A stretch of DNA of 44,740 nucleotides, taken from the NCBI GenBank assembly GCA_027491735.1, contig JAOZGP010000035.1, positions 1 through 44,740 of the forward strand, given 5' to 3'. The notes beneath the pieces were generated by a model, which was not told the DNA's origin, searched no databases, and saw only the letters and a program-made list of their open reading frames with translations. This stretch comes from Thermoproteota archaeon. GTDB taxonomy: Archaea; Korarchaeota; Korarchaeia; Korarchaeales; Korarchaeaceae. Positions 1-44,740 of this stretch are shown in pieces (position 1 is the first letter of the stretch; every line of letters starts with the position of its first letter). The translations under genes and the position numbers were made by a program.

Positions 1-74
1 GGCCTCGCCTCGATGTGCTCCAATACCAGCCTCCTCACGACCTCCTTTGGGTCTTCAAGTTCTGAACCTCTCAT
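1..74 (-). CDS. N-terminal fragment of an unidentified protein
   Basis: An ATG at 72-74 on the minus strand opens a frame that reads without a stop to the window edge, giving 24 residues that begin MRGSELEDPKEVV and are rich in charged, helix-forming residues. A TATA-like T-rich stretch lies about 25 bases upstream (near 95-107, read on the minus strand), so the message could be leaderless from this ATG. Too little of the protein is visible to name it. I infer a real gene from the promoter spacing and the open frame. Confidence 0.5.
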   Translation of the reverse strand, partial: MRGSELEDPKEVVRRLVLEHIEAR

Positions 75-342
75 GAAGCGGAGATTTCAGCCGGATAAAA
101 AGTAGCTTGTGTGGACGAGTAGTTCCGATAGACCCCTAAAACACTTAGCGGAGAAAACAGTTGGGTTCAGCAATCTCAATAGGTTGTCTAGGTCGCCTCA
201 CTGACTATAATGTAAAGTTGTCTCTGCCAGGTCATCCGATGAGGACTACAAACGTAGTGGATGATCAGAACAAGGACGACCTCTCGTTACTCTTTGACTT
301 AGTTTTCCACATTTGTTTATGACATCACTACGAGATTGGATA
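75..342. other. Intergenic stretch with a bulged hairpin
   Basis: No convincing protein gene is seen here. The clearest structure is a nested hairpin near 227-262: an ACTAC stem with an AAAC loop closed by GTAGT, enclosed by CATCC paired with GGATG, with a GATGAG bulge only on the 5' side. Such an asymmetric bulge can occur in small RNAs, but I find no complete C/D box set and no clear promoter. The stretch also holds the promoter of the partial minus-strand gene at the window start. Confidence 0.4.
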
Positions 343-416
343 TGGGGGCGCCGGGATTTGAACCCGGGTCTGAGGCTCCCGAGGCCTCCATCCTAGCCAA
401 GCTAGACTACGCCCCC
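343..416 (-). tRNA. tRNA-Pro (anticodon CGG)
   Basis: On the minus strand this folds as a full cloverleaf: acceptor GGGGGCG pairs with CGCCCCC, the T arm holds GGTTCAAAT, and the anticodon stem GAGGC/GCCTC encloses loop CTCGGGA with anticodon CGG, reading proline codon CCG. Position 73 is A and CCA is not encoded. No intron is visible. An A/T-rich TATA element about 30 bases upstream (446-459) probably drives it, and the same element can serve the methyltransferase gene on the other strand. Confidence 0.95.
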
Positions 417-445
417 AGCTTCACTTGAGGAGGGAAAGGGCTTAC

Positions 446-459
446 CTAAATAAAAAATT
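446..459. promoter_or_regulatory. Shared bidirectional TATA element
   Basis: The A/T run CTAAATAAAAAATT reads as a TATA box in both directions. It is about 30 bases from the 5' end of tRNA-Pro(CGG) on the minus strand. On the plus strand it predicts a start near 475, upstream of the ATG at 506. It is the reason for choosing 506 over the longer frame that opens at 425, because that frame would start upstream of the promoter. Confidence 0.5.
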
Positions 460-505
460 GACCTCTAACTCTTTAACCTTGACACTAGATAGATCTCCTG
501 GGAAG

Positions 506-1183
506 ATGCGCTCTGCCGGAGAAGTCAAAAGGGAGATCATGCGCATATTTGATGCCATAGCTGAGGAATTTGATAGAAGCAGAAGCAGGATCTGGATTGA
601 AGAAGTCTCCCTGCTTTTAGGAAGGAAAAGGGTTCTCGATCTTGGATGTGGGAATGGAAGAAACGGTATCTACCTCTTGGACAAAGGATCCTACGTTGTT
701 TTTGCGGATATTTCGTTTAACATGCTGAGGATAGTTGGAATGAAGAGGCCTGGATCTCAAAGAGTCCAATGTGACGCCAGCGCTCTTCCTTTTAGAGATC
801 AGTGTTTTGACGGTTTGTTGTTCATAGCGACCCTACATCACTTGCCGAAAGAGGAGAGACTTGCTTCCTTGAAGGAGATCAGGAGAATTCTAAGACCGAG
901 AGGTTTTGCTGTTATAAGTGCTTGGGCGCTTTTTCAGCCCAGGTTCTTGAGGAAAATACCTGAGATGATTGTAGGTGTCCTGAAGGGTGGGGAGTTCGGA
1001 GACCTATATGTGCCGTGGGGCTCGAAGAGGAGGTTGCTCAGATATTATCACTTGATGACCAGAAGAGAGCTCACAGATCTGGTCAGGAGGTCAGGTCTCA
1101 GAGTACTTTCCTCGTATGGAAAGAGATTCAAGACCAAGTTTTTTTCTGAAAATCATGTAGTTCTAGCCTCAAGGGAGGAATGA
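506..1183 (+). CDS. Trm9-like SAM-dependent methyltransferase
   Basis: This 225-residue class I methyltransferase has the SAM-binding motif I LDLGCGNGRN at about residues 55-64 and a motif IV-like region FDGLLFIATLHHL. Its closest resemblance is to the Trm9/ALKBH8 family, which methylates carboxymethyl-uridine at tRNA position 34 to give the mcm5U ester. Elp3, which makes the carboxymethyl group, starts three bases after its stop, so a shared wobble-uridine pathway is likely. The frame opens at 425 (TTG), but the TATA element at 446-459 makes the ATG at 506 the better start. A generic UbiE-like methyltransferase is the alternative. Confidence 0.8.
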   Translation: MRSAGEVKREIMRIFDAIAEEFDRSRSRIWIEEVSLLLGRKRVLDLGCGNGRNGIYLLDKGSYVVFADISFNMLRIVGMKRPGSQRVQCDASALPFRDQCFDGLLFIATLHHLPKEERLASLKEIRRILRPRGFAVISAWALFQPRFLRKIPEMIVGVLKGGEFGDLYVPWGSKRRLLRYYHLMTRRELTDLVRRSGLRVLSSYGKRFKTKFFSENHVVLASREE

Positions 1184-1186
1184 TTT

Positions 1187-2617
1187 TTGGTCAGGAGGGC
1201 TAGAATTCTCTCAGGAGTTGCTGTCGTGGCTGTCATGACGCCACCCTACCCATGCCCACATGGAAGGTGTATATATTGCCCTGGGGGGGATCATGTCCCT
1301 CAAAGTTATGTGGATGAGTCCCCTGCCGTGATCAGGGCAAGAAGAGTCTCTTACGATCCATATCTCCAGGTTAAAGAGAGACTAGAACAGTTCAGGAGGG
1401 CTGGATTCCTCCCTTCCAAGGTGGAGCTCATAGTTATGGGTGGGACCTTCACCTCGATGCCGGAGAGGAAACAGGAGGTGTTCATAACGAGATGTTTTGA
1501 TGCGATGAACTATTTTCCCTCCCCGAGAGGAGTGCCCAGCGAGTCTGTAGAAGAGGCACATGCCAGAAATGAGAGAGCACTGTGCAGGTGTACTGTCCTA
1601 ACGATAGAAACGAGACCCGATTGGGCTATGCCACCTCAAATAGATCTAATGCTGAGATTAGGAGCAACGAGGGTAGAAATAGGTGTTCAATCAATCTACG
1701 AGGACGTCTTGAGGAGAGTTAGGAGAGGTCACGGCATTGACGTTGTCAAGGAATCAACGAGGTTTCTCAGAGATGCTGGATATAAAGTGTGCTACCATCT
1801 GATGCCCGGGCTTCCTGGCAGTGATCTAGACAGGGACATTAAGATGTTCAGGGAGATCTTCTCCAATGAGCACTACAGACCGGATATGCTGAAGATCTAC
1901 CCTACGCTTGTCATAAAGGGAACTGAGCTGTACAAGATGTGGAAGCGCGGTGAGTACAGTCCTCTATCTGAGGAAGAATTCATGGAGCTCCTGGAGGAGG
2001 TCTACAGGGTCCTCCCGAAGTGGGTCAGAGTGCAACATGTTCAGAGGGACATACCTGCCTCCAGAATAGAGGCTGGTCCGAGGAGGAGGAATATAAGACA
2101 GCTTGTCGAGGAGGAATTGATGAGGAAGGGAGTCAGGATAAAGGAGATAAGGTTCAGAGAAGTGGGTAGAGCTCACCGCAGAGGAGCTCCTGTCAGGTTT
2201 GATCAAGTGGAGATCATGGAAGAAAGATTTCCTGCCGGAGAGGGCACAGAAATATTCCTCTCGATGGAAGATAGAGAGGTGGATGTCCTCTTTGGAGTGT
2301 TAAGACTTAGAATACCCTCCAAAAAAGCCCATAGATGGGAGGTTCGCGGTGACACTGCTTTGATAAGAGAGGTTCACATCTACGGACCACAGATACCGGT
2401 TGGCGAGATGCCCACAGACGCCGCTGCCCAGCATAGAGGATTTGGGAGATCGCTCATGAGAAGGGCCGAGGAAATAGCTTTTGAGGAGTACGGGGTCAGG
2501 AGGATCCTCGTGATCTCCGGCGTCGGTGCTAGAGAGTACTTCAGGAGGCTCGGATACAGAAGAATGAGTGGCTCATTCTACATGTACAAGGACAGAGATG
2601 GGGCCGCCGGGATTTGA
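1187..2617 (+). CDS. elp3: Elp3 tRNA uridine(34) carboxymethyltransferase (radical SAM + GNAT)
   Basis: This 476-residue protein combines an N-terminal radical-SAM domain and a C-terminal GNAT acetyltransferase domain, the Elp3 layout. The cluster motif CPHGRCIYC (CX4CX2C, the archaeal form) is at about residues 23-31, followed by PGG and IMGGTF. The acetyl-CoA-binding region AAAQHRGFGRSLMRRAEE is at about 411-428, with the Elp3-typical HIYGPQIPVGE before it. The TTG start puts the protein directly at the RILSGVAVVAVMT core, so the roughly 60-70 residue extension of many archaeal Elp3 proteins is missing. It is in the same frame as the upstream methyltransferase, separated by its stop and one codon. 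The last codons run into the antisense tRNA-Pro gene. Confidence 0.95.
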   Translation: MVRRARILSGVAVVAVMTPPYPCPHGRCIYCPGGDHVPQSYVDESPAVIRARRVSYDPYLQVKERLEQFRRAGFLPSKVELIVMGGTFTSMPERKQEVFITRCFDAMNYFPSPRGVPSESVEEAHARNERALCRCTVLTIETRPDWAMPPQIDLMLRLGATRVEIGVQSIYEDVLRRVRRGHGIDVVKESTRFLRDAGYKVCYHLMPGLPGSDLDRDIKMFREIFSNEHYRPDMLKIYPTLVIKGTELYKMWKRGEYSPLSEEEFMELLEEVYRVLPKWVRVQHVQRDIPASRIEAGPRRRNIRQLVEEELMRKGVRIKEIRFREVGRAHRRGAPVRFDQVEIMEERFPAGEGTEIFLSMEDREVDVLFGVLRLRIPSKKAHRWEVRGDTALIREVHIYGPQIPVGEMPTDAAAQHRGFGRSLMRRAEEIAFEEYGVRRILVISGVGAREYFRRLGYRRMSGSFYMYKDRDGAAGI

Positions 2618-2674
2618 ACCCGGGACCACCAGCGCCCCAGGCTGGCATCCTAATCCAAGCTAGACCACGGCCCC
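2599..2674 (-). tRNA. tRNA-Pro (anticodon GGG)
   Basis: A minus-strand cloverleaf: acceptor GGGGCCG pairs with CGGCCCC, T arm GGTTCAAAT, and anticodon stem CCAGC/GCTGG around loop CTGGGGC gives anticodon GGG for proline. Discriminator A; no encoded CCA; no intron. Its 3' end overlaps the end of elp3 by 19 bases on the opposite strand, so the Elp3 C-terminal residues GAAGI and its stop codon lie within the acceptor and T-arm sequence of this tRNA. It is probably transcribed from the A/T element at 2698-2708. Confidence 0.95.
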
Positions 2675-2697
2675 CCTTGTCTCCCAGAGGAGTTCAA

Positions 2698-2708
2698 CTT
2701 AAAAATTC
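2698..2708. promoter_or_regulatory. TATA element between tRNA-Pro and the DUF92 gene
   Basis: CTTAAAAATTC is TATA-like on both strands. It lies about 24-30 bases from the 5' end of tRNA-Pro(GGG) on the minus strand and about 33 bases upstream of the ATG at 2741 on the plus strand. This repeats the shared-promoter layout seen at 446-459. Confidence 0.45.
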
Positions 2709-2740
2709 TATTGGCCATAGCGATAAGAGAGGCATCCGAA

Positions 2741-3547
2741 ATGAATACAATAATTTGCACTAATCTTATCGAGGTCCTCTTAGGGCTCTCCATGGTCCTG
2801 TTGTTCGGTCTTCTGAGTTTATCCAAGAAAACAGTGGACTTCGCTGGGTTAGTGACTGGAGTAGTTGTAGGAAGCTCATATGTATTCGTGGGCGGTTTGA
2901 TGGCGTTCATACCGCTTTTAACCTTCTTTCTTCTTGCCAGTGCATTTACTAAATATAAGTACAGTGTGAAGATGAAAAGGGGAGCAGCAGAGGGAAAAGG
3001 GGGTGCCAGAAGCTGGAATAATGTGGTGAGTAACGGCCTTCCACCCTTCATGTTCTTGATCCTCTGGAGGATATTTTCCTCGCAGGCGTTATTTCTGGCA
3101 TTCCTCTCAGCCATAGCAGCTAACCTATCTGATACCCTGAGCAATGAGGTGGGAACCTTGAGCCACACCGATCCGATTCTTCTGTTTTCATGGAGAAGAG
3201 TCCCAGCTGGAACATCTGGAGCTGTATCTACCCGGGGAACATTAGTCGGCTTGATCACTCCTATTATAATATCAATTGAGGCAGTACCATTTTTGGGACT
3301 AAACTGGCAGCTTCTAACTCCCATATTTGCGGGGTTTATGGGTAACCTTATAGATAGCGTGCTTGGAGCCACACTTGAGGCGAAATATAGATGTCCCACA
3401 TGCGGCAAGATCATCGAAAAGAGATATCATTGTGGAGCTCCCGCAGAGCTCGTTAAGGGTGTTGGTTTCATCAACAAGGACGTCGTCAACGCCTCGATGA
3501 GCGCGTTCGCTGGGATCCTGGGGGCAATACTCTATTATTTAATATAA
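2741..3547 (+). CDS. DUF92/TMEM19-family integral membrane protein
   Basis: The protein has 268 residues and several hydrophobic helices. It carries the hallmarks of the DUF92/TMEM19 family: NLSDTLSNEVGTL, then the RVPAGTSGAVSTRGTL stretch, then GNLIDSVLGATLEAKYRC, and a closing region that includes VVNASMSAF. A small CPTCG...HCG motif near residues 220-233 could bind zinc. Plant VTE6 of this family is a phytyl-phosphate kinase, so a role in isoprenoid-phosphate metabolism for archaeal lipids is possible but only inferred. The frame opens upstream at a TTG (2711), but TATA placement favours the ATG at 2741. A T-rich tail follows the stop. Confidence 0.85.
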   Translation: MNTIICTNLIEVLLGLSMVLLFGLLSLSKKTVDFAGLVTGVVVGSSYVFVGGLMAFIPLLTFFLLASAFTKYKYSVKMKRGAAEGKGGARSWNNVVSNGLPPFMFLILWRIFSSQALFLAFLSAIAANLSDTLSNEVGTLSHTDPILLFSWRRVPAGTSGAVSTRGTLVGLITPIIISIEAVPFLGLNWQLLTPIFAGFMGNLIDSVLGATLEAKYRCPTCGKIIEKRYHCGAPAELVKGVGFINKDVVNASMSAFAGILGAILYYLI

Positions 3548-3576
3548 TAAATTTTTGTTGTTGAGAGGGATATCAT

Positions 3577-4275
3577 TTGATATCGGTGATAATTGCTACT
3601 AAGAATGAGGAGAGATATTTAAGGAGATGTCTCCTCTCTCTCGATAGACAGAGAGAGTTTGTAGAAGAAATAATAGTCGCAGATGGTGGGAGTACTGATG
3701 GAACTCTGGACATCGCCGAAGAATATGCAGATATCGTCATCTCCGATGTCAAACTAGATACTCCAGGAAAAGCCAGGAATGAAGGGGCCTCCAGAGCTAA
3801 AGGGAGCATACTCGCATTCGTGGATGCTGACACGATCGTTGGAAGCTCTTGGGGAAAATCCATTGTGAAGTGCTTCTCCTCAGAGGAGGTCGTCGGCGCT
3901 ACTGGACCGATACTTCCTATGGAGGGAGACAGTTCTCTGCTCATGAAGGCATCTTATTTGTTTTCGTATAACTTCTTGGTAAGAGCCACAGGGTTTCTGA
4001 GGATACCTCACTTCTTAGGGCTTAACTGCGCCTACAGAAGGGGTGTTTTCAGGTTATTAGGAGGATTTCCGAATAAGAAAATTTCGGAAGATGTGCTGTT
4101 CTCCATGAAGGTCGGGAGATATGGTAAAATGATTTTCTGTCCGGGGATGTTGTCGTATACGTCCTCTAGACGAATTAGAAAGCAGGGAATCGGATGGGCC
4201 CTGACTTACCTCGTGTACAACAGTCTTAAGGTGTTGCTCACCGGAGAGCCCATGGAATTTTATCCGAAGGTCTGA
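3577..4275 (+). CDS. Family 2 glycosyltransferase (GT-A fold)
   Basis: This 232-residue protein starts with the GT2 nucleotide-sugar motif MISVIIATKNEE and continues with IVADGGSTDGT and the metal-binding AFVDADT (DXD-like) at about residues 86-92. The conserved EDVLFSMKVGRYGK segment near 168-181 corresponds to the acceptor/catalytic ED motif. A hydrophobic stretch near the C terminus (WALTYLVYNSLKVLL) suggests membrane association. A role in surface glycan or lipid-linked sugar transfer is typical of the family; the donor sugar cannot be read from sequence. The TTG start follows a GAGGG Shine-Dalgarno and an A/T-rich TATATAA-like element at about 3540-3550. Confidence 0.88.
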   Translation: MISVIIATKNEERYLRRCLLSLDRQREFVEEIIVADGGSTDGTLDIAEEYADIVISDVKLDTPGKARNEGASRAKGSILAFVDADTIVGSSWGKSIVKCFSSEEVVGATGPILPMEGDSSLLMKASYLFSYNFLVRATGFLRIPHFLGLNCAYRRGVFRLLGGFPNKKISEDVLFSMKVGRYGKMIFCPGMLSYTSSRRIRKQGIGWALTYLVYNSLKVLLTGEPMEFYPKV

Positions 4276-4291
4276 TAAGGGTTTCAGCAAA

Positions 4292-4300
4292 GTTTAAATA
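4292..4300 (+). promoter_or_regulatory. Probable TATA box of the tfb gene
   Basis: GTTTAAATA lies about 70 bases upstream of the TFB start and predicts transcription from about 4320, giving a leader that carries the strong GGAGGTG Shine-Dalgarno at 4351-4357. A second, weaker A/T box is at 4331-4340. Confidence 0.45.
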
Positions 4301-4363
4301 TCGCTTATTGGAGGGATTGTTGGGAAAAGTGATATTAAAACTTTTCCTTAGGAGGTGCCTTTT

Positions 4364-5299
4364 TTGGAGAAGGAGGAGAAGCTAAGGTGCCCTAGATGTG
4401 GTAGTATCAATATTATAGAAGATTCTGACACTGGAGAGCTTGTTTGTGCTGAATGTGGGTTGGTGATCTCCGTAGGAATAGCCAGCAACATGAAGGACTG
4501 GAGAGCTTTTGATTCCGATGAGTATGTCAAGAGGGCCCATACAGGAGCGCCCATCTCTCCTGTTAGGCCAAGTTTCGGGCTGGATACTGGAATAATCGGG
4601 CAGGATAGCGCAAGCAAGAAATCCGTACGAAAGTTGAGAAGAACCAAGAGACATGTCAGCGACTCCAAGGAGAAGACTATAGAGCCAGCCTTGATGAAAA
4701 TAAAGGAGATAGCCGATGCCCTGAACATACCAGAGGAGACAGTTGAAGACGCAGCCAGATTGTATAGGATGGCCGCTCACAAGGGACTGGTCAAGGGCAG
4801 GAGCATGGATGCTATGGTAGCTGCTGTTGTTTACGCTGCATGTAGAAGAACGGAGGTTCCAAGAACTCTTGAGAACGTAGCCAGTTTCTTCAATCTTAAG
4901 GAGAAGGATGTTGGAAGGAGCTTCAGGTTCCTGTTCAGGAAGTTGGGGATAAAGATACCTCCTCCAAAAGCTGAGAGGTATGCCTATCAGATATGCACCA
5001 AGCTCAATCTGCCGGAGGAGGTGGCCGCTCAAGCTACTAGAATACTGAAGATAGCCAAGGAGCTTGGAGCCACTATGGGAAGAGAACCTGTTGGTGTTGC
5101 AGCTGCTGCAGTTTATATGGCTTGTAACGAGATGGGGATCCATAGGACCCAGAGGGAGCTTGCTCAGGCGGCAGAGGTTACTGAGGTCACTGTCAGGAAT
5201 AGATATAAAGAGTTGCTCGAAAAGGTTAGGCCGATATGGCTAAAGCAGAGGAAGGAGGGCGAGAAGAGGGCTGCTTTAGCCGAGGCGGGAGGAAGATGA
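4364..5299 (+). CDS. tfb: Transcription initiation factor TFB
   Basis: TFB recruits RNA polymerase to TBP-bound TATA promoters. The 311-residue protein begins with a zinc ribbon (CPRCG at about residue 9, CAECG about 20 residues later), then a B-reader-like linker containing KDWRAFDSDEY. Two cyclin-fold repeats follow, including DAMVAAVVYAACRR and the matching GVAAAAVYMACNEM in the second repeat, and the C terminus has the helix-turn-helix TQRELAQAAEVTEVTVRNRY that contacts the BRE. I choose the TTG at 4364 because GGAGGTG sits six bases upstream; a GTG at 4355 would lie inside that site. TBP is encoded about 1.3 kb downstream. A T6 run after the stop may terminate it. Confidence 0.97.
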   Translation: MEKEEKLRCPRCGSINIIEDSDTGELVCAECGLVISVGIASNMKDWRAFDSDEYVKRAHTGAPISPVRPSFGLDTGIIGQDSASKKSVRKLRRTKRHVSDSKEKTIEPALMKIKEIADALNIPEETVEDAARLYRMAAHKGLVKGRSMDAMVAAVVYAACRRTEVPRTLENVASFFNLKEKDVGRSFRFLFRKLGIKIPPPKAERYAYQICTKLNLPEEVAAQATRILKIAKELGATMGREPVGVAAAAVYMACNEMGIHRTQRELAQAAEVTEVTVRNRYKELLEKVRPIWLKQRKEGEKRAALAEAGGR

Positions 5300-5312
5300 T
5301 CCTCTACATCAT

Positions 5313-5322
5313 TCATTTTTTG
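5313..5322 (+). terminator. Probable T-rich terminator after tfb
   Basis: The run CATTTTTTGG shortly after the TFB stop is the kind of U-rich tract at which archaeal RNA polymerase terminates. There is no strong hairpin in front of it, as is usual in archaea. Confidence 0.4.
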
Positions 5323-5332
5323 GAGAGAGCTA

Positions 5333-5344
5333 TCTCGATCGAGA
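5333..5344. repeat. 12-bp perfect palindrome
   Basis: TCTCGATCGAGA is a perfect inverted repeat between the tfb terminator and the aIF1 promoter (TATA-like GTTTAAATC at 5378-5386). Its position about 35-45 bases upstream of that TATA would suit a dimeric regulator, but no second copy was noticed in the window. Confidence 0.35.
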
Positions 5345-5377
5345 ACTATCGCTGAGGAGTGCGTCCATCAGGGTAAT

Positions 5378-5386
5378 GTTTAAATC
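5378..5386 (+). promoter_or_regulatory. Probable TATA box of the aIF1-rpoP unit
   Basis: GTTTAAATC predicts transcription starting near 5403-5410. This excludes the longer reading frame that opens at 5376 inside the box and supports the ATG at 5442 as the start of aIF1. Confidence 0.5.
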
Positions 5387-5441
5387 TGATCGTCAACCCG
5401 AATTCCCAGAGGAGAAAAGAGGGAGAAGGGATAAAGAAAAA

Positions 5442-5765
5442 ATGAGCGCAGAGGATAGGTGTCCAGTATGTGGCCTTCCTAAGGAGTTATGCATATGCGG
5501 AGAGATCTCTAAAGAAGAACAGAAAGTGGTGATCAAGTCCGAGAAGAGAAAGTACAGAAAAGATGTAACCGTTATAGAGGGCCTTGATCCCAGGGATATC
5601 GATATCAAGGGATTATTGAAAGAGCTCAAGAGCAAATTAGCCTGCGGAGGTACCTACAAGAAGGATGAAAGGATTATAATACTTCAGGGCAATCACCTCT
5701 ATAAAGTGAAGGACATACTTGTGCGATGGGGCATTTCAGAGGACAAGATAGAGATAGCGGGGTGA
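5442..5765 (+). CDS. Translation initiation factor aIF1 (SUI1 family)
   Basis: aIF1 binds the small ribosomal subunit and controls start-codon selection. The 107-residue protein begins with a short cysteine knuckle (CPVCGLPKELCIC) typical of archaeal SUI1 proteins. The SUI1 fold follows: KYRKDVTVIEGL, LLKELKSKLACGGTYK, and the closing ILQGNHLYKVKDILVRWGI. The frame is open from 5376, but that part overlaps the TATA box, so the ATG at 5442 is preferred. rpoP starts eight bases after the stop, suggesting one transcript for the two genes. Confidence 0.93.
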   Translation: MSAEDRCPVCGLPKELCICGEISKEEQKVVIKSEKRKYRKDVTVIEGLDPRDIDIKGLLKELKSKLACGGTYKKDERIIILQGNHLYKVKDILVRWGISEDKIEIAG

Positions 5766-5773
5766 TTTAGAGG

Positions 5774-5917
5774 ATGTATGAGTGTCTGAGATGTGGATAC
5801 ATCTTTCTCAAGGAGGAGATGGAGGAGATCTTCAAGGATTACAAGTGTCCACGATGTGGTTATAGGATCCTAAGGAAGGTGAGGCGAGAGGGGATAAAGA
5901 GAGTAGAAGCTATCTGA
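5774..5917 (+). CDS. rpoP: DNA-directed RNA polymerase subunit P (Rpb12-like)
   Basis: A 47-residue zinc-ribbon protein starting MYECLRCGY, with a second cysteine pair CPRCGYRIL about 20 residues later and a basic tail (LRKVRREGIKRVEAI). This is the RpoP/Rpc12 pattern: a small polymerase subunit that bridges Rpo3 and the large subunit. The ATG at 5774 follows a TTAGAGG site. It sits eight bases after aIF1 and is followed by the signal-peptidase promoter. Confidence 0.93.
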   Translation: MYECLRCGYIFLKEEMEEIFKDYKCPRCGYRILRKVRREGIKRVEAI

Positions 5918-6002
5918 GGGAGAACTCAGATTTAAAAGAAATTACCTTTCCCCTAGCGGAAGACGACTGATAGAAGGAGCTGTTGAGGGAAAGGCGATCT
6001 CT

Positions 6003-6557
6003 TTGGATGTGAGAGCTAAAAGATTCCTGAGAGAGATGGGCTATTTAGTACTTATGCTTCTAATAGCTCTCTTGGTAATAGACTTCGGCTTTCAGGCTTT
6101 GTTCGGTGTGAAGTCCCCACTGGCCGTGGTGACCTCTGGATCCATGAACCCCACCCTCAAGAGAGGGGACCTCATATTTATTTATAAAGTTCCAGCTAGT
6201 GATATAAAAGTTGGAGACATCGTAGTGTTCAGAGTTCCCTGGAGCGAGACCCCGATAGTTCACAGGGTCGTCGAGATATATAATGAAGGAGGAGTGGAGG
6301 TCTTCATAACAAAGGGAGACAATAACCCCGTCCCTGATCCAGGCTACAGGACATCAAAAGATATATACGGAAGGGTGCTAGAGGTCGACGGGCATCCCAT
6401 CAGAATACCCGTTGTTGGTTATGTTCTCCTCTTCTTCCAAACCTGGGAAGGACGCGCTATAATCATAACAACCATAGCTCTACTGTTCACCACTGATTTG
6501 ATCAGGGCATCTAAGGGAAGATCTACTGGTCAAGAAGAGAGAGGAGGACTCCGCTGA
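6003..6557 (+). CDS. Type I signal peptidase (S26B, Sec11-like)
   Basis: This 184-residue membrane protease removes N-terminal signal peptides from exported proteins. An N-terminal membrane helix (about residues 11-30) precedes the nucleophile motif VVTSGSMNPTLKRGD. Next comes IVHRVVEI, in which His replaces the bacterial catalytic Lys, as in archaeal and ER enzymes, and then FITKGDNNPVPD with the conserved aspartate. A second hydrophobic segment lies near the C terminus (GRAIIITTIALLF). TTG start; TATA-like TTTAAAAG at about 5931-5938. Its likely local substrates are the two exported proteins encoded at 29023 and 38822. Confidence 0.93.
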   Translation: MDVRAKRFLREMGYLVLMLLIALLVIDFGFQALFGVKSPLAVVTSGSMNPTLKRGDLIFIYKVPASDIKVGDIVVFRVPWSETPIVHRVVEIYNEGGVEVFITKGDNNPVPDPGYRTSKDIYGRVLEVDGHPIRIPVVGYVLLFFQTWEGRAIIITTIALLFTTDLIRASKGRSTGQEERGGLR

Positions 6558-6594
6558 TTCTGGTTTAGAAGAATAAATTAAATAGGAAGCTTCC

Positions 6595-6603
6595 TTTTAT
6601 ATA
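6595..6603 (+). promoter_or_regulatory. TATA box of the tbp gene
   Basis: TTTTATATA lies about 23 bases upstream of the TBP ATG at 6622, which implies a leaderless or nearly leaderless transcript. TBP would bind this box at its own promoter. Confidence 0.6.
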
Positions 6604-6621
6604 CTCCCCGGGTACCTTGGA

Positions 6622-7242
6622 ATGGGTGAGGACGCGGAGTCCATGAAAGAGCGAAAAAAGAAGAGGATCCTGTTTGCAAAGGAACCTGAAATCAAGATCC
6701 AGAATGTAGTTTCCTCAGCAGATATAGGGCAGCGATTGGATCTGAACGAGATTTCCAGGAAGATAAAAGAGTCGAGATATGAACCTGATAAATTTCCAGG
6801 TCTCGTACTTAAATTAGATTCACCGAAAGCTGCTCTTCTGCTTTTCAGTAGCGGTAAATTTGTTTGTACAGGAACCAAATCTGTTGAAGAATCAGCTAAA
6901 GCCATTCACAAAGCCATAGAGAAGCTAAACAAGTGTGGCATAAAGGTGAACTCCAAGCCCCTCATAAAGGCCGAGAACATAGTCGCCTCGGCTAAGCTTT
7001 TCTTGGATGTTGACATAGAAAAGCTCGCGATGGAGATGCCCAATACCCTCTACGAGCCGGAACAGTTTCCTGGCCTGATATTCAGAATGGAGGATCCGAG
7101 TGTGGTGTTCCTTGTTTTCGCCTCGGGGAGCTTAGTTTGCACCGGAGCCAAATATGAGGAAGATGTTAGACGGGCTGTTTACAAGCTTAGGGATATATTA
7201 GCTGAGAGAGGGTATATAATAACGAAGGAGGAGAAAGCCTGA
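6622..7242 (+). CDS. tbp: TATA-box-binding protein TBP
   Basis: A 206-residue TBP with the two saddle repeats of the family. Repeat one starts near IKIQNVVSSADIG and contains RYEPDKFPGLVLKL and FSSGKFVCTGTKS. Repeat two starts near IKAENIVASAKL and contains LYEPEQFPGLIFRM and FASGSLVCTGAKY. A basic N-terminal extension of about 20 residues (ERKKKR) precedes the core. With TFB it nucleates transcription. The ATG is placed for a leaderless message. The AMMECR1 gene starts 29 bases downstream behind a good Shine-Dalgarno and may be co-transcribed. Confidence 0.97.
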   Translation: MGEDAESMKERKKKRILFAKEPEIKIQNVVSSADIGQRLDLNEISRKIKESRYEPDKFPGLVLKLDSPKAALLLFSSGKFVCTGTKSVEESAKAIHKAIEKLNKCGIKVNSKPLIKAENIVASAKLFLDVDIEKLAMEMPNTLYEPEQFPGLIFRMEDPSVVFLVFASGSLVCTGAKYEEDVRRAVYKLRDILAERGYIITKEEKA

Positions 7243-7271
7243 AATTCCCCATCTGTGGGAGGTGACGCTCT

Positions 7272-7877
7272 TTGTTGACCCTCGAGGAGGGAGCCTCTCT
7301 TGTGAGGCTTGCTAGGAGATCCATTGAAAGATATCTGATGGATGCAAGAATCCCTGAAAATCAAACAAGTAATCCTAGGCTGATGAAAAAGTCCGGTGTC
7401 TTCGTCACGCTCTACAGATACCCAGAAAAGATGCTGAGGGGGTGTATAGGCTTTCCCTATCCTGTATATCCCCTCTGGGAAGCAACTAAGAGGGCGGCCA
7501 TATCAGCGGCGGTGGAGGATCCGAGGTTCCGTCCACTATCTCTGGATGAACTTCCGGATATCATAATAGAGGTCTCTGTGCTAACTCCTCCTGAGAGAAT
7601 AGATAATCTCGTCGAAGATCGACTAGAGATCCCGAGGTTGATCAAGACAGGGAGTCATGGGTTGATAGTTAAGAGAGGGATGTTCAGTGGCCTGCTTCTT
7701 CCTCAGGTAGCCACGGAATTTGGTTTTAGTGAGGAGGTCTTCCTCGATGAGACCTGCAGAAAAGCTGGTCTAGAACCTGGATGTTGGAGAGATGAAAATA
7801 CTGAGGTTTATCGGTTTGAGGCGGAGATCTTTGAGGAGATTAGGCCTCTAGGAGAGGTTGTAAAGATCGAAAGCTGA
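7272..7877 (+). CDS. AMMECR1-domain protein
   Basis: A 201-residue protein of the AMMECR1/COG2078 family, with the signature MLRGCIGFPYPVYPL near residues 56-70, then AAVEDPRFRPLSLDELPDIIIEVSVLTPPE, and a GLLLPQVATEFG segment. The family is universal in archaea and eukaryotes and often accompanies the Memo protein; its biochemical role is unsettled. Cys within LRGCIGF is the invariant residue. Two TTG codons (7272 and 7275) follow the Shine-Dalgarno GGAGGTGA at 7258-7265; I give the first. It may be transcribed together with tbp. Confidence 0.92.
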   Translation: MLTLEEGASLVRLARRSIERYLMDARIPENQTSNPRLMKKSGVFVTLYRYPEKMLRGCIGFPYPVYPLWEATKRAAISAAVEDPRFRPLSLDELPDIIIEVSVLTPPERIDNLVEDRLEIPRLIKTGSHGLIVKRGMFSGLLLPQVATEFGFSEEVFLDETCRKAGLEPGCWRDENTEVYRFEAEIFEEIRPLGEVVKIES

Positions 7878-7916
7878 GGATCTTTTCCTTGAATAACTGT
7901 CACAGGAGGACCCACG

Positions 7917-9068
7917 TTGAAGTTTTACGTATCTTTCATGGGAATAGGATACGGTCATGCCTCGAGATGCGTGAATCTAGCCAGAAGGCTTATCTCCATG
8001 GGTAACGAGGTCTTTCTCTCCTCCTATGGGGATGGATTGAGGTTTTTGGCCAGAGAAGCAATTGATTTACCGGTTTTCCGTGGAGGAAAGAAGGTTGTAT
8101 GGAAGATGAGAGAAGATGGTAGTCCTGATATCAGAGGAACGCTTGTGAGCCTGCCTGTTTACACCATGAGCTTTATGAACCACCTGAGGGAGGAAGTTCA
8201 GAACATAGAAGCTGTGAATCCAGACATAGTTATTTCTGATTCAAGAATAGCCACTCTCATGGCCGCCTCTGTGCTCGAAATACCCTCCGTAGTCGTCCTA
8301 AATCAACCTAAAATACTGCTAAGCAAGAGACACCTCCTAGAGAGGATCTTGGCTAGGTTGATGGGTTTTGCTTGGAGGATGTCCAACACGGTCCTCATGG
8401 CTGATTTCCCTCCACCCTACACGATAAGCCGCGCCCACACAGACAAGCTACCTAGATCCCTGACGAACAGGTTGGAGTTCGTCGGTCCCCTGGTCGAGGT
8501 GAGAAGAGAGGGGAGAAGGTCCATAAGGGATTTGCTTGATATACCAATGGATAGAAAAATTGTGCTCGTCATGATATCCGGACCAGAGAAGGAGAGAAAG
8601 AGCCTTTTCAGTGATATAATTAGGGTTATCCGTGAGTATAACGGGAGAGAGCTGTTTTTCCTGGTGTCAAAGGGAGATAGCGAGGATCATCCCGAGATCT
8701 CGGACAGAGGCAGGGACTACATAGTATTTAATTGGATATCAGACAAGTGGGCGTTCCTCAACCAAGCGGATGTCATGGTCTGTAGAGGAGGACACACGAT
8801 CCTCTCGGAATCTCTTCTTCTAGGCATCCCGGTGGTGTCGATCCCCACCCCCGGACATACCGAAAAGATGGAGAACTCTAGAAGCTTGGAGAGAATCGGT
8901 GCTGGATTTTTGCTGGAACAGCATAGGATAGACAACCTGATAGATGTGTTAAGAAGAGTTCTTGGGGATGAGAGCTACAGAAATAACGCTAAAAGGATCG
9001 GTGATATGTTCTCCCAGTGGGACTCGATGGATAGAGCAATAGGGTTGACTCTATCCAGCCTATGCTAG
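7917..9068 (+). CDS. GT-B glycosyltransferase (MurG/GT28-like)
   Basis: This 383-residue protein starts with the GT-B glycine motif FMGIGYGHASRC and ends in a nucleotide-sugar-binding C-terminal half. There VFNWISDKWAFLNQADVMVCRGGHTILSESLLLGIP holds the conserved acidic and GGH residues, followed by PGHTEKMENS. The pattern fits archaeal proteins related to UDP-GlcNAc transferases and glycolipid glycosyltransferases (COG1819). Donor and acceptor are unknown; lipid or surface glycan synthesis is likely. The TTG start is behind AGGAGGA. Its end overlaps the convergent small gene by nine bases. Confidence 0.85.
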   Translation: MKFYVSFMGIGYGHASRCVNLARRLISMGNEVFLSSYGDGLRFLAREAIDLPVFRGGKKVVWKMREDGSPDIRGTLVSLPVYTMSFMNHLREEVQNIEAVNPDIVISDSRIATLMAASVLEIPSVVVLNQPKILLSKRHLLERILARLMGFAWRMSNTVLMADFPPPYTISRAHTDKLPRSLTNRLEFVGPLVEVRREGRRSIRDLLDIPMDRKIVLVMISGPEKERKSLFSDIIRVIREYNGRELFFLVSKGDSEDHPEISDRGRDYIVFNWISDKWAFLNQADVMVCRGGHTILSESLLLGIPVVSIPTPGHTEKMENSRSLERIGAGFLLEQHRIDNLIDVLRRVLGDESYRNNAKRIGDMFSQWDSMDRAIGLTLSSLC

Positions 9069-9536
9069 AGACTTCTGAAGTGCCCATTTTATCTTCCTTA
9101 CGAGATCATTTAGCTCACTAGAAGGAACGTTTTCCACTATTATCTCCTCTAAAGTTCCCGAGTCATCACTTAATATCTTATAACTGCAGTCTGGATTAGC
9201 TTCCTTCATCTTTTCAAGTTCTCTGACCAAGAAGGAGCTTATCGGCCTTTTAGATGAGTCCACCTTTAGCTCTCCTGGTCTAACAATCAGCATCTTTCTC
9301 TCCCTGTCGATCAATATCTGCCCCACAAGCTTGCCCCTATATACGATATCACTCACCTTCTCCAACCTTATGCCCACCTCGTAAGCGGTTCTTAGACTTT
9401 TTTCGGCCAGAATTTTGTCCAGAACCTCAACGTATTTGGAGAGCCGCTCCACTGCTTTATTTAATTTCTCAATGCGAGAGGTAAGCATCCTACGAAGCTC
9501 CAGGAGATTTTTTATCTCCTCCTCATCCTCAATCAT
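9060..9536 (-). CDS. Conserved-looking coiled-coil protein of unknown function
   Basis: I do not recognise this 158-residue protein. Its first 70 residues are strongly charged and heptad-like (EEEIKNLLELRRMLTSRIEKLNK), predicting a coiled coil. A beta-rich middle part (KLVGQILIDRERKMLIVRPGE) and a helical C terminus follow. No cysteines or catalytic motifs stand out. It is translationally linked to lysS: its ATG overlaps the lysS stop region by eight bases. That coupling suggests a role near translation, but this is inference only. Confidence 0.75.
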   Translation of the reverse strand: MIEDEEEIKNLLELRRMLTSRIEKLNKAVERLSKYVEVLDKILAEKSLRTAYEVGIRLEKVSDIVYRGKLVGQILIDRERKMLIVRPGELKVDSSKRPISSFLVRELEKMKEANPDCSYKILSDDSGTLEEIIVENVPSSELNDLVRKIKWALQKSLA

Positions 9537-11151
9537 GGGAACACCTCTCCAGTTTATTCATGTTGGAGAGAATTATCTCCTTTGCTGTAGAAACTCCAAT
9601 TCTTTTTATTAGAGGACCAAGCTTCGGTCCCCTGATGTTACCACTGAGAAGGAAGTACACGGCAGAGAAGAACCTAGGTGCTGGTATGTTAAAAGATCTG
9701 GTAACGTTAAAGGCCAGCTCCTGTATTTCCTCGGCAGAAAGACTATCTTCCAGACGGGACAGGAACTGCTTAACTGCTTCAAGCGCTTTGTTGTCCAACT
9801 CCAGAGGATGAGCCTCGATCAGCCCGCTTATATCCTTTATGAAGTTTAGAGCGTACTCAAAGTATCTCTTGAACACCTCATCGCCCAAAAGATCGTTCTT
9901 GTCTAGGTCGTAATACTTGGAGATGAGATCTGCCGCCATCCCGCGCAAGCTCCCTTCATCAAGTTCGTTGATCGGAAGGGTCTCCATCAGAGAGATCATC
10001 GTGTTGAAGGAGAAGGGATGTGGCCTCGGAACCTCTCTCAGAAGATATGTATATTCCACCAGCCTTCTTAGGTTCTCTCTATCCCTCGGATTTTTTATTC
10101 TGGTCGGGTTCCAGTAGAGTGAGAGATTTCTCTCGAGTTCTGATATGTAGAGGGGGATCATCTCCAAGGAGATGTTCCTGGTGCCCGAGTATCTTTTGAG
10201 CATAAGCATTCTTATGGTCTCCGGAGGAGCATACCTGAGCCAGTCCTGAGGGGTTATGACATTCCCCTTGGACTTCGAGATCTTCGTGCCACTGGAATCC
10301 AAAAACATTTCATATGTTATGGTGAAAGGAGGGTCCTTGCCAAGAACTTCCTTGCATATCCTGGCGTTCACTCTGAATGAATCTGCTATATCCTTTCCAT
10401 GGGGCTCGAAGACTATATCTAACGCGCGCCACCTAGCTGCAAACTCACCCTTCCAGGATAGCTTGCCAGGGCCCCTCTCATAGCTCTGTTCTCCAGAATA
10501 GTTGCATCCTTTCACCCCCATGAACTCCTGATCGCATGTGTAGAGAACCTTTCCCTCCTCGGGAAGGACCTCCGTCACCCTGGTGGTGTATATTCTTCCA
10601 CAATTTTCACATACCGGCCAGTAGAAGACCCAACCCTCCGGCTTGTTGGTGCCAACCTCCTCCCTAACTATTTTGTAGACCTCGCGATGATTCTTCAGCA
10701 GAATCGAGATCTCCTCAGATAGGAGACCTGATCTATAAGCCTCCGTCCCCGATATAAAGGTGAACTCTATTTCCAGTCTCTCCAAGGCATCCACAAGCAT
10801 GCTGCTCATGTGTTCACCATAGCTAGAGTGACATCCAAAGGGATCCGGTATGTCCGTGACAGGTATTCCAAGATACCTCCTGAAGTCCTTGGGTATCCCG
10901 TGGGGCACCTTTCTCAATCCGTCCCTGTCGTCGCTATAGGCGATAAGCTCACTTCTTACTCCTAAGTTTTCCAAACCTAACTTAATGGCATATGCCCGCA
11001 AGGAATCCCCTACAGATCCTATATGTGGAAATCCACTGGCTCCTATACCAGATTCCACCCTGTAAACACTTTTCTTGATCCCTCTTTTTTGTAGATCTGA
11101 TAGAATTCTTCTGGCAAGTCCGTCTACCCAGAAAAACTGTTCCCTACTCAT
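9529..11151 (-). CDS. lysS: Lysyl-tRNA synthetase, class I
   Basis: This charges tRNA-Lys using the class I fold, which is found mainly in archaea. The 540-residue protein has the HIGH-like motif GFPHIGS near residue 40 and the KMSKS-like motif KISKSKGN near 285. A zinc-type cysteine set lies between them (CENCG, then CDQEF...GCNYSG). The frame opens 18 codons earlier (ATG 11205), but the family normally starts just before the FFWVDGLARRI-type segment, so the ATG at 11151 is preferred. TATA-like elements lie at about 11178-11190 and 11220-11231. It overlaps the next gene by eight bases. Confidence 0.95.
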   Translation of the reverse strand: MSREQFFWVDGLARRILSDLQKRGIKKSVYRVESGIGASGFPHIGSVGDSLRAYAIKLGLENLGVRSELIAYSDDRDGLRKVPHGIPKDFRRYLGIPVTDIPDPFGCHSSYGEHMSSMLVDALERLEIEFTFISGTEAYRSGLLSEEISILLKNHREVYKIVREEVGTNKPEGWVFYWPVCENCGRIYTTRVTEVLPEEGKVLYTCDQEFMGVKGCNYSGEQSYERGPGKLSWKGEFAARWRALDIVFEPHGKDIADSFRVNARICKEVLGKDPPFTITYEMFLDSSGTKISKSKGNVITPQDWLRYAPPETIRMLMLKRYSGTRNISLEMIPLYISELERNLSLYWNPTRIKNPRDRENLRRLVEYTYLLREVPRPHPFSFNTMISLMETLPINELDEGSLRGMAADLISKYYDLDKNDLLGDEVFKRYFEYALNFIKDISGLIEAHPLELDNKALEAVKQFLSRLEDSLSAEEIQELAFNVTRSFNIPAPRFFSAVYFLLSGNIRGPKLGPLIKRIGVSTAKEIILSNMNKLERCSHD

Positions 11152-11264
11152 CCCAACCCGAGATTGAGGGAAAACTCTAGTTAAAAGTTTATTATGATAT
11201 TTCATAGTAGAGAAATCCTATAAAAAGAGGAATGAGTTTTAATGAGAGAGCAGGAGAACTTCCC

Positions 11265-11549
11265 TCATTCCTGGGTGAGCTCTATCTCTATTACGCTTAT
11301 GTCCCTCCTGCTCCCGTCCGGATTTATTATCTCCTCAGTTCCAGTCCTTATATCAGAGATCCTTATCTTGCCAGGGAAGTACTTGAGCCTGGTTATCTCA
11401 GCCACATCCACAGCTCTGGATATGGCCCTTCCCCTAGCCTTAAGGACGATCTTTTTGACTCCCCTGTTTATCTGGAGAGTTGCCGCCATAACGTAGTTTA
11501 TAGCAGGTTTCCTGCCGACAAAAACTATTCCCTCATTCTCAGAACCCAT
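11265..11549 (-). CDS. albA: DNA/RNA-binding protein Alba
   Basis: A 94-residue Alba protein, the small chromatin and RNA-binding dimer of archaea. The conserved FVGRKPAINYVMAA segment near residue 10 contains the central lysine that can be acetylated, and KARGRAISRAVDVAEI and a C-terminal EIELTQE strand follow. The ATG at 11549 is chosen because GGAGGTG sits about eight bases upstream; a GTG three codons earlier overlaps that site. It has its own promoter (TATA at about 11614-11629) and a leader of about 45 bases. Confidence 0.95.
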   Translation of the reverse strand: MGSENEGIVFVGRKPAINYVMAATLQINRGVKKIVLKARGRAISRAVDVAEITRLKYFPGKIRISDIRTGTEEIINPDGSRRDISVIEIELTQE

Positions 11550-11613
11550 ACATCTCACACCTCCGCTCCCTGTTGCACAGTGTTATGGTGATGTTGTGCA
11601 GGTCTAGTTGGAG

Positions 11614-11629
11614 TCCTATAAATAAAAAG
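11614..11629 (-). promoter_or_regulatory. TATA box of the alba gene
   Basis: Read on the minus strand this is CTTTTTATTTATAGGA, a strong TATA region. It predicts transcription from about 11590, which leaves a leader of about 45 bases carrying the GGAGGTG Shine-Dalgarno. Confidence 0.55.
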
Positions 11630-11641
11630 GTTGCTGTCATT

Positions 11642-11872
11642 TCACCTCTTTCTATCCCTGATTCTAATCCCTCTCTCTATGATCACAGGAAGTCTGCCCT
11701 TCTCGAATTCCAACTTTGCCAGTTCAATGGGATCGTCCAAACCAGGTGGTATTTCCTCCTCACTAAGGAGGAGAGGAGCTCCTGCTGCTATTTGCTGAGC
11801 TCTTGCGGAGATTATTCTGATATACTCATACTTGGAAAAAAATTGAGGTTTGGAGTTTTTCTTTTCATTCAC
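11642..11872 (-). CDS. rpoK: DNA-directed RNA polymerase subunit K (Rpb6-like)
   Basis: The 76-residue protein carries the Rpb6 core: FSKYEYIRIISARAQQIAAGAPLLL, then DPIELAKLEFEKGRLPVIIERG. Rpb6/RpoK clamps the largest polymerase subunit during assembly. The GTG at 11872 overlaps the last codons of the thermosome gene (GTGAATGA), indicating translational coupling. The frame stays open to an ATG at 11893, seven codons earlier and inside the thermosome frame, which is the alternative start. Confidence 0.92.
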   Translation of the reverse strand: MNEKKNSKPQFFSKYEYIRIISARAQQIAAGAPLLLSEEEIPPGLDDPIELAKLEFEKGRLPVIIERGIRIRDRKR

Positions 11873-13508
11873 CGCCTTTCTCTCCCTTCTCAAGCTTGCC
11901 AGCTGCCGCTATTATGTCATCTATCTTGAGTATGGTCACGGCGAACTCAGCGGCAGATTCTATCGCATACTTATGCACTCTAGTTGGTTCTATTACTCCC
12001 CGGCTGTTCATATCCACGACCTTGCCCTCAAAGACATCAAAGCCATAGGATATCTTGCCTTCAGTGTGAGCCTTTCTCAAATCAGCCATGAGAAACACAG
12101 GATCCTCTCCAGCGTTCTCTATGAGAGCACGCGGCACGACCTCCAGGGATTCAGCGAGTTTCTCCACAACTATCTGTTCCTTTCCTCCGAGGGCATTTGC
12201 GTACTCCTTGAGCCTAAGAGCGAGGTGAGCGTGGACAGCACCTCCTCCAGGAGTTACAGTTCCGTCCTCAACGACATCTCTTACCACACTAAGAGCATCC
12301 TGCAGATTCCTCTCCACCTCATCTATCACTTGCTTTGATCCACCTCTTACGAGTATCGAGACAGCCTTGGGATTCTTGCAGTTCTCGATGAAGACCATTT
12401 TATCCTCTCCAACGCGCCTCTCTTCTACAAGACCGGCCTCTCCTAGGTCTGAGGGGTTCATGTCCCTCACATTGACCACGATATTGGCTCCTGTGGCTCT
12501 GGCGAGTTTCTCCATGTCAGACTTCCTCACCCTTCTGACGGCCAATATCCCCTTCCTTGCCAAAAAGTGCTGAGCTATATCATCAATACCCTTCTGACAG
12601 AACACCACGTTAGCTCCGGTGGCAGCTATCTTCTCGACAAGTTCTCGGAGCATCTCTCTTTCCTGCCTGAGGAACTCCCCGACCTGGGATGGAGAGACAA
12701 CCCTTATCTTCGACGAGATCTCAGGCTTCTTTACCTCTAGAGCTCTCTCTATCAGGGCTATCTTGGCGTTCTTGACGATCCTAGGCATATCTGGGTGGAC
12801 CACCTCCTTATCTATGACAAGCCCTTTTATCAACTGAGTATCGAACAAAGAACCGCCCTCCTTCTTTTCTATCTTGACGTGATCCAGGTCCACAACTCTC
12901 TTTCCGTTTCTCTCCTCGTATACCGACAGAACAGCCTCAGTAACTATTTTTGCTAAGTGATCCTTAGCCGCTGCAACAGCCTTGGACCCCATTGAGATCT
13001 TAGCAACCTTCTCGAGGATCTCTCTGTCTTTCCAGTCAACCTCCTGACCCACCTCCTTCTCGAGAATCTCCACAGCCTTCCTGGCAGCTTTACGATAACC
13101 TTCTATTATGACGGTCGGGTGTATACCCATGTCTATAAGATCCTGTGCTTTCGAGAGAAGCTCTCCCGCCAGAACAACCACAGTAGTTGTTCCGTCACCG
13201 GCCTCCTGTTCCTGTGCCTTAGCTAGGTCGACGAGCATTTTTGCAGTTGGATGCTCCACCTCTATTTCCTTCATTATGGTTGCCCCGTCGTGTGTTATGA
13301 CAACGTCTCCGAACGGGTCGACGAGCATTTTCTGCATGCCCTTCGGGCTGATCGTTGTTCTAAGAGCCTCGCTTAGAGTTTTAGCTACCATTATGTTCAG
13401 TCTCAGGGCTTCCTTGCCCTTGGTCCGCGAGGTTCCTTCCTTAAGGACTATCACAGGGATTGACTCGGTAGGCGCCAATTTCTCGGTAGGCGCCAATTTC
13501 TCGGACAT
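11865..13508 (-). CDS. Thermosome subunit (group II chaperonin)
   Basis: An ATP-driven chaperonin subunit of 547 residues, the usual length. Group II signatures are clear: TISPKGMQKMLVDPFGDVVITHDGATI, the ATPase loop AGDGTTTVVVLAGELL, and later GGGAVHAHLALRL. The C-terminal tail is GEK/GGE-rich rather than Gly-Met-rich. The N terminus holds an exact duplication (EKLAPT twice) from an 18-bp tandem repeat. A TATA box at about 13541-13552 (CTTTAAAAAG on the minus strand) gives a short leader with AGGTGATGG. rpoK overlaps its stop. Confidence 0.96.
   Translation of the reverse strand: MSEKLAPTEKLAPTESIPVIVLKEGTSRTKGKEALRLNIMVAKTLSEALRTTISPKGMQKMLVDPFGDVVITHDGATIMKEIEVEHPTAKMLVDLAKAQEQEAGDGTTTVVVLAGELLSKAQDLIDMGIHPTVIIEGYRKAARKAVEILEKEVGQEVDWKDREILEKVAKISMGSKAVAAAKDHLAKIVTEAVLSVYEERNGKRVVDLDHVKIEKKEGGSLFDTQLIKGLVIDKEVVHPDMPRIVKNAKIALIERALEVKKPEISSKIRVVSPSQVGEFLRQEREMLRELVEKIAATGANVVFCQKGIDDIAQHFLARKGILAVRRVRKSDMEKLARATGANIVVNVRDMNPSDLGEAGLVEERRVGEDKMVFIENCKNPKAVSILVRGGSKQVIDEVERNLQDALSVVRDVVEDGTVTPGGGAVHAHLALRLKEYANALGGKEQIVVEKLAESLEVVPRALIENAGEDPVFLMADLRKAHTEGKISYGFDVFEGKVVDMNSRGVIEPTRVHKYAIESAAEFAVTILKIDDIIAAAGKLEKGEKGGE
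13464..13504. repeat. Tandem 18-bp repeat in the thermosome N terminus
   Basis: The unit CTCGGTAGGCGCCAATTT occurs at 13464-13481 and 13482-13499, followed by CTCGG, so there are 2.3 identical copies. It adds six residues (EKLAPT) to the flexible N terminus. Exact identity suggests a recent slippage duplication. Confidence 0.9.
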
Positions 13509-13540
13509 ACACCATCACCTCTTCAGGTAGATAAGCCTTA

Positions 13541-13552
13541 GGCTTTTTAAAG
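13541..13552 (-). promoter_or_regulatory. TATA box of the thermosome-rpoK unit
   Basis: On the minus strand CTTTAAAAAGCC sits about 33-44 bases upstream of the thermosome ATG. The separate plus-strand TATA for lhr (CTTTAAAAATTT) is at about 13600-13611, so this 167-base intergenic region holds two divergent promoters. Confidence 0.5.
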
Positions 13553-13675
13553 ATAGGACTAGTGAAGCGCTGATCTACTGGATCTAGTTTAGGCTCACGG
13601 CTTTAAAAATTTATTTCTTCAGTTCTCAGAGGGGATGCCTTTAATACCACTCAGAGGATCATCTGATCAGGAAGG

Positions 13676-16516
13676 ATGGATCCCCTGAAGACCATTTGTG
13701 AGCCTCTCAGGAGAGGTATAGAGAGAAAAAAGTTTACACTAACCGAAGTTCAGAGAAAAGCCCTGCTGGAGATACCAGCTCGAAGAAGAGTGATCCTAAT
13801 ATCGCCAACTGGAACCGGAAAGACCGAAGCAGCTCTTTGGCCGGTCATTACTGAGATCTATAGAAAGAGGGGGAAGCCCATCTCTATAGTTTACGTGACT
13901 CCCTTGAGGGCCCTCAACAGGGACCTGGAGCAGAGAATAAGGTTTTGGTGTGATCTGGTTGGTCTCAGGGTGGATGTCAGACATGGAGATACGAGCCCCT
14001 ATAGAAGAAGATCCCAGGCTTTGTCTCCTCCAGATGTCCTGATAACCACACCAGAGACTCTTCAAGTTCTACTGATAGGAAAGAGACTTAGAGAGGGAAT
14101 AAAGAATGTGAAGTGGATCATAGTGGATGAGGTGCACGAGCTCGTCGATGACAAGAGAGGAGTACAGCTCTCAGTTACTTTGCGCAGACTGATGGACCTC
14201 TTGCATGAAGATCCAGGAATAATTCTGCTGTCTGCTACAGTACCCAATCCAGAGCTTGTTAGAAAGTTTTTTCTCGGTAATTCAGGACATGTAGTCATCT
14301 CTAATCCTGAAAGAGAGGTTATCCTTTCTGTTGAGTATCCAAAGCCCGGTAAAGAAGGAAAGAGTAGGCTCGGTGTAGATGAGGGCCTATCGGCCAGGAT
14401 CCACAGGATCATCGAGTTGATAAGGTCCAGCAGAGCCTGCTTGATATTTACGAACACTAGATCTACCGCTGAGGCCTTGGCTAACAAGTTGAACCATATT
14501 TTGGCGAGGGATCACATGAAGATCAGCGTTCATCACAGCTCTTTGTCGAGGGAATCGAGAGAAGAGACGGAGAGAATGTTTAGGAGGGATGAATTGGATG
14601 CTGTTGTGGCAACCAGCTCGCTCGAGCTCGGGATAGATATAGGGTCCGTTGACCTTGTTGTTCAGTACATGTCCCCACGTCAAGCGATAAGAATTTTACA
14701 GAGAGTAGGTAGAGCGAGTCATCGGCCTGGAGAGCCCGCTAGAGGAGTGATTATAGCGGACGGCTTCGACGACTTTCTTGAATCGCTTGTGTTGGCAAGA
14801 AGAGCTTGTGAAAAAAACCTGGAACCCATCAGGTTCTTTCGAAGACCCCTGGATGTTCTATCTCACCAGTTGGTGGGAGAGACGATAATGAGAAGAAAGG
14901 TTTCTCTGATGGATTTTTTCATTAAAATAACGGAGCTCTGGCCATATGAAGAGATATCCATCGAGGATCTCAGGGAGGTGGCGCGCTTCCTCAGCTCAAT
15001 GAGACCAAGACTCTTGTGGTACAACGAGGAGAGGGATGAGGTGTTTTTGGGAGATATGCAGCGAGTCATGGAGTACTACTTCGGTAATCTCTCAACGATA
15101 CCCGACGTGAAGACCATACCAGTCTATGATGAATCCTCTGGTTTCTTTGTGGGCTCATTAGATGAGAATTTCGTGGCTGAATACATCAAGCCCGGAATCA
15201 AGTTCGTCTTCAGGGGATCTATATGGAGAGTAAAGGAGGTTGGAGGAGGAAAGGTTCTGGTCACTCCAGACTCAGATCTGACAGGAGCCATACCTAGTTG
15301 GGCTGGTGAGGAGATACCGGTCGATAGAGAAACCGCTGAAGTCGTTGGAAAGATAAAATTCATGGTTTATGAGATGATCTCGGAGGGAGTTCCTGAGGAA
15401 GAGATTGTGAGTAATCTGACGAGAATTTTCCCTTTTACGGAGAAGGATTGTCTAATTGAGGGGATTAAACCCCTCCTGGAGCACATCAAAAGAGGTTTTC
15501 CTGTACCCAGCGATCGAAGCTTAGTGTTAGAGAGTGTAGGGGATGTGACTGTGATACATTCACATCTGGGAACCTTGATCAATAGAGCTCTGGCCAGGAC
15601 CGTGGCATACATGGTGCTGAAGAACCTCAGGATCCCTGTAAGGGTGTATGCAGATCCCTACCATATCTTCATCATTGGAATTAGTGGCGAGGCTGTAGCC
15701 TCGTTCCTGAAGAACGCTCTTTTAAGAGAGGTGGATGAGAGAGAAGTCGCAAGATCTACCGGGTTTTATGCTATAAGGCTCGTCCAGGTAGCCAGGAGAT
15801 TTGGTGCTATAAGAAGGGACGCTGACATAACAAGAGTGGGGCTAAAAAGACTTATAGAGGCGTATAGAGGAACGATCATCGATAAAGAAGCTCTAAATGA
15901 GGTATTTACGTTAGATCTCGATTTTGATGGTTTGGAGAAGGTCAGGAAAGCCTACAAAGGAGGTCAGCTCGGGATAATAGTCAGTCCTTTCGAACAGTTT
16001 TCACCCCTAGCCCTGGAGGGGTTGATCAGATCGCCCTATCTGTTGGAGATAGCTCCTCCAGATGAGCTGATGAAGAGGCTTCTCGACATGTTCAAAAGAA
16101 GGCTCTTGAGAACTCAGATCTTTGTTGTCTGTTCTAACTGCTGGCAGTGGGGCTCGTGGATCTCGATCTCTGCGTTGACTGAGATTGATACCCTGAAGTG
16201 CCCTGTTTGTGGTGATAGAAGGCTAGCTGGATTTCATGGAAGGCCCGCTGGAGAAGCGATGAACTCTGTAGAGCTTTCTAGAAGGAAGGGACGGCCTTCT
16301 GTGAAAAACGCTAAGCTAGCTAACGTTGCGTATGAACTGGGGCTTCTCACACAGAGATATGGTAATCTGGCCTTGGTCTGTGCGGGAGCGAGGGCCTTGG
16401 ACTTGGAGAGATTGAGAGAGATTCTTGAGAGACATAAGAAGCTCAGCGATTCTCTTCTGTTGGATCTAGCTAAGATGGAAAGCGATTGCATTAACTTAAG
16501 AACGAAAGCTCTTTGA
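13676..16516 (+). CDS. Lhr-type superfamily 2 helicase
   Basis: A 946-residue ATP-dependent helicase of the Lhr family (large helicase-related, DNA repair or RNA:DNA unwinding). Walker A is ISPTGTGKTEAAL near residues 42-54, the DEVH box is IVDEVHEL near 151-158, motif III is LLSATVP, and motifs V-VI include SLELGIDIGSVDLVVQ and QRVGRASHRPGE. The Lhr winged-helix and beta-barrel region follows, with IHSHLGTLINRAL near 623-635. The C terminus has a zinc-like four-cysteine element (CSNC...CPVC) near 820-845. The ATG follows GGAAGG. Its stop touches the stop of the convergent hps gene with no base between. Confidence 0.93.
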   Translation: MDPLKTICEPLRRGIERKKFTLTEVQRKALLEIPARRRVILISPTGTGKTEAALWPVITEIYRKRGKPISIVYVTPLRALNRDLEQRIRFWCDLVGLRVDVRHGDTSPYRRRSQALSPPDVLITTPETLQVLLIGKRLREGIKNVKWIIVDEVHELVDDKRGVQLSVTLRRLMDLLHEDPGIILLSATVPNPELVRKFFLGNSGHVVISNPEREVILSVEYPKPGKEGKSRLGVDEGLSARIHRIIELIRSSRACLIFTNTRSTAEALANKLNHILARDHMKISVHHSSLSRESREETERMFRRDELDAVVATSSLELGIDIGSVDLVVQYMSPRQAIRILQRVGRASHRPGEPARGVIIADGFDDFLESLVLARRACEKNLEPIRFFRRPLDVLSHQLVGETIMRRKVSLMDFFIKITELWPYEEISIEDLREVARFLSSMRPRLLWYNEERDEVFLGDMQRVMEYYFGNLSTIPDVKTIPVYDESSGFFVGSLDENFVAEYIKPGIKFVFRGSIWRVKEVGGGKVLVTPDSDLTGAIPSWAGEEIPVDRETAEVVGKIKFMVYEMISEGVPEEEIVSNLTRIFPFTEKDCLIEGIKPLLEHIKRGFPVPSDRSLVLESVGDVTVIHSHLGTLINRALARTVAYMVLKNLRIPVRVYADPYHIFIIGISGEAVASFLKNALLREVDEREVARSTGFYAIRLVQVARRFGAIRRDADITRVGLKRLIEAYRGTIIDKEALNEVFTLDLDFDGLEKVRKAYKGGQLGIIVSPFEQFSPLALEGLIRSPYLLEIAPPDELMKRLLDMFKRRLLRTQIFVVCSNCWQWGSWISISALTEIDTLKCPVCGDRRLAGFHGRPAGEAMNSVELSRRKGRPSVKNAKLANVAYELGLLTQRYGNLALVCAGARALDLERLREILERHKKLSDSLLLDLAKMESDCINLRTKAL

Positions 16517-17140
16517 TCATTCGCTAAGCGACACCTTTAGGATCCTTCTAGCAGCTTCCTCCGGATCCTTGGATCGGGTAACCGCTCTTCCAACCATCAC
16601 GAAGTCGAGCTCCCCTATCAGAGAAGGAAGTACATCTTCATTTATTCCACCAGCTGCCCCGAGTTTGAGCTTTGAGGTTTTCACTCCTTCAATGGACTCG
16701 CTTCCAAGAACTCCTTCGTCTATCCCTCGATGAATGCAAACTCTATGGACCCCCTCTTTGTGGGCCTCATCTATTAACCACGGGACGTTCTCGACTCCAA
16801 GTGTATCTAGGAGTATCTCTCCGTTGAAGTCATCTGCGACCTTCAGAGCTTCCCTCCAAGTTGCTCTGGGAGCTGCTCCCATGACGCTGCATATATCCGC
16901 CCCGTTCTCGAATGCCAGGGATGCCTCCAAGGCTCCTGTATCCATAGTCTTCATGTCAGCAAATATTGTCACATTGGGAAAGAGCTCTCTGAAGATTTTC
17001 ACAGTCCTCACACCCTCAGCTTTTATCAGAGGTGTACCTATCTCCAGATGAGAGATACCGGCTCGGATAACGGAATAGGCCACTTTTATTGCCTCGGATA
17101 GGCTTGTGAAGTCTAGAGAGATGAAGACCTCCAAGCTCAT
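16517..17140 (-). CDS. hps: 3-hexulose-6-phosphate synthase
   Basis: A 207-residue TIM-barrel enzyme of the OMP decarboxylase superfamily. The catalytic segment FADMKTMDTGALEAS near residues 59-73 matches hexulose-phosphate synthase rather than orotidine decarboxylase, and AAGGINEDVLPSL and the phosphate-binding end VMVGRAVTRSKDPE follow. In many archaea the enzyme works in reverse, releasing formaldehyde to make ribulose 5-phosphate where the oxidative pentose phosphate pathway is absent. The partner isomerase (phi) is not fused and not seen here. The gene begins directly after the stop of the upstream DUF131 gene, so the three minus-strand genes probably form one operon. Confidence 0.9.
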   Translation of the reverse strand: MSLEVFISLDFTSLSEAIKVAYSVIRAGISHLEIGTPLIKAEGVRTVKIFRELFPNVTIFADMKTMDTGALEASLAFENGADICSVMGAAPRATWREALKVADDFNGEILLDTLGVENVPWLIDEAHKEGVHRVCIHRGIDEGVLGSESIEGVKTSKLKLGAAGGINEDVLPSLIGELDFVMVGRAVTRSKDPEEAARRILKVSLSE

Positions 17141-17416
17141 TTACACCTCGCTCCGCTTTCTCTTAAACCTGAGAAGCTGGACGATGAAGATCAGATAGGG
17201 AATTAATAAGAATATTGACAATGCAGCCAGAATTAGGATCAACTCTAACGGAACTCCTTTGCCGAAGGCAAAAATCAGAGGGCCCACCACAACGACTCCT
17301 CCTCCTGAGATCGTTGATCCTCTTGGTACTCCTCCCATGAGGAGGCTCAAAGCGACCAAGAGAAATCCTGTCACTATCAGGCCAAAGGCAATCGCTGGGA
17401 CAACGTTCCTATTCAA
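17141..17416 (-). CDS. DUF131-type small membrane protein (second copy)
   Basis: A 91-residue hydrophobic protein with the DUF131 pattern: an N-terminal membrane helix (VVPAIAFGLIVTGFLLVALSLL), a glycine-rich GGGVVVVGPLIFAFG core, a second helix, and a basic tail (RFKRKRSEV). The TTG at 17416 lies one base after the stop of the other DUF131 gene, with GGAGG in that gene's last codons as Shine-Dalgarno. The frame is open to 17461, but that part overlaps the upstream gene. Function unknown; family restricted to archaea as far as I know. Confidence 0.8.
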   Translation of the reverse strand: MNRNVVPAIAFGLIVTGFLLVALSLLMGGVPRGSTISGGGVVVVGPLIFAFGKGVPLELILILAALSIFLLIPYLIFIVQLLRFKRKRSEV

Positions 17417-17417
17417 C

Positions 17418-17693
17418 TCACCACAACCTCCCGGTGGTGGGTAGAGAGAGGAGGAACCCAAATATCATAAGAGCTATCATCAGAATTATGAGCAAGAGGA
17501 CAAGTCTTCGATCCACGTTTTTTCCTATGAATATAGGGAGGGGCCCTATCATCACTATGCCGGCGGCCTTGGTCTCCTCCTCGTGATTTCTCTGATCGCC
17601 TCCGAAGGAGTCCACGAATGGGTATAAGATCAAGAGCAGTATTCCTGATAGGATCATCAAAAATCCAAGGTATAGAAGCTCGGCACCGGACAC
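17418..17693 (-). CDS. DUF131-type small membrane protein (first copy)
   Basis: A 91-residue paralogue of the next gene. It has two hydrophobic segments (LLYLGFLMILSGILLLIL and LVLLLIILMIALMIFGFLL) separated by a polar EEETKAAG stretch and the family motif GIVMIGPLPIFIGKN. The tandem arrangement suggests duplication and perhaps a heteromeric membrane pair. It is the first gene of the minus-strand run DUF131-DUF131-hps. A clear TATA box upstream was not found in the C/T-rich sequence around 17700-17730. Confidence 0.8.
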   Translation of the reverse strand: MSGAELLYLGFLMILSGILLLILYPFVDSFGGDQRNHEEETKAAGIVMIGPLPIFIGKNVDRRLVLLLIILMIALMIFGFLLSLPTTGRLW

Positions 17694-17852
17694 TGCTCCT
17701 CCCCTTTCACGTTAGGATTGATCCCGTGTAAAAGCATTACTGTCCTTCCAGCGAAGAATTAGTGTATTTTTCATAATTTCCCGATGGGAGACGTGAGCAG
17801 AAAATCATGATGTTGCATATGTAACATAGGATAGCTTCTGGGACATCAAAAC

Positions 17853-17862
17853 CTTTATAAAG
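17853..17862 (+). promoter_or_regulatory. TATA box ahead of structured RNA copy 1
   Basis: CTTTATAAAG is preceded by a purine-rich AAAAC stretch and begins 33 bases before the first base of the closing helix at 17886. Transcription would begin within a few bases of the folded element. The matching site for copy 2 (CTTTATGAAG at 44597-44606) begins 34 bases before its helix. No better TATA box lies between the element and the atpE start at 18083. Confidence 0.65.
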
Positions 17863-17883
17863 ATGAGGGTCGACGGTGGAATG

Positions 17884-18000
17884 AGCTCCGTTCGGGATAT
17901 GAGGGGGGTAGTGATGAGGGATAAGCTCAAAAGAGCGGAGCTCGGATGGGATAGATGTGAGAAGCTCTGCTCCCCCCGAAGGACTGCTGATGAGTGGAGG
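17884..18000 (+). ncRNA. Candidate structured RNA, copy 1 (upstream of ATP synthase)
   Basis: Non-coding element matching 44629-44740. The closing helix pairs CTCCGTTC (17886-17893) with GAGTGGAG (17992-17999). Inside, GGGATAAG leads into a GCTC-AAAA-GAGC hairpin (17925-17936). Then come GATAGATGT (17950-17958), GCTCTGCTCCCC (17964-17975) and TGATGAG next to the closing helix. Compared with copy 2, stem bases change in pairs while the single-stranded blocks stay. It ends 83 bases before the atpE start, so it could be a free RNA or the 5' leader of the E-I-K-C operon. Not recognised as tRNA, 5S, SRP, RNase P, or the TPP, SAM or fluoride riboswitch. Confidence 0.65.
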
Positions 18001-18082
18001 CAGGAAGGTTGTTCGTCATAAATGTCACGAAGGTTACAAATGTAGCGGGTAGCTGGAACGTGAGTGCGGAAGGTCGTCTAAA

Positions 18083-18619
18083 ATGGTTGAAAGCGAGGTT
18101 CTATCTGAGATAAGGGAAGATATTGAGAGATCCAGAAGTATCATTGAGGAGGCCAGGAAGAAGGCTGAGGAGATCATTGAGGAGGCCAGGAAGAAGGCTG
18201 AGGTCGAGGCGGATAAGATCATCGGTCGGGCCAGATATGAGATCAGGGCTGCCAGAAATAGAAAGAAGAATGAGATCGTGAACGGGATTTTCCATAACGC
18301 TGAGAAGATATTAGAGCGTTACACCTCAGATGACGAGAGAGCTCTCAGTGAAACGATCAGACTTATCAAAGCCACCTCAAAAGAACTCAGTGGAGAGGAG
18401 ATCAAAGTTAAAATTCCTGTCAGGTTTAAAGACAAGGTTAACGTCCTTAAGAAAGAACTCGGCGTTGAGATTGAGGCGGAGGACACACTGAGGAGCAGGT
18501 GTGGAGGAATCGTGTTAACTAAGGATGAGAGGATATGGATAGAGACCACGATTGAAAGTCGGATGAAGGAGGCCAAGGACAAACTAAGGCTCCAGGTCAT
18601 CAAAATCCTCTCGTCCTGA
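18083..18619 (+). CDS. atpE: A-type ATP synthase subunit E
   Basis: Peripheral-stalk subunit E of the archaeal ATP synthase, 178 residues. The first half is a long charged helix for the stalk coiled coil (EEARKKAEEIIEEARKKAEV); the second half is the globular head-binding domain, including GGIVLTKDERIWIETTIESR. Its coiled coil contains an exact 33-bp-period duplication. The usual stalk partner, subunit H, is not found beside it. The ATG at 18083 begins the plus-strand half-operon E-I-K-C; atpI follows after 13 bases. The structured RNA element ends 83 bases upstream. Confidence 0.93.
   Translation: MVESEVLSEIREDIERSRSIIEEARKKAEEIIEEARKKAEVEADKIIGRARYEIRAARNRKKNEIVNGIFHNAEKILERYTSDDERALSETIRLIKATSKELSGEEIKVKIPVRFKDKVNVLKKELGVEIEAEDTLRSRCGGIVLTKDERIWIETTIESRMKEAKDKLRLQVIKILSS
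18140..18203. repeat. Tandem 33-bp-period repeat in atpE
   Basis: Thirty-one identical bases at 18140-18170 recur at 18173-18203, encoding IIEEARKKAEE followed by IIEEARKKAEV. The 11-residue period is the hendecad spacing of right-handed coiled coils, which suits the A-type ATPase stalk. Perfect DNA identity points to recent duplication. Confidence 0.9.
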
Positions 18620-18632
18620 GAGGGGGTTCCGC

Positions 18633-20300
18633 ATGGGAACTTACCGCTCGGAGAAGTTTGTAGATGTCAACATATGGATGGAAGAGAGATACTCCTCCGT
18701 GCTCATGAATTACCTCTCTGAGAACCAAATCTTTCACGTAAGAGGAAACAGAATAGCAGACAGACCGAAGAACATAGACCAGCTGATGAGCAGATGTGAG
18801 GAGATCAACAAAATGGTTGATTACCTTAATGAGATAGTTCCTAAGGGAACTCCTTCTAAGCTTGTGCTTCCAGCAGATATAAGAGCTGCTGTAAGTTTCC
18901 TGTATAAAACAGTTAAGGAGCCGTACGATCGCATCAACGAGATAATGGCTAGAGCTGAATCCCTCTACGGAAGACTTGCCTCTGGAGAGCCTATTGATTC
19001 CTGCTTGAAGGAGCTCGAATCTCTAGTAGATGAGCTTGAGAGGATTAGAAAGAACCTCTCGAGAAAGATTATATCCTTCAAGGAGGCAGCTGATTCCCTC
19101 AGAAGACGACTGGATTTCCTAGGAAAAAACTCACAGTATGAGTCATTCTTCGTGGTCAATGGATGGGTTCCGGAGAAGAGGCTCAAGTCCATAGCTGATG
19201 ACCTGGAGAGTCTCTGCGACGGGCTGGTCGTGATAGAGATAGTCAAGGTGAGGGACTATCCACCAACCCTGATAAAGGTTCCGAAGATCTTGTTCCCCGT
19301 GCAAAGCCTGGTGGATGCCTTTGGTCTTCCTAAATCCACGGAGATAAACCCAGCTATACTCGCTTGGTTGACCTTTCCGCTGTTCTTTGGTATGATGTTC
19401 GGGGATGTAGGTCAGGGCTTAGTTATACTTCTCGTAGGACTACTGTCCATGTACGTAAGCAGGAGGAGAAAGTTCGATGGAATCACAGGCATGATCGTCA
19501 ATAATGGACAATTTTTGATCGCTTTAGGAGTAGGAGCGATCGTTTTCGGGTTTGTCTATGGAGATCTGTTTGGCCCCGACAGATTCTTAAAATTCGGTCT
19601 ATTTCATCCAATGGAAGAGACTAATAGAGCGATAATAATAGCTCTCTTCGTAGGAGTAGTCCACATAACCACAGGCATAGCTCTGTCGGTGGCCAACTGC
19701 TTGATGAATAGAAAGTACCTGGACGCTCTATTTGGACCGGTACCTTGGCTAGCGTTCTACTTGATGTTCACCTATCCGATAGCCTACAAGTTCTTCTGTC
19801 CAACGTGGCACATGGATCTGAGCGGGATATACTTCAACCCGATGTTCTTAGGAGCTCTGGCTGTGCCCCTTCTAGTAATGCTAGCAGGACATCCAGTAAA
19901 GGAGATTCTGGAGGAGGGGCGCAGCCTGAGAGAAGCTCTTTCATCAATCGGAATGGGCTCCATGGAGGTCTTCGAGGTCGGTCTTGAGTCCTTGGGTCAC
20001 ACTATATCTTATCTGCGATTGTGGGCGTTGAATATGGCTCATGAGGCTCTAATGATTGTTTTCATAAGACTTGCTTTCATGTGTTACCCCACGAGCTTCA
20101 TAGCAGGTCTCGTGATAGAGCTGGGAGGAAACCTCCTGGTACTGACATTGGAGGGAGCTATAGCCTTTATGCATGCTTTAAGGCTTCACTGGGTTGAGTG
20201 GTTCATGAAATTCTACGATGGAACAGGATATCCATTCAGACCATTCCAGGACAAATGCAGATGGGTGATCTACGGGGGATTGTCTGCACAAAGATTTTAA
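18633..20300 (+). CDS. atpI: A-type ATP synthase subunit I (stator subunit a)
   Basis: Membrane stator subunit of 555 residues, somewhat shorter than the 600-700 usual for the family, mainly through a compact cytoplasmic N-terminal half. From about residue 245 it has several membrane helices with FFGMMFGDVGQGL. Near residue 455 the SYLRLWALNMAHEAL helix carries the essential arginine of the ion path, and the C-terminal MHALRLHWVEWFMKFYDGTG motif follows. It forms the two half-channels facing the K ring. The ATG follows AGAGGGGG, 13 bases after atpE. Confidence 0.95.
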   Translation: MGTYRSEKFVDVNIWMEERYSSVLMNYLSENQIFHVRGNRIADRPKNIDQLMSRCEEINKMVDYLNEIVPKGTPSKLVLPADIRAAVSFLYKTVKEPYDRINEIMARAESLYGRLASGEPIDSCLKELESLVDELERIRKNLSRKIISFKEAADSLRRRLDFLGKNSQYESFFVVNGWVPEKRLKSIADDLESLCDGLVVIEIVKVRDYPPTLIKVPKILFPVQSLVDAFGLPKSTEINPAILAWLTFPLFFGMMFGDVGQGLVILLVGLLSMYVSRRRKFDGITGMIVNNGQFLIALGVGAIVFGFVYGDLFGPDRFLKFGLFHPMEETNRAIIIALFVGVVHITTGIALSVANCLMNRKYLDALFGPVPWLAFYLMFTYPIAYKFFCPTWHMDLSGIYFNPMFLGALAVPLLVMLAGHPVKEILEEGRSLREALSSIGMGSMEVFEVGLESLGHTISYLRLWALNMAHEALMIVFIRLAFMCYPTSFIAGLVIELGGNLLVLTLEGAIAFMHALRLHWVEWFMKFYDGTGYPFRPFQDKCRWVIYGGLSAQRF

Positions 20301-20332
20301 TAAATGACTTAGTTCGAGGCGTGGTTGAGACA

Positions 20333-20785
20333 ATGGATCCCATCGTGGAAGTGCTCAAGTACTTGTCCCTCCCACTGGCGGTCGGATTGTCTGCCGTTGG
20401 AGCAGGCATAGGCATCGCATGGAGTTCTCCCGCGGTGGCAGGAGCTGGAGCCGAAAAACCGGAGACCATAAGCAGGAATCTTATCTCCATAGTTCTATCT
20501 GAAGCTCTAGCAATCTATGGGCTGATAGTAGGATTGCTGCTTTTCTTTAAGCTCGCAGCAATAACTGAAACCGCTAAAGCTATCTCTGCTTTCTCAGCTG
20601 GGTTCACAATAGGTCTTGCAGCATTAGGAGCTGGTATAGGAATAGGTCTTTCAGGAAATGCTATGGCCATGGCAACTGCCAAAGATCCCAAGCTGTTCGC
20701 TCGGCTTCTGCTTGGAGTAGTTCTATCTGAAGCTCTAGCAATCTATGGGCTGGTTGTGGCCTTACTGATAGTTCTAGGTATATGA
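20333..20785 (+). CDS. atpK: A-type ATP synthase subunit K (rotor ring, duplicated hairpin)
   Basis: A 150-residue proteolipid with four membrane helices arranged as two hairpins. Both hairpins keep the ion-binding glutamate in an identical SEALAIYG motif (about residues 57-64 and 133-140), so each protomer should carry two ion sites. The frame is open from 20198 inside atpI, but the ATG at 20333 starts the family-typical sequence MDPIVEVLKYLSLPLAVG. A 35-bp stretch is identical in the two halves (20490-20524 and 20718-20752). Whether the ion is H+ or Na+ is not decided by what I can see. Confidence 0.95.
   Translation: MDPIVEVLKYLSLPLAVGLSAVGAGIGIAWSSPAVAGAGAEKPETISRNLISIVLSEALAIYGLIVGLLLFFKLAAITETAKAISAFSAGFTIGLAALGAGIGIGLSGNAMAMATAKDPKLFARLLLGVVLSEALAIYGLVVALLIVLGI
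20490..20752. repeat. 35-bp exact repeat within atpK
   Basis: Positions 20490-20524 and 20718-20752 are identical over 35 bases, coding for the second helix of each hairpin around the ion-binding Glu. The rest of the two halves is much less alike at the DNA level, so the identity looks like local gene conversion or strong joint constraint. Confidence 0.9.
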
Positions 20786-20861
20786 GAAACTCTTACCGAA
20801 GGAGCGCGGATCTAATCTAAGCACTTAATTAAAATGGATACATCCTAAACTAATATTTCTC

Positions 20862-21869
20862 ATGTTGGGGGATCGGATGAGGCTGAAAACGGACTATTTT
20901 GTCAACGCTGTTGTGTATGGAAGGCTCAACTCCGTGCCATCCGAGGAGGAGCTGAGGACTTCCTGTAGTAGAGGTGTTGATGAGCTGGTTAAAGTCATGA
21001 ATTACAGATGGGATGATAAGGGAGATCTGGACCTTGCGCTCTACAGAGAATTTGTGAAGGAGCTTAGAGAGCTTCAGAGCCTCACAAGCAGGTCCAGTCT
21101 TAGGAAGGCTATGGAGTCCGTTATTTATGATTATAGGGCCAAGAACTTAGCGCTTCTTCTCTCCGGTAAGATACTTGGCTTGGATTGGGGAGAGATAAGC
21201 AATTACTTCTCTCCTGTTGATGATTTAGAGTTACTTCATGCTGCTTATTCCCTCGACAGTGACACATTGCTGTCTTCTTTGAGTTACGAGTGGAGAGTTG
21301 CTGTCAAGGAAGGGATGGAGGCTTACAGCGAGGCAGGTGATTTGGGTCTTCTGGAGGCTGCCGTATATCGCTCAGCCATGGAAATAAAATACGATCTCTT
21401 CGCGGAGTCCACTGGAAGAGGGTGCAGGGAGTATCTTGAGATAGTTAAGGCCGACATCGACCTTAGGAACGTGATAGTCTTGCTTAAAGGCTCGGAGCTG
21501 AGGGCTCATAAGAAGACCATCATGACAAACATCATTCGGAGAGGAACTCTCTATCCAGGCATGATGGAGAGGTGCTCCTCCCTACGATCTGCCGAGGCGG
21601 TACTGGAGGTGGTGAAAGAAAAACTGAGATTAGGTGAAATAAGCTCTCAGAGAATAGATGAGCTTTCGATAGAAATGGAGAGCAAGAGAAGATTCATTTT
21701 AATGAGGAAGCTTCGTTCGATAATATCCAATCCAGGATATGCTGTTGTTCCTATATCTTATCTCGAGCTCAAAAAAGCTGTGGTGGATGTGATCAAGTCC
21801 GTGCACTCATCCATTAGAAACGGACTTAGCTCCGAGGAGTGCTCCTCGTTTTGCCTTCCCCTCTTATAA
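20862..21869 (+). CDS. atpC: A-type ATP synthase subunit C (central stalk, V-type d)
   Basis: A 335-residue, largely helical subunit that couples the central stalk to the K ring. Family features include the N-terminal FVNAVVYGRLNSV, the repeated YRSAMEIKYDLF and VKADIDLRNVIVLLKG helices (about 185-235), and the basic RRFILMRKLR near 285. The ATG at 20862 is used; an in-frame ATG five codons later is possible. It is separated from atpK by 76 bases containing A/T-rich sequence, so it could have an additional promoter. Its end overlaps the convergent HTH/membrane gene by 44 bases. Confidence 0.9.
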   Translation: MLGDRMRLKTDYFVNAVVYGRLNSVPSEEELRTSCSRGVDELVKVMNYRWDDKGDLDLALYREFVKELRELQSLTSRSSLRKAMESVIYDYRAKNLALLLSGKILGLDWGEISNYFSPVDDLELLHAAYSLDSDTLLSSLSYEWRVAVKEGMEAYSEAGDLGLLEAAVYRSAMEIKYDLFAESTGRGCREYLEIVKADIDLRNVIVLLKGSELRAHKKTIMTNIIRRGTLYPGMMERCSSLRSAEAVLEVVKEKLRLGEISSQRIDELSIEMESKRRFILMRKLRSIISNPGYAVVPISYLELKKAVVDVIKSVHSSIRNGLSSEECSSFCLPLL

Positions 21870-22434
21870 ACTTTATTATTATAAAGAAGTTTGAGATGAT
21901 CACCCCACATATTATGCCTAGCAACTGAGCTAAGTTCTCGGACATCCCAAAAGATGGCAGGAACGTTTTAGACAGATACCAAGAGACCGCTATTATTGTT
22001 ATCATGTCAACCAAAAGCGCTATGCTCTTAGAAGCCATTCTAAAACTTGCTGGTAGACCTGGTCGAACCTCCTCCCGCTCAACACTTCCTCCACAGACTT
22101 TGTTCACCGAGATCCTCTCAAGTTCAGCACTCTCGGCCTCCTCACCTTCTTTCGATTTCTGTTTTTCAGAAGGAATTACCTCCGAACCTTTCATGCACTC
22201 TAACACATCACGATAGTATGTTGGAAGCTGTTTAGCGTCTACTCTCCTTGAGTTCAAGAGGCATGCAGTCACAAGCAAGGATGAGGGTATCTCCTTCGAG
22301 TCCAAGGCACTCCTGATCTTCCCAGGAGGTATTCCACATTTCTCAGATAACTTCTCAACTCCGTAGTAGCTTATAGCGGATTCTATAGCCTCTTTCATTT
22401 TCTTATTAAGTCTAAGCCTTATCTCTGTGCCCAC
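21826..22434 (-). CDS. HTH protein with C-terminal membrane helices
   Basis: An unrecognised 202-residue protein. The first 60 residues look like a helix-turn-helix domain (KLSEKCGIPPGKIRSALDSK). A polar, acidic linker of about 60 residues follows (SEKQKSKEGEEAESAELE), and then two hydrophobic helices (ALLVDMITIIAVSWYLS and LAQLLGIICGVIISNFFIIIKF) and a short basic tail. This predicts a membrane-tethered DNA-binding protein. It lies between the two convergent ATP synthase half-operons and overlaps the end of atpC by 44 bases. It could regulate the ATP synthase locus; that is inference from position. Own TATA at about 22455-22465. Confidence 0.75.
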   Translation of the reverse strand: MGTEIRLRLNKKMKEAIESAISYYGVEKLSEKCGIPPGKIRSALDSKEIPSSLLVTACLLNSRRVDAKQLPTYYRDVLECMKGSEVIPSEKQKSKEGEEAESAELERISVNKVCGGSVEREEVRPGLPASFRMASKSIALLVDMITIIAVSWYLSKTFLPSFGMSENLAQLLGIICGVIISNFFIIIKFIRGEGKTRSTPRS

Positions 22435-22694
22435 AAGAGGAGAACCGAGTCTGAGATAAAAAATTTAGTTGTGCTGAGGAAGTTCGCTGTTAAAACGAGA
22501 GGAGAGGATCTTTCACAAGGAGTTTTCATCTGCAAGAGCTGTGAATATTAAGTCAACACAAACATAAACATAGCCAAAAATATTGGAGTGTAGCCAAGGG
22601 CATATAGTCCATTGCAAGGCTCTAGCGGTCAAGTTTGAGGAAGCAGCTCCGTTACACGCTTCCCAAACATAAAGGTCTCACGATGAAGTCCCCT
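22435..22694. other. Intergenic stretch downstream of atpD with a strong hairpin
   Basis: No protein gene is seen. At 22633-22668 GTTTGAGGAAGC pairs with GCTTCCCAAAC (11 pairs, one bulged A, 13-base loop). On the minus strand this lies 27 bases after the atpD stop and could protect or end the F-A-B-D transcript. No U-run follows, so it is not a classical terminator. On the plus strand an A/T box near 22573-22585 could start a small RNA that ends in the hairpin. The 5' part holds the promoter of the HTH/membrane gene. Confidence 0.5.
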
Positions 22695-23312
22695 TTAGGT
22701 AGAGGAGGTCACCTCTATTATCCTTCTCAACCTAAAGAGCTCCTCCCTCTCTCTCTCCTCGAGAGCCATCTCTATGAGAGCTATGTTTCTCTTTATCTCA
22801 GGTATAAGACGATAATTTAGGGCATTAACTCTCCTCCTCACCTTAGCTATCTCCTTGGAAAGATTTTCCATCTTGTAGGCGAGTTCTATGAGCTTTATAA
22901 ATTCCTCCGCAGTTTTCATGGCCTCCTCCTCCGCAAGTATGAAAGAGGCAGGGCTTGATATGAGATTTGTGACCTTCACAGGCTCTCTCATTTTCCTAAG
23001 GCCCAGTTGAACTAAGCGCAATCCCATGAGGTTTAGAGGACGAGCATCGACTTCGTAGCACGACTTTCTCATCGATAGAAGCCTTTCTGTCTCTAGACGA
23101 CCAACCTCTACCTCTGAGAGGGAAATTCCTCTATCTATTTTCCTTAGTGCCTCCAGAACCATGCGATAAACCGTAGAATACTCCCTCAAAGTATTAAAAA
23201 GTTCCGAAACTAGTTCGTTCTCTTTATCGAGTAGAAGATCGTACGCCTTCTCAGCTAGCCTCAGCCTTCTCTTAAGAGCTATCAATTCCATCCTCGTTGG
23301 CTTTACTTTCAA
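22695..23312 (-). CDS. atpD: A-type ATP synthase subunit D (central shaft)
   Basis: A 205-residue coiled-coil shaft subunit, equivalent in role to bacterial gamma. The family start MKVKPTRMELIALKRRLRLAEKAYDLLLDKENELV is clear, as is the C-terminal long helix with VNALNYRLIPEIKRNIALIEMALEEREREELFRLR. It lies 46 bases after atpB in the minus-strand half-operon F-A-B-D. A TTTAAAAAAAAG run between the two genes could add an internal promoter. Confidence 0.95.
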   Translation of the reverse strand: MKVKPTRMELIALKRRLRLAEKAYDLLLDKENELVSELFNTLREYSTVYRMVLEALRKIDRGISLSEVEVGRLETERLLSMRKSCYEVDARPLNLMGLRLVQLGLRKMREPVKVTNLISSPASFILAEEEAMKTAEEFIKLIELAYKMENLSKEIAKVRRRVNALNYRLIPEIKRNIALIEMALEEREREELFRLRRIIEVTSST

Positions 23313-23358
23313 GGTGGATCACCTTTCTTTTTTTAAAAAAAAGGAAGCTTAAAAGGAT

Positions 23359-24777
23359 TTAGGGGGCTTCCTCGCTTTTCACCGCCCCTTTATGCCTGTA
23401 TCTGGGATGATACCTCTCTATTATCTTCCGCGGTATTCTAGTGAGGTCCTCTTCAGGCACATACTCTGCAAGCAGCTTCCATCCCAGATCCAGAGTGTAG
23501 CTTAGATCTCTGTTCTCCTCAAATCCTTGGTTTACAAACCTCCTCTCGAAGGCATTGCCGAAGTCCAAGTATCTCCTCTCGCTTTCCTCGAGAGCCTCCT
23601 CTCCTATTATTAGAGCTAAGTTTCTGACCTCCTGTGCTCTAGCATAAGCTGCATAGAGTTGATTGCTGAGATCTCTGTGATCTTCTCTCGTGTACCTGGT
23701 GGCTTCAGTCATCAGACGGGAGAGCGACGGAAGCACATTTATTGGAGGATAGATACCCTTGTTGTGCAGGTTTCTGTCCAGGAAGATCTGTCCCTCGGTT
23801 ATGTAGCCAGTGAGATCTACGACTGGATGGGTTATATCATCGTTGGGCATAGTTACTATTGGTATCAGAGTCACGCTCCCTCTCTTTCCGAGTATCCTAC
23901 CACACCTCTCGTATATGGAGGCCAGATCTGTGTATAGATATCCCGGGAATCCTCTTCTTCCAGGCATCTCCTCCCTAGCAGCGGAAATCTCCCTCAATCC
24001 TTCAGCGTAGCTGAGCATGTCCGTTAAGATAACGAGGACGTGTATTTCCAGGGTAAAAGCGAGGTACTCCGCATAGGTCATGGCTAGTCTAGGAGCGAAA
24101 ATCCTCTCAGCCACAGGATCGTCAGCTAGGTTGACTATCAAAACTGATCTGCTGAGCGCTCCTGTCTTCTCAAAGTTGTTGACGAAGAACTTGTAGTCCT
24201 CGTAGGATATCCCCATCGCTCCAAAGACCACAACAAACTCCTCCTCCTTTCCGGGAACCTTTGCCTGTCTAGCTATCTGCATTGCCAGCTGATTGTGAGG
24301 CAGGCCGCTTCCAGTGAAGAGAGGAAGCTTCTGACCCTGACTTAAGGTGTTCATTCCGTCTATGGCGGATATGCCTGTCTGCATGAAGTCCTTCGGATAC
24401 TCTCTGGCCGTGGGATTTATCGGCAGACCGTTGACGTCCAAGTAGTCGTCGGGAACTACAGGGGATTCACCATCTATGAACTCTCCTCTTCCGTTGAGAA
24501 CCCTTCCAACTATGTCTTGAGAGACGGGTATCTTTAAGGTATCCCCTAGGAAGGTCACTGCAGTCTTGTCAGCATCTATCTCGCTAGTTCCCTCGAACAC
24601 CTGCACTATGGCATATCCCTCTCCGGTCTCTATCACCGAGCCACTTCTTTCCCCTCCTTTAGGGTCCAGAACCCTGACTATCTCTCCATATCCGACCTCC
24701 TTGGTCTTCTCGACTATGAGCAGGGGACCCCTTACCTCGCGAACCGTCCTGTAGTATTTGGGAGCCAAACTTGTCAA
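23359..24777 (-). CDS. atpB: A-type ATP synthase subunit B
   Basis: The 472-residue non-catalytic nucleotide-binding subunit. It has the family-typical [32 protein letters not shown] region, in which the P-loop is replaced by GSGLPHN. It continues with [34 protein letters not shown] and [15 protein letters not shown]. The TTG start overlaps the atpA stop (TTGA), a sign of translational coupling. Confidence 0.97.
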
Positions 24778-26525
24778 CTAGACACCTCCCCAAACAGCTT
24801 CTTCATTATATCTCTCAGCTCAGCTAGAGCGTTCTCAAATTCCTCCTCGGGCATGTACCTCAGCTGTGAGAGGATCTTCCTTATCTCAGGTGAGGTTATT
24901 TCAGATAAGGATGCTCCTCTGCTTAGGGCTGAAGACATGGCCCTGTGCAAGTCCACTATTGTCTTAGCTATTTTGTATGTTCTCGTTGGTGGAGAGTAGG
25001 TGTCCACATCATGGAAAGCGTTCTGCATCAGGAAGTCCTCCCTGAGAAGCCTGCCTATGTACAGGGTTAATCTATCCCTCTCCGGGAGGGCATCAGCCCC
25101 TATAAGCTTGACAAGCTCAGATAGCTCGGATTCCCTCTGAAGTATAGAGCCGACCTCCGTCCTTAAAGCCCCCCAATCGGGAGCCACATTCTTTCTGAAC
25201 CAATCCTCAAGCACACCGGAGTAAAGCGAGTAGCTAGTAAGCCAGCTTATTGCTGGGAAGTGTCTCTGTTCCGCCAACGACTTATCAAGTGCCCAGAAGA
25301 CTCGCACTATTCTCAAGGTGGACTGTGTGACGGGTTCGGAGAAGTCTCCTCCGGGCGGGGAAACGGCGCCCACTACTGTTACTGATCCTATCCTGTCTTC
25401 AGAGCCCAGACATATTACTCTCCCAGCTCTTTCATAGAACTCAGCCAGACGATCCGCCAGATATGGAGGATACCCTTCCTCTCCGGGGATCTCCCCCAAG
25501 CGACCAGAAACCTCCCTCAGAGCTTCAGCCCATCTGGAGGTGGAGTCAGCCATGAGAGCGACATCATAGCCCATATCTCTATAATATTCCGCTAGGGTTA
25601 TTCCTGTGTAGATGCTGGCCTCTCTAGCGGCTACGGGCATGTTGGAAGTGTTTGCTATCAATATAGTTCTTTCCATCAGTGGTTTACCTGTCCTCGGATC
25701 TTTTAGCTCAGGGAACGATCTCAGAACATCGGTCATCTCGTTTCCTCTCTCACCACATCCCACGTAGACTACTATGCTGGCATCTGACCACTTGGCCAAC
25801 TGATGCTGAAGAACGGTTTTTCCTGTGCCGAAACCACCGGGAACTGCGGCCGTACCTCCTTTCGCTATCGGAAATAGGAAGTCCAATATTCTCGTTCCAG
25901 TTATCAACGGATCCGTTGGGTCGAGCCTCTTCTTATAGGGCCTTGGAATTCTGACAGGCCACTTCTGCTTTAGTGTGAGCTTTACCTCCCCAGAGCTTGT
26001 CTCAACGGTGACAATAGTATCATCAGCAGTGTAGTCTCCTTCAGGCTCCACGCTTTTAACTGTCCCCTTTATGCCTGGAGGAACGAGCACTTTGTGAATC
26101 ACTAGCTCGGTCTCCTGAATCTCGCCTATGATGTCTCCGCCAACGATCTTATCTCCCGGTTTTACTTTAGGTTTGAAGCTCCAAGATCTCTTCAAAAGTG
26201 GTTCAGCTACCACCCCCCTCATTATGAAGTCTCCATACTCGTCCCTGATTAGGGTCAAAGGTCTTTGTATTCCGTCGTAGATCTGTCCTATTAGGCCAGG
26301 TCCAAGCTCCACGTAGAGTAGAGATCCTGTAGTCTCTACTGGTTCTCCGGGTCTTAGTCCTCCGGTATCCTCGTAAACCTGGATCTCAGCTCTGTCCTCC
26401 ACTAGTCGGACTATCTCGCCTATCAGCTTGTCTTCACCTACCCTAACCATCTCATACATCTTGGAGCCAGAGAGCCCCTTCGCCATAACGACTGGACCTG
26501 CAACGCGAGTTATTTTACCTTCCAC
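24774..26525 (-). CDS. atpA: A-type ATP synthase catalytic subunit A
   Basis: The catalytic subunit, 583 residues from the preferred start. Walker A is [14 protein letters not shown] at about 228-241. The non-homologous insertion is present ([18 protein letters not shown]), as are [29 protein letters not shown] and [21 protein letters not shown]. No intein is present. The frame opens at a TTG at 26549, but the family start resembles the segment beginning at the GTG at 26525 ([14 protein letters not shown]), which overlaps the end of atpF by 11 bases. Other GTG codons at 26534-26537 are possible starts. Confidence 0.97.
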
Positions 26526-26862
26526 CTGAAACACCACCCTTCCCTGCAAGACTTTCTATATCAACCTTGACTCCGAGGGTTTTGCTTATCACAGAGGCTA
26601 TATCCTCGCCCTCGCCTCCCCTTAAGAAGTCAGGAATTGATAGGAGAAAAACGTTCTTGGGAAGCTTTTTCCTTGCCTTGCTCAAGGACTGGATTACTTC
26701 TCTTTTATAAAATGAGGGGACTATCAGAACCTTCCCCCTCTGCCCCTTGGCTTCAAGCTCCGCTCTGATCTCCTCTGCATCCGCTGCTACCTTGGAACCA
26801 GAGATCCCGCAGAGCTTGAATATCTTGAAGCATCTCTCGTCTGAGAGTATCTTTACCTCCAT
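26515..26862 (-). CDS. atpF: A-type ATP synthase subunit F
   Basis: A 115-residue central-stalk subunit with the Rossmann-like F fold: an N-terminal strand with CFKIFKLCGISGSKV, then KVLIVPSFYKREV and VFLLSIPDFLRG. It is the first gene of the minus-strand half-operon F-A-B-D. A TATA-like GATAAAAATAAAAG (minus strand, about 26885-26898) lies about 25-35 bases upstream, so the leader is very short. The C-terminal glycine-rich tail overlaps the start of atpA. Confidence 0.92.
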   Translation of the reverse strand: MEVKILSDERCFKIFKLCGISGSKVAADAEEIRAELEAKGQRGKVLIVPSFYKREVIQSLSKARKKLPKNVFLLSIPDFLRGGEGEDIASVISKTLGVKVDIESLAGKGGVSGGR

Positions 26863-26884
26863 CGTGGAAGCAGTAGGGGGTCTG

Positions 26885-26898
26885 CTTTTATTTTTATC
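26885..26898 (-). promoter_or_regulatory. TATA box of the atpF-A-B-D unit
   Basis: An A/T-rich element, GATAAAAATAAAAG on the minus strand, about 25-35 bases upstream of the atpF ATG. A separate plus-strand TATA for tRNA-Leu lies at about 26924-26933. Confidence 0.55.
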
Positions 26899-26971
26899 GC
26901 TGAGAGGTCAATAGGAGATGAAAATGTTTATTTACTGCCATGCGATCCTTTACACTAGCTCTTCGAATGAC

Positions 26972-27059
26972 GCGGGGGTAGCCAAGCCGGGACAAAGGCG
27001 GCGGACTTAAGATCCGCTCCCTTAGGGGTTCGTGGGTTCAAATCCCACCCCCCGCACCA
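26972..27059 (+). tRNA. tRNA-Leu (anticodon TAA)
   Basis: Class II tRNA with a long variable arm (CTCCCTTAGGGG region). Acceptor GCGGGGG pairs with CCCCCGC, and anticodon stem GCGGA/TCCGC encloses loop CTTAAGA with anticodon TAA. Discriminator A is followed by an encoded CCA (27057-27059), unlike the other three tRNAs here. A TATA-like TGTTTATTTA lies at about 26924-26933. The downstream CYTH gene's Shine-Dalgarno begins only a few bases after the CCA, so both are probably on one transcript. Confidence 0.95.
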
Positions 27060-27077
27060 TGACAGGAGGACCCAACC

Positions 27078-27662
27078 ATGGGACTTGAGAAGGAGGCTAA
27101 ACTCAGAATAAAGCACAAGGAGTTCTTGGAACTCGCTGAGAAATTAGGGCTTGATCTGAGGTTCGACAGGACCGTCTCTCAGAGAGATGAATTCTTTGAT
27201 TATGAGGATATGCACCTTATGAGGAGAGACTCCGTCCTCAGGATAAGGAGAGAGGATGATCTACTGATAGTAGCGTATAAGGGCCCTAGGAGGATCACGA
27301 ACGGAATTAAAGTAAGAGAAGAAGTTGAAGGACCTATCGGCAGTGAAGAATGCTTAAAAGCCTTAAGAGCTGCGGGAGTACCGGCTGACAGGGTTTCTTC
27401 TATTGAGGATCTCTATGAATTGTTGTATAGTAGAGGACTCTCAAAAAAGGCTGAGGTTAGAAAGAAGAGAAAGATCTATAAATCGAGCAGATTCAATTGT
27501 GAGATCTGCTTGGACTCTGTAGATGGACTTGGTGAGTTCGTCGAGATAGAGGGGAAAGCCGTTGAGAGGTTTATGGAGGAGATGGGAATAGATAATAAAA
27601 ATAAAAGGGTAATTAAGAAAAGCTATTTAGAGCTTATTGCTGAGAAAGGATTTAACGCCTGA
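27078..27662 (+). CDS. CYTH-domain protein (triphosphate tunnel enzyme)
   Basis: A 194-residue protein starting MGLEKEAKLRI, the ExExK motif of CYTH proteins (class IV adenylate cyclase, thiamine triphosphatase, tripolyphosphatase). RRDSVLRIRRED and VREEVEG supply the basic and acidic tunnel strands, and a later FVEIEGKAVERF segment matches the family. The exact triphosphate substrate cannot be read from sequence. The ATG follows AGGAGG and lies 18 bases from the tRNA-Leu CCA, with no room for its own promoter. Its end overlaps the convergent amidohydrolase by 36 bases. Confidence 0.9.
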   Translation: MGLEKEAKLRIKHKEFLELAEKLGLDLRFDRTVSQRDEFFDYEDMHLMRRDSVLRIRREDDLLIVAYKGPRRITNGIKVREEVEGPIGSEECLKALRAAGVPADRVSSIEDLYELLYSRGLSKKAEVRKKRKIYKSSRFNCEICLDSVDGLGEFVEIEGKAVERFMEEMGIDNKNKRVIKKSYLELIAEKGFNA

Positions 27663-28955
27663 TCTTTCGAGGAGATCCAGTGAGGCCTTGACAGCATCTT
27701 TCATTATCTGACCCTCGTCCAGAGTAGTCAGCTCGCCGTTCTCTATCACGAGCTTCCCATTAACTATCACGTGAGCTACATCTGAGGATCTGGCGGAGTA
27801 GACCAGGTGAGACTCTGGTGAGTGGAGTGGGATCCACCAGGGCTTTTTAATATCCAGGATCACCACATCAGCCATTGATCCAGGTTCTATCGCCCCCAGT
27901 TTGATTCCTAAGAACTCGGCCGGGGTCCTCGTGACCATGTCAAGCACCTGACGGACGTTGACCACAGTGGGATCTCTCATGTACCCCTTGTGGATGAGAG
28001 CAGCAAACTTCATGGTCTCGAACATATCCAGCACGTTGTTGCTGGCAGCTCCGTCGGTTCCCAAACCGACACGGATGCCGTTCTTTAGGTAGTCTGGTAT
28101 TGGAGAGAAGCCGGCAGCTGTTTTCATGTTGCTGACTGGATTATGAGAAACCAAAATCCCTCTTTTTCTCAATATCTCCAGCTCCTCGCTCGACGGCCAG
28201 ACCACATGTGCCGCTACAGTTCTGGCATCAAATAAGCCCAAGTCGTCTGCATGTTTTATGGAGGGCTTTCCATACTTCTTCCTCATCTGCTCAACTTCAC
28301 TGTAATCTTCGGCCAGATGGATTTGAAGAGGAACGTTCTCATCGACAGCTATCTCCTTTGCCCTTATGAGGTTTTCTGGAGTCACTGAGTAAGGTGCATG
28401 CGGTCCTATCGAGGGAGTTACCAGCGGATCTCTTCCTTTCCATTCTTTTATAAAATTCTCGGCGATGGAAAGAGCTTCTTCAGCGCTCCTGGTCTCAGGA
28501 GTTGGAAACTCGAGAACTGAGGAGGCCAAAACAGCCCTTATACCTATCTTAGATGCTGCCTCTGCTATAGTCCCCTCGAAGAAGTACATGTCGAAGATCG
28601 TTGTTGTGCCCATCTTGAGGGACTCCAACATGCCAAGAAGAGCACCTGCTCTTATGTGATAGGGATTTAATTTCCTCTCCATCGGCCATATCTTCTTCTC
28701 AAGCCATTCCATCAGTCCCATGTCATCTGCCACGCCTCTGAACAGGTTCATTGGTATATGGGTATGGGTGTTTATCAGCCCAGGCATAACCAGCTTGCCC
28801 TTGGCCTCCAGAACCACATCAGCGGTCGCTGAGATATCCCTGGCTATCGATGAGATCCTGTGGTCTTCTATCAGAATATCGAAATCCCTTAAGATCCTCC
28901 TCTCTCGGTCTTGTGTGACCACCACGGAGGCACCTTTTATTAGAATAGACTCCAC
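27627..28955 (-). CDS. Amidohydrolase, MTA/SAH-deaminase-like
   Basis: A 442-residue metal-dependent hydrolase. Zinc ligands are visible: NTHTHIPMNLFRG near residue 62, HAPYSVTPEN near 189, HLAEDYSEV, AHVVWPS, and the catalytic LGTDGAASNN near 298-307. This fits methylthioadenosine/S-adenosylhomocysteine or 5'-deoxyadenosine deaminases, which recycle SAM by-products; in this window Elp3 is a radical-SAM enzyme that could produce 5'-deoxyadenosine. The ATG is at 28955. A chlorohydrolase-type enzyme with another substrate is the alternative. Confidence 0.88.
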   Translation of the reverse strand: MESILIKGASVVVTQDRERRILRDFDILIEDHRISSIARDISATADVVLEAKGKLVMPGLINTHTHIPMNLFRGVADDMGLMEWLEKKIWPMERKLNPYHIRAGALLGMLESLKMGTTTIFDMYFFEGTIAEAASKIGIRAVLASSVLEFPTPETRSAEEALSIAENFIKEWKGRDPLVTPSIGPHAPYSVTPENLIRAKEIAVDENVPLQIHLAEDYSEVEQMRKKYGKPSIKHADDLGLFDARTVAAHVVWPSSEELEILRKRGILVSHNPVSNMKTAAGFSPIPDYLKNGIRVGLGTDGAASNNVLDMFETMKFAALIHKGYMRDPTVVNVRQVLDMVTRTPAEFLGIKLGAIEPGSMADVVILDIKKPWWIPLHSPESHLVYSARSSDVAHVIVNGKLVIENGELTTLDEGQIMKDAVKASLDLLERSGVKSFLSNKL

Positions 28956-29022
28956 ACCTCACCCCCGAGGAAGAGGAGGATCAAAATTAATAAGAACGAT
29001 TCCCCTAAACGGAGGAAAGATC

Positions 29023-30726
29023 ATGAGACGGGTTTTCATATCAACATTTCTGGTCATTGCGCTCTTCACTCTGGAGGCCTCCCTCCTAAGCTTCCCTGTA
29101 GGATGTGAGAGTGTCGGCACCTATGTTTACACGTACGTCGTTCACAAAAGTGGATGGATTGATATAAAGACAGAGTTCAGAGCAAATGGAAGAGGAACTT
29201 CCTGGGTGTTGGTGCCGAAGTATGACAGATACTGTTTAAGGATTAAGAGCGGGAAGGTTCTGTGGAAGAAGATCGATGTCGCTAAGACGAGGACTGGAGA
29301 GACTTTCTACTTCTATGATAACCTTTCATTTGAATATGAGGGTGGCTTGGATTTAGTCATAAACTGGAGCTATAGGTTCGGCGCCCTGATAGTGGAACCA
29401 AACGGTGCTTTCTACACGACTCAAGTTGGGTTCGATGGAAAGGATCGGGCTGTGGTCCAGATAGTGTTCCCTAAGGATTTTGAGATTAAGTCCGTCGAGC
29501 CAGGTCGCTACCTCAGGAAGGACAACTCAACAGGAACATACATATTCTTTGAGAACCTAACGGGTAGCAATAATTTCTTTCGATCTTTGGTGTCTTTTCA
29601 CGTCAGGAATCAGGGAACTTTTCTCCAAAGGAATGTTAAGGGATTGACCATCATATATCCGAAGAGGTACGAGGATGTCGTTGACAACCTCTCCTCCGTT
29701 TACCTGAGAGGCATAGGCCATCTGATGAATATAACAGGATTTAAGAGGCCTATTAATGTTACAGTGAAGTTCTTTGTGCCTGAATCTGTCAAGGAGCTGG
29801 AGGCCTTTGGATACACAAACCTCAAAGGCTCATCAGACGTCTTGGAGAGGGGAGTAGTATACCTGAACATGATAATTGTTAGAACTCCCACCTACGAGAT
29901 GCCGGAGGTCTTGTTCCACGAGCTCGCTCATCAGTACATGTGGCACAGTGGTCTGATGCCCCACTTGAGATGGGCCCACGAAGGACTCGCGGACTACATC
30001 TCCATATACATATGTCATAAACTTGGTTTCAAGGAGGCAGGACTCTATGAATATCGGTCGGTGTCACTGTTGGTCAATAAAACTGGTGGAAAGGTTGGTT
30101 TTGTGCAGAAATGGAGTTCTGGAGGGTTGCCGCCTAATGCGGATCTTTACTATGCTGCCTCGTTATATGTAATAAGTGAATTAGCGAAAAAGCATGGGGG
30201 AATGATGCTGTACAAAAAGCTCTTCGAGATCGCTAGGAGGAGGAACATCTCCATAAGCAACTTCTCTGAGTTTCTCAGCCTCCTGAACAAAGCCGCAGGG
30301 ACCGACCTATCTAAGGACTTCAGAGAAATGGGGTTCGAAGTACCAAAACTTCGCGAGGAGGAGCCCCTAGAGCTCAGATATATGCTTTGCGTCTCTGAGC
30401 TTCTAGGGATGTTCAATCCGTTCAATCCACATGCGAGGAGCTATCTCTCTGAAGCCAAAAATCTGTTTGAAGTTGGTGATACGACTCGTGGAAGGATTTT
30501 TCTCTACAAAGGTGCAATAATAATCGCCTTGGGCTTCATGATCGAGTTCAGCTTGATAGCCCTGACGGCATCTCTTGTCATATTTCTCCGAGAGAGGAAA
30601 GGCCCCCGGAAAAAAGGAGGGATTGTTGGAATAAGAGATCTCCAATATAACGCCATCTCACACGATACGATCAAGTTTCTCCAGCTCCAAGAGCTGATTC
30701 CATTTCTTGACTACTTCCTTTTCTAA
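29023..30726 (+). CDS. Exported membrane-anchored zinc metalloprotease (gluzincin)
   Basis: A 567-residue protein with an N-terminal signal sequence (ISTFLVIALFTLEASLLSF), a beta-rich ectodomain of about 250 residues, and a gluzincin active site: HELAHQ at 299-304 and the downstream glutamate in HEGLADY at about 320. This is M1/M61-like rather than a named subgroup. A membrane helix follows at about 497-522 (GAIIIALGFMIEFSLIALTASLVIFL) and a cytoplasmic tail. The ATG follows GGAGGA. The last 23 residues lie antisense to the end of porB (69-base overlap), so the tail may be a read-on after loss of an earlier stop. Confidence 0.8.
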   Translation: MRRVFISTFLVIALFTLEASLLSFPVGCESVGTYVYTYVVHKSGWIDIKTEFRANGRGTSWVLVPKYDRYCLRIKSGKVLWKKIDVAKTRTGETFYFYDNLSFEYEGGLDLVINWSYRFGALIVEPNGAFYTTQVGFDGKDRAVVQIVFPKDFEIKSVEPGRYLRKDNSTGTYIFFENLTGSNNFFRSLVSFHVRNQGTFLQRNVKGLTIIYPKRYEDVVDNLSSVYLRGIGHLMNITGFKRPINVTVKFFVPESVKELEAFGYTNLKGSSDVLERGVVYLNMIIVRTPTYEMPEVLFHELAHQYMWHSGLMPHLRWAHEGLADYISIYICHKLGFKEAGLYEYRSVSLLVNKTGGKVGFVQKWSSGGLPPNADLYYAASLYVISELAKKHGGMMLYKKLFEIARRRNISISNFSEFLSLLNKAAGTDLSKDFREMGFEVPKLREEEPLELRYMLCVSELLGMFNPFNPHARSYLSEAKNLFEVGDTTRGRIFLYKGAIIIALGFMIEFSLIALTASLVIFLRERKGPRKKGGIVGIRDLQYNAISHDTIKFLQLQELIPFLDYFLF

Positions 30727-31551
30727 TTCCTCAACGTCAGCCTCGGAAAGTGTTCTTCTGAACCTACTTTGGGCCAGCAGATAATTCTTTAGCGGTTTTC
30801 TCTCCCTGGGTTTCACAGTAACCCTGAGCTTGCCGTGCTCTATCTCGTAAAGAGGGAAGAAGCAGGTGTCCACTGCTAGTTTACCCATCTCCGCAGTTTT
30901 GTTGGAGCTCATACCCCACCCCGGTGGACAAGGCGATAGTATGTGTATATACCTGAACCCCTCCATGCGTGAGGCCTTCTCAAACTTTCTCACGAGATCC
31001 ATGGGATATCCTACTGAGGCGGTAGCTACATAAGGAACTCTATGCATGGCCACTATTAAAGGAACCTCCTTTTTGGGCTGCACCTTGCCCCCTAACGTCG
31101 TTTTTGTCCAGGCTTTCTGAGGAGTGGATCCAGACCTCTGTATGCCAGTGTTCATATAGGCTTCATTATCGTAGCAGACATATATCATGTCTTCATTTCT
31201 TTCCGCTGCTCCTGACAGAGCCTGTAGTCCTATATCGACCGTTCCGCCATCCCCAGCCCACACGACCACATTCGCTTTTCTTCCTGTTATCTTGTGTGCA
31301 CGAGTTATACCGCTAGCACATGCGGCCGCTGCTGCGAAGGCGATGTTTATTAGGGGAGCATTGATACAGGTTTTGGGATATGGGCCCTGAATCACGCTGA
31401 AGCAACATGCCGGAACCACATATACTGTATTTCTACCAAGAACTTTGGAAGCTAGCTTGAAGGCCAGCGATGCACCACAGCCCGGGCAAGAAGCTGATCC
31501 AGGCAAGTAAGTTCTTTCCCTACTCATCAAGTCCTTTATCGTAAGCACCAT
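30658..31551 (-). CDS. porB: 2-oxoacid (pyruvate-type):ferredoxin oxidoreductase, beta subunit
   Basis: The 297-residue thiamine-diphosphate subunit. Iron-sulfur cysteines begin at CPGCG near residue 22; GDGGTVDIGLQAL near 100-112 and NEAYMNTGIQRSG near 128-140 form the ThDP/Mg site. It oxidises a 2-oxoacid, most likely pyruvate, to acyl-CoA and reduces ferredoxin. It directly follows porA with no gap. The alpha and beta sequences suit pyruvate, but related 2-oxoacid enzymes cannot be excluded. Confidence 0.92.
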   Translation of the reverse strand: MVLTIKDLMSRERTYLPGSASCPGCGASLAFKLASKVLGRNTVYVVPACCFSVIQGPYPKTCINAPLINIAFAAAAACASGITRAHKITGRKANVVVWAGDGGTVDIGLQALSGAAERNEDMIYVCYDNEAYMNTGIQRSGSTPQKAWTKTTLGGKVQPKKEVPLIVAMHRVPYVATASVGYPMDLVRKFEKASRMEGFRYIHILSPCPPGWGMSSNKTAEMGKLAVDTCFFPLYEIEHGKLRVTVKPRERKPLKNYLLAQSRFRRTLSEADVEELEKEVVKKWNQLLELEKLDRIV

Positions 31552-32757
31552 CTAGATCACCCCCTTCAATCTAAGGCTACGAATGCGATCCTTGAGTCCG
31601 TACCAGTAGCAGGGGAAAACCTCGTCTTCAGGAACCTTTATGGCAAAGTTCACCATGGAAACTATATCTTTATACGTCACATCCCTACCCCCAAGCCCCA
31701 CTATGAAGTTAACCACTTTCGGAGCTTCATCTATTCCGTACAACGCAGAACGCACCTCCATGGCCAGTGGACCTGAGTGACCAAAGGAGATACTTCTGTC
31801 CAGAACCACAACAACATCTTTGTCCTTTAGAAGCTTTATTATCTCCTCTCTCGGAAAGGGACGGAACATACGTACCTTTAAGAGCCCTGTCTTCGCTGTG
31901 TCGATACGCTTCAAGGCGTACTCAGCTTCTGAGGAAAGTGTTCCTAGGGACACTATTGCCACATCCGCGTCCTCTAAGTCAACTGCCTTAACCAACCCTC
32001 CGTGATCCCTTCCAAATCTCTCGGCAAATTCTCTGGATATTTGATTGAGTAACTCTTTTGCTTTCTCCATGGAGGTATGTATGGACCACCTCATCTCCAT
32101 GTAGTCCTCCATAGGCATGACCAGATTGCCCATATCCACAGGCAAGTCTGGATCCAGCATCCAGTGAGGTGGTCTATACGTTGGCAGGAAGGAGTCGACT
32201 TCTGCTTGGTCCGGTACGTTGACCGGCATGTATGTATGGCTCAGTATGAAGGCATCTATACACACCATGAAGGGCAGAAGAACTTCTGGATTTTCAGCCA
32301 CCTTATACATCGTTATGACGGAGTCCAGCGCTTCCTGAGCGGATGATACAAACATTTGGATCCATCCGCTGTCTCTCTGGCTCATAGCGTCTTGGTGATC
32401 GGTGTGTATATTCCAAGGAGGACCTACAGCCCTGTCTACGATCACCATCCCTATTGGAAGTCTGGATCCAGCAGCCCAGAAGACTACTTCGCCCATGTAG
32501 AGCAGACCTTGACTTGAGGTCGCTGTGAAGGTTCTCACACCAGACGCCGATGCTCCTATGGCAGCAGCCATAGCACTGTGCTCGCTCTCGACACGGATAT
32601 ACTCCGCGTCCATGATGCCTTCGTGTATGAACTCCTCGATGGTCTCCACAACTGTAGTTTGAGGAGTTATGGGATATGCGGGTATTACCGCTGCCCTAGC
32701 TAAGCGAGCCGCATGAGCTGCTGCCTGATTCGCGTTTATTAACTTCCATTCACCCAA
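31552..32757 (-). CDS. porA: 2-oxoacid (pyruvate-type):ferredoxin oxidoreductase, alpha subunit
   Basis: A 401-residue alpha subunit with the substrate-site motif AYPITPQTTVVE near residue 26. It continues with EYIRVESEHSAMAAAIGASASGVRTFTATSSQGL and the later VVVLDRSISFGHSGPL. It forms the 2-oxoacid-binding half of the enzyme with porB. It lies three bases after porD. The ATG start gives the family-typical MGEWKLINANQAAA opening. Confidence 0.93.
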   Translation of the reverse strand: MGEWKLINANQAAAHAARLARAAVIPAYPITPQTTVVETIEEFIHEGIMDAEYIRVESEHSAMAAAIGASASGVRTFTATSSQGLLYMGEVVFWAAGSRLPIGMVIVDRAVGPPWNIHTDHQDAMSQRDSGWIQMFVSSAQEALDSVITMYKVAENPEVLLPFMVCIDAFILSHTYMPVNVPDQAEVDSFLPTYRPPHWMLDPDLPVDMGNLVMPMEDYMEMRWSIHTSMEKAKELLNQISREFAERFGRDHGGLVKAVDLEDADVAIVSLGTLSSEAEYALKRIDTAKTGLLKVRMFRPFPREEIIKLLKDKDVVVVLDRSISFGHSGPLAMEVRSALYGIDEAPKVVNFIVGLGGRDVTYKDIVSMVNFAIKVPEDEVFPCYWYGLKDRIRSLRLKGVI

Positions 32758-32760
32758 TTT

Positions 32761-33009
32761 TCATCCCCCCTCCCTGATCATACTTATTGCTCCTGCTCGA
32801 CAAACCTCCTTGCAAACCCCACACCCCTTGCAATACTCGTAATCGATTTTGGGATGATCTCCTTCCATGACGACGGTATCTTCGGGGCAGTACAGCCAGC
32901 ATTGCCAGCATTTGATACACTTAGATAGGTCAATCACGGGTTTGAACACCCTCCATATGCCAGTCTTACCCATGGCACCCGGAGAAGGGTAAGAGATTGG
33001 CAGAACCAT
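32761..33009 (-). CDS. porD: 2-oxoacid:ferredoxin oxidoreductase, delta (2x[4Fe-4S]) subunit
   Basis: An 82-residue ferredoxin-like subunit with two cluster motifs: CIKCWQCWLYCP and CKGCGVCKEVCR. It moves electrons from the catalytic subunits. The frame opens at a TTG at 33051, but GAGGT lies five bases before the ATG at 33009, which also gives the family's usual length. TATA-like GTAAATAAAATT (minus strand) at about 33065-33076. The gamma subunit normally placed before delta is not here. Confidence 0.9.
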   Translation of the reverse strand: MVLPISYPSPGAMGKTGIWRVFKPVIDLSKCIKCWQCWLYCPEDTVVMEGDHPKIDYEYCKGCGVCKEVCRAGAISMIREGG

Positions 33010-33054
33010 TTCTACCTCTTTAGATTCGCTCAAGGTATCCCCTGGGAACAAAGA

Positions 33055-33172
33055 AGTTGAGGAAATTTTATTTACTTTTCATCTCCAGGTTACCGGGTAC
33101 CGGAAGTCAACAGGAGTTACGCCCTAACAGTGCTTCTGTCTCCTAAAAAGTGAGGAATATTTAAAAAGGTGC
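33055..33172. other. Short intergenic gap with the por promoter
   Basis: Holds the por TATA region (33065-33076), an inverted-repeat-like GGTTACCGGGTACCGG stretch near 33088-33103, and TATTTAAAAAGG at 33158-33169 just after the stop of the small gene at 33173. No gene seen. Confidence 0.4.
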
Positions 33173-33430
33173 TCAGAATCCGCTGCTGGCGGCAGGAGCA
33201 CCTCTCTTCGGAGGAGGAGCCTGTTCCTCTTTAACGATTAGCTTCTTATTTTCAAATATTAGTTCCATGGTGCTTCCCTGCAGGGTGCCAGGCTTTACAC
33301 AAACCTCAATGGCTTCCTCCCCTCTCATCGGATAGTAGATCTTCCAGACAGAGGACTTAAGACCCGGATTCTGCTGGTCCAGGAACTCAAGAATTCTTTC
33401 GGTTAGAGGGACTCCAACTCTGGCGGACAT
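33173..33430 (-). CDS. Small basic-tailed protein of unknown function
   Basis: I do not recognise this 85-residue protein. It has a short helical start (VGVPLTERILEFLDQQNPG), a beta-type core (SSVWKIYYPMRGEEAIEVCVKPGTL and STMELIFENKKLIVKEE) and a flexible tail with PPPKRGAPAASSGF. The size, beta core and basic proline-rich tail could suit a small nucleic-acid-binding protein, but there is no family match I can name. It has a strong TATA (about 33492-33503) and a good AAGGTGATGAG site, so it is probably well expressed. Confidence 0.7.
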   Translation of the reverse strand: MSARVGVPLTERILEFLDQQNPGLKSSVWKIYYPMRGEEAIEVCVKPGTLQGSTMELIFENKKLIVKEEQAPPPKRGAPAASSGF

Positions 33431-33491
33431 ATCTCATCACCTTCCTTCTCTTCGCTCTCTCAATGAGCTCTCTCATATCCTACAGTAAGAA

Positions 33492-33503
33492 CTATAAAAA
33501 GCT
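33492..33503. promoter_or_regulatory. Strong TATA element (ACTATAAAAAGC region)
   Basis: On the minus strand it reads as CTTTTTATAG ahead of the small unknown gene at 33430, leaving a leader of about 45 bases. On the plus strand TATAAAAAGC could start a transcript near 33517 that runs into the ureohydrolase gene at 33616, through a stretch containing GAGCTCGAGGAGCTC. No other TATA box is evident for that gene. Confidence 0.5.
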
Positions 33504-33615
33504 TTCAACTAGGAGCTCGAGGAGCTCACCCTGATCAAGATCGAGGAAGAGGTTCCTTAGATGAACGGCGAAAGATTCATACCTGTGACCAAGCTATGTT
33601 GTAAAGGGCGTTTAC

Positions 33616-34479
33616 ATGGAGGAAGCTCCTATCACGTTCTTGTCCCTGAGACACAGCTACGATGAGGCCGATTATGTTGTAGTTCCTTTCCCATTCTGTA
33701 GAACCTTCTCCTGGAGGGGTGGATCCGACGAGGGCCCCCTCAGCGTAATAGAGGCCTCGAGATACCTGGAGCCCTACGACATGGAGTTGGGTTTTTGTCC
33801 AGCTGAGGCGGGTGTGTTCACAATGAACGAGATCGTAGCGCCAGTAGACTTAGTTAAAGCCGGGGAGATCTTAAGATCGACCTTGAGCAGGATACACTTG
33901 GACGAAAAGTTTCCAATACTGTTAGGAGGAGATCACATACTCTCATTATTCAGTTTTGCTGCGGCTTTCGAGGAAAGAGAATGCGATGTGTACTTATCTC
34001 TAGATGCCCACGCCGATCTTTCTGATAGCTATCAAGGTTCGAAATATAGTCATGCGTGTACGACAGCCAGAATACTGGAGACATTTCCGTCAGCCCAAAT
34101 CCTTGTGGTCGGAGTCAGATCCATGTCGAAGGAGGAAGTTTTAACAGCTGAAAGGGAGGAGAGGTTGTGCATAGTTCCTGCTACTGACCTAGAAAAATCA
34201 AGAGATTTTTTATCTGATGTTGAGGGGAGGAGGGCTCATCTGAGCATAGATGCGGATTTCTTCGATCCTTCGATAGCCCCCTGTGTACCTACTCCGGAGC
34301 CAGGAGGTGTTGGATATAGAGAGGCGATAGGCCTGTTGCGGGATATAACTGATCGCTTAGAGGTAGTTTCCATGGATCTCGTGGAGTTCCGTCCATGTCC
34401 ATTTACCAAGAGTGACTCGCTTACCATGGCCGCCCTGATCTATAAAGTGATGGGTCTCACTCAGGAACGCCGACAATAG
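33616..34479 (+). CDS. Agmatinase/arginase-family ureohydrolase
   Basis: A 287-residue binuclear manganese hydrolase. The metal motifs are visible: LLGGDHI near residue 100, SLDAHADL near 127-134, and LSIDADFFDPSIAPCVPTPEPGG near 211-233, with the late acidic SMDLVEFRP. The usual SHGTP/SHATP region reads YSHACTTARI here, an altered substrate loop. Agmatinase (agmatine to putrescine and urea) is most likely for archaeal polyamine synthesis, but arginase or formimidoyl hydrolase activity cannot be excluded. It overlaps the convergent membrane gene by 19 bases. Confidence 0.87.
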   Translation: MEEAPITFLSLRHSYDEADYVVVPFPFCRTFSWRGGSDEGPLSVIEASRYLEPYDMELGFCPAEAGVFTMNEIVAPVDLVKAGEILRSTLSRIHLDEKFPILLGGDHILSLFSFAAAFEERECDVYLSLDAHADLSDSYQGSKYSHACTTARILETFPSAQILVVGVRSMSKEEVLTAEREERLCIVPATDLEKSRDFLSDVEGRRAHLSIDADFFDPSIAPCVPTPEPGGVGYREAIGLLRDITDRLEVVSMDLVEFRPCPFTKSDSLTMAALIYKVMGLTQERRQ

Positions 34480-35006
34480 CAGGTTATGATCTTCTCACAT
34501 AGTCTCTTTACGGATAGCTCCACAAAAAACGCCAGAACTATGACCTCCATCCAGGCCTTAACTAGAATAAGTGCCACTACGGAGGGGGGTATAATCGACA
34601 GGGCCTCCTGAGGCAAGAACATCGGTGCCCAGACAGCTATTGTTAGGTAGGTGAATATGCTTTCAGGCACGTAGCCTAAGATAACAGCCATGAGGGGTCT
34701 TGTCTTCTTCATGAGAAGGCCTGAAAAATACCCAGTCATGGCTTTTCCAGGAAAAAAGAGTGCACCGAAAACCGGACCATACACCCCCTGAAGTCCAAAA
34801 CGCACATAGGGGGAGATGGCTACTATAAAACCAGTTAGCAGACCATATCTTGGACCTAGAACGGCGGCCGAAAGGAAGGTTCCATAATGAGAGAGATCCA
34901 GCGCTACTTGAGGGCTGATTATTGAGAAAGCATTCAGAGAGAATATGCCTATAACGTTTCCAAGCGCCCCCAAGATCACAGATAGAGCAAAGTCCTTCGT
35001 CTTCAT
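34461..35006 (-). CDS. ECF-transporter S-component-like membrane protein
   Basis: A 181-residue, six-helix hydrophobic protein. The first helix region LGALGNVIGIFSLNAFSIISPQVALDLSHYGTFLSAAVLGPRYG and the following GFIVAISPYVRFGLQGVYGPVF look like the S components that bind vitamins or small solutes for ECF transporters. No ATPase or T component is adjacent, as in group II ECF systems. The substrate is unknown. Its ATG is preceded by a TTTAT-type TATA near 35025-35035. Confidence 0.65.
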   Translation of the reverse strand: MKTKDFALSVILGALGNVIGIFSLNAFSIISPQVALDLSHYGTFLSAAVLGPRYGLLTGFIVAISPYVRFGLQGVYGPVFGALFFPGKAMTGYFSGLLMKKTRPLMAVILGYVPESIFTYLTIAVWAPMFLPQEALSIIPPSVVALILVKAWMEVIVLAFFVELSVKRLCEKIITCYCRRS

Positions 35007-35079
35007 CGAGAGCTTGGGTGCAGACTAAAATATAAACTTGATCATATCTGATTATCTTTTCAAATTTGAAAAAATAACT

Positions 35080-36186
35080 TCACACCTCTAGGATGAGCCT
35101 TCTTTTCAGTCTGGACTTTACTGCAGAGAGGAGCTCCGCTGTACCGTACCCCGTGAGGGCACTCACCACAACAGGACTCGAGTATCCTCTGTCCACGACC
35201 TTGTTCCTCTTCTCCACTAGTTCTTTTTCATCAACGAGATCCGCCTTATTTAGAACCGGAATCAGCTTCTCACTGTTCACTCCTATATCCATAAGTATGT
35301 TTGTAACCTCCTTCAACTTCAGATCGAAGACCTTGTTCCTATCAGAGGCATCCATCACAAAAAACACCAGATCAGCATTCATTATATCTATCAAGTTTAT
35401 CTCAAAGGAGGTTATGAGTCGTGGATCCTGATCCACGACGAACCCTATGGTGTCCACCAAGTAGGTATTCTCATCCAAGAGACTGGCATACTTGCTCGAG
35501 AGCGTTGTGAAGGGAGAGGGGCTGACCGGCTTATTGAGACCGGTAAGTCTGTTGAACAAGCTTGTCTTTCCAGCATTATAATGGCCTACTAGCGCTATTA
35601 TTTTGCCTCCTAATTTCTTCTTTTTTCTTATCTCCTCAATTTTTTTGATCCTGCATTTCTCTATCTTCTCGCGCAGTATCTTTATCCTTCTCTGTATCGC
35701 ATTCACCTGCTTGTGATAGGCATACTCTCCGCCGCCCTTGAAGCCAGCTCTCATTCTTTTGTACTTTATTGACGCCTGAAGCTTCACATACGGAAACATC
35801 TTCTTCAAAGCCGCCATCTCTATCTGTAATTTGGATAGAACGTCTTGAGAGGCCTCCCGAAAGACTTTAAGGGTCACGTCATATCTGTCCAGAACCTCGA
35901 CTCTCAGCGACCTTTCGAGATTCCATCGCTGCTTGCTCGATAGCGTATTGTAAAAAACAATAGATGTTGCCTTAATTTCGGAGACCTTATTCTTCAACTC
36001 CCCTATCTTCCCCTTACCAAAGACATAATCCACTCTGGGCTTCTTTCTGACCTGGACCATTCTGCAGACTACCTTACCTCCCAACGACCTTACTAGCTCC
36101 TCCAATATTTCCAGCTTTATGAGATACTCATGGTGATCATGTACATTTGTCTTTACATAGGCTACTATGACCCTCTCACCGTGCAT
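35080..36186 (-). CDS. hflX: HflX-family ribosome-associated GTPase
   Basis: A 368-residue GTPase with the HflX N-terminal domain (KPRVDYVFGKGKIGELKN) and a basic coiled-coil linker containing AGFKGGGEYAYHKQV. The G domain has G1 GHYNAGKTSLFNRLTG near 198-213, G3 DTIGFVVD, and G4 NKAD. G1 differs from the bacterial GYTNAGKST by a basic His and a shifted Thr-Ser. HflX splits or rescues stalled ribosomes in bacteria; archaeal roles are less clear. TATA at about 36219-36228; ATG with a very short leader. Confidence 0.93.
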   Translation of the reverse strand: MHGERVIVAYVKTNVHDHHEYLIKLEILEELVRSLGGKVVCRMVQVRKKPRVDYVFGKGKIGELKNKVSEIKATSIVFYNTLSSKQRWNLERSLRVEVLDRYDVTLKVFREASQDVLSKLQIEMAALKKMFPYVKLQASIKYKRMRAGFKGGGEYAYHKQVNAIQRRIKILREKIEKCRIKKIEEIRKKKKLGGKIIALVGHYNAGKTSLFNRLTGLNKPVSPSPFTTLSSKYASLLDENTYLVDTIGFVVDQDPRLITSFEINLIDIMNADLVFFVMDASDRNKVFDLKLKEVTNILMDIGVNSEKLIPVLNKADLVDEKELVEKRNKVVDRGYSSPVVVSALTGYGTAELLSAVKSRLKRRLILEV

Positions 36187-36255
36187 GGGATTACGACCGC
36201 TTGTTTGTAAGGCAAGCCCAAATAAAATGCTTCCACCGACTCTCAGTAAAGCTGT

Positions 36256-36537
36256 TCATCCCTTCGTGAGGGCATGTATTCTCAAGAATTTTTCATCGAG
36301 TACCACCATCTCCGTTATGTGTTTCACTGCTGGATAGGGTATGAGCACGTTACCCTCTTTATCATGTCTCAGTTTCTGAAGAAAAGCTCCAGCTGTACTC
36401 TTGGTCTTCTTGACCACTAGATAAGTTATCTTTCCACTCAGTTCGTCGATTATAAGATCGATGATCTCACCAACGACCAGCCCTTTGTCAGTAACAACGG
36501 GTATTTCAGCAAGTTTGGTAACCGAAAACCTAGCCAT
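36256..36537 (-). CDS. PRC-barrel domain protein
   Basis: A 93-residue protein with the PRC-barrel pattern: TKLAEIPVVTDKGLVVGEIIDLIIDELSGKITYLVVKK. Such small archaeal proteins are common and may bind RNA or a partner protein, though their function is not settled. The ATG at 36537 follows GGTGAT; the frame continues upstream into the tRNA-Val gene and that part is discarded. Only 32 bases separate it from tRNA-Val on the same strand, so co-transcription is likely. Confidence 0.85.
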   Translation of the reverse strand: MARFSVTKLAEIPVVTDKGLVVGEIIDLIIDELSGKITYLVVKKTKSTAGAFLQKLRHDKEGNVLIPYPAVKHITEMVVLDEKFLRIHALTKG

Positions 36538-36569
36538 ATAATCACCTAACTCCTCTGAAGAACCTGGAG

Positions 36570-36642
36570 TGGGCCGGGTGGGACTCGAACCCACGACCTC
36601 CGCCGTGTGAGGGCGGCGTCATAGCCACTAGACCACCGGCCC
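36570..36642 (-). tRNA. tRNA-Val (anticodon CAC)
   Basis: Minus-strand cloverleaf: acceptor GGGCCGG pairs with CCGGCCC, T arm GGTTCGAGT, and anticodon stem CCGCC/GGCGG around loop CTCACAC gives anticodon CAC for valine. Discriminator A, no encoded CCA and no intron. The T-rich CATTTTTACATAAC (minus strand, about 36677-36690) may be its TATA region or the terminator of the structured RNA upstream. Confidence 0.95.
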
Positions 36643-36689
36643 ACGAGGGGATCCGATAGTAAAGCTGAAGAATAGGTTATGTAAAAATG

Positions 36690-36962
36690 TTGCTCTCTCG
36701 ACGACAGAATCGGTTATCCGAAGACCGTGTTAGGTTCGTGAGCCACAATTGTCCCCGGACCATGCCTCCTGCTCCACCTCGACCACGCGTCTGGCTTCAT
36801 CAGGAGTTGACAGAGCTCCCCACCCCACGTCCTAGCAAGAGGCATGGGTTGCATCGGTGCATTCAGATCTTCGCTCCCGGGCCATATCTGGGACACTTGA
36901 GCTTTCCAGCTACTTAGCCCACTTAAACTCAACCACCCATAAAATGAGTGGTTTCCTACCAC
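36690..36962 (-). ncRNA. Candidate large structured RNA
   Basis: On the minus strand a multi-branch fold is visible. A basal helix pairs 36890-36899 with 36746-36755 (nine Watson-Crick pairs and one G-A mismatch). Next come a hairpin from AGAT/ATCT at 36865-36889 and a TGCA hairpin at 36850-36861. A perfect nine-pair helix follows (36839-36847 with 36760-36768), with a further CTCCTG/CAGGAG option inside. An AGCT-GGAA-AGCT hairpin at 36902-36913 precedes the junction. A TATA box (CTATAAAAG, about 36979-36987) would start it near 36960 and T5 near 36685 could end it. The layout recalls a large RNA such as RNase P RNA, but the ACAGAA-type conserved region is not found in this orientation. Confidence 0.5.
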
Positions 36963-37127
36963 TAATGCCTGTGAGGATCTTTTATAGAGGGGAGAGAGTT
37001 ATGTCGCGAGGCTTCTCCGCCAAAACTGAGAAAACCGATCGATTCAACTGGTAGAGGACTCAGATAAGGGAAGATGGGATTTGCAGGGAGGATAGCTTTA
37101 TTTATAATTCCTTGTCTGATGATTGAA

Positions 37128-37190
37128 GGGGTCAGTACTCAAGATCCATTTCATTACTGCCCTCAACGGGCTCGATTAGATCATCCCCCA
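37128..37190 (-). ncRNA. Possible C/D box small RNA
   Basis: On the minus strand GGGATGA (37181-37187, one mismatch from box C RTGATGA) and CTGA (37132-37135, box D) are flanked by a GGGG/CCCC terminal stem. Between them are TTGA as a D'-like box, about 11 bases after the box C region, and GTAATGA as a C'-like box with one mismatch. Spacings are roughly those of archaeal methylation guides, although the second guide is long. The target was not worked out. Confidence 0.3.
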
Positions 37191-37232
37191 ATAAGTCATG
37201 AGTTTGTGATGGAGTTTAAAAAGGTGAGCCTG

Positions 37233-37577
37233 ATGGGAAACCTGGAGAAATTCTCCAGCAGAATAGTAGAATTACTGAGGAAGGTTCGGGCGGGTGAGAT
37301 GTCCGTATCTGAAGCGCGCTCTAGAATTGAGTCCATGATCAAGGAATGCGACGAAGAGGAAGAAAGGGCCTTTCTGTTGGGTACGTTAAATTCCATAAAT
37401 GACAGACAACAGGTCAGTCTCTTCTATAGAGCGATATCCTCTGACGAGAAGCTTCTAGGAGAATATGCTGACAGGATCTCCTCTTGGTTTGATGATCTAG
37501 GCACACCTACCCAAGAGGAAAAGCTTTTTGTAGAAATTTGGGGGAGAATTCTAAAGTGTTTGTCGGAAAGGGGATGA
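37233..37577 (+). CDS. Small helical protein of unknown function
   Basis: An unrecognised 114-residue, mostly helical and acidic protein (MGNLEKFSSRIVELLRKVRAGE at the start). No membrane segments and only two cysteines. The frame is open from 37074, but a TATA-like TTTAAAAAGG at 37213-37222 makes the ATG at 37233 a natural leaderless start and excludes the longer form. Its end overlaps the convergent AAA+ ATPase gene by 27 bases. Real gene status rests on promoter position and composition. Confidence 0.6.
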   Translation: MGNLEKFSSRIVELLRKVRAGEMSVSEARSRIESMIKECDEEEERAFLLGTLNSINDRQQVSLFYRAISSDEKLLGEYADRISSWFDDLGTPTQEEKLFVEIWGRILKCLSERG

Positions 37578-38687
37578 AATTACCCTATATCTGGGCCCTT
37601 CTCTCATGAGAAGGCTCTTTCTGACAAGATCATCCAACAGATACTTGCATTCAGAAATGGATCTTCCTAGGACTTTGGAAGCTTCGATTGTTGAGAAGGA
37701 GCTCTCTCCAAAATGAGATAGAAGCTTGCGTACTTCAGGTGGTAGGTCTCTATGGTTTTCTTCTCTGTCGGATGGGGAGCGGGGAACAGGAATATTTTTC
37801 ATTATTTTAGATGAATCGATGGTGCCCCCTTTTGCCAGATCTGAGAGCACGGAGATGGTGAGCATGGATCGAGCGTATTTAAGAAGTCTCCTAGGATTCC
37901 CACCAGCAAGTTCATTCATAAGATATATTGCATCTTTAGAAAATGGATAGGTGGACTCCAGGAGGCCGTTCTTGACCAAGTCTTCACGGCATACCTGAAT
38001 CCTTCTCGCTATTATTAACTCAGCCTCCTCGTTGGATACTCCCTTCATGCGAACATGTTTGTAGGGCACATCACGAAGATGCGGAGCGATCATGTGGAAA
38101 GCTGGAGGGATACAGGCTATTATTATAGCTCCCTTGAGCTCCGTGTAGAGCCTCTTTATGAACCCTGCGATGTCCTTCACCTTCTGATTGCTGCCTGTCA
38201 TCACAGTGTTTTCTAGTTCATCGAAAAGAAGGAGGTTATATTCGTTCTGATTCAATTTTGAGAGAAGCTCCTCAATGGCATCTTCTAAGTTTGCAGTCGT
38301 GGTCCTTCTGGATCCAAGTATGAGCTCTATCTTGGAGGTTATCCTTTCCTCTCTGATGAGAGATAACGTTCTTGCTATGAGGTCTCGGAGGGTTTCGACA
38401 TCGACCTTTATATAGTAGCAGGGTAGTCCACTAGCTAGCTCCTTTATTAGTTTGAGTCTATGCGTCTTTCCCGAGCCGAACTCGCCCGTTATGAATAGAA
38501 GCCCCCTTTCTCTGTTCTTCATCCATGAACCAATTATGGTAGATAGTTCAGCGTCGACTCGCGTGTCCACATGTAGAGGAAGCACCTGTTCTATGCCTTC
38601 GCTGGACAGAAGCGCGAAGGGGTTTTTCTTTAGAAGGTATTTTAAATAGCCGAGTTCGACGATCTTCAGATTTTTGTTCAACTCCAT
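37551..38687 (-). CDS. AAA+ ATPase with winged-helix C terminus (Orc/STAND-like)
   Basis: A 378-residue protein. Walker A is ITGEFGSGKTHRLKL near residue 66, Walker B is LLLFDELENTV near 152, and a sensor-like IIIACIPP follows. The lid has ELAGGNPRRLLKYAR near 260, and the C-terminal 80 residues form a winged helix (SSFSTIEASKVLGRSISECKYLLDDLVRKSLL). It resembles archaeal ATPases related to Cdc6/Orc1 but is distinct from the bona fide Cdc6 nearby. The TATA (TAATATATG, minus strand, about 38708-38718) puts a leaderless start at the ATG at 38687, not at 38711. Confidence 0.8.
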   Translation of the reverse strand: MELNKNLKIVELGYLKYLLKKNPFALLSSEGIEQVLPLHVDTRVDAELSTIIGSWMKNRERGLLFITGEFGSGKTHRLKLIKELASGLPCYYIKVDVETLRDLIARTLSLIREERITSKIELILGSRRTTTANLEDAIEELLSKLNQNEYNLLLFDELENTVMTGSNQKVKDIAGFIKRLYTELKGAIIIACIPPAFHMIAPHLRDVPYKHVRMKGVSNEEAELIIARRIQVCREDLVKNGLLESTYPFSKDAIYLMNELAGGNPRRLLKYARSMLTISVLSDLAKGGTIDSSKIMKNIPVPRSPSDREENHRDLPPEVRKLLSHFGESSFSTIEASKVLGRSISECKYLLDDLVRKSLLMREGPRYRVISSPFRQTL

Positions 38688-38821
38688 CAAGCTAACTCTT
38701 CCATGCGGCATATATTACCCTTTTTGTCGTCAGAAGACAGCCTCTTTTAAGTCGATTAGATGTTGATCTTAAAGTTTATTTATCTTGTATGACCGAAAGG
38801 CTAGATGGAGGTGAAGCTCTC

Positions 38822-39829
38822 TTGAAAAAAATCGTTCTTATGCTGATCCTCGTCCTTCTGCTGATGCCCATGATGTCTCTGAGTGCTCAGAGGCTCTCTG
38901 AGAAACCTTATTCTATGATAATAAATGTTCTCTATGACATCGAAACCGAGGGCTCAGGAAAGATAAAAATCGATTTCATTTGGTACGGAGCTGTAGCCAA
39001 GGAAATAGGTAGAATGATAGCCCAAATGACTGAGAAGAAGTTCTTGGAGTATTATCTGGATAAAGTCAAAGAGGTCAATTCCTCAAAATCGCTCATAGGA
39101 GGGACCCTCGAGTTCTCCTTGGTGGGAGATCCGAGGGTCTTAGTTAAGAATGAAAGCTCGGAAGGGATTCCAAAGCTCGAACTTCTAGTTGAGATGCCGG
39201 TGAAGGCCATATCTGGCAAGATCGTAAATAAGAACGGCACCAAGGCAGTCATTTATAGTACCTATCCGGAGGATTCCGACATCTATAAGCTTTATTCGGC
39301 GTCCTACGATGTGTTCAACCTCACAGTCGTGCTTCCAAAGGACTATAAAGTTAACTTTGTCTTGGGAGAAACTCCGTCCATGATCTATCCTGTTGAGGAA
39401 GCTGGTGCGGTTCGGGTTGCAATCAATTGGTTCACCGTGAACCCCTATGCCAGCAAATACCTCACAGGACAGAACCTCGGAACATTTAAGGTCTTCGCTT
39501 CAACTTCAACTAAGGACAGCATGGATGCTATCCAGAAGTACAGATCCCTAGCCGATCAGCTCTTACATTCAAGCCTCTACTCCTATAATCCAATAAAGCT
39601 TGGGGAAAGTGCCAGAGAGTTCTTTAAGGCTTATTATGAGGTAGCAACCCTTAAGAAACCCCTCCTAAGGTACAAACTTGAGGATATTGGGAAGTTCTAT
39701 CAGGAGGTTGTGAACGAAAGAAGAACTCCCATGGAGGTGTATATACTGCCCGCTTCGGTGTCCTTGGTCTCATCATTGGCTCTGATCTTGTATTACTATG
39801 TGACCTACGTCAGGAGGAGATCCTCCTAG
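38822..39829 (+). CDS. Exported, C-terminally anchored protein of unknown function
   Basis: A 335-residue protein with a signal sequence (KKIVLMLILVLLLMPMMSLSA), a beta-rich ectodomain with several Asn-X-Ser/Thr sites, and one C-terminal membrane helix (ASVSLVSSLALILYYYVTYV) ending in RRRSS. No catalytic motif is seen. The TTG at 38822 is chosen because GGAGGTG lies about ten bases before it; the frame extends to 38789. The topology resembles the metalloprotease encoded at 29023, but the active-site motif is absent. It stands between the AAA+ ATPase and cdc6 genes. Confidence 0.75.
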   Translation: MKKIVLMLILVLLLMPMMSLSAQRLSEKPYSMIINVLYDIETEGSGKIKIDFIWYGAVAKEIGRMIAQMTEKKFLEYYLDKVKEVNSSKSLIGGTLEFSLVGDPRVLVKNESSEGIPKLELLVEMPVKAISGKIVNKNGTKAVIYSTYPEDSDIYKLYSASYDVFNLTVVLPKDYKVNFVLGETPSMIYPVEEAGAVRVAINWFTVNPYASKYLTGQNLGTFKVFASTSTKDSMDAIQKYRSLADQLLHSSLYSYNPIKLGESAREFFKAYYEVATLKKPLLRYKLEDIGKFYQEVVNERRTPMEVYILPASVSLVSSLALILYYYVTYVRRRSS

Positions 39830-39929
39830 GGAAAACTTTTCTCGATCTCCCTCCCTATTTTAGCACCACTGTGAAATTGTTTTTTATTTAGGGCGGCATA
39901 TCCATCAGGGATCTGCCACGGGCAGGATC

Positions 39930-41051
39930 TTGGTCAAGGAGAGTACTTTTTCGGAGAACTTTGTGCCAGATAAACTGCCATTTAGGGAGCGAGAACTTGA
40001 CATGTTGGAGGCAACCATAAGGGCTATCACAGGACGCCTCAGCGGGGTGGCTTACATATTAGGGAGACCTGGGCTTGGCAAAACGGTTATCTCGCTTCGA
40101 TTTGCACAGAGTGTGTCTGAGAGGGGAGCCGTTCCTCTCTACGTCAACTGTCGCAAATATCGCAGCTCCTCTCTTGTCATGTCCAAGATACTCAGGCTTC
40201 TGAATAAAGGATTCCCGGAACGAGGGCTCTCCTTCAGCGAACTCGTTCTCATGCTCGAGGAGTCCCTCAAGGATCTGCATCAAGACATTCTCATAATTTT
40301 GGATGAGATAGGATATGTTCGAGATGGAGGAGATCTTATATACTCCTTGTTCAGGGTTAACGAGGGCACAGAAATTCCACCACCAGCCATTATTATGATA
40401 TCTAGGGAGTGGATGCCGAAATATCTGCTCGACAGGTCCATTCTGTCTTTCATAAAGATGAGAATAAGGCTGGATCCATATCGTGAGGAGGAACTTCTTG
40501 AGATCCTCAGATATCGTGCTCAACTGGGTTTGCGGAGTGGTTCTTATACTAAGGACGTGCTTTCCATGATAGCAGGAATAGCGGCGCCTCATGGAGATGC
40601 TAGATACGCCATAAACATACTTTATCAGTCCGCCTCGATAGCGGAGTCCTCGAGCTCCGAGAAAATACTGCCAGAACATGTAAGAGAGGCTCTCTCATCG
40701 GAAGTTCCTTTGGTGGACAGAGGAGTCCTTTTATCCCTTGATATACATGAGAAACTTCTCTTGATGGCCGCTACTAGGCTTCTTGAGAAATCTCACGCAC
40801 CCCAAGTTCCAATAGGTAAGGTAGAGGAGGAATATAGGGTTCTTTGCGAATCTTACGATGTACCACACTTGAAACACACAGCCCTTTGGAGAAGAGTAAA
40901 ATCCCTCGATTCAGCAGGACTTATATCCACCAGGAAGTCAAGCAAGGGTGTGAAGGGTCAAACAACACTTATATCAATAGAATACGTTTCAGCCTCCAGC
41001 ATATACAAGGAGCTGAAGACCATGCTCGATCAGGACCTGGGCAGCGTGTAG
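39930..41051 (+). CDS. cdc6: Cdc6/Orc1 replication initiator
   Basis: A 373-residue AAA+ origin-binding protein. The N-terminal FVPDKLPFREREL motif is diagnostic of archaeal Cdc6/Orc1. Walker A is YILGRPGLGKTVISL near residue 42, Walker B is ILIILDEIGYV near 120, and the sensor-2 region is GDARYAINILYQSA near 216. A C-terminal winged helix follows. The TTG start lies about 40 bases after an A/T-rich TTTTTTATTTAG (39879-39890). An origin often lies beside such a gene; the 100-base upstream gap holds one CCACTGTGAAA sequence only loosely like an ORB half-site. Confidence 0.93.
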   Translation: MVKESTFSENFVPDKLPFRERELDMLEATIRAITGRLSGVAYILGRPGLGKTVISLRFAQSVSERGAVPLYVNCRKYRSSSLVMSKILRLLNKGFPERGLSFSELVLMLEESLKDLHQDILIILDEIGYVRDGGDLIYSLFRVNEGTEIPPPAIIMISREWMPKYLLDRSILSFIKMRIRLDPYREEELLEILRYRAQLGLRSGSYTKDVLSMIAGIAAPHGDARYAINILYQSASIAESSSSEKILPEHVREALSSEVPLVDRGVLLSLDIHEKLLLMAATRLLEKSHAPQVPIGKVEEEYRVLCESYDVPHLKHTALWRRVKSLDSAGLISTRKSSKGVKGQTTLISIEYVSASSIYKELKTMLDQDLGSV

Positions 41052-41054
41052 GAG

Positions 41055-41333
41055 ATGTATGAAGAGGGAAGAGTCGAGAGAACAATAACCCCTGCTAAAA
41101 GGTTCCTTATATTGAAATATCTTATTTTGAATGGGGAGGCCAACATAACCAAGATCTCCCGAGACCTCGGCCTAAGCTACCCAATCACTAAGAATCATCT
41201 TGAGGAATTGTTAAAACTGGGAATCATCAAGGAGAGAAGATTAGGGAGGGTTAGGATTTTTCAGATTAATTATGATGATTCTCTAGTCAGGAAGATCGCC
41301 AGATTTGTGATGGAGAGTCTGAACCATACATGA
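41055..41333 (+). CDS. Winged-helix DNA-binding protein
   Basis: A 92-residue winged-helix protein: RFLILKYLILNGEANITKISRDLGLSYPITKNHLEELLKLGIIKERRLGRVRIFQIN, an ArsR/MarR-like reader with a beta wing. It starts three bases after the cdc6 stop with GGAG overlapping the junction, so the two are co-transcribed and perhaps act together on replication or on cdc6 expression (inference). Its stop lies three bases before the stop of the convergent rfcL. Confidence 0.85.
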   Translation: MYEEGRVERTITPAKRFLILKYLILNGEANITKISRDLGLSYPITKNHLEELLKLGIIKERRLGRVRIFQINYDDSLVRKIARFVMESLNHT

Positions 41334-41336
41334 TAT

Positions 41337-42554
41337 TCAACTTCCTTGAACCACGTCCTTGAGCTCGCGCTCATCAAGTCCAAGCTCCTGAGAGAGTTTT
41401 CTCAAGACGTCAGGGTCTCTCTTTGACAGCACCTTTACCAGAGGAAGTATTTCCCTCCTCACGATAGAGCTCGATATGTGAAGTCTCCTGGCCAGTTTTT
41501 CCGACACTAGCTTTATGGATGCCCTTTCCTCCTTCGTAGCAGCCATCTTCTTTACAATCTCGGGAAAGGCGAACTTCACGAAGTGACTCCTCTCAGCTGC
41601 AGCGCTCTTAGCGGCGCATATCCCCAAGGTGAGAAGTTCCATCGCGTACACCATCAGTTTCCAGTTGCCAGTTCTCACGATTCGAGAGAAGATTATGTCC
41701 GCTGAGGCCACACATTCGTATGCCAGAGAGATCCCCTTGGGCGCCTTGATAGCTATGGGTATGTTCTCCTCAACCCAACGGAGGAACATGGAGGGGTCCA
41801 TGTCTAGGGTGCTTGTCAGGAACCTAGTTCTGGTGCAGTTCCTTCCTGAGAAGATAGATCCGAGTACCCGAAATATGTTTATCTCCTTGTCTCTCAGACC
41901 GAAAGTTCTTCCATAACACTCTGTAAGCTTGAGAGATCCTTGAACGATCGCTTGTAGATCGTTTATAGCCGCTCGGAGATCTCCCTTGGATGTTGAGGCT
42001 ATGGCCTTCAGGACTGACTCCGGGAGGGAGATCCCCTCTTTGTGCAGAATTGTTGATAGGACTCGAATTATGCTCCTCTGATTAAGAGGGGAGAAGTTAA
42101 CCACATCGGAGGCCGCCTTTATTGCGTAGAGGTGCTTCTCATAGGGATCATTGGCTGTCATTATGATGGGAACCCCCTCAGACAACAGTTCCTTGACAAG
42201 TTTCAATATAGTGTAACCCTCCGCTGGCAATGCGTCCACCTCATCTATCAGGATTATTCGGGGAGCGTTGTCCAGTAGAGAAAATGCTCTTCTCCCTCCG
42301 ATCACCTTCTCGAGCTTCTCCCTGTCTCGAAGATCTGCGCAGTTGATCTCCACAAGAGCATATCCCAGGTCGTTCGCTATGGCATACGCTGCGCTTGTCT
42401 TACCAGTACCGGCGGGTCCAACTATGAGAAGGGGCTTTACCTTCTTTCCTTGAGAGAGATCAGACATCCACTTTTTTATCTCTGATATCGCCTTCTCCTG
42501 ACCCACTATCTCATCGAGTTTTTTAGGACGGTACTTCTCAACCCAAAGCATCAT
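41337..42554 (-). CDS. rfcL: Replication factor C large subunit (RfcL)
   Basis: A 405-residue clamp-loader subunit. It begins LWVEKYRPKKLDEIVGQ, with Walker A IVGPAGTGKTSAAYAIA near residue 45 and Walker B IILIDEVDALP near 100. The C terminus ends ELKDVVQGS, and I see no obvious PIP-box of the QxxLxxFF type. With RfcS it loads the PCNA clamp. Its ATG overlaps the rfcS stop (ATGA). The first 17 codons of the core are identical at the DNA level to those of rfcS. Confidence 0.94.
   Translation of the reverse strand: MMLWVEKYRPKKLDEIVGQEKAISEIKKWMSDLSQGKKVKPLLIVGPAGTGKTSAAYAIANDLGYALVEINCADLRDREKLEKVIGGRRAFSLLDNAPRIILIDEVDALPAEGYTILKLVKELLSEGVPIIMTANDPYEKHLYAIKAASDVVNFSPLNQRSIIRVLSTILHKEGISLPESVLKAIASTSKGDLRAAINDLQAIVQGSLKLTECYGRTFGLRDKEINIFRVLGSIFSGRNCTRTRFLTSTLDMDPSMFLRWVEENIPIAIKAPKGISLAYECVASADIIFSRIVRTGNWKLMVYAMELLTLGICAAKSAAAERSHFVKFAFPEIVKKMAATKEERASIKLVSEKLARRLHISSSIVRREILPLVKVLSKRDPDVLRKLSQELGLDERELKDVVQGS
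42499..42548. repeat. 50-bp exact repeat in rfcL (mate in rfcS)
   Basis: Identical to 43461-43510 over 50 bases, coding for LWVEKYRPKKLDEIVGQ near the start of both clamp-loader genes. Flanking bases differ on both sides. Synonymous positions would be expected to drift between such old paralogues, so identity suggests gene conversion. Confidence 0.92.
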
Positions 42555-43522
42555 TCTCGTATCCCTCCTAGGAGCATGAGTCTCGCCAGAAATGCGCTTA
42601 TCTGTATATCCCCGTGTCCTCCCTCAGTGAGTCTGAAATCTATTTCCCCAAGGTAGTGCACAATGTCAGCCTTGAATTTGTCATCTAGATCATCCATCTG
42701 AAGTATCTGCCTATGCATCTGCCTGACTAGATCTTCTGCAGACATTCCGTAATCTACCATTAGCCTTCGAACGGTCTTCCTTGCTTCTAGAAATTCTCCG
42801 GATAGAGCCATCTTTATCACCTCATCGACCTCTTCAGGCGCAGCTATCCCAGCTATCTTGTAGATAACATCTGAAGTTATCTCACGAGACATGGCTGCTG
42901 AAGTCTGAAGCAGATTTATTGCTCTTCGAAGATCTCCCTCAGCTATATACGCTAGAGATTCAAAAGCCTCCTCTCTTATCTTCAAGTCCTCCTTCTCAGC
43001 TATATACTTGATGCGAGATATCAGAGCCTTATCAGGTATCGGATTGAATCTGAACACTGCGCATCTGGACTGTATGGGATCTATTATCTTCGATGAATAG
43101 TTGCAGGCCAGTATGAACCTAGCATTTGAAGAATACATCTCCATGATCCTTCTCAGAGCTTGTTGAGCATCTGAAGTGAGGTTATCCGCCTCATCCAAGT
43201 GTATTATTTTAAATGGAACTTCTCCCAAAGGTTTCGTCTTGGCGAAATCCTTTATTTTGACTCTAATTGTATCTATCCCCCTCTCATCCGACGCGTTGAG
43301 TTCCATGTAGTTGGCTCTGACAAGTTCCTTATCTCTGTAGATCTCGTTGGCCAAGGCCAATGCTGTAGTAGTTTTTCCTGTCCCTGCGGGCCCAGCGAAT
43401 AGGAGATGAGGTATCATCCTTTTTTCAACGAACCCCTTGAGAGCCTCCACTACCTCCGGTTGACCCACTATCTCATCGAGTTTTTTAGGACGGTACTTCT
43501 CAACCCAAAGTTCAAACGACAT
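42551..43522 (-). CDS. rfcS: Replication factor C small subunit (RfcS)
   Basis: A 323-residue AAA+ clamp-loader subunit: LWVEKYRPKKLDEIVGQ, Walker A LLFAGPAGTGKTTTALALA near residue 42, Walker B HLDEADNLT near 108, and the RFC-box SRC motif DPIQSRCAVFRF near 147. It forms most of the RFC ring that opens PCNA. The ATG at 43522 follows GAGGTG; the frame opens two codons earlier at a GTG. It is the first gene of the rfcS-rfcL operon; no intein. Confidence 0.96.
   Translation of the reverse strand: MSFELWVEKYRPKKLDEIVGQPEVVEALKGFVEKRMIPHLLFAGPAGTGKTTTALALANEIYRDKELVRANYMELNASDERGIDTIRVKIKDFAKTKPLGEVPFKIIHLDEADNLTSDAQQALRRIMEMYSSNARFILACNYSSKIIDPIQSRCAVFRFNPIPDKALISRIKYIAEKEDLKIREEAFESLAYIAEGDLRRAINLLQTSAAMSREITSDVIYKIAGIAAPEEVDEVIKMALSGEFLEARKTVRRLMVDYGMSAEDLVRQMHRQILQMDDLDDKFKADIVHYLGEIDFRLTEGGHGDIQISAFLARLMLLGGIRE
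43461..43510. repeat. 50-bp exact repeat in rfcS (mate in rfcL)
   Basis: The rfcS copy of the stretch shared with rfcL at 42499-42548, in the same orientation and about 960 bases away. It covers the N-terminal core motif of the clamp loader. Confidence 0.92.
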
Positions 43523-43621
43523 GAGCACCCACCTCTTTATATATCTCGAGGATAACCCTTAATAACTCGACGCACAGGATCTACCAGGAGTGTCTCTAAA
43601 AGGATCAAGGTGCATGTCCGG

Positions 43622-43822
43622 ATGTTCCCCGTGAGATGTTTTTCCTGTGGAAAAGTCATAGGCGATAAGTGGGAGGAGTATTTGAGAAGAGTTCAGTCGG
43701 GAGAAAGCCCAAACGAGGTTCTAGATTCATTGGGTATAATTAGATACTGCTGTAGGAGGATGTTTCTCTCCCACGTGGAGGTCAGAGAGATTATCTCAAT
43801 AAAGAAAGCTGGCCAAGGGTGA
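43622..43822 (+). CDS. rpoN: DNA-directed RNA polymerase subunit N (Rpb10-like)
   Basis: A 66-residue zinc protein with the Rpb10 signature [20 protein letters not shown] and the closing [12 protein letters not shown]; the four cysteines bind zinc. It anchors polymerase assembly with Rpo3 and Rpo11. The frame opens four codons earlier (ATG 43610), but the ATG at 43622 matches the conserved family start. It is followed six bases later by rpsB, a common archaeal linkage. Confidence 0.95.
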
Positions 43823-43828
43823 TCCGTG

Positions 43829-44482
43829 ATGTCTGATAGAAGGTCTGATCTCTTGAACATTCCTATGGTGGAGGATAGCGAACTCCTGGTTCCCAAGCAA
43901 AAGTACCTCTCAGCTGGCATACATGTGGGATCCAAGATAAGAACGAAAGACATGAGCCGCTTTATTTATAGGGTCAGGTCCGACGGCCTATCAATGCTCA
44001 ACATAAAGAAAACAGATGAGAAGATTAGAGTTGCTGCTAAGTTTCTCGCCAGGTTTCCTCCAAAATCTATATTGGCTGTTTCAGCTAGAATTTACGGATT
44101 CAAGCCTGTAAGGAAATTCGCCGAGTACACCAGATCCATGAGCATAACCGGAAGAATACTTCCCGGCACGCTGACCAACCCCCAGGCCCCTCTCTACCTA
44201 GAGCCTGAAGTTGTGTTGGTGTCTGACCCGCGAGTTGATAAGCAGATACATGATGAGGCAGTTAAGATAGGCCTTCCAGTCGTAGCTCTGGTGGATGCTG
44301 ACAACACGCTCGAGTACATAGACCTGGCCATACCCACGAACAACAAGGGGAGAAGAGCTCTGGCCTTCATATTTTGGTTGCTCACAAGAGAGGTCCTGAG
44401 AGTTAGAGGAGATCTTCCTCCGGATGGAGAACTTCCGGAAGGGTATGATGCATTCGCCACCAGAATAGTTGGCATAAAGTGA
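43829..44482 (+). CDS. rpsB: Ribosomal protein S2
   Basis: A 217-residue small-subunit protein with archaeal S2 features: LLVPKQKYLSAGIHVGSKIRTKDMSRFIYRVR, RFPPKSILAVSARIYG, LPGTLTNPQAPLYLEPEVVLVSDPRVD, and IPTNNKGRRALAFIFWLLTREVL. The ATG at 43829 follows GGGTGAT; a GTG one codon earlier is also open. It is co-transcribed with rpoN. Downstream is the second copy of the structured RNA, under its own TATA. Confidence 0.96.
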   Translation: MSDRRSDLLNIPMVEDSELLVPKQKYLSAGIHVGSKIRTKDMSRFIYRVRSDGLSMLNIKKTDEKIRVAAKFLARFPPKSILAVSARIYGFKPVRKFAEYTRSMSITGRILPGTLTNPQAPLYLEPEVVLVSDPRVDKQIHDEAVKIGLPVVALVDADNTLEYIDLAIPTNNKGRRALAFIFWLLTREVLRVRGDLPPDGELPEGYDAFATRIVGIK

Positions 44483-44596
44483 AGGTTTGAACTCATTGTC
44501 TTTTAGAGAAGATCTCGCTGAGAAGTCCCACCTAAGTGAGGACAGAAGCGCTGATGTTGCGTTCGTGGCGTATGAAGACCTTCGCAATGCCAAGAT

Positions 44597-44606
44597 CTTT
44601 ATGAAG
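44597..44606 (+). promoter_or_regulatory. TATA box ahead of structured RNA copy 2
   Basis: CTTTATGAAG begins 34 bases before the closing helix of copy 2 at 44631, almost the same spacing as the CTTTATAAAG of copy 1. This placement supports separate transcription rather than read-through from rpsB. Confidence 0.55.
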
Positions 44607-44628
44607 GTGGGCGATTCGATGATGCATG

Positions 44629-44740
44629 GGCTCCGCTCGGGATGGGCGCGAGAGGAAGGGATAAGCCCGAGAGGGCTGAGCTTCGACAAGATAGATGTAG
44701 GGGGCTCTGTTCCCCAGAAATCCCGTTGATGAGCGGAGAA
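44629..44740 (+). ncRNA. Candidate structured RNA, copy 2 (downstream of rpsB)
   Basis: Homologous to 17884-18000. The closing helix pairs CTCCGCTC (44631-44638) with GAGCGGAG (44731-44738). An AGCCC-GAGA-GGGCT hairpin with a GNRA-type loop follows GGGATAAG (44658-44665). Then come GATAGATGT (44690-44698), a GGGG/CCCC hairpin presenting GCTCTG (44704-44709), a GGGAT/ATCCC pairing (44639-44643 with 44720-44724), and TGATGAG at the helix base. The window ends two bases after the helix, so the gene it precedes, if any, is not visible. A TTG frame at 44487-44729 overlaps it and is rejected as coding. Confidence 0.65.

Follow-up and report, generated by a model that had tools for sequence, protein, structure and literature searches.

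The two RNA-like repeats in our window, a stretch of 44,740 nucleotides, are very probably non-autonomous transposable elements of the IS200/IS605 type, similar to palindrome-associated transposable elements (PATEs). Each would be what an internal deletion left of a tnpB transposon, and the RNA that each carries would be the omega-RNA (reRNA) of TnpB. Judged from sequence, copy 1 is an internal-deletion derivative that retains left end, TATA box, omega-RNA scaffold and right end. Its RNA matches omega-RNA by origin and by structure, and a role in TnpB binding and cleavage is predicted. The likely role of these elements is that of trans-acting guide RNAs carried on non-autonomous transposons. 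The window is contig C7 of genome G000, an assembly of 1.36 Mb in 41 contigs with a completeness of 88%.

Both window copies proved to be the core of a longer repeat than the earlier note had proposed, composed of a left-end palindrome, a TATA box, the structured RNA and a right-end hairpin that terminates in ..AGAACG (Table 1). Since the left end and the right end are conserved around the RNA, we define copy 1 as an element of about 265-266 bp, with a left boundary uncertain by about 5 nt. The conserved left end, (GG)GGCAGAAACGTATAATGTTGTATTCGTAACAT, includes the palindrome and lies 5' of the TATA box; counterparts of the palindrome are ATGTTGTATTCGTAACAT in the sibling C40_106k and ATGTTGTATTCATAACAT preceding the intact tnpB of locus L109. 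The 3' flank of copy 2 is itself conserved, with a hairpin GGTTCTCCGCTAC...GTAGCGGAGAACC followed by AGAACG. Copy 2 is cut by the contig end and resumes in contig C38, where it reaches base 186; an exact end overlap of 127 bases (C7:44614-44740 = C38:1-127) indicates that the two contigs are probably neighbours, broken at this copy. The copies align over their full length and contain the blocks listed in the earlier note, TCGGGAT, GGGATAAG, GATAGATGT, GCTCTG[CT]TCCCC and TGATGAG, in that order; a CTTTATRAAG box precedes both, with 31-32 nt from its start to the first base of the helix. About a fifth of the aligned columns differ between them. By folding energy alone, copy 1 does not stand out (z = -1.1), while copy 2 scores well (z = -3.0). 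In copy 1, helix P2 is degenerate and P4 is rich in G-U pairs.

Table 1. Coordinates of the two elements, their parts and the adjacent gene in the window.
Feature	Position	Strand	Basis
Copy 1, complete PATE-like element	17795..18060	+	Alignment with siblings C27_18k, C40_106k, C40_48k and relatives
Left-end palindrome ATGTTGCATATGTAACAT, copy 1	17810..17827	+	Sequence; counterparts in C40_106k and L109
TATA box CTTTATAAAG, copy 1; tnpB promoter by position	17853..17862	+	Sequence; placement in L109
P1 helix, 5' arm AGCTCCGTTC, copy 1	17884..17893	+	RNAalifold (five copies); covariation (23 stand-alone copies)
P1 helix, 3' arm GAGCGGAGCT, copy 1	17933..17942	+	RNAalifold; covariation; comparison with tnpB
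P3 helix, copy 1: ACTGCT 17983-17988 with GGCAGG 17999-18004	17983..18004	+	Covariation
P4, right-end hairpin, copy 1: 18007-18018 with 18043-18054, many G-U pairs	18007..18054	+	
Predicted guide segment, flanking DNA directly after ..GGAACG, copy 1	18061..18076	+	Analogy with ISDra2 reRNA (PMC8612924)
Gene read as ATP synthase subunit E (atpE), 22 nt past copy 1	18083..18619	+	ORF list
Copy 2, same element, interrupted by contig end	44538..44740 (start approximate, near 44538)	+	
TATA box CTTTATGAAG, copy 2	44597..44606	+	Sequence; alignment with copy 1
P1 hairpin, copy 2: GGCTCCGCTC 44629-44638 with GGGCTGAGCT 44673-44682	44629..44682	+	

The family is far from limited to the two copies that the earlier note had recognized. 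A covariance model trained on five copies from this genome returned 25 matches within it and found further homologues in other archaea. A BLAST search with copy 2 and its 3' flank as the query retrieved a third locus in contig C27 (83% identity, E = 1e-25), so the likeness of the copies is not due to chance, and it also matched C40 and other places. The copies in this genome are older and divergent, with many partial remnants, and the neighbours of each are unrelated; copy 2, for example, follows an S2-like ribosomal gene. Our searches of this genome, which is 88% complete, recovered no intact TnpB or TnpA of matching kind, only tnpB fragments and one 40-residue fragment of a Y1 transposase (TnpA). 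The Rfam comparison yielded no family, in line with the earlier note: at the gathering threshold only tRNAs were reported, and matches to C/D-box RNAs were weak and far below the cut-off. The genome also holds a minimal derivative at C30:15405, made up of left end and right end without the omega-RNA, and a second subfamily (C27:102018 and C16:35153) that has the left end and TATA region in common with the elements described here and a clearly different RNA body. The two RNA bodies of this subfamily are 76% identical, and its autonomous parent was not found in our searches.

The origin of the RNA can be read from loci where tnpB is still recognizable. At C28:6321, a tnpB remnant closes with sequence (..CGLKADRDVVSSWNIRLRGLKSLKIDVGSSVPP and stop) that makes up the 3' half of the RNA, the same right end follows, and the 3' half of copy 2 matches this arrangement. 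The overlap of a tnpB 3' end with the right end that characterizes omega-RNAs was observed at C28, at L102, at L109 and in genomes G002 and G009; from the window copies, tnpB itself has been deleted. A scan of named genomes for GTAGCGGAGAACCAGAACG located it in Methanocaldococcus, Methanocaldococcaceae, Archaeoglobaceae, Methanoxibalbensis, Alkanophaga and a Thermoprotei MAG, together with one bacterial match that looks unrelated. The Thermoprotei locus (L109, MAG B45_G16) encodes an intact TnpB frame of about 409 aa, which matches the NCBIfam guided_TnpB model (RNA-guided TnpB endonuclease; E = 4e-41, above the cut-off) and contains the Cas12f1-like TNB domain of Pfam. Its tnpB is flanked by a left-end palindrome and a TATA box of the same kind, the latter at the same place relative to the left end, and by a right end that finishes in the identical GTAGCGGAGAACCAGAACG. 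In L103, from Methanocaldococcaceae, the deletion itself is readable: the codons for CGxKLSPNG are joined to those for LKMWGVSVPP, and the right end follows. From the layouts of L109 and L103 we conclude that the TATA box of the window copies corresponds to the tnpB promoter, and the same comparison matches the inner hairpin GCCCGAAAGGGC to the K-L-S-P-N-G zinc-ribbon codons. A TATA-like box precedes most stand-alone copies. The L103 contig also carries a CRISPR repeat array (about 2817-3055), some 1.3 kb from the stand-alone element.

Covariation supports a structured RNA with its own TATA box, as the earlier note had claimed, through helices that differ in part from those it had drawn. RNAalifold, applied to five copies, placed the conserved 5' helix P1 at AGCTCCGCTC/GAGCGGAGCT, with the 3' arm just past the inner hairpin and not in pairing with the 3' GAGCGGAG; this first consensus was used for P1 only, its other helices being replaced by P3 and P4. 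The first bases of the P1 3' arm overlap the inner hairpin of the earlier note (17925-17928/17933-17936) and correspond to the TnpB K-L-S-P-N-G codons. Since MAFFT misaligned P1 among distant copies, the helix was scored by a script in 23 stand-alone copies, with the arms pinned by hand to loop motifs. P1 formed 7.35 of 8 pairs in its own register, compared with 5.2 when the arms were swapped and 3.3-4.2 when they were slid, and none of 200,000 permutations reached the observed pairing, either for the 23 copies or for one copy per lineage (15 copies). Across archaeal lineages the arms of stand-alone copies change by paired substitution, as in CTCCGCTC/GGGCGGAG, GCAGTCCC/GGGACTGC, TAGTCTCC/GGGGACTA and CTGCGCCC/GGGCGCGG; its counterpart in intact tnpB, CTGTGCCC/GGGCACAG, spans the codons of the TnpB zinc ribbon. 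Helices P3 and P4 in 12 stand-alone copies contained 91.5% standard pairs and 16 double-sided changes; no slid version came close and none of 500 shuffles was as good. In alignment A3, an internal 14-base duplication of L104 was taken out for alignment only. P1, P3 and P4 together provide the conserved scaffold structure characteristic of an omega-RNA.

The paired changes that the earlier note had reported between copies 1 and 2 hold for the inner hairpin, where one double-sided change (T-A vs C-G) is present, and fail for the closing helix, CTCCGTTC/GAGTGGAG vs CTCCGCTC/GAGCGGAG, where we found two one-sided G-U changes in two different base pairs. As a conserved helix, this closing helix held in only three siblings, and each of the eight other copies examined formed just 2-5 of its 8 pairs; the TGATGAG block that had been used for it sits in the loop of P3.

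Matches to the covariance model were obtained in 25 of 61 archaeal genomes at E<=0.01, and strong matches (E<=1e-8) in 32 of 297 archaeal genomes. Many of these are the 3' ends of intact or broken tnpB genes and many stand alone. Two genomes, G002 and G009, contain intact tnpB genes alongside stand-alone copies with the same sequence; these genes are about 65% identical to the L109 TnpB and have a second type of right end. Similarity among copies ends at ..AGAACG and the flanks differ in every copy. G009 carries two stand-alone copies that are 98% identical with different flanks, and G139 carries nine full-length matches, of which the seven sequences read are all stand-alone, each at a different site, so that these two genomes display the multiple copies at unrelated sites that are typical of PATEs. 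Three genomes are rich in stand-alone copies, with nine strong matches each: G139 (L191-L197), G203 (L198-L203) and G290 (L204-L207). The exact right-end pattern was absent from viral contigs, and a stand-alone copy from G290 had no match among phages and plasmids.

PATEs were described in Haloquadratum (Dyall-Smith et al. 2011, PMC3119063) as short elements without a transposase gene, with subterminal palindromes of IS605 type and an origin by core deletion, and the elements of the window resemble them in all these respects: they have the left-end palindrome and right-end hairpin of the intact tnpB element L109 and no full transposase gene. One PATE, HqIRS71, even keeps non-coding sequence from the C-terminal part of tnpB (PMC3119063). 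PATEs were, however, described before omega-RNA was known, whereas the window elements keep promoter and omega-RNA together and their RNA covaries. The second system of reference is ISDra2, whose TnpB binds a reRNA of about 150 nt derived from the tnpB 3' end and the right end and terminating in ~16 nt of flanking DNA, and cleaves the joint that excision leaves behind (Karvelis et al. 2021, PMC8612924). The RNA described here is similar in its origin and in its structured scaffold. Unlike the ISDra2 reRNA, it is separated from tnpB and driven directly by the tnpB promoter, and a 5' hairpin made of zinc-ribbon codons is joined to the 3' scaffold after the loss of about 100 nt. Because P1, which derives from these codons, keeps compensatory changes once it is non-coding, our results suggest that archaeal omega-RNA may extend about 250 nt upstream of the guide, beyond the length of the ISDra2 reRNA.

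We propose that a deletion joined the left end and the promoter of tnpB to the 3' portion that encodes the omega-RNA and left the right end in place. Transcription would start about 25 nt past the TATA box, with the RNA 5' end just upstream of the P1 5' arm (17884), and would continue through the scaffold. In analogy with ISDra2, where the flanking DNA at the 3' side serves as guide, the guide of the window elements is predicted to be the ~16 nt to the right of the element, which in copy 1 would begin at 18061, just before atpE. With a matching TnpB in the cell, the stand-alone RNA would load the protein in trans and guide it to cut alleles free of the element, repair would then restore the element, and TnpA acting in trans would move it.

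Since our searches of this genome recovered neither an intact TnpB nor an intact TnpA, copies 1 and 2 may now be inactive relics. That they are nothing other than the decaying remains of deleted tnpB transposons, now functionless and with a structure inherited rather than selected here, is a reading to which we give somewhat less than an even chance. It draws on the same lack of intact genes, on the divergence between copies 1 and 2 and on the abundance of partial remnants; yet the pairs of P1, P3 and the right end are still mostly intact in both copies, the TATA boxes are retained and the MAG is only 88% complete. Moreover, the covariation of P1 across non-coding copies argues that this helix has long been under selection in the family. 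A guide RNA domesticated by the host, retained so as to regulate a host target by bringing a TnpB-like protein to it, could likewise account for stand-alone omega-RNAs with their own promoters and covarying structure persisting in many archaea. We consider it quite improbable, given that the copies are multiple and have different flanks, and therefore different guides, that their ends are intact with no conserved site seen, and that no intact TnpB-like protein was found in this genome.

Even less credible, to the point of being nearly dismissed, is the reading of copy 1 as a leader that regulates the atpE (E-I-K-C) operon in cis, riboswitch-like or otherwise; the earlier note had raised the riboswitch-like form as one option. 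Its position between a divergent gene and atpE, with a TATA box, invites such a reading, but the same element recurs in unrelated contexts, in many places and genomes, without the conserved tie to one gene or pathway expected of a riboswitch; the element is bounded by the ends of a transposon, and in relatives the counterpart of its RNA is the 3' end of tnpB together with the right end. Interpreting copy 1 as a deletion derivative of a tnpB transposon leaves room for a local influence: the element occupies most of the 390-bp gap ahead of atpE and stops 22 nt short of the ATG, so an effect on this gene is possible, and copy 1 may still provide atpE with a promoter and a 5' leader. Any such effect would come from the insertion, not from a conserved leader with a regulatory role. 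The ATP synthase operon itself seems either divergent or acquired horizontally; searches with atpE found nothing in named genomes and no match in genomes of the same genus. The adjacent AtpI (18633-20300) has 555 aa and shares only about 30% identity with its ~800-aa counterpart in same-genus genomes.

Among described RNAs, the closest are probably HgcC4 and HgcC5 of Thermococcus kodakarensis, which are not tied to transposase genes; HgcC1-3 transcripts start within transposase genes in the sense direction, and the HgcC RNAs are multi-copy and have been reported from 43 archaea (Jager et al. 2014, PMC4247193). The likeness is that of a multi-copy archaeal RNA, and the Rfam scans of stand-alone copies gave no HgcC match at E<=1 or E<=10, from a library that possibly lacks an HgcC model. 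By this analogy, the T. kodakarensis transcripts support expression of the stand-alone RNA, though only indirectly. A limited literature search, which covered few subscription papers, found no paper describing omega-RNA-bearing PATEs or MITEs. Within that search, the recurrent architecture of promoter, P1, scaffold and right end seems new, as does the placement of P1 over zinc-ribbon codons with its covariation in non-coding copies.

A broader proposal, which we put forward as speculation and think unlikely, is that promoter-bearing stand-alone omega-RNA elements are kept across archaea as dispersed trans-acting guides for TnpB or domesticated TnpB, having arisen again and again through one type of deletion that fuses promoter, zinc-ribbon hairpin and 3' scaffold, with some copies, such as that before atpE, possibly taken over for host gene control. 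With this analysis, an RNA-like repeat that had no explanation becomes a testable example of guide RNAs outliving their nuclease gene. It offers a possible identity for transposase-linked non-coding RNAs such as HgcC, and the genomes in which intact tnpB coexists with stand-alone copies (G002 and G009) would bear on the possible use of many dispersed guides by one TnpB.
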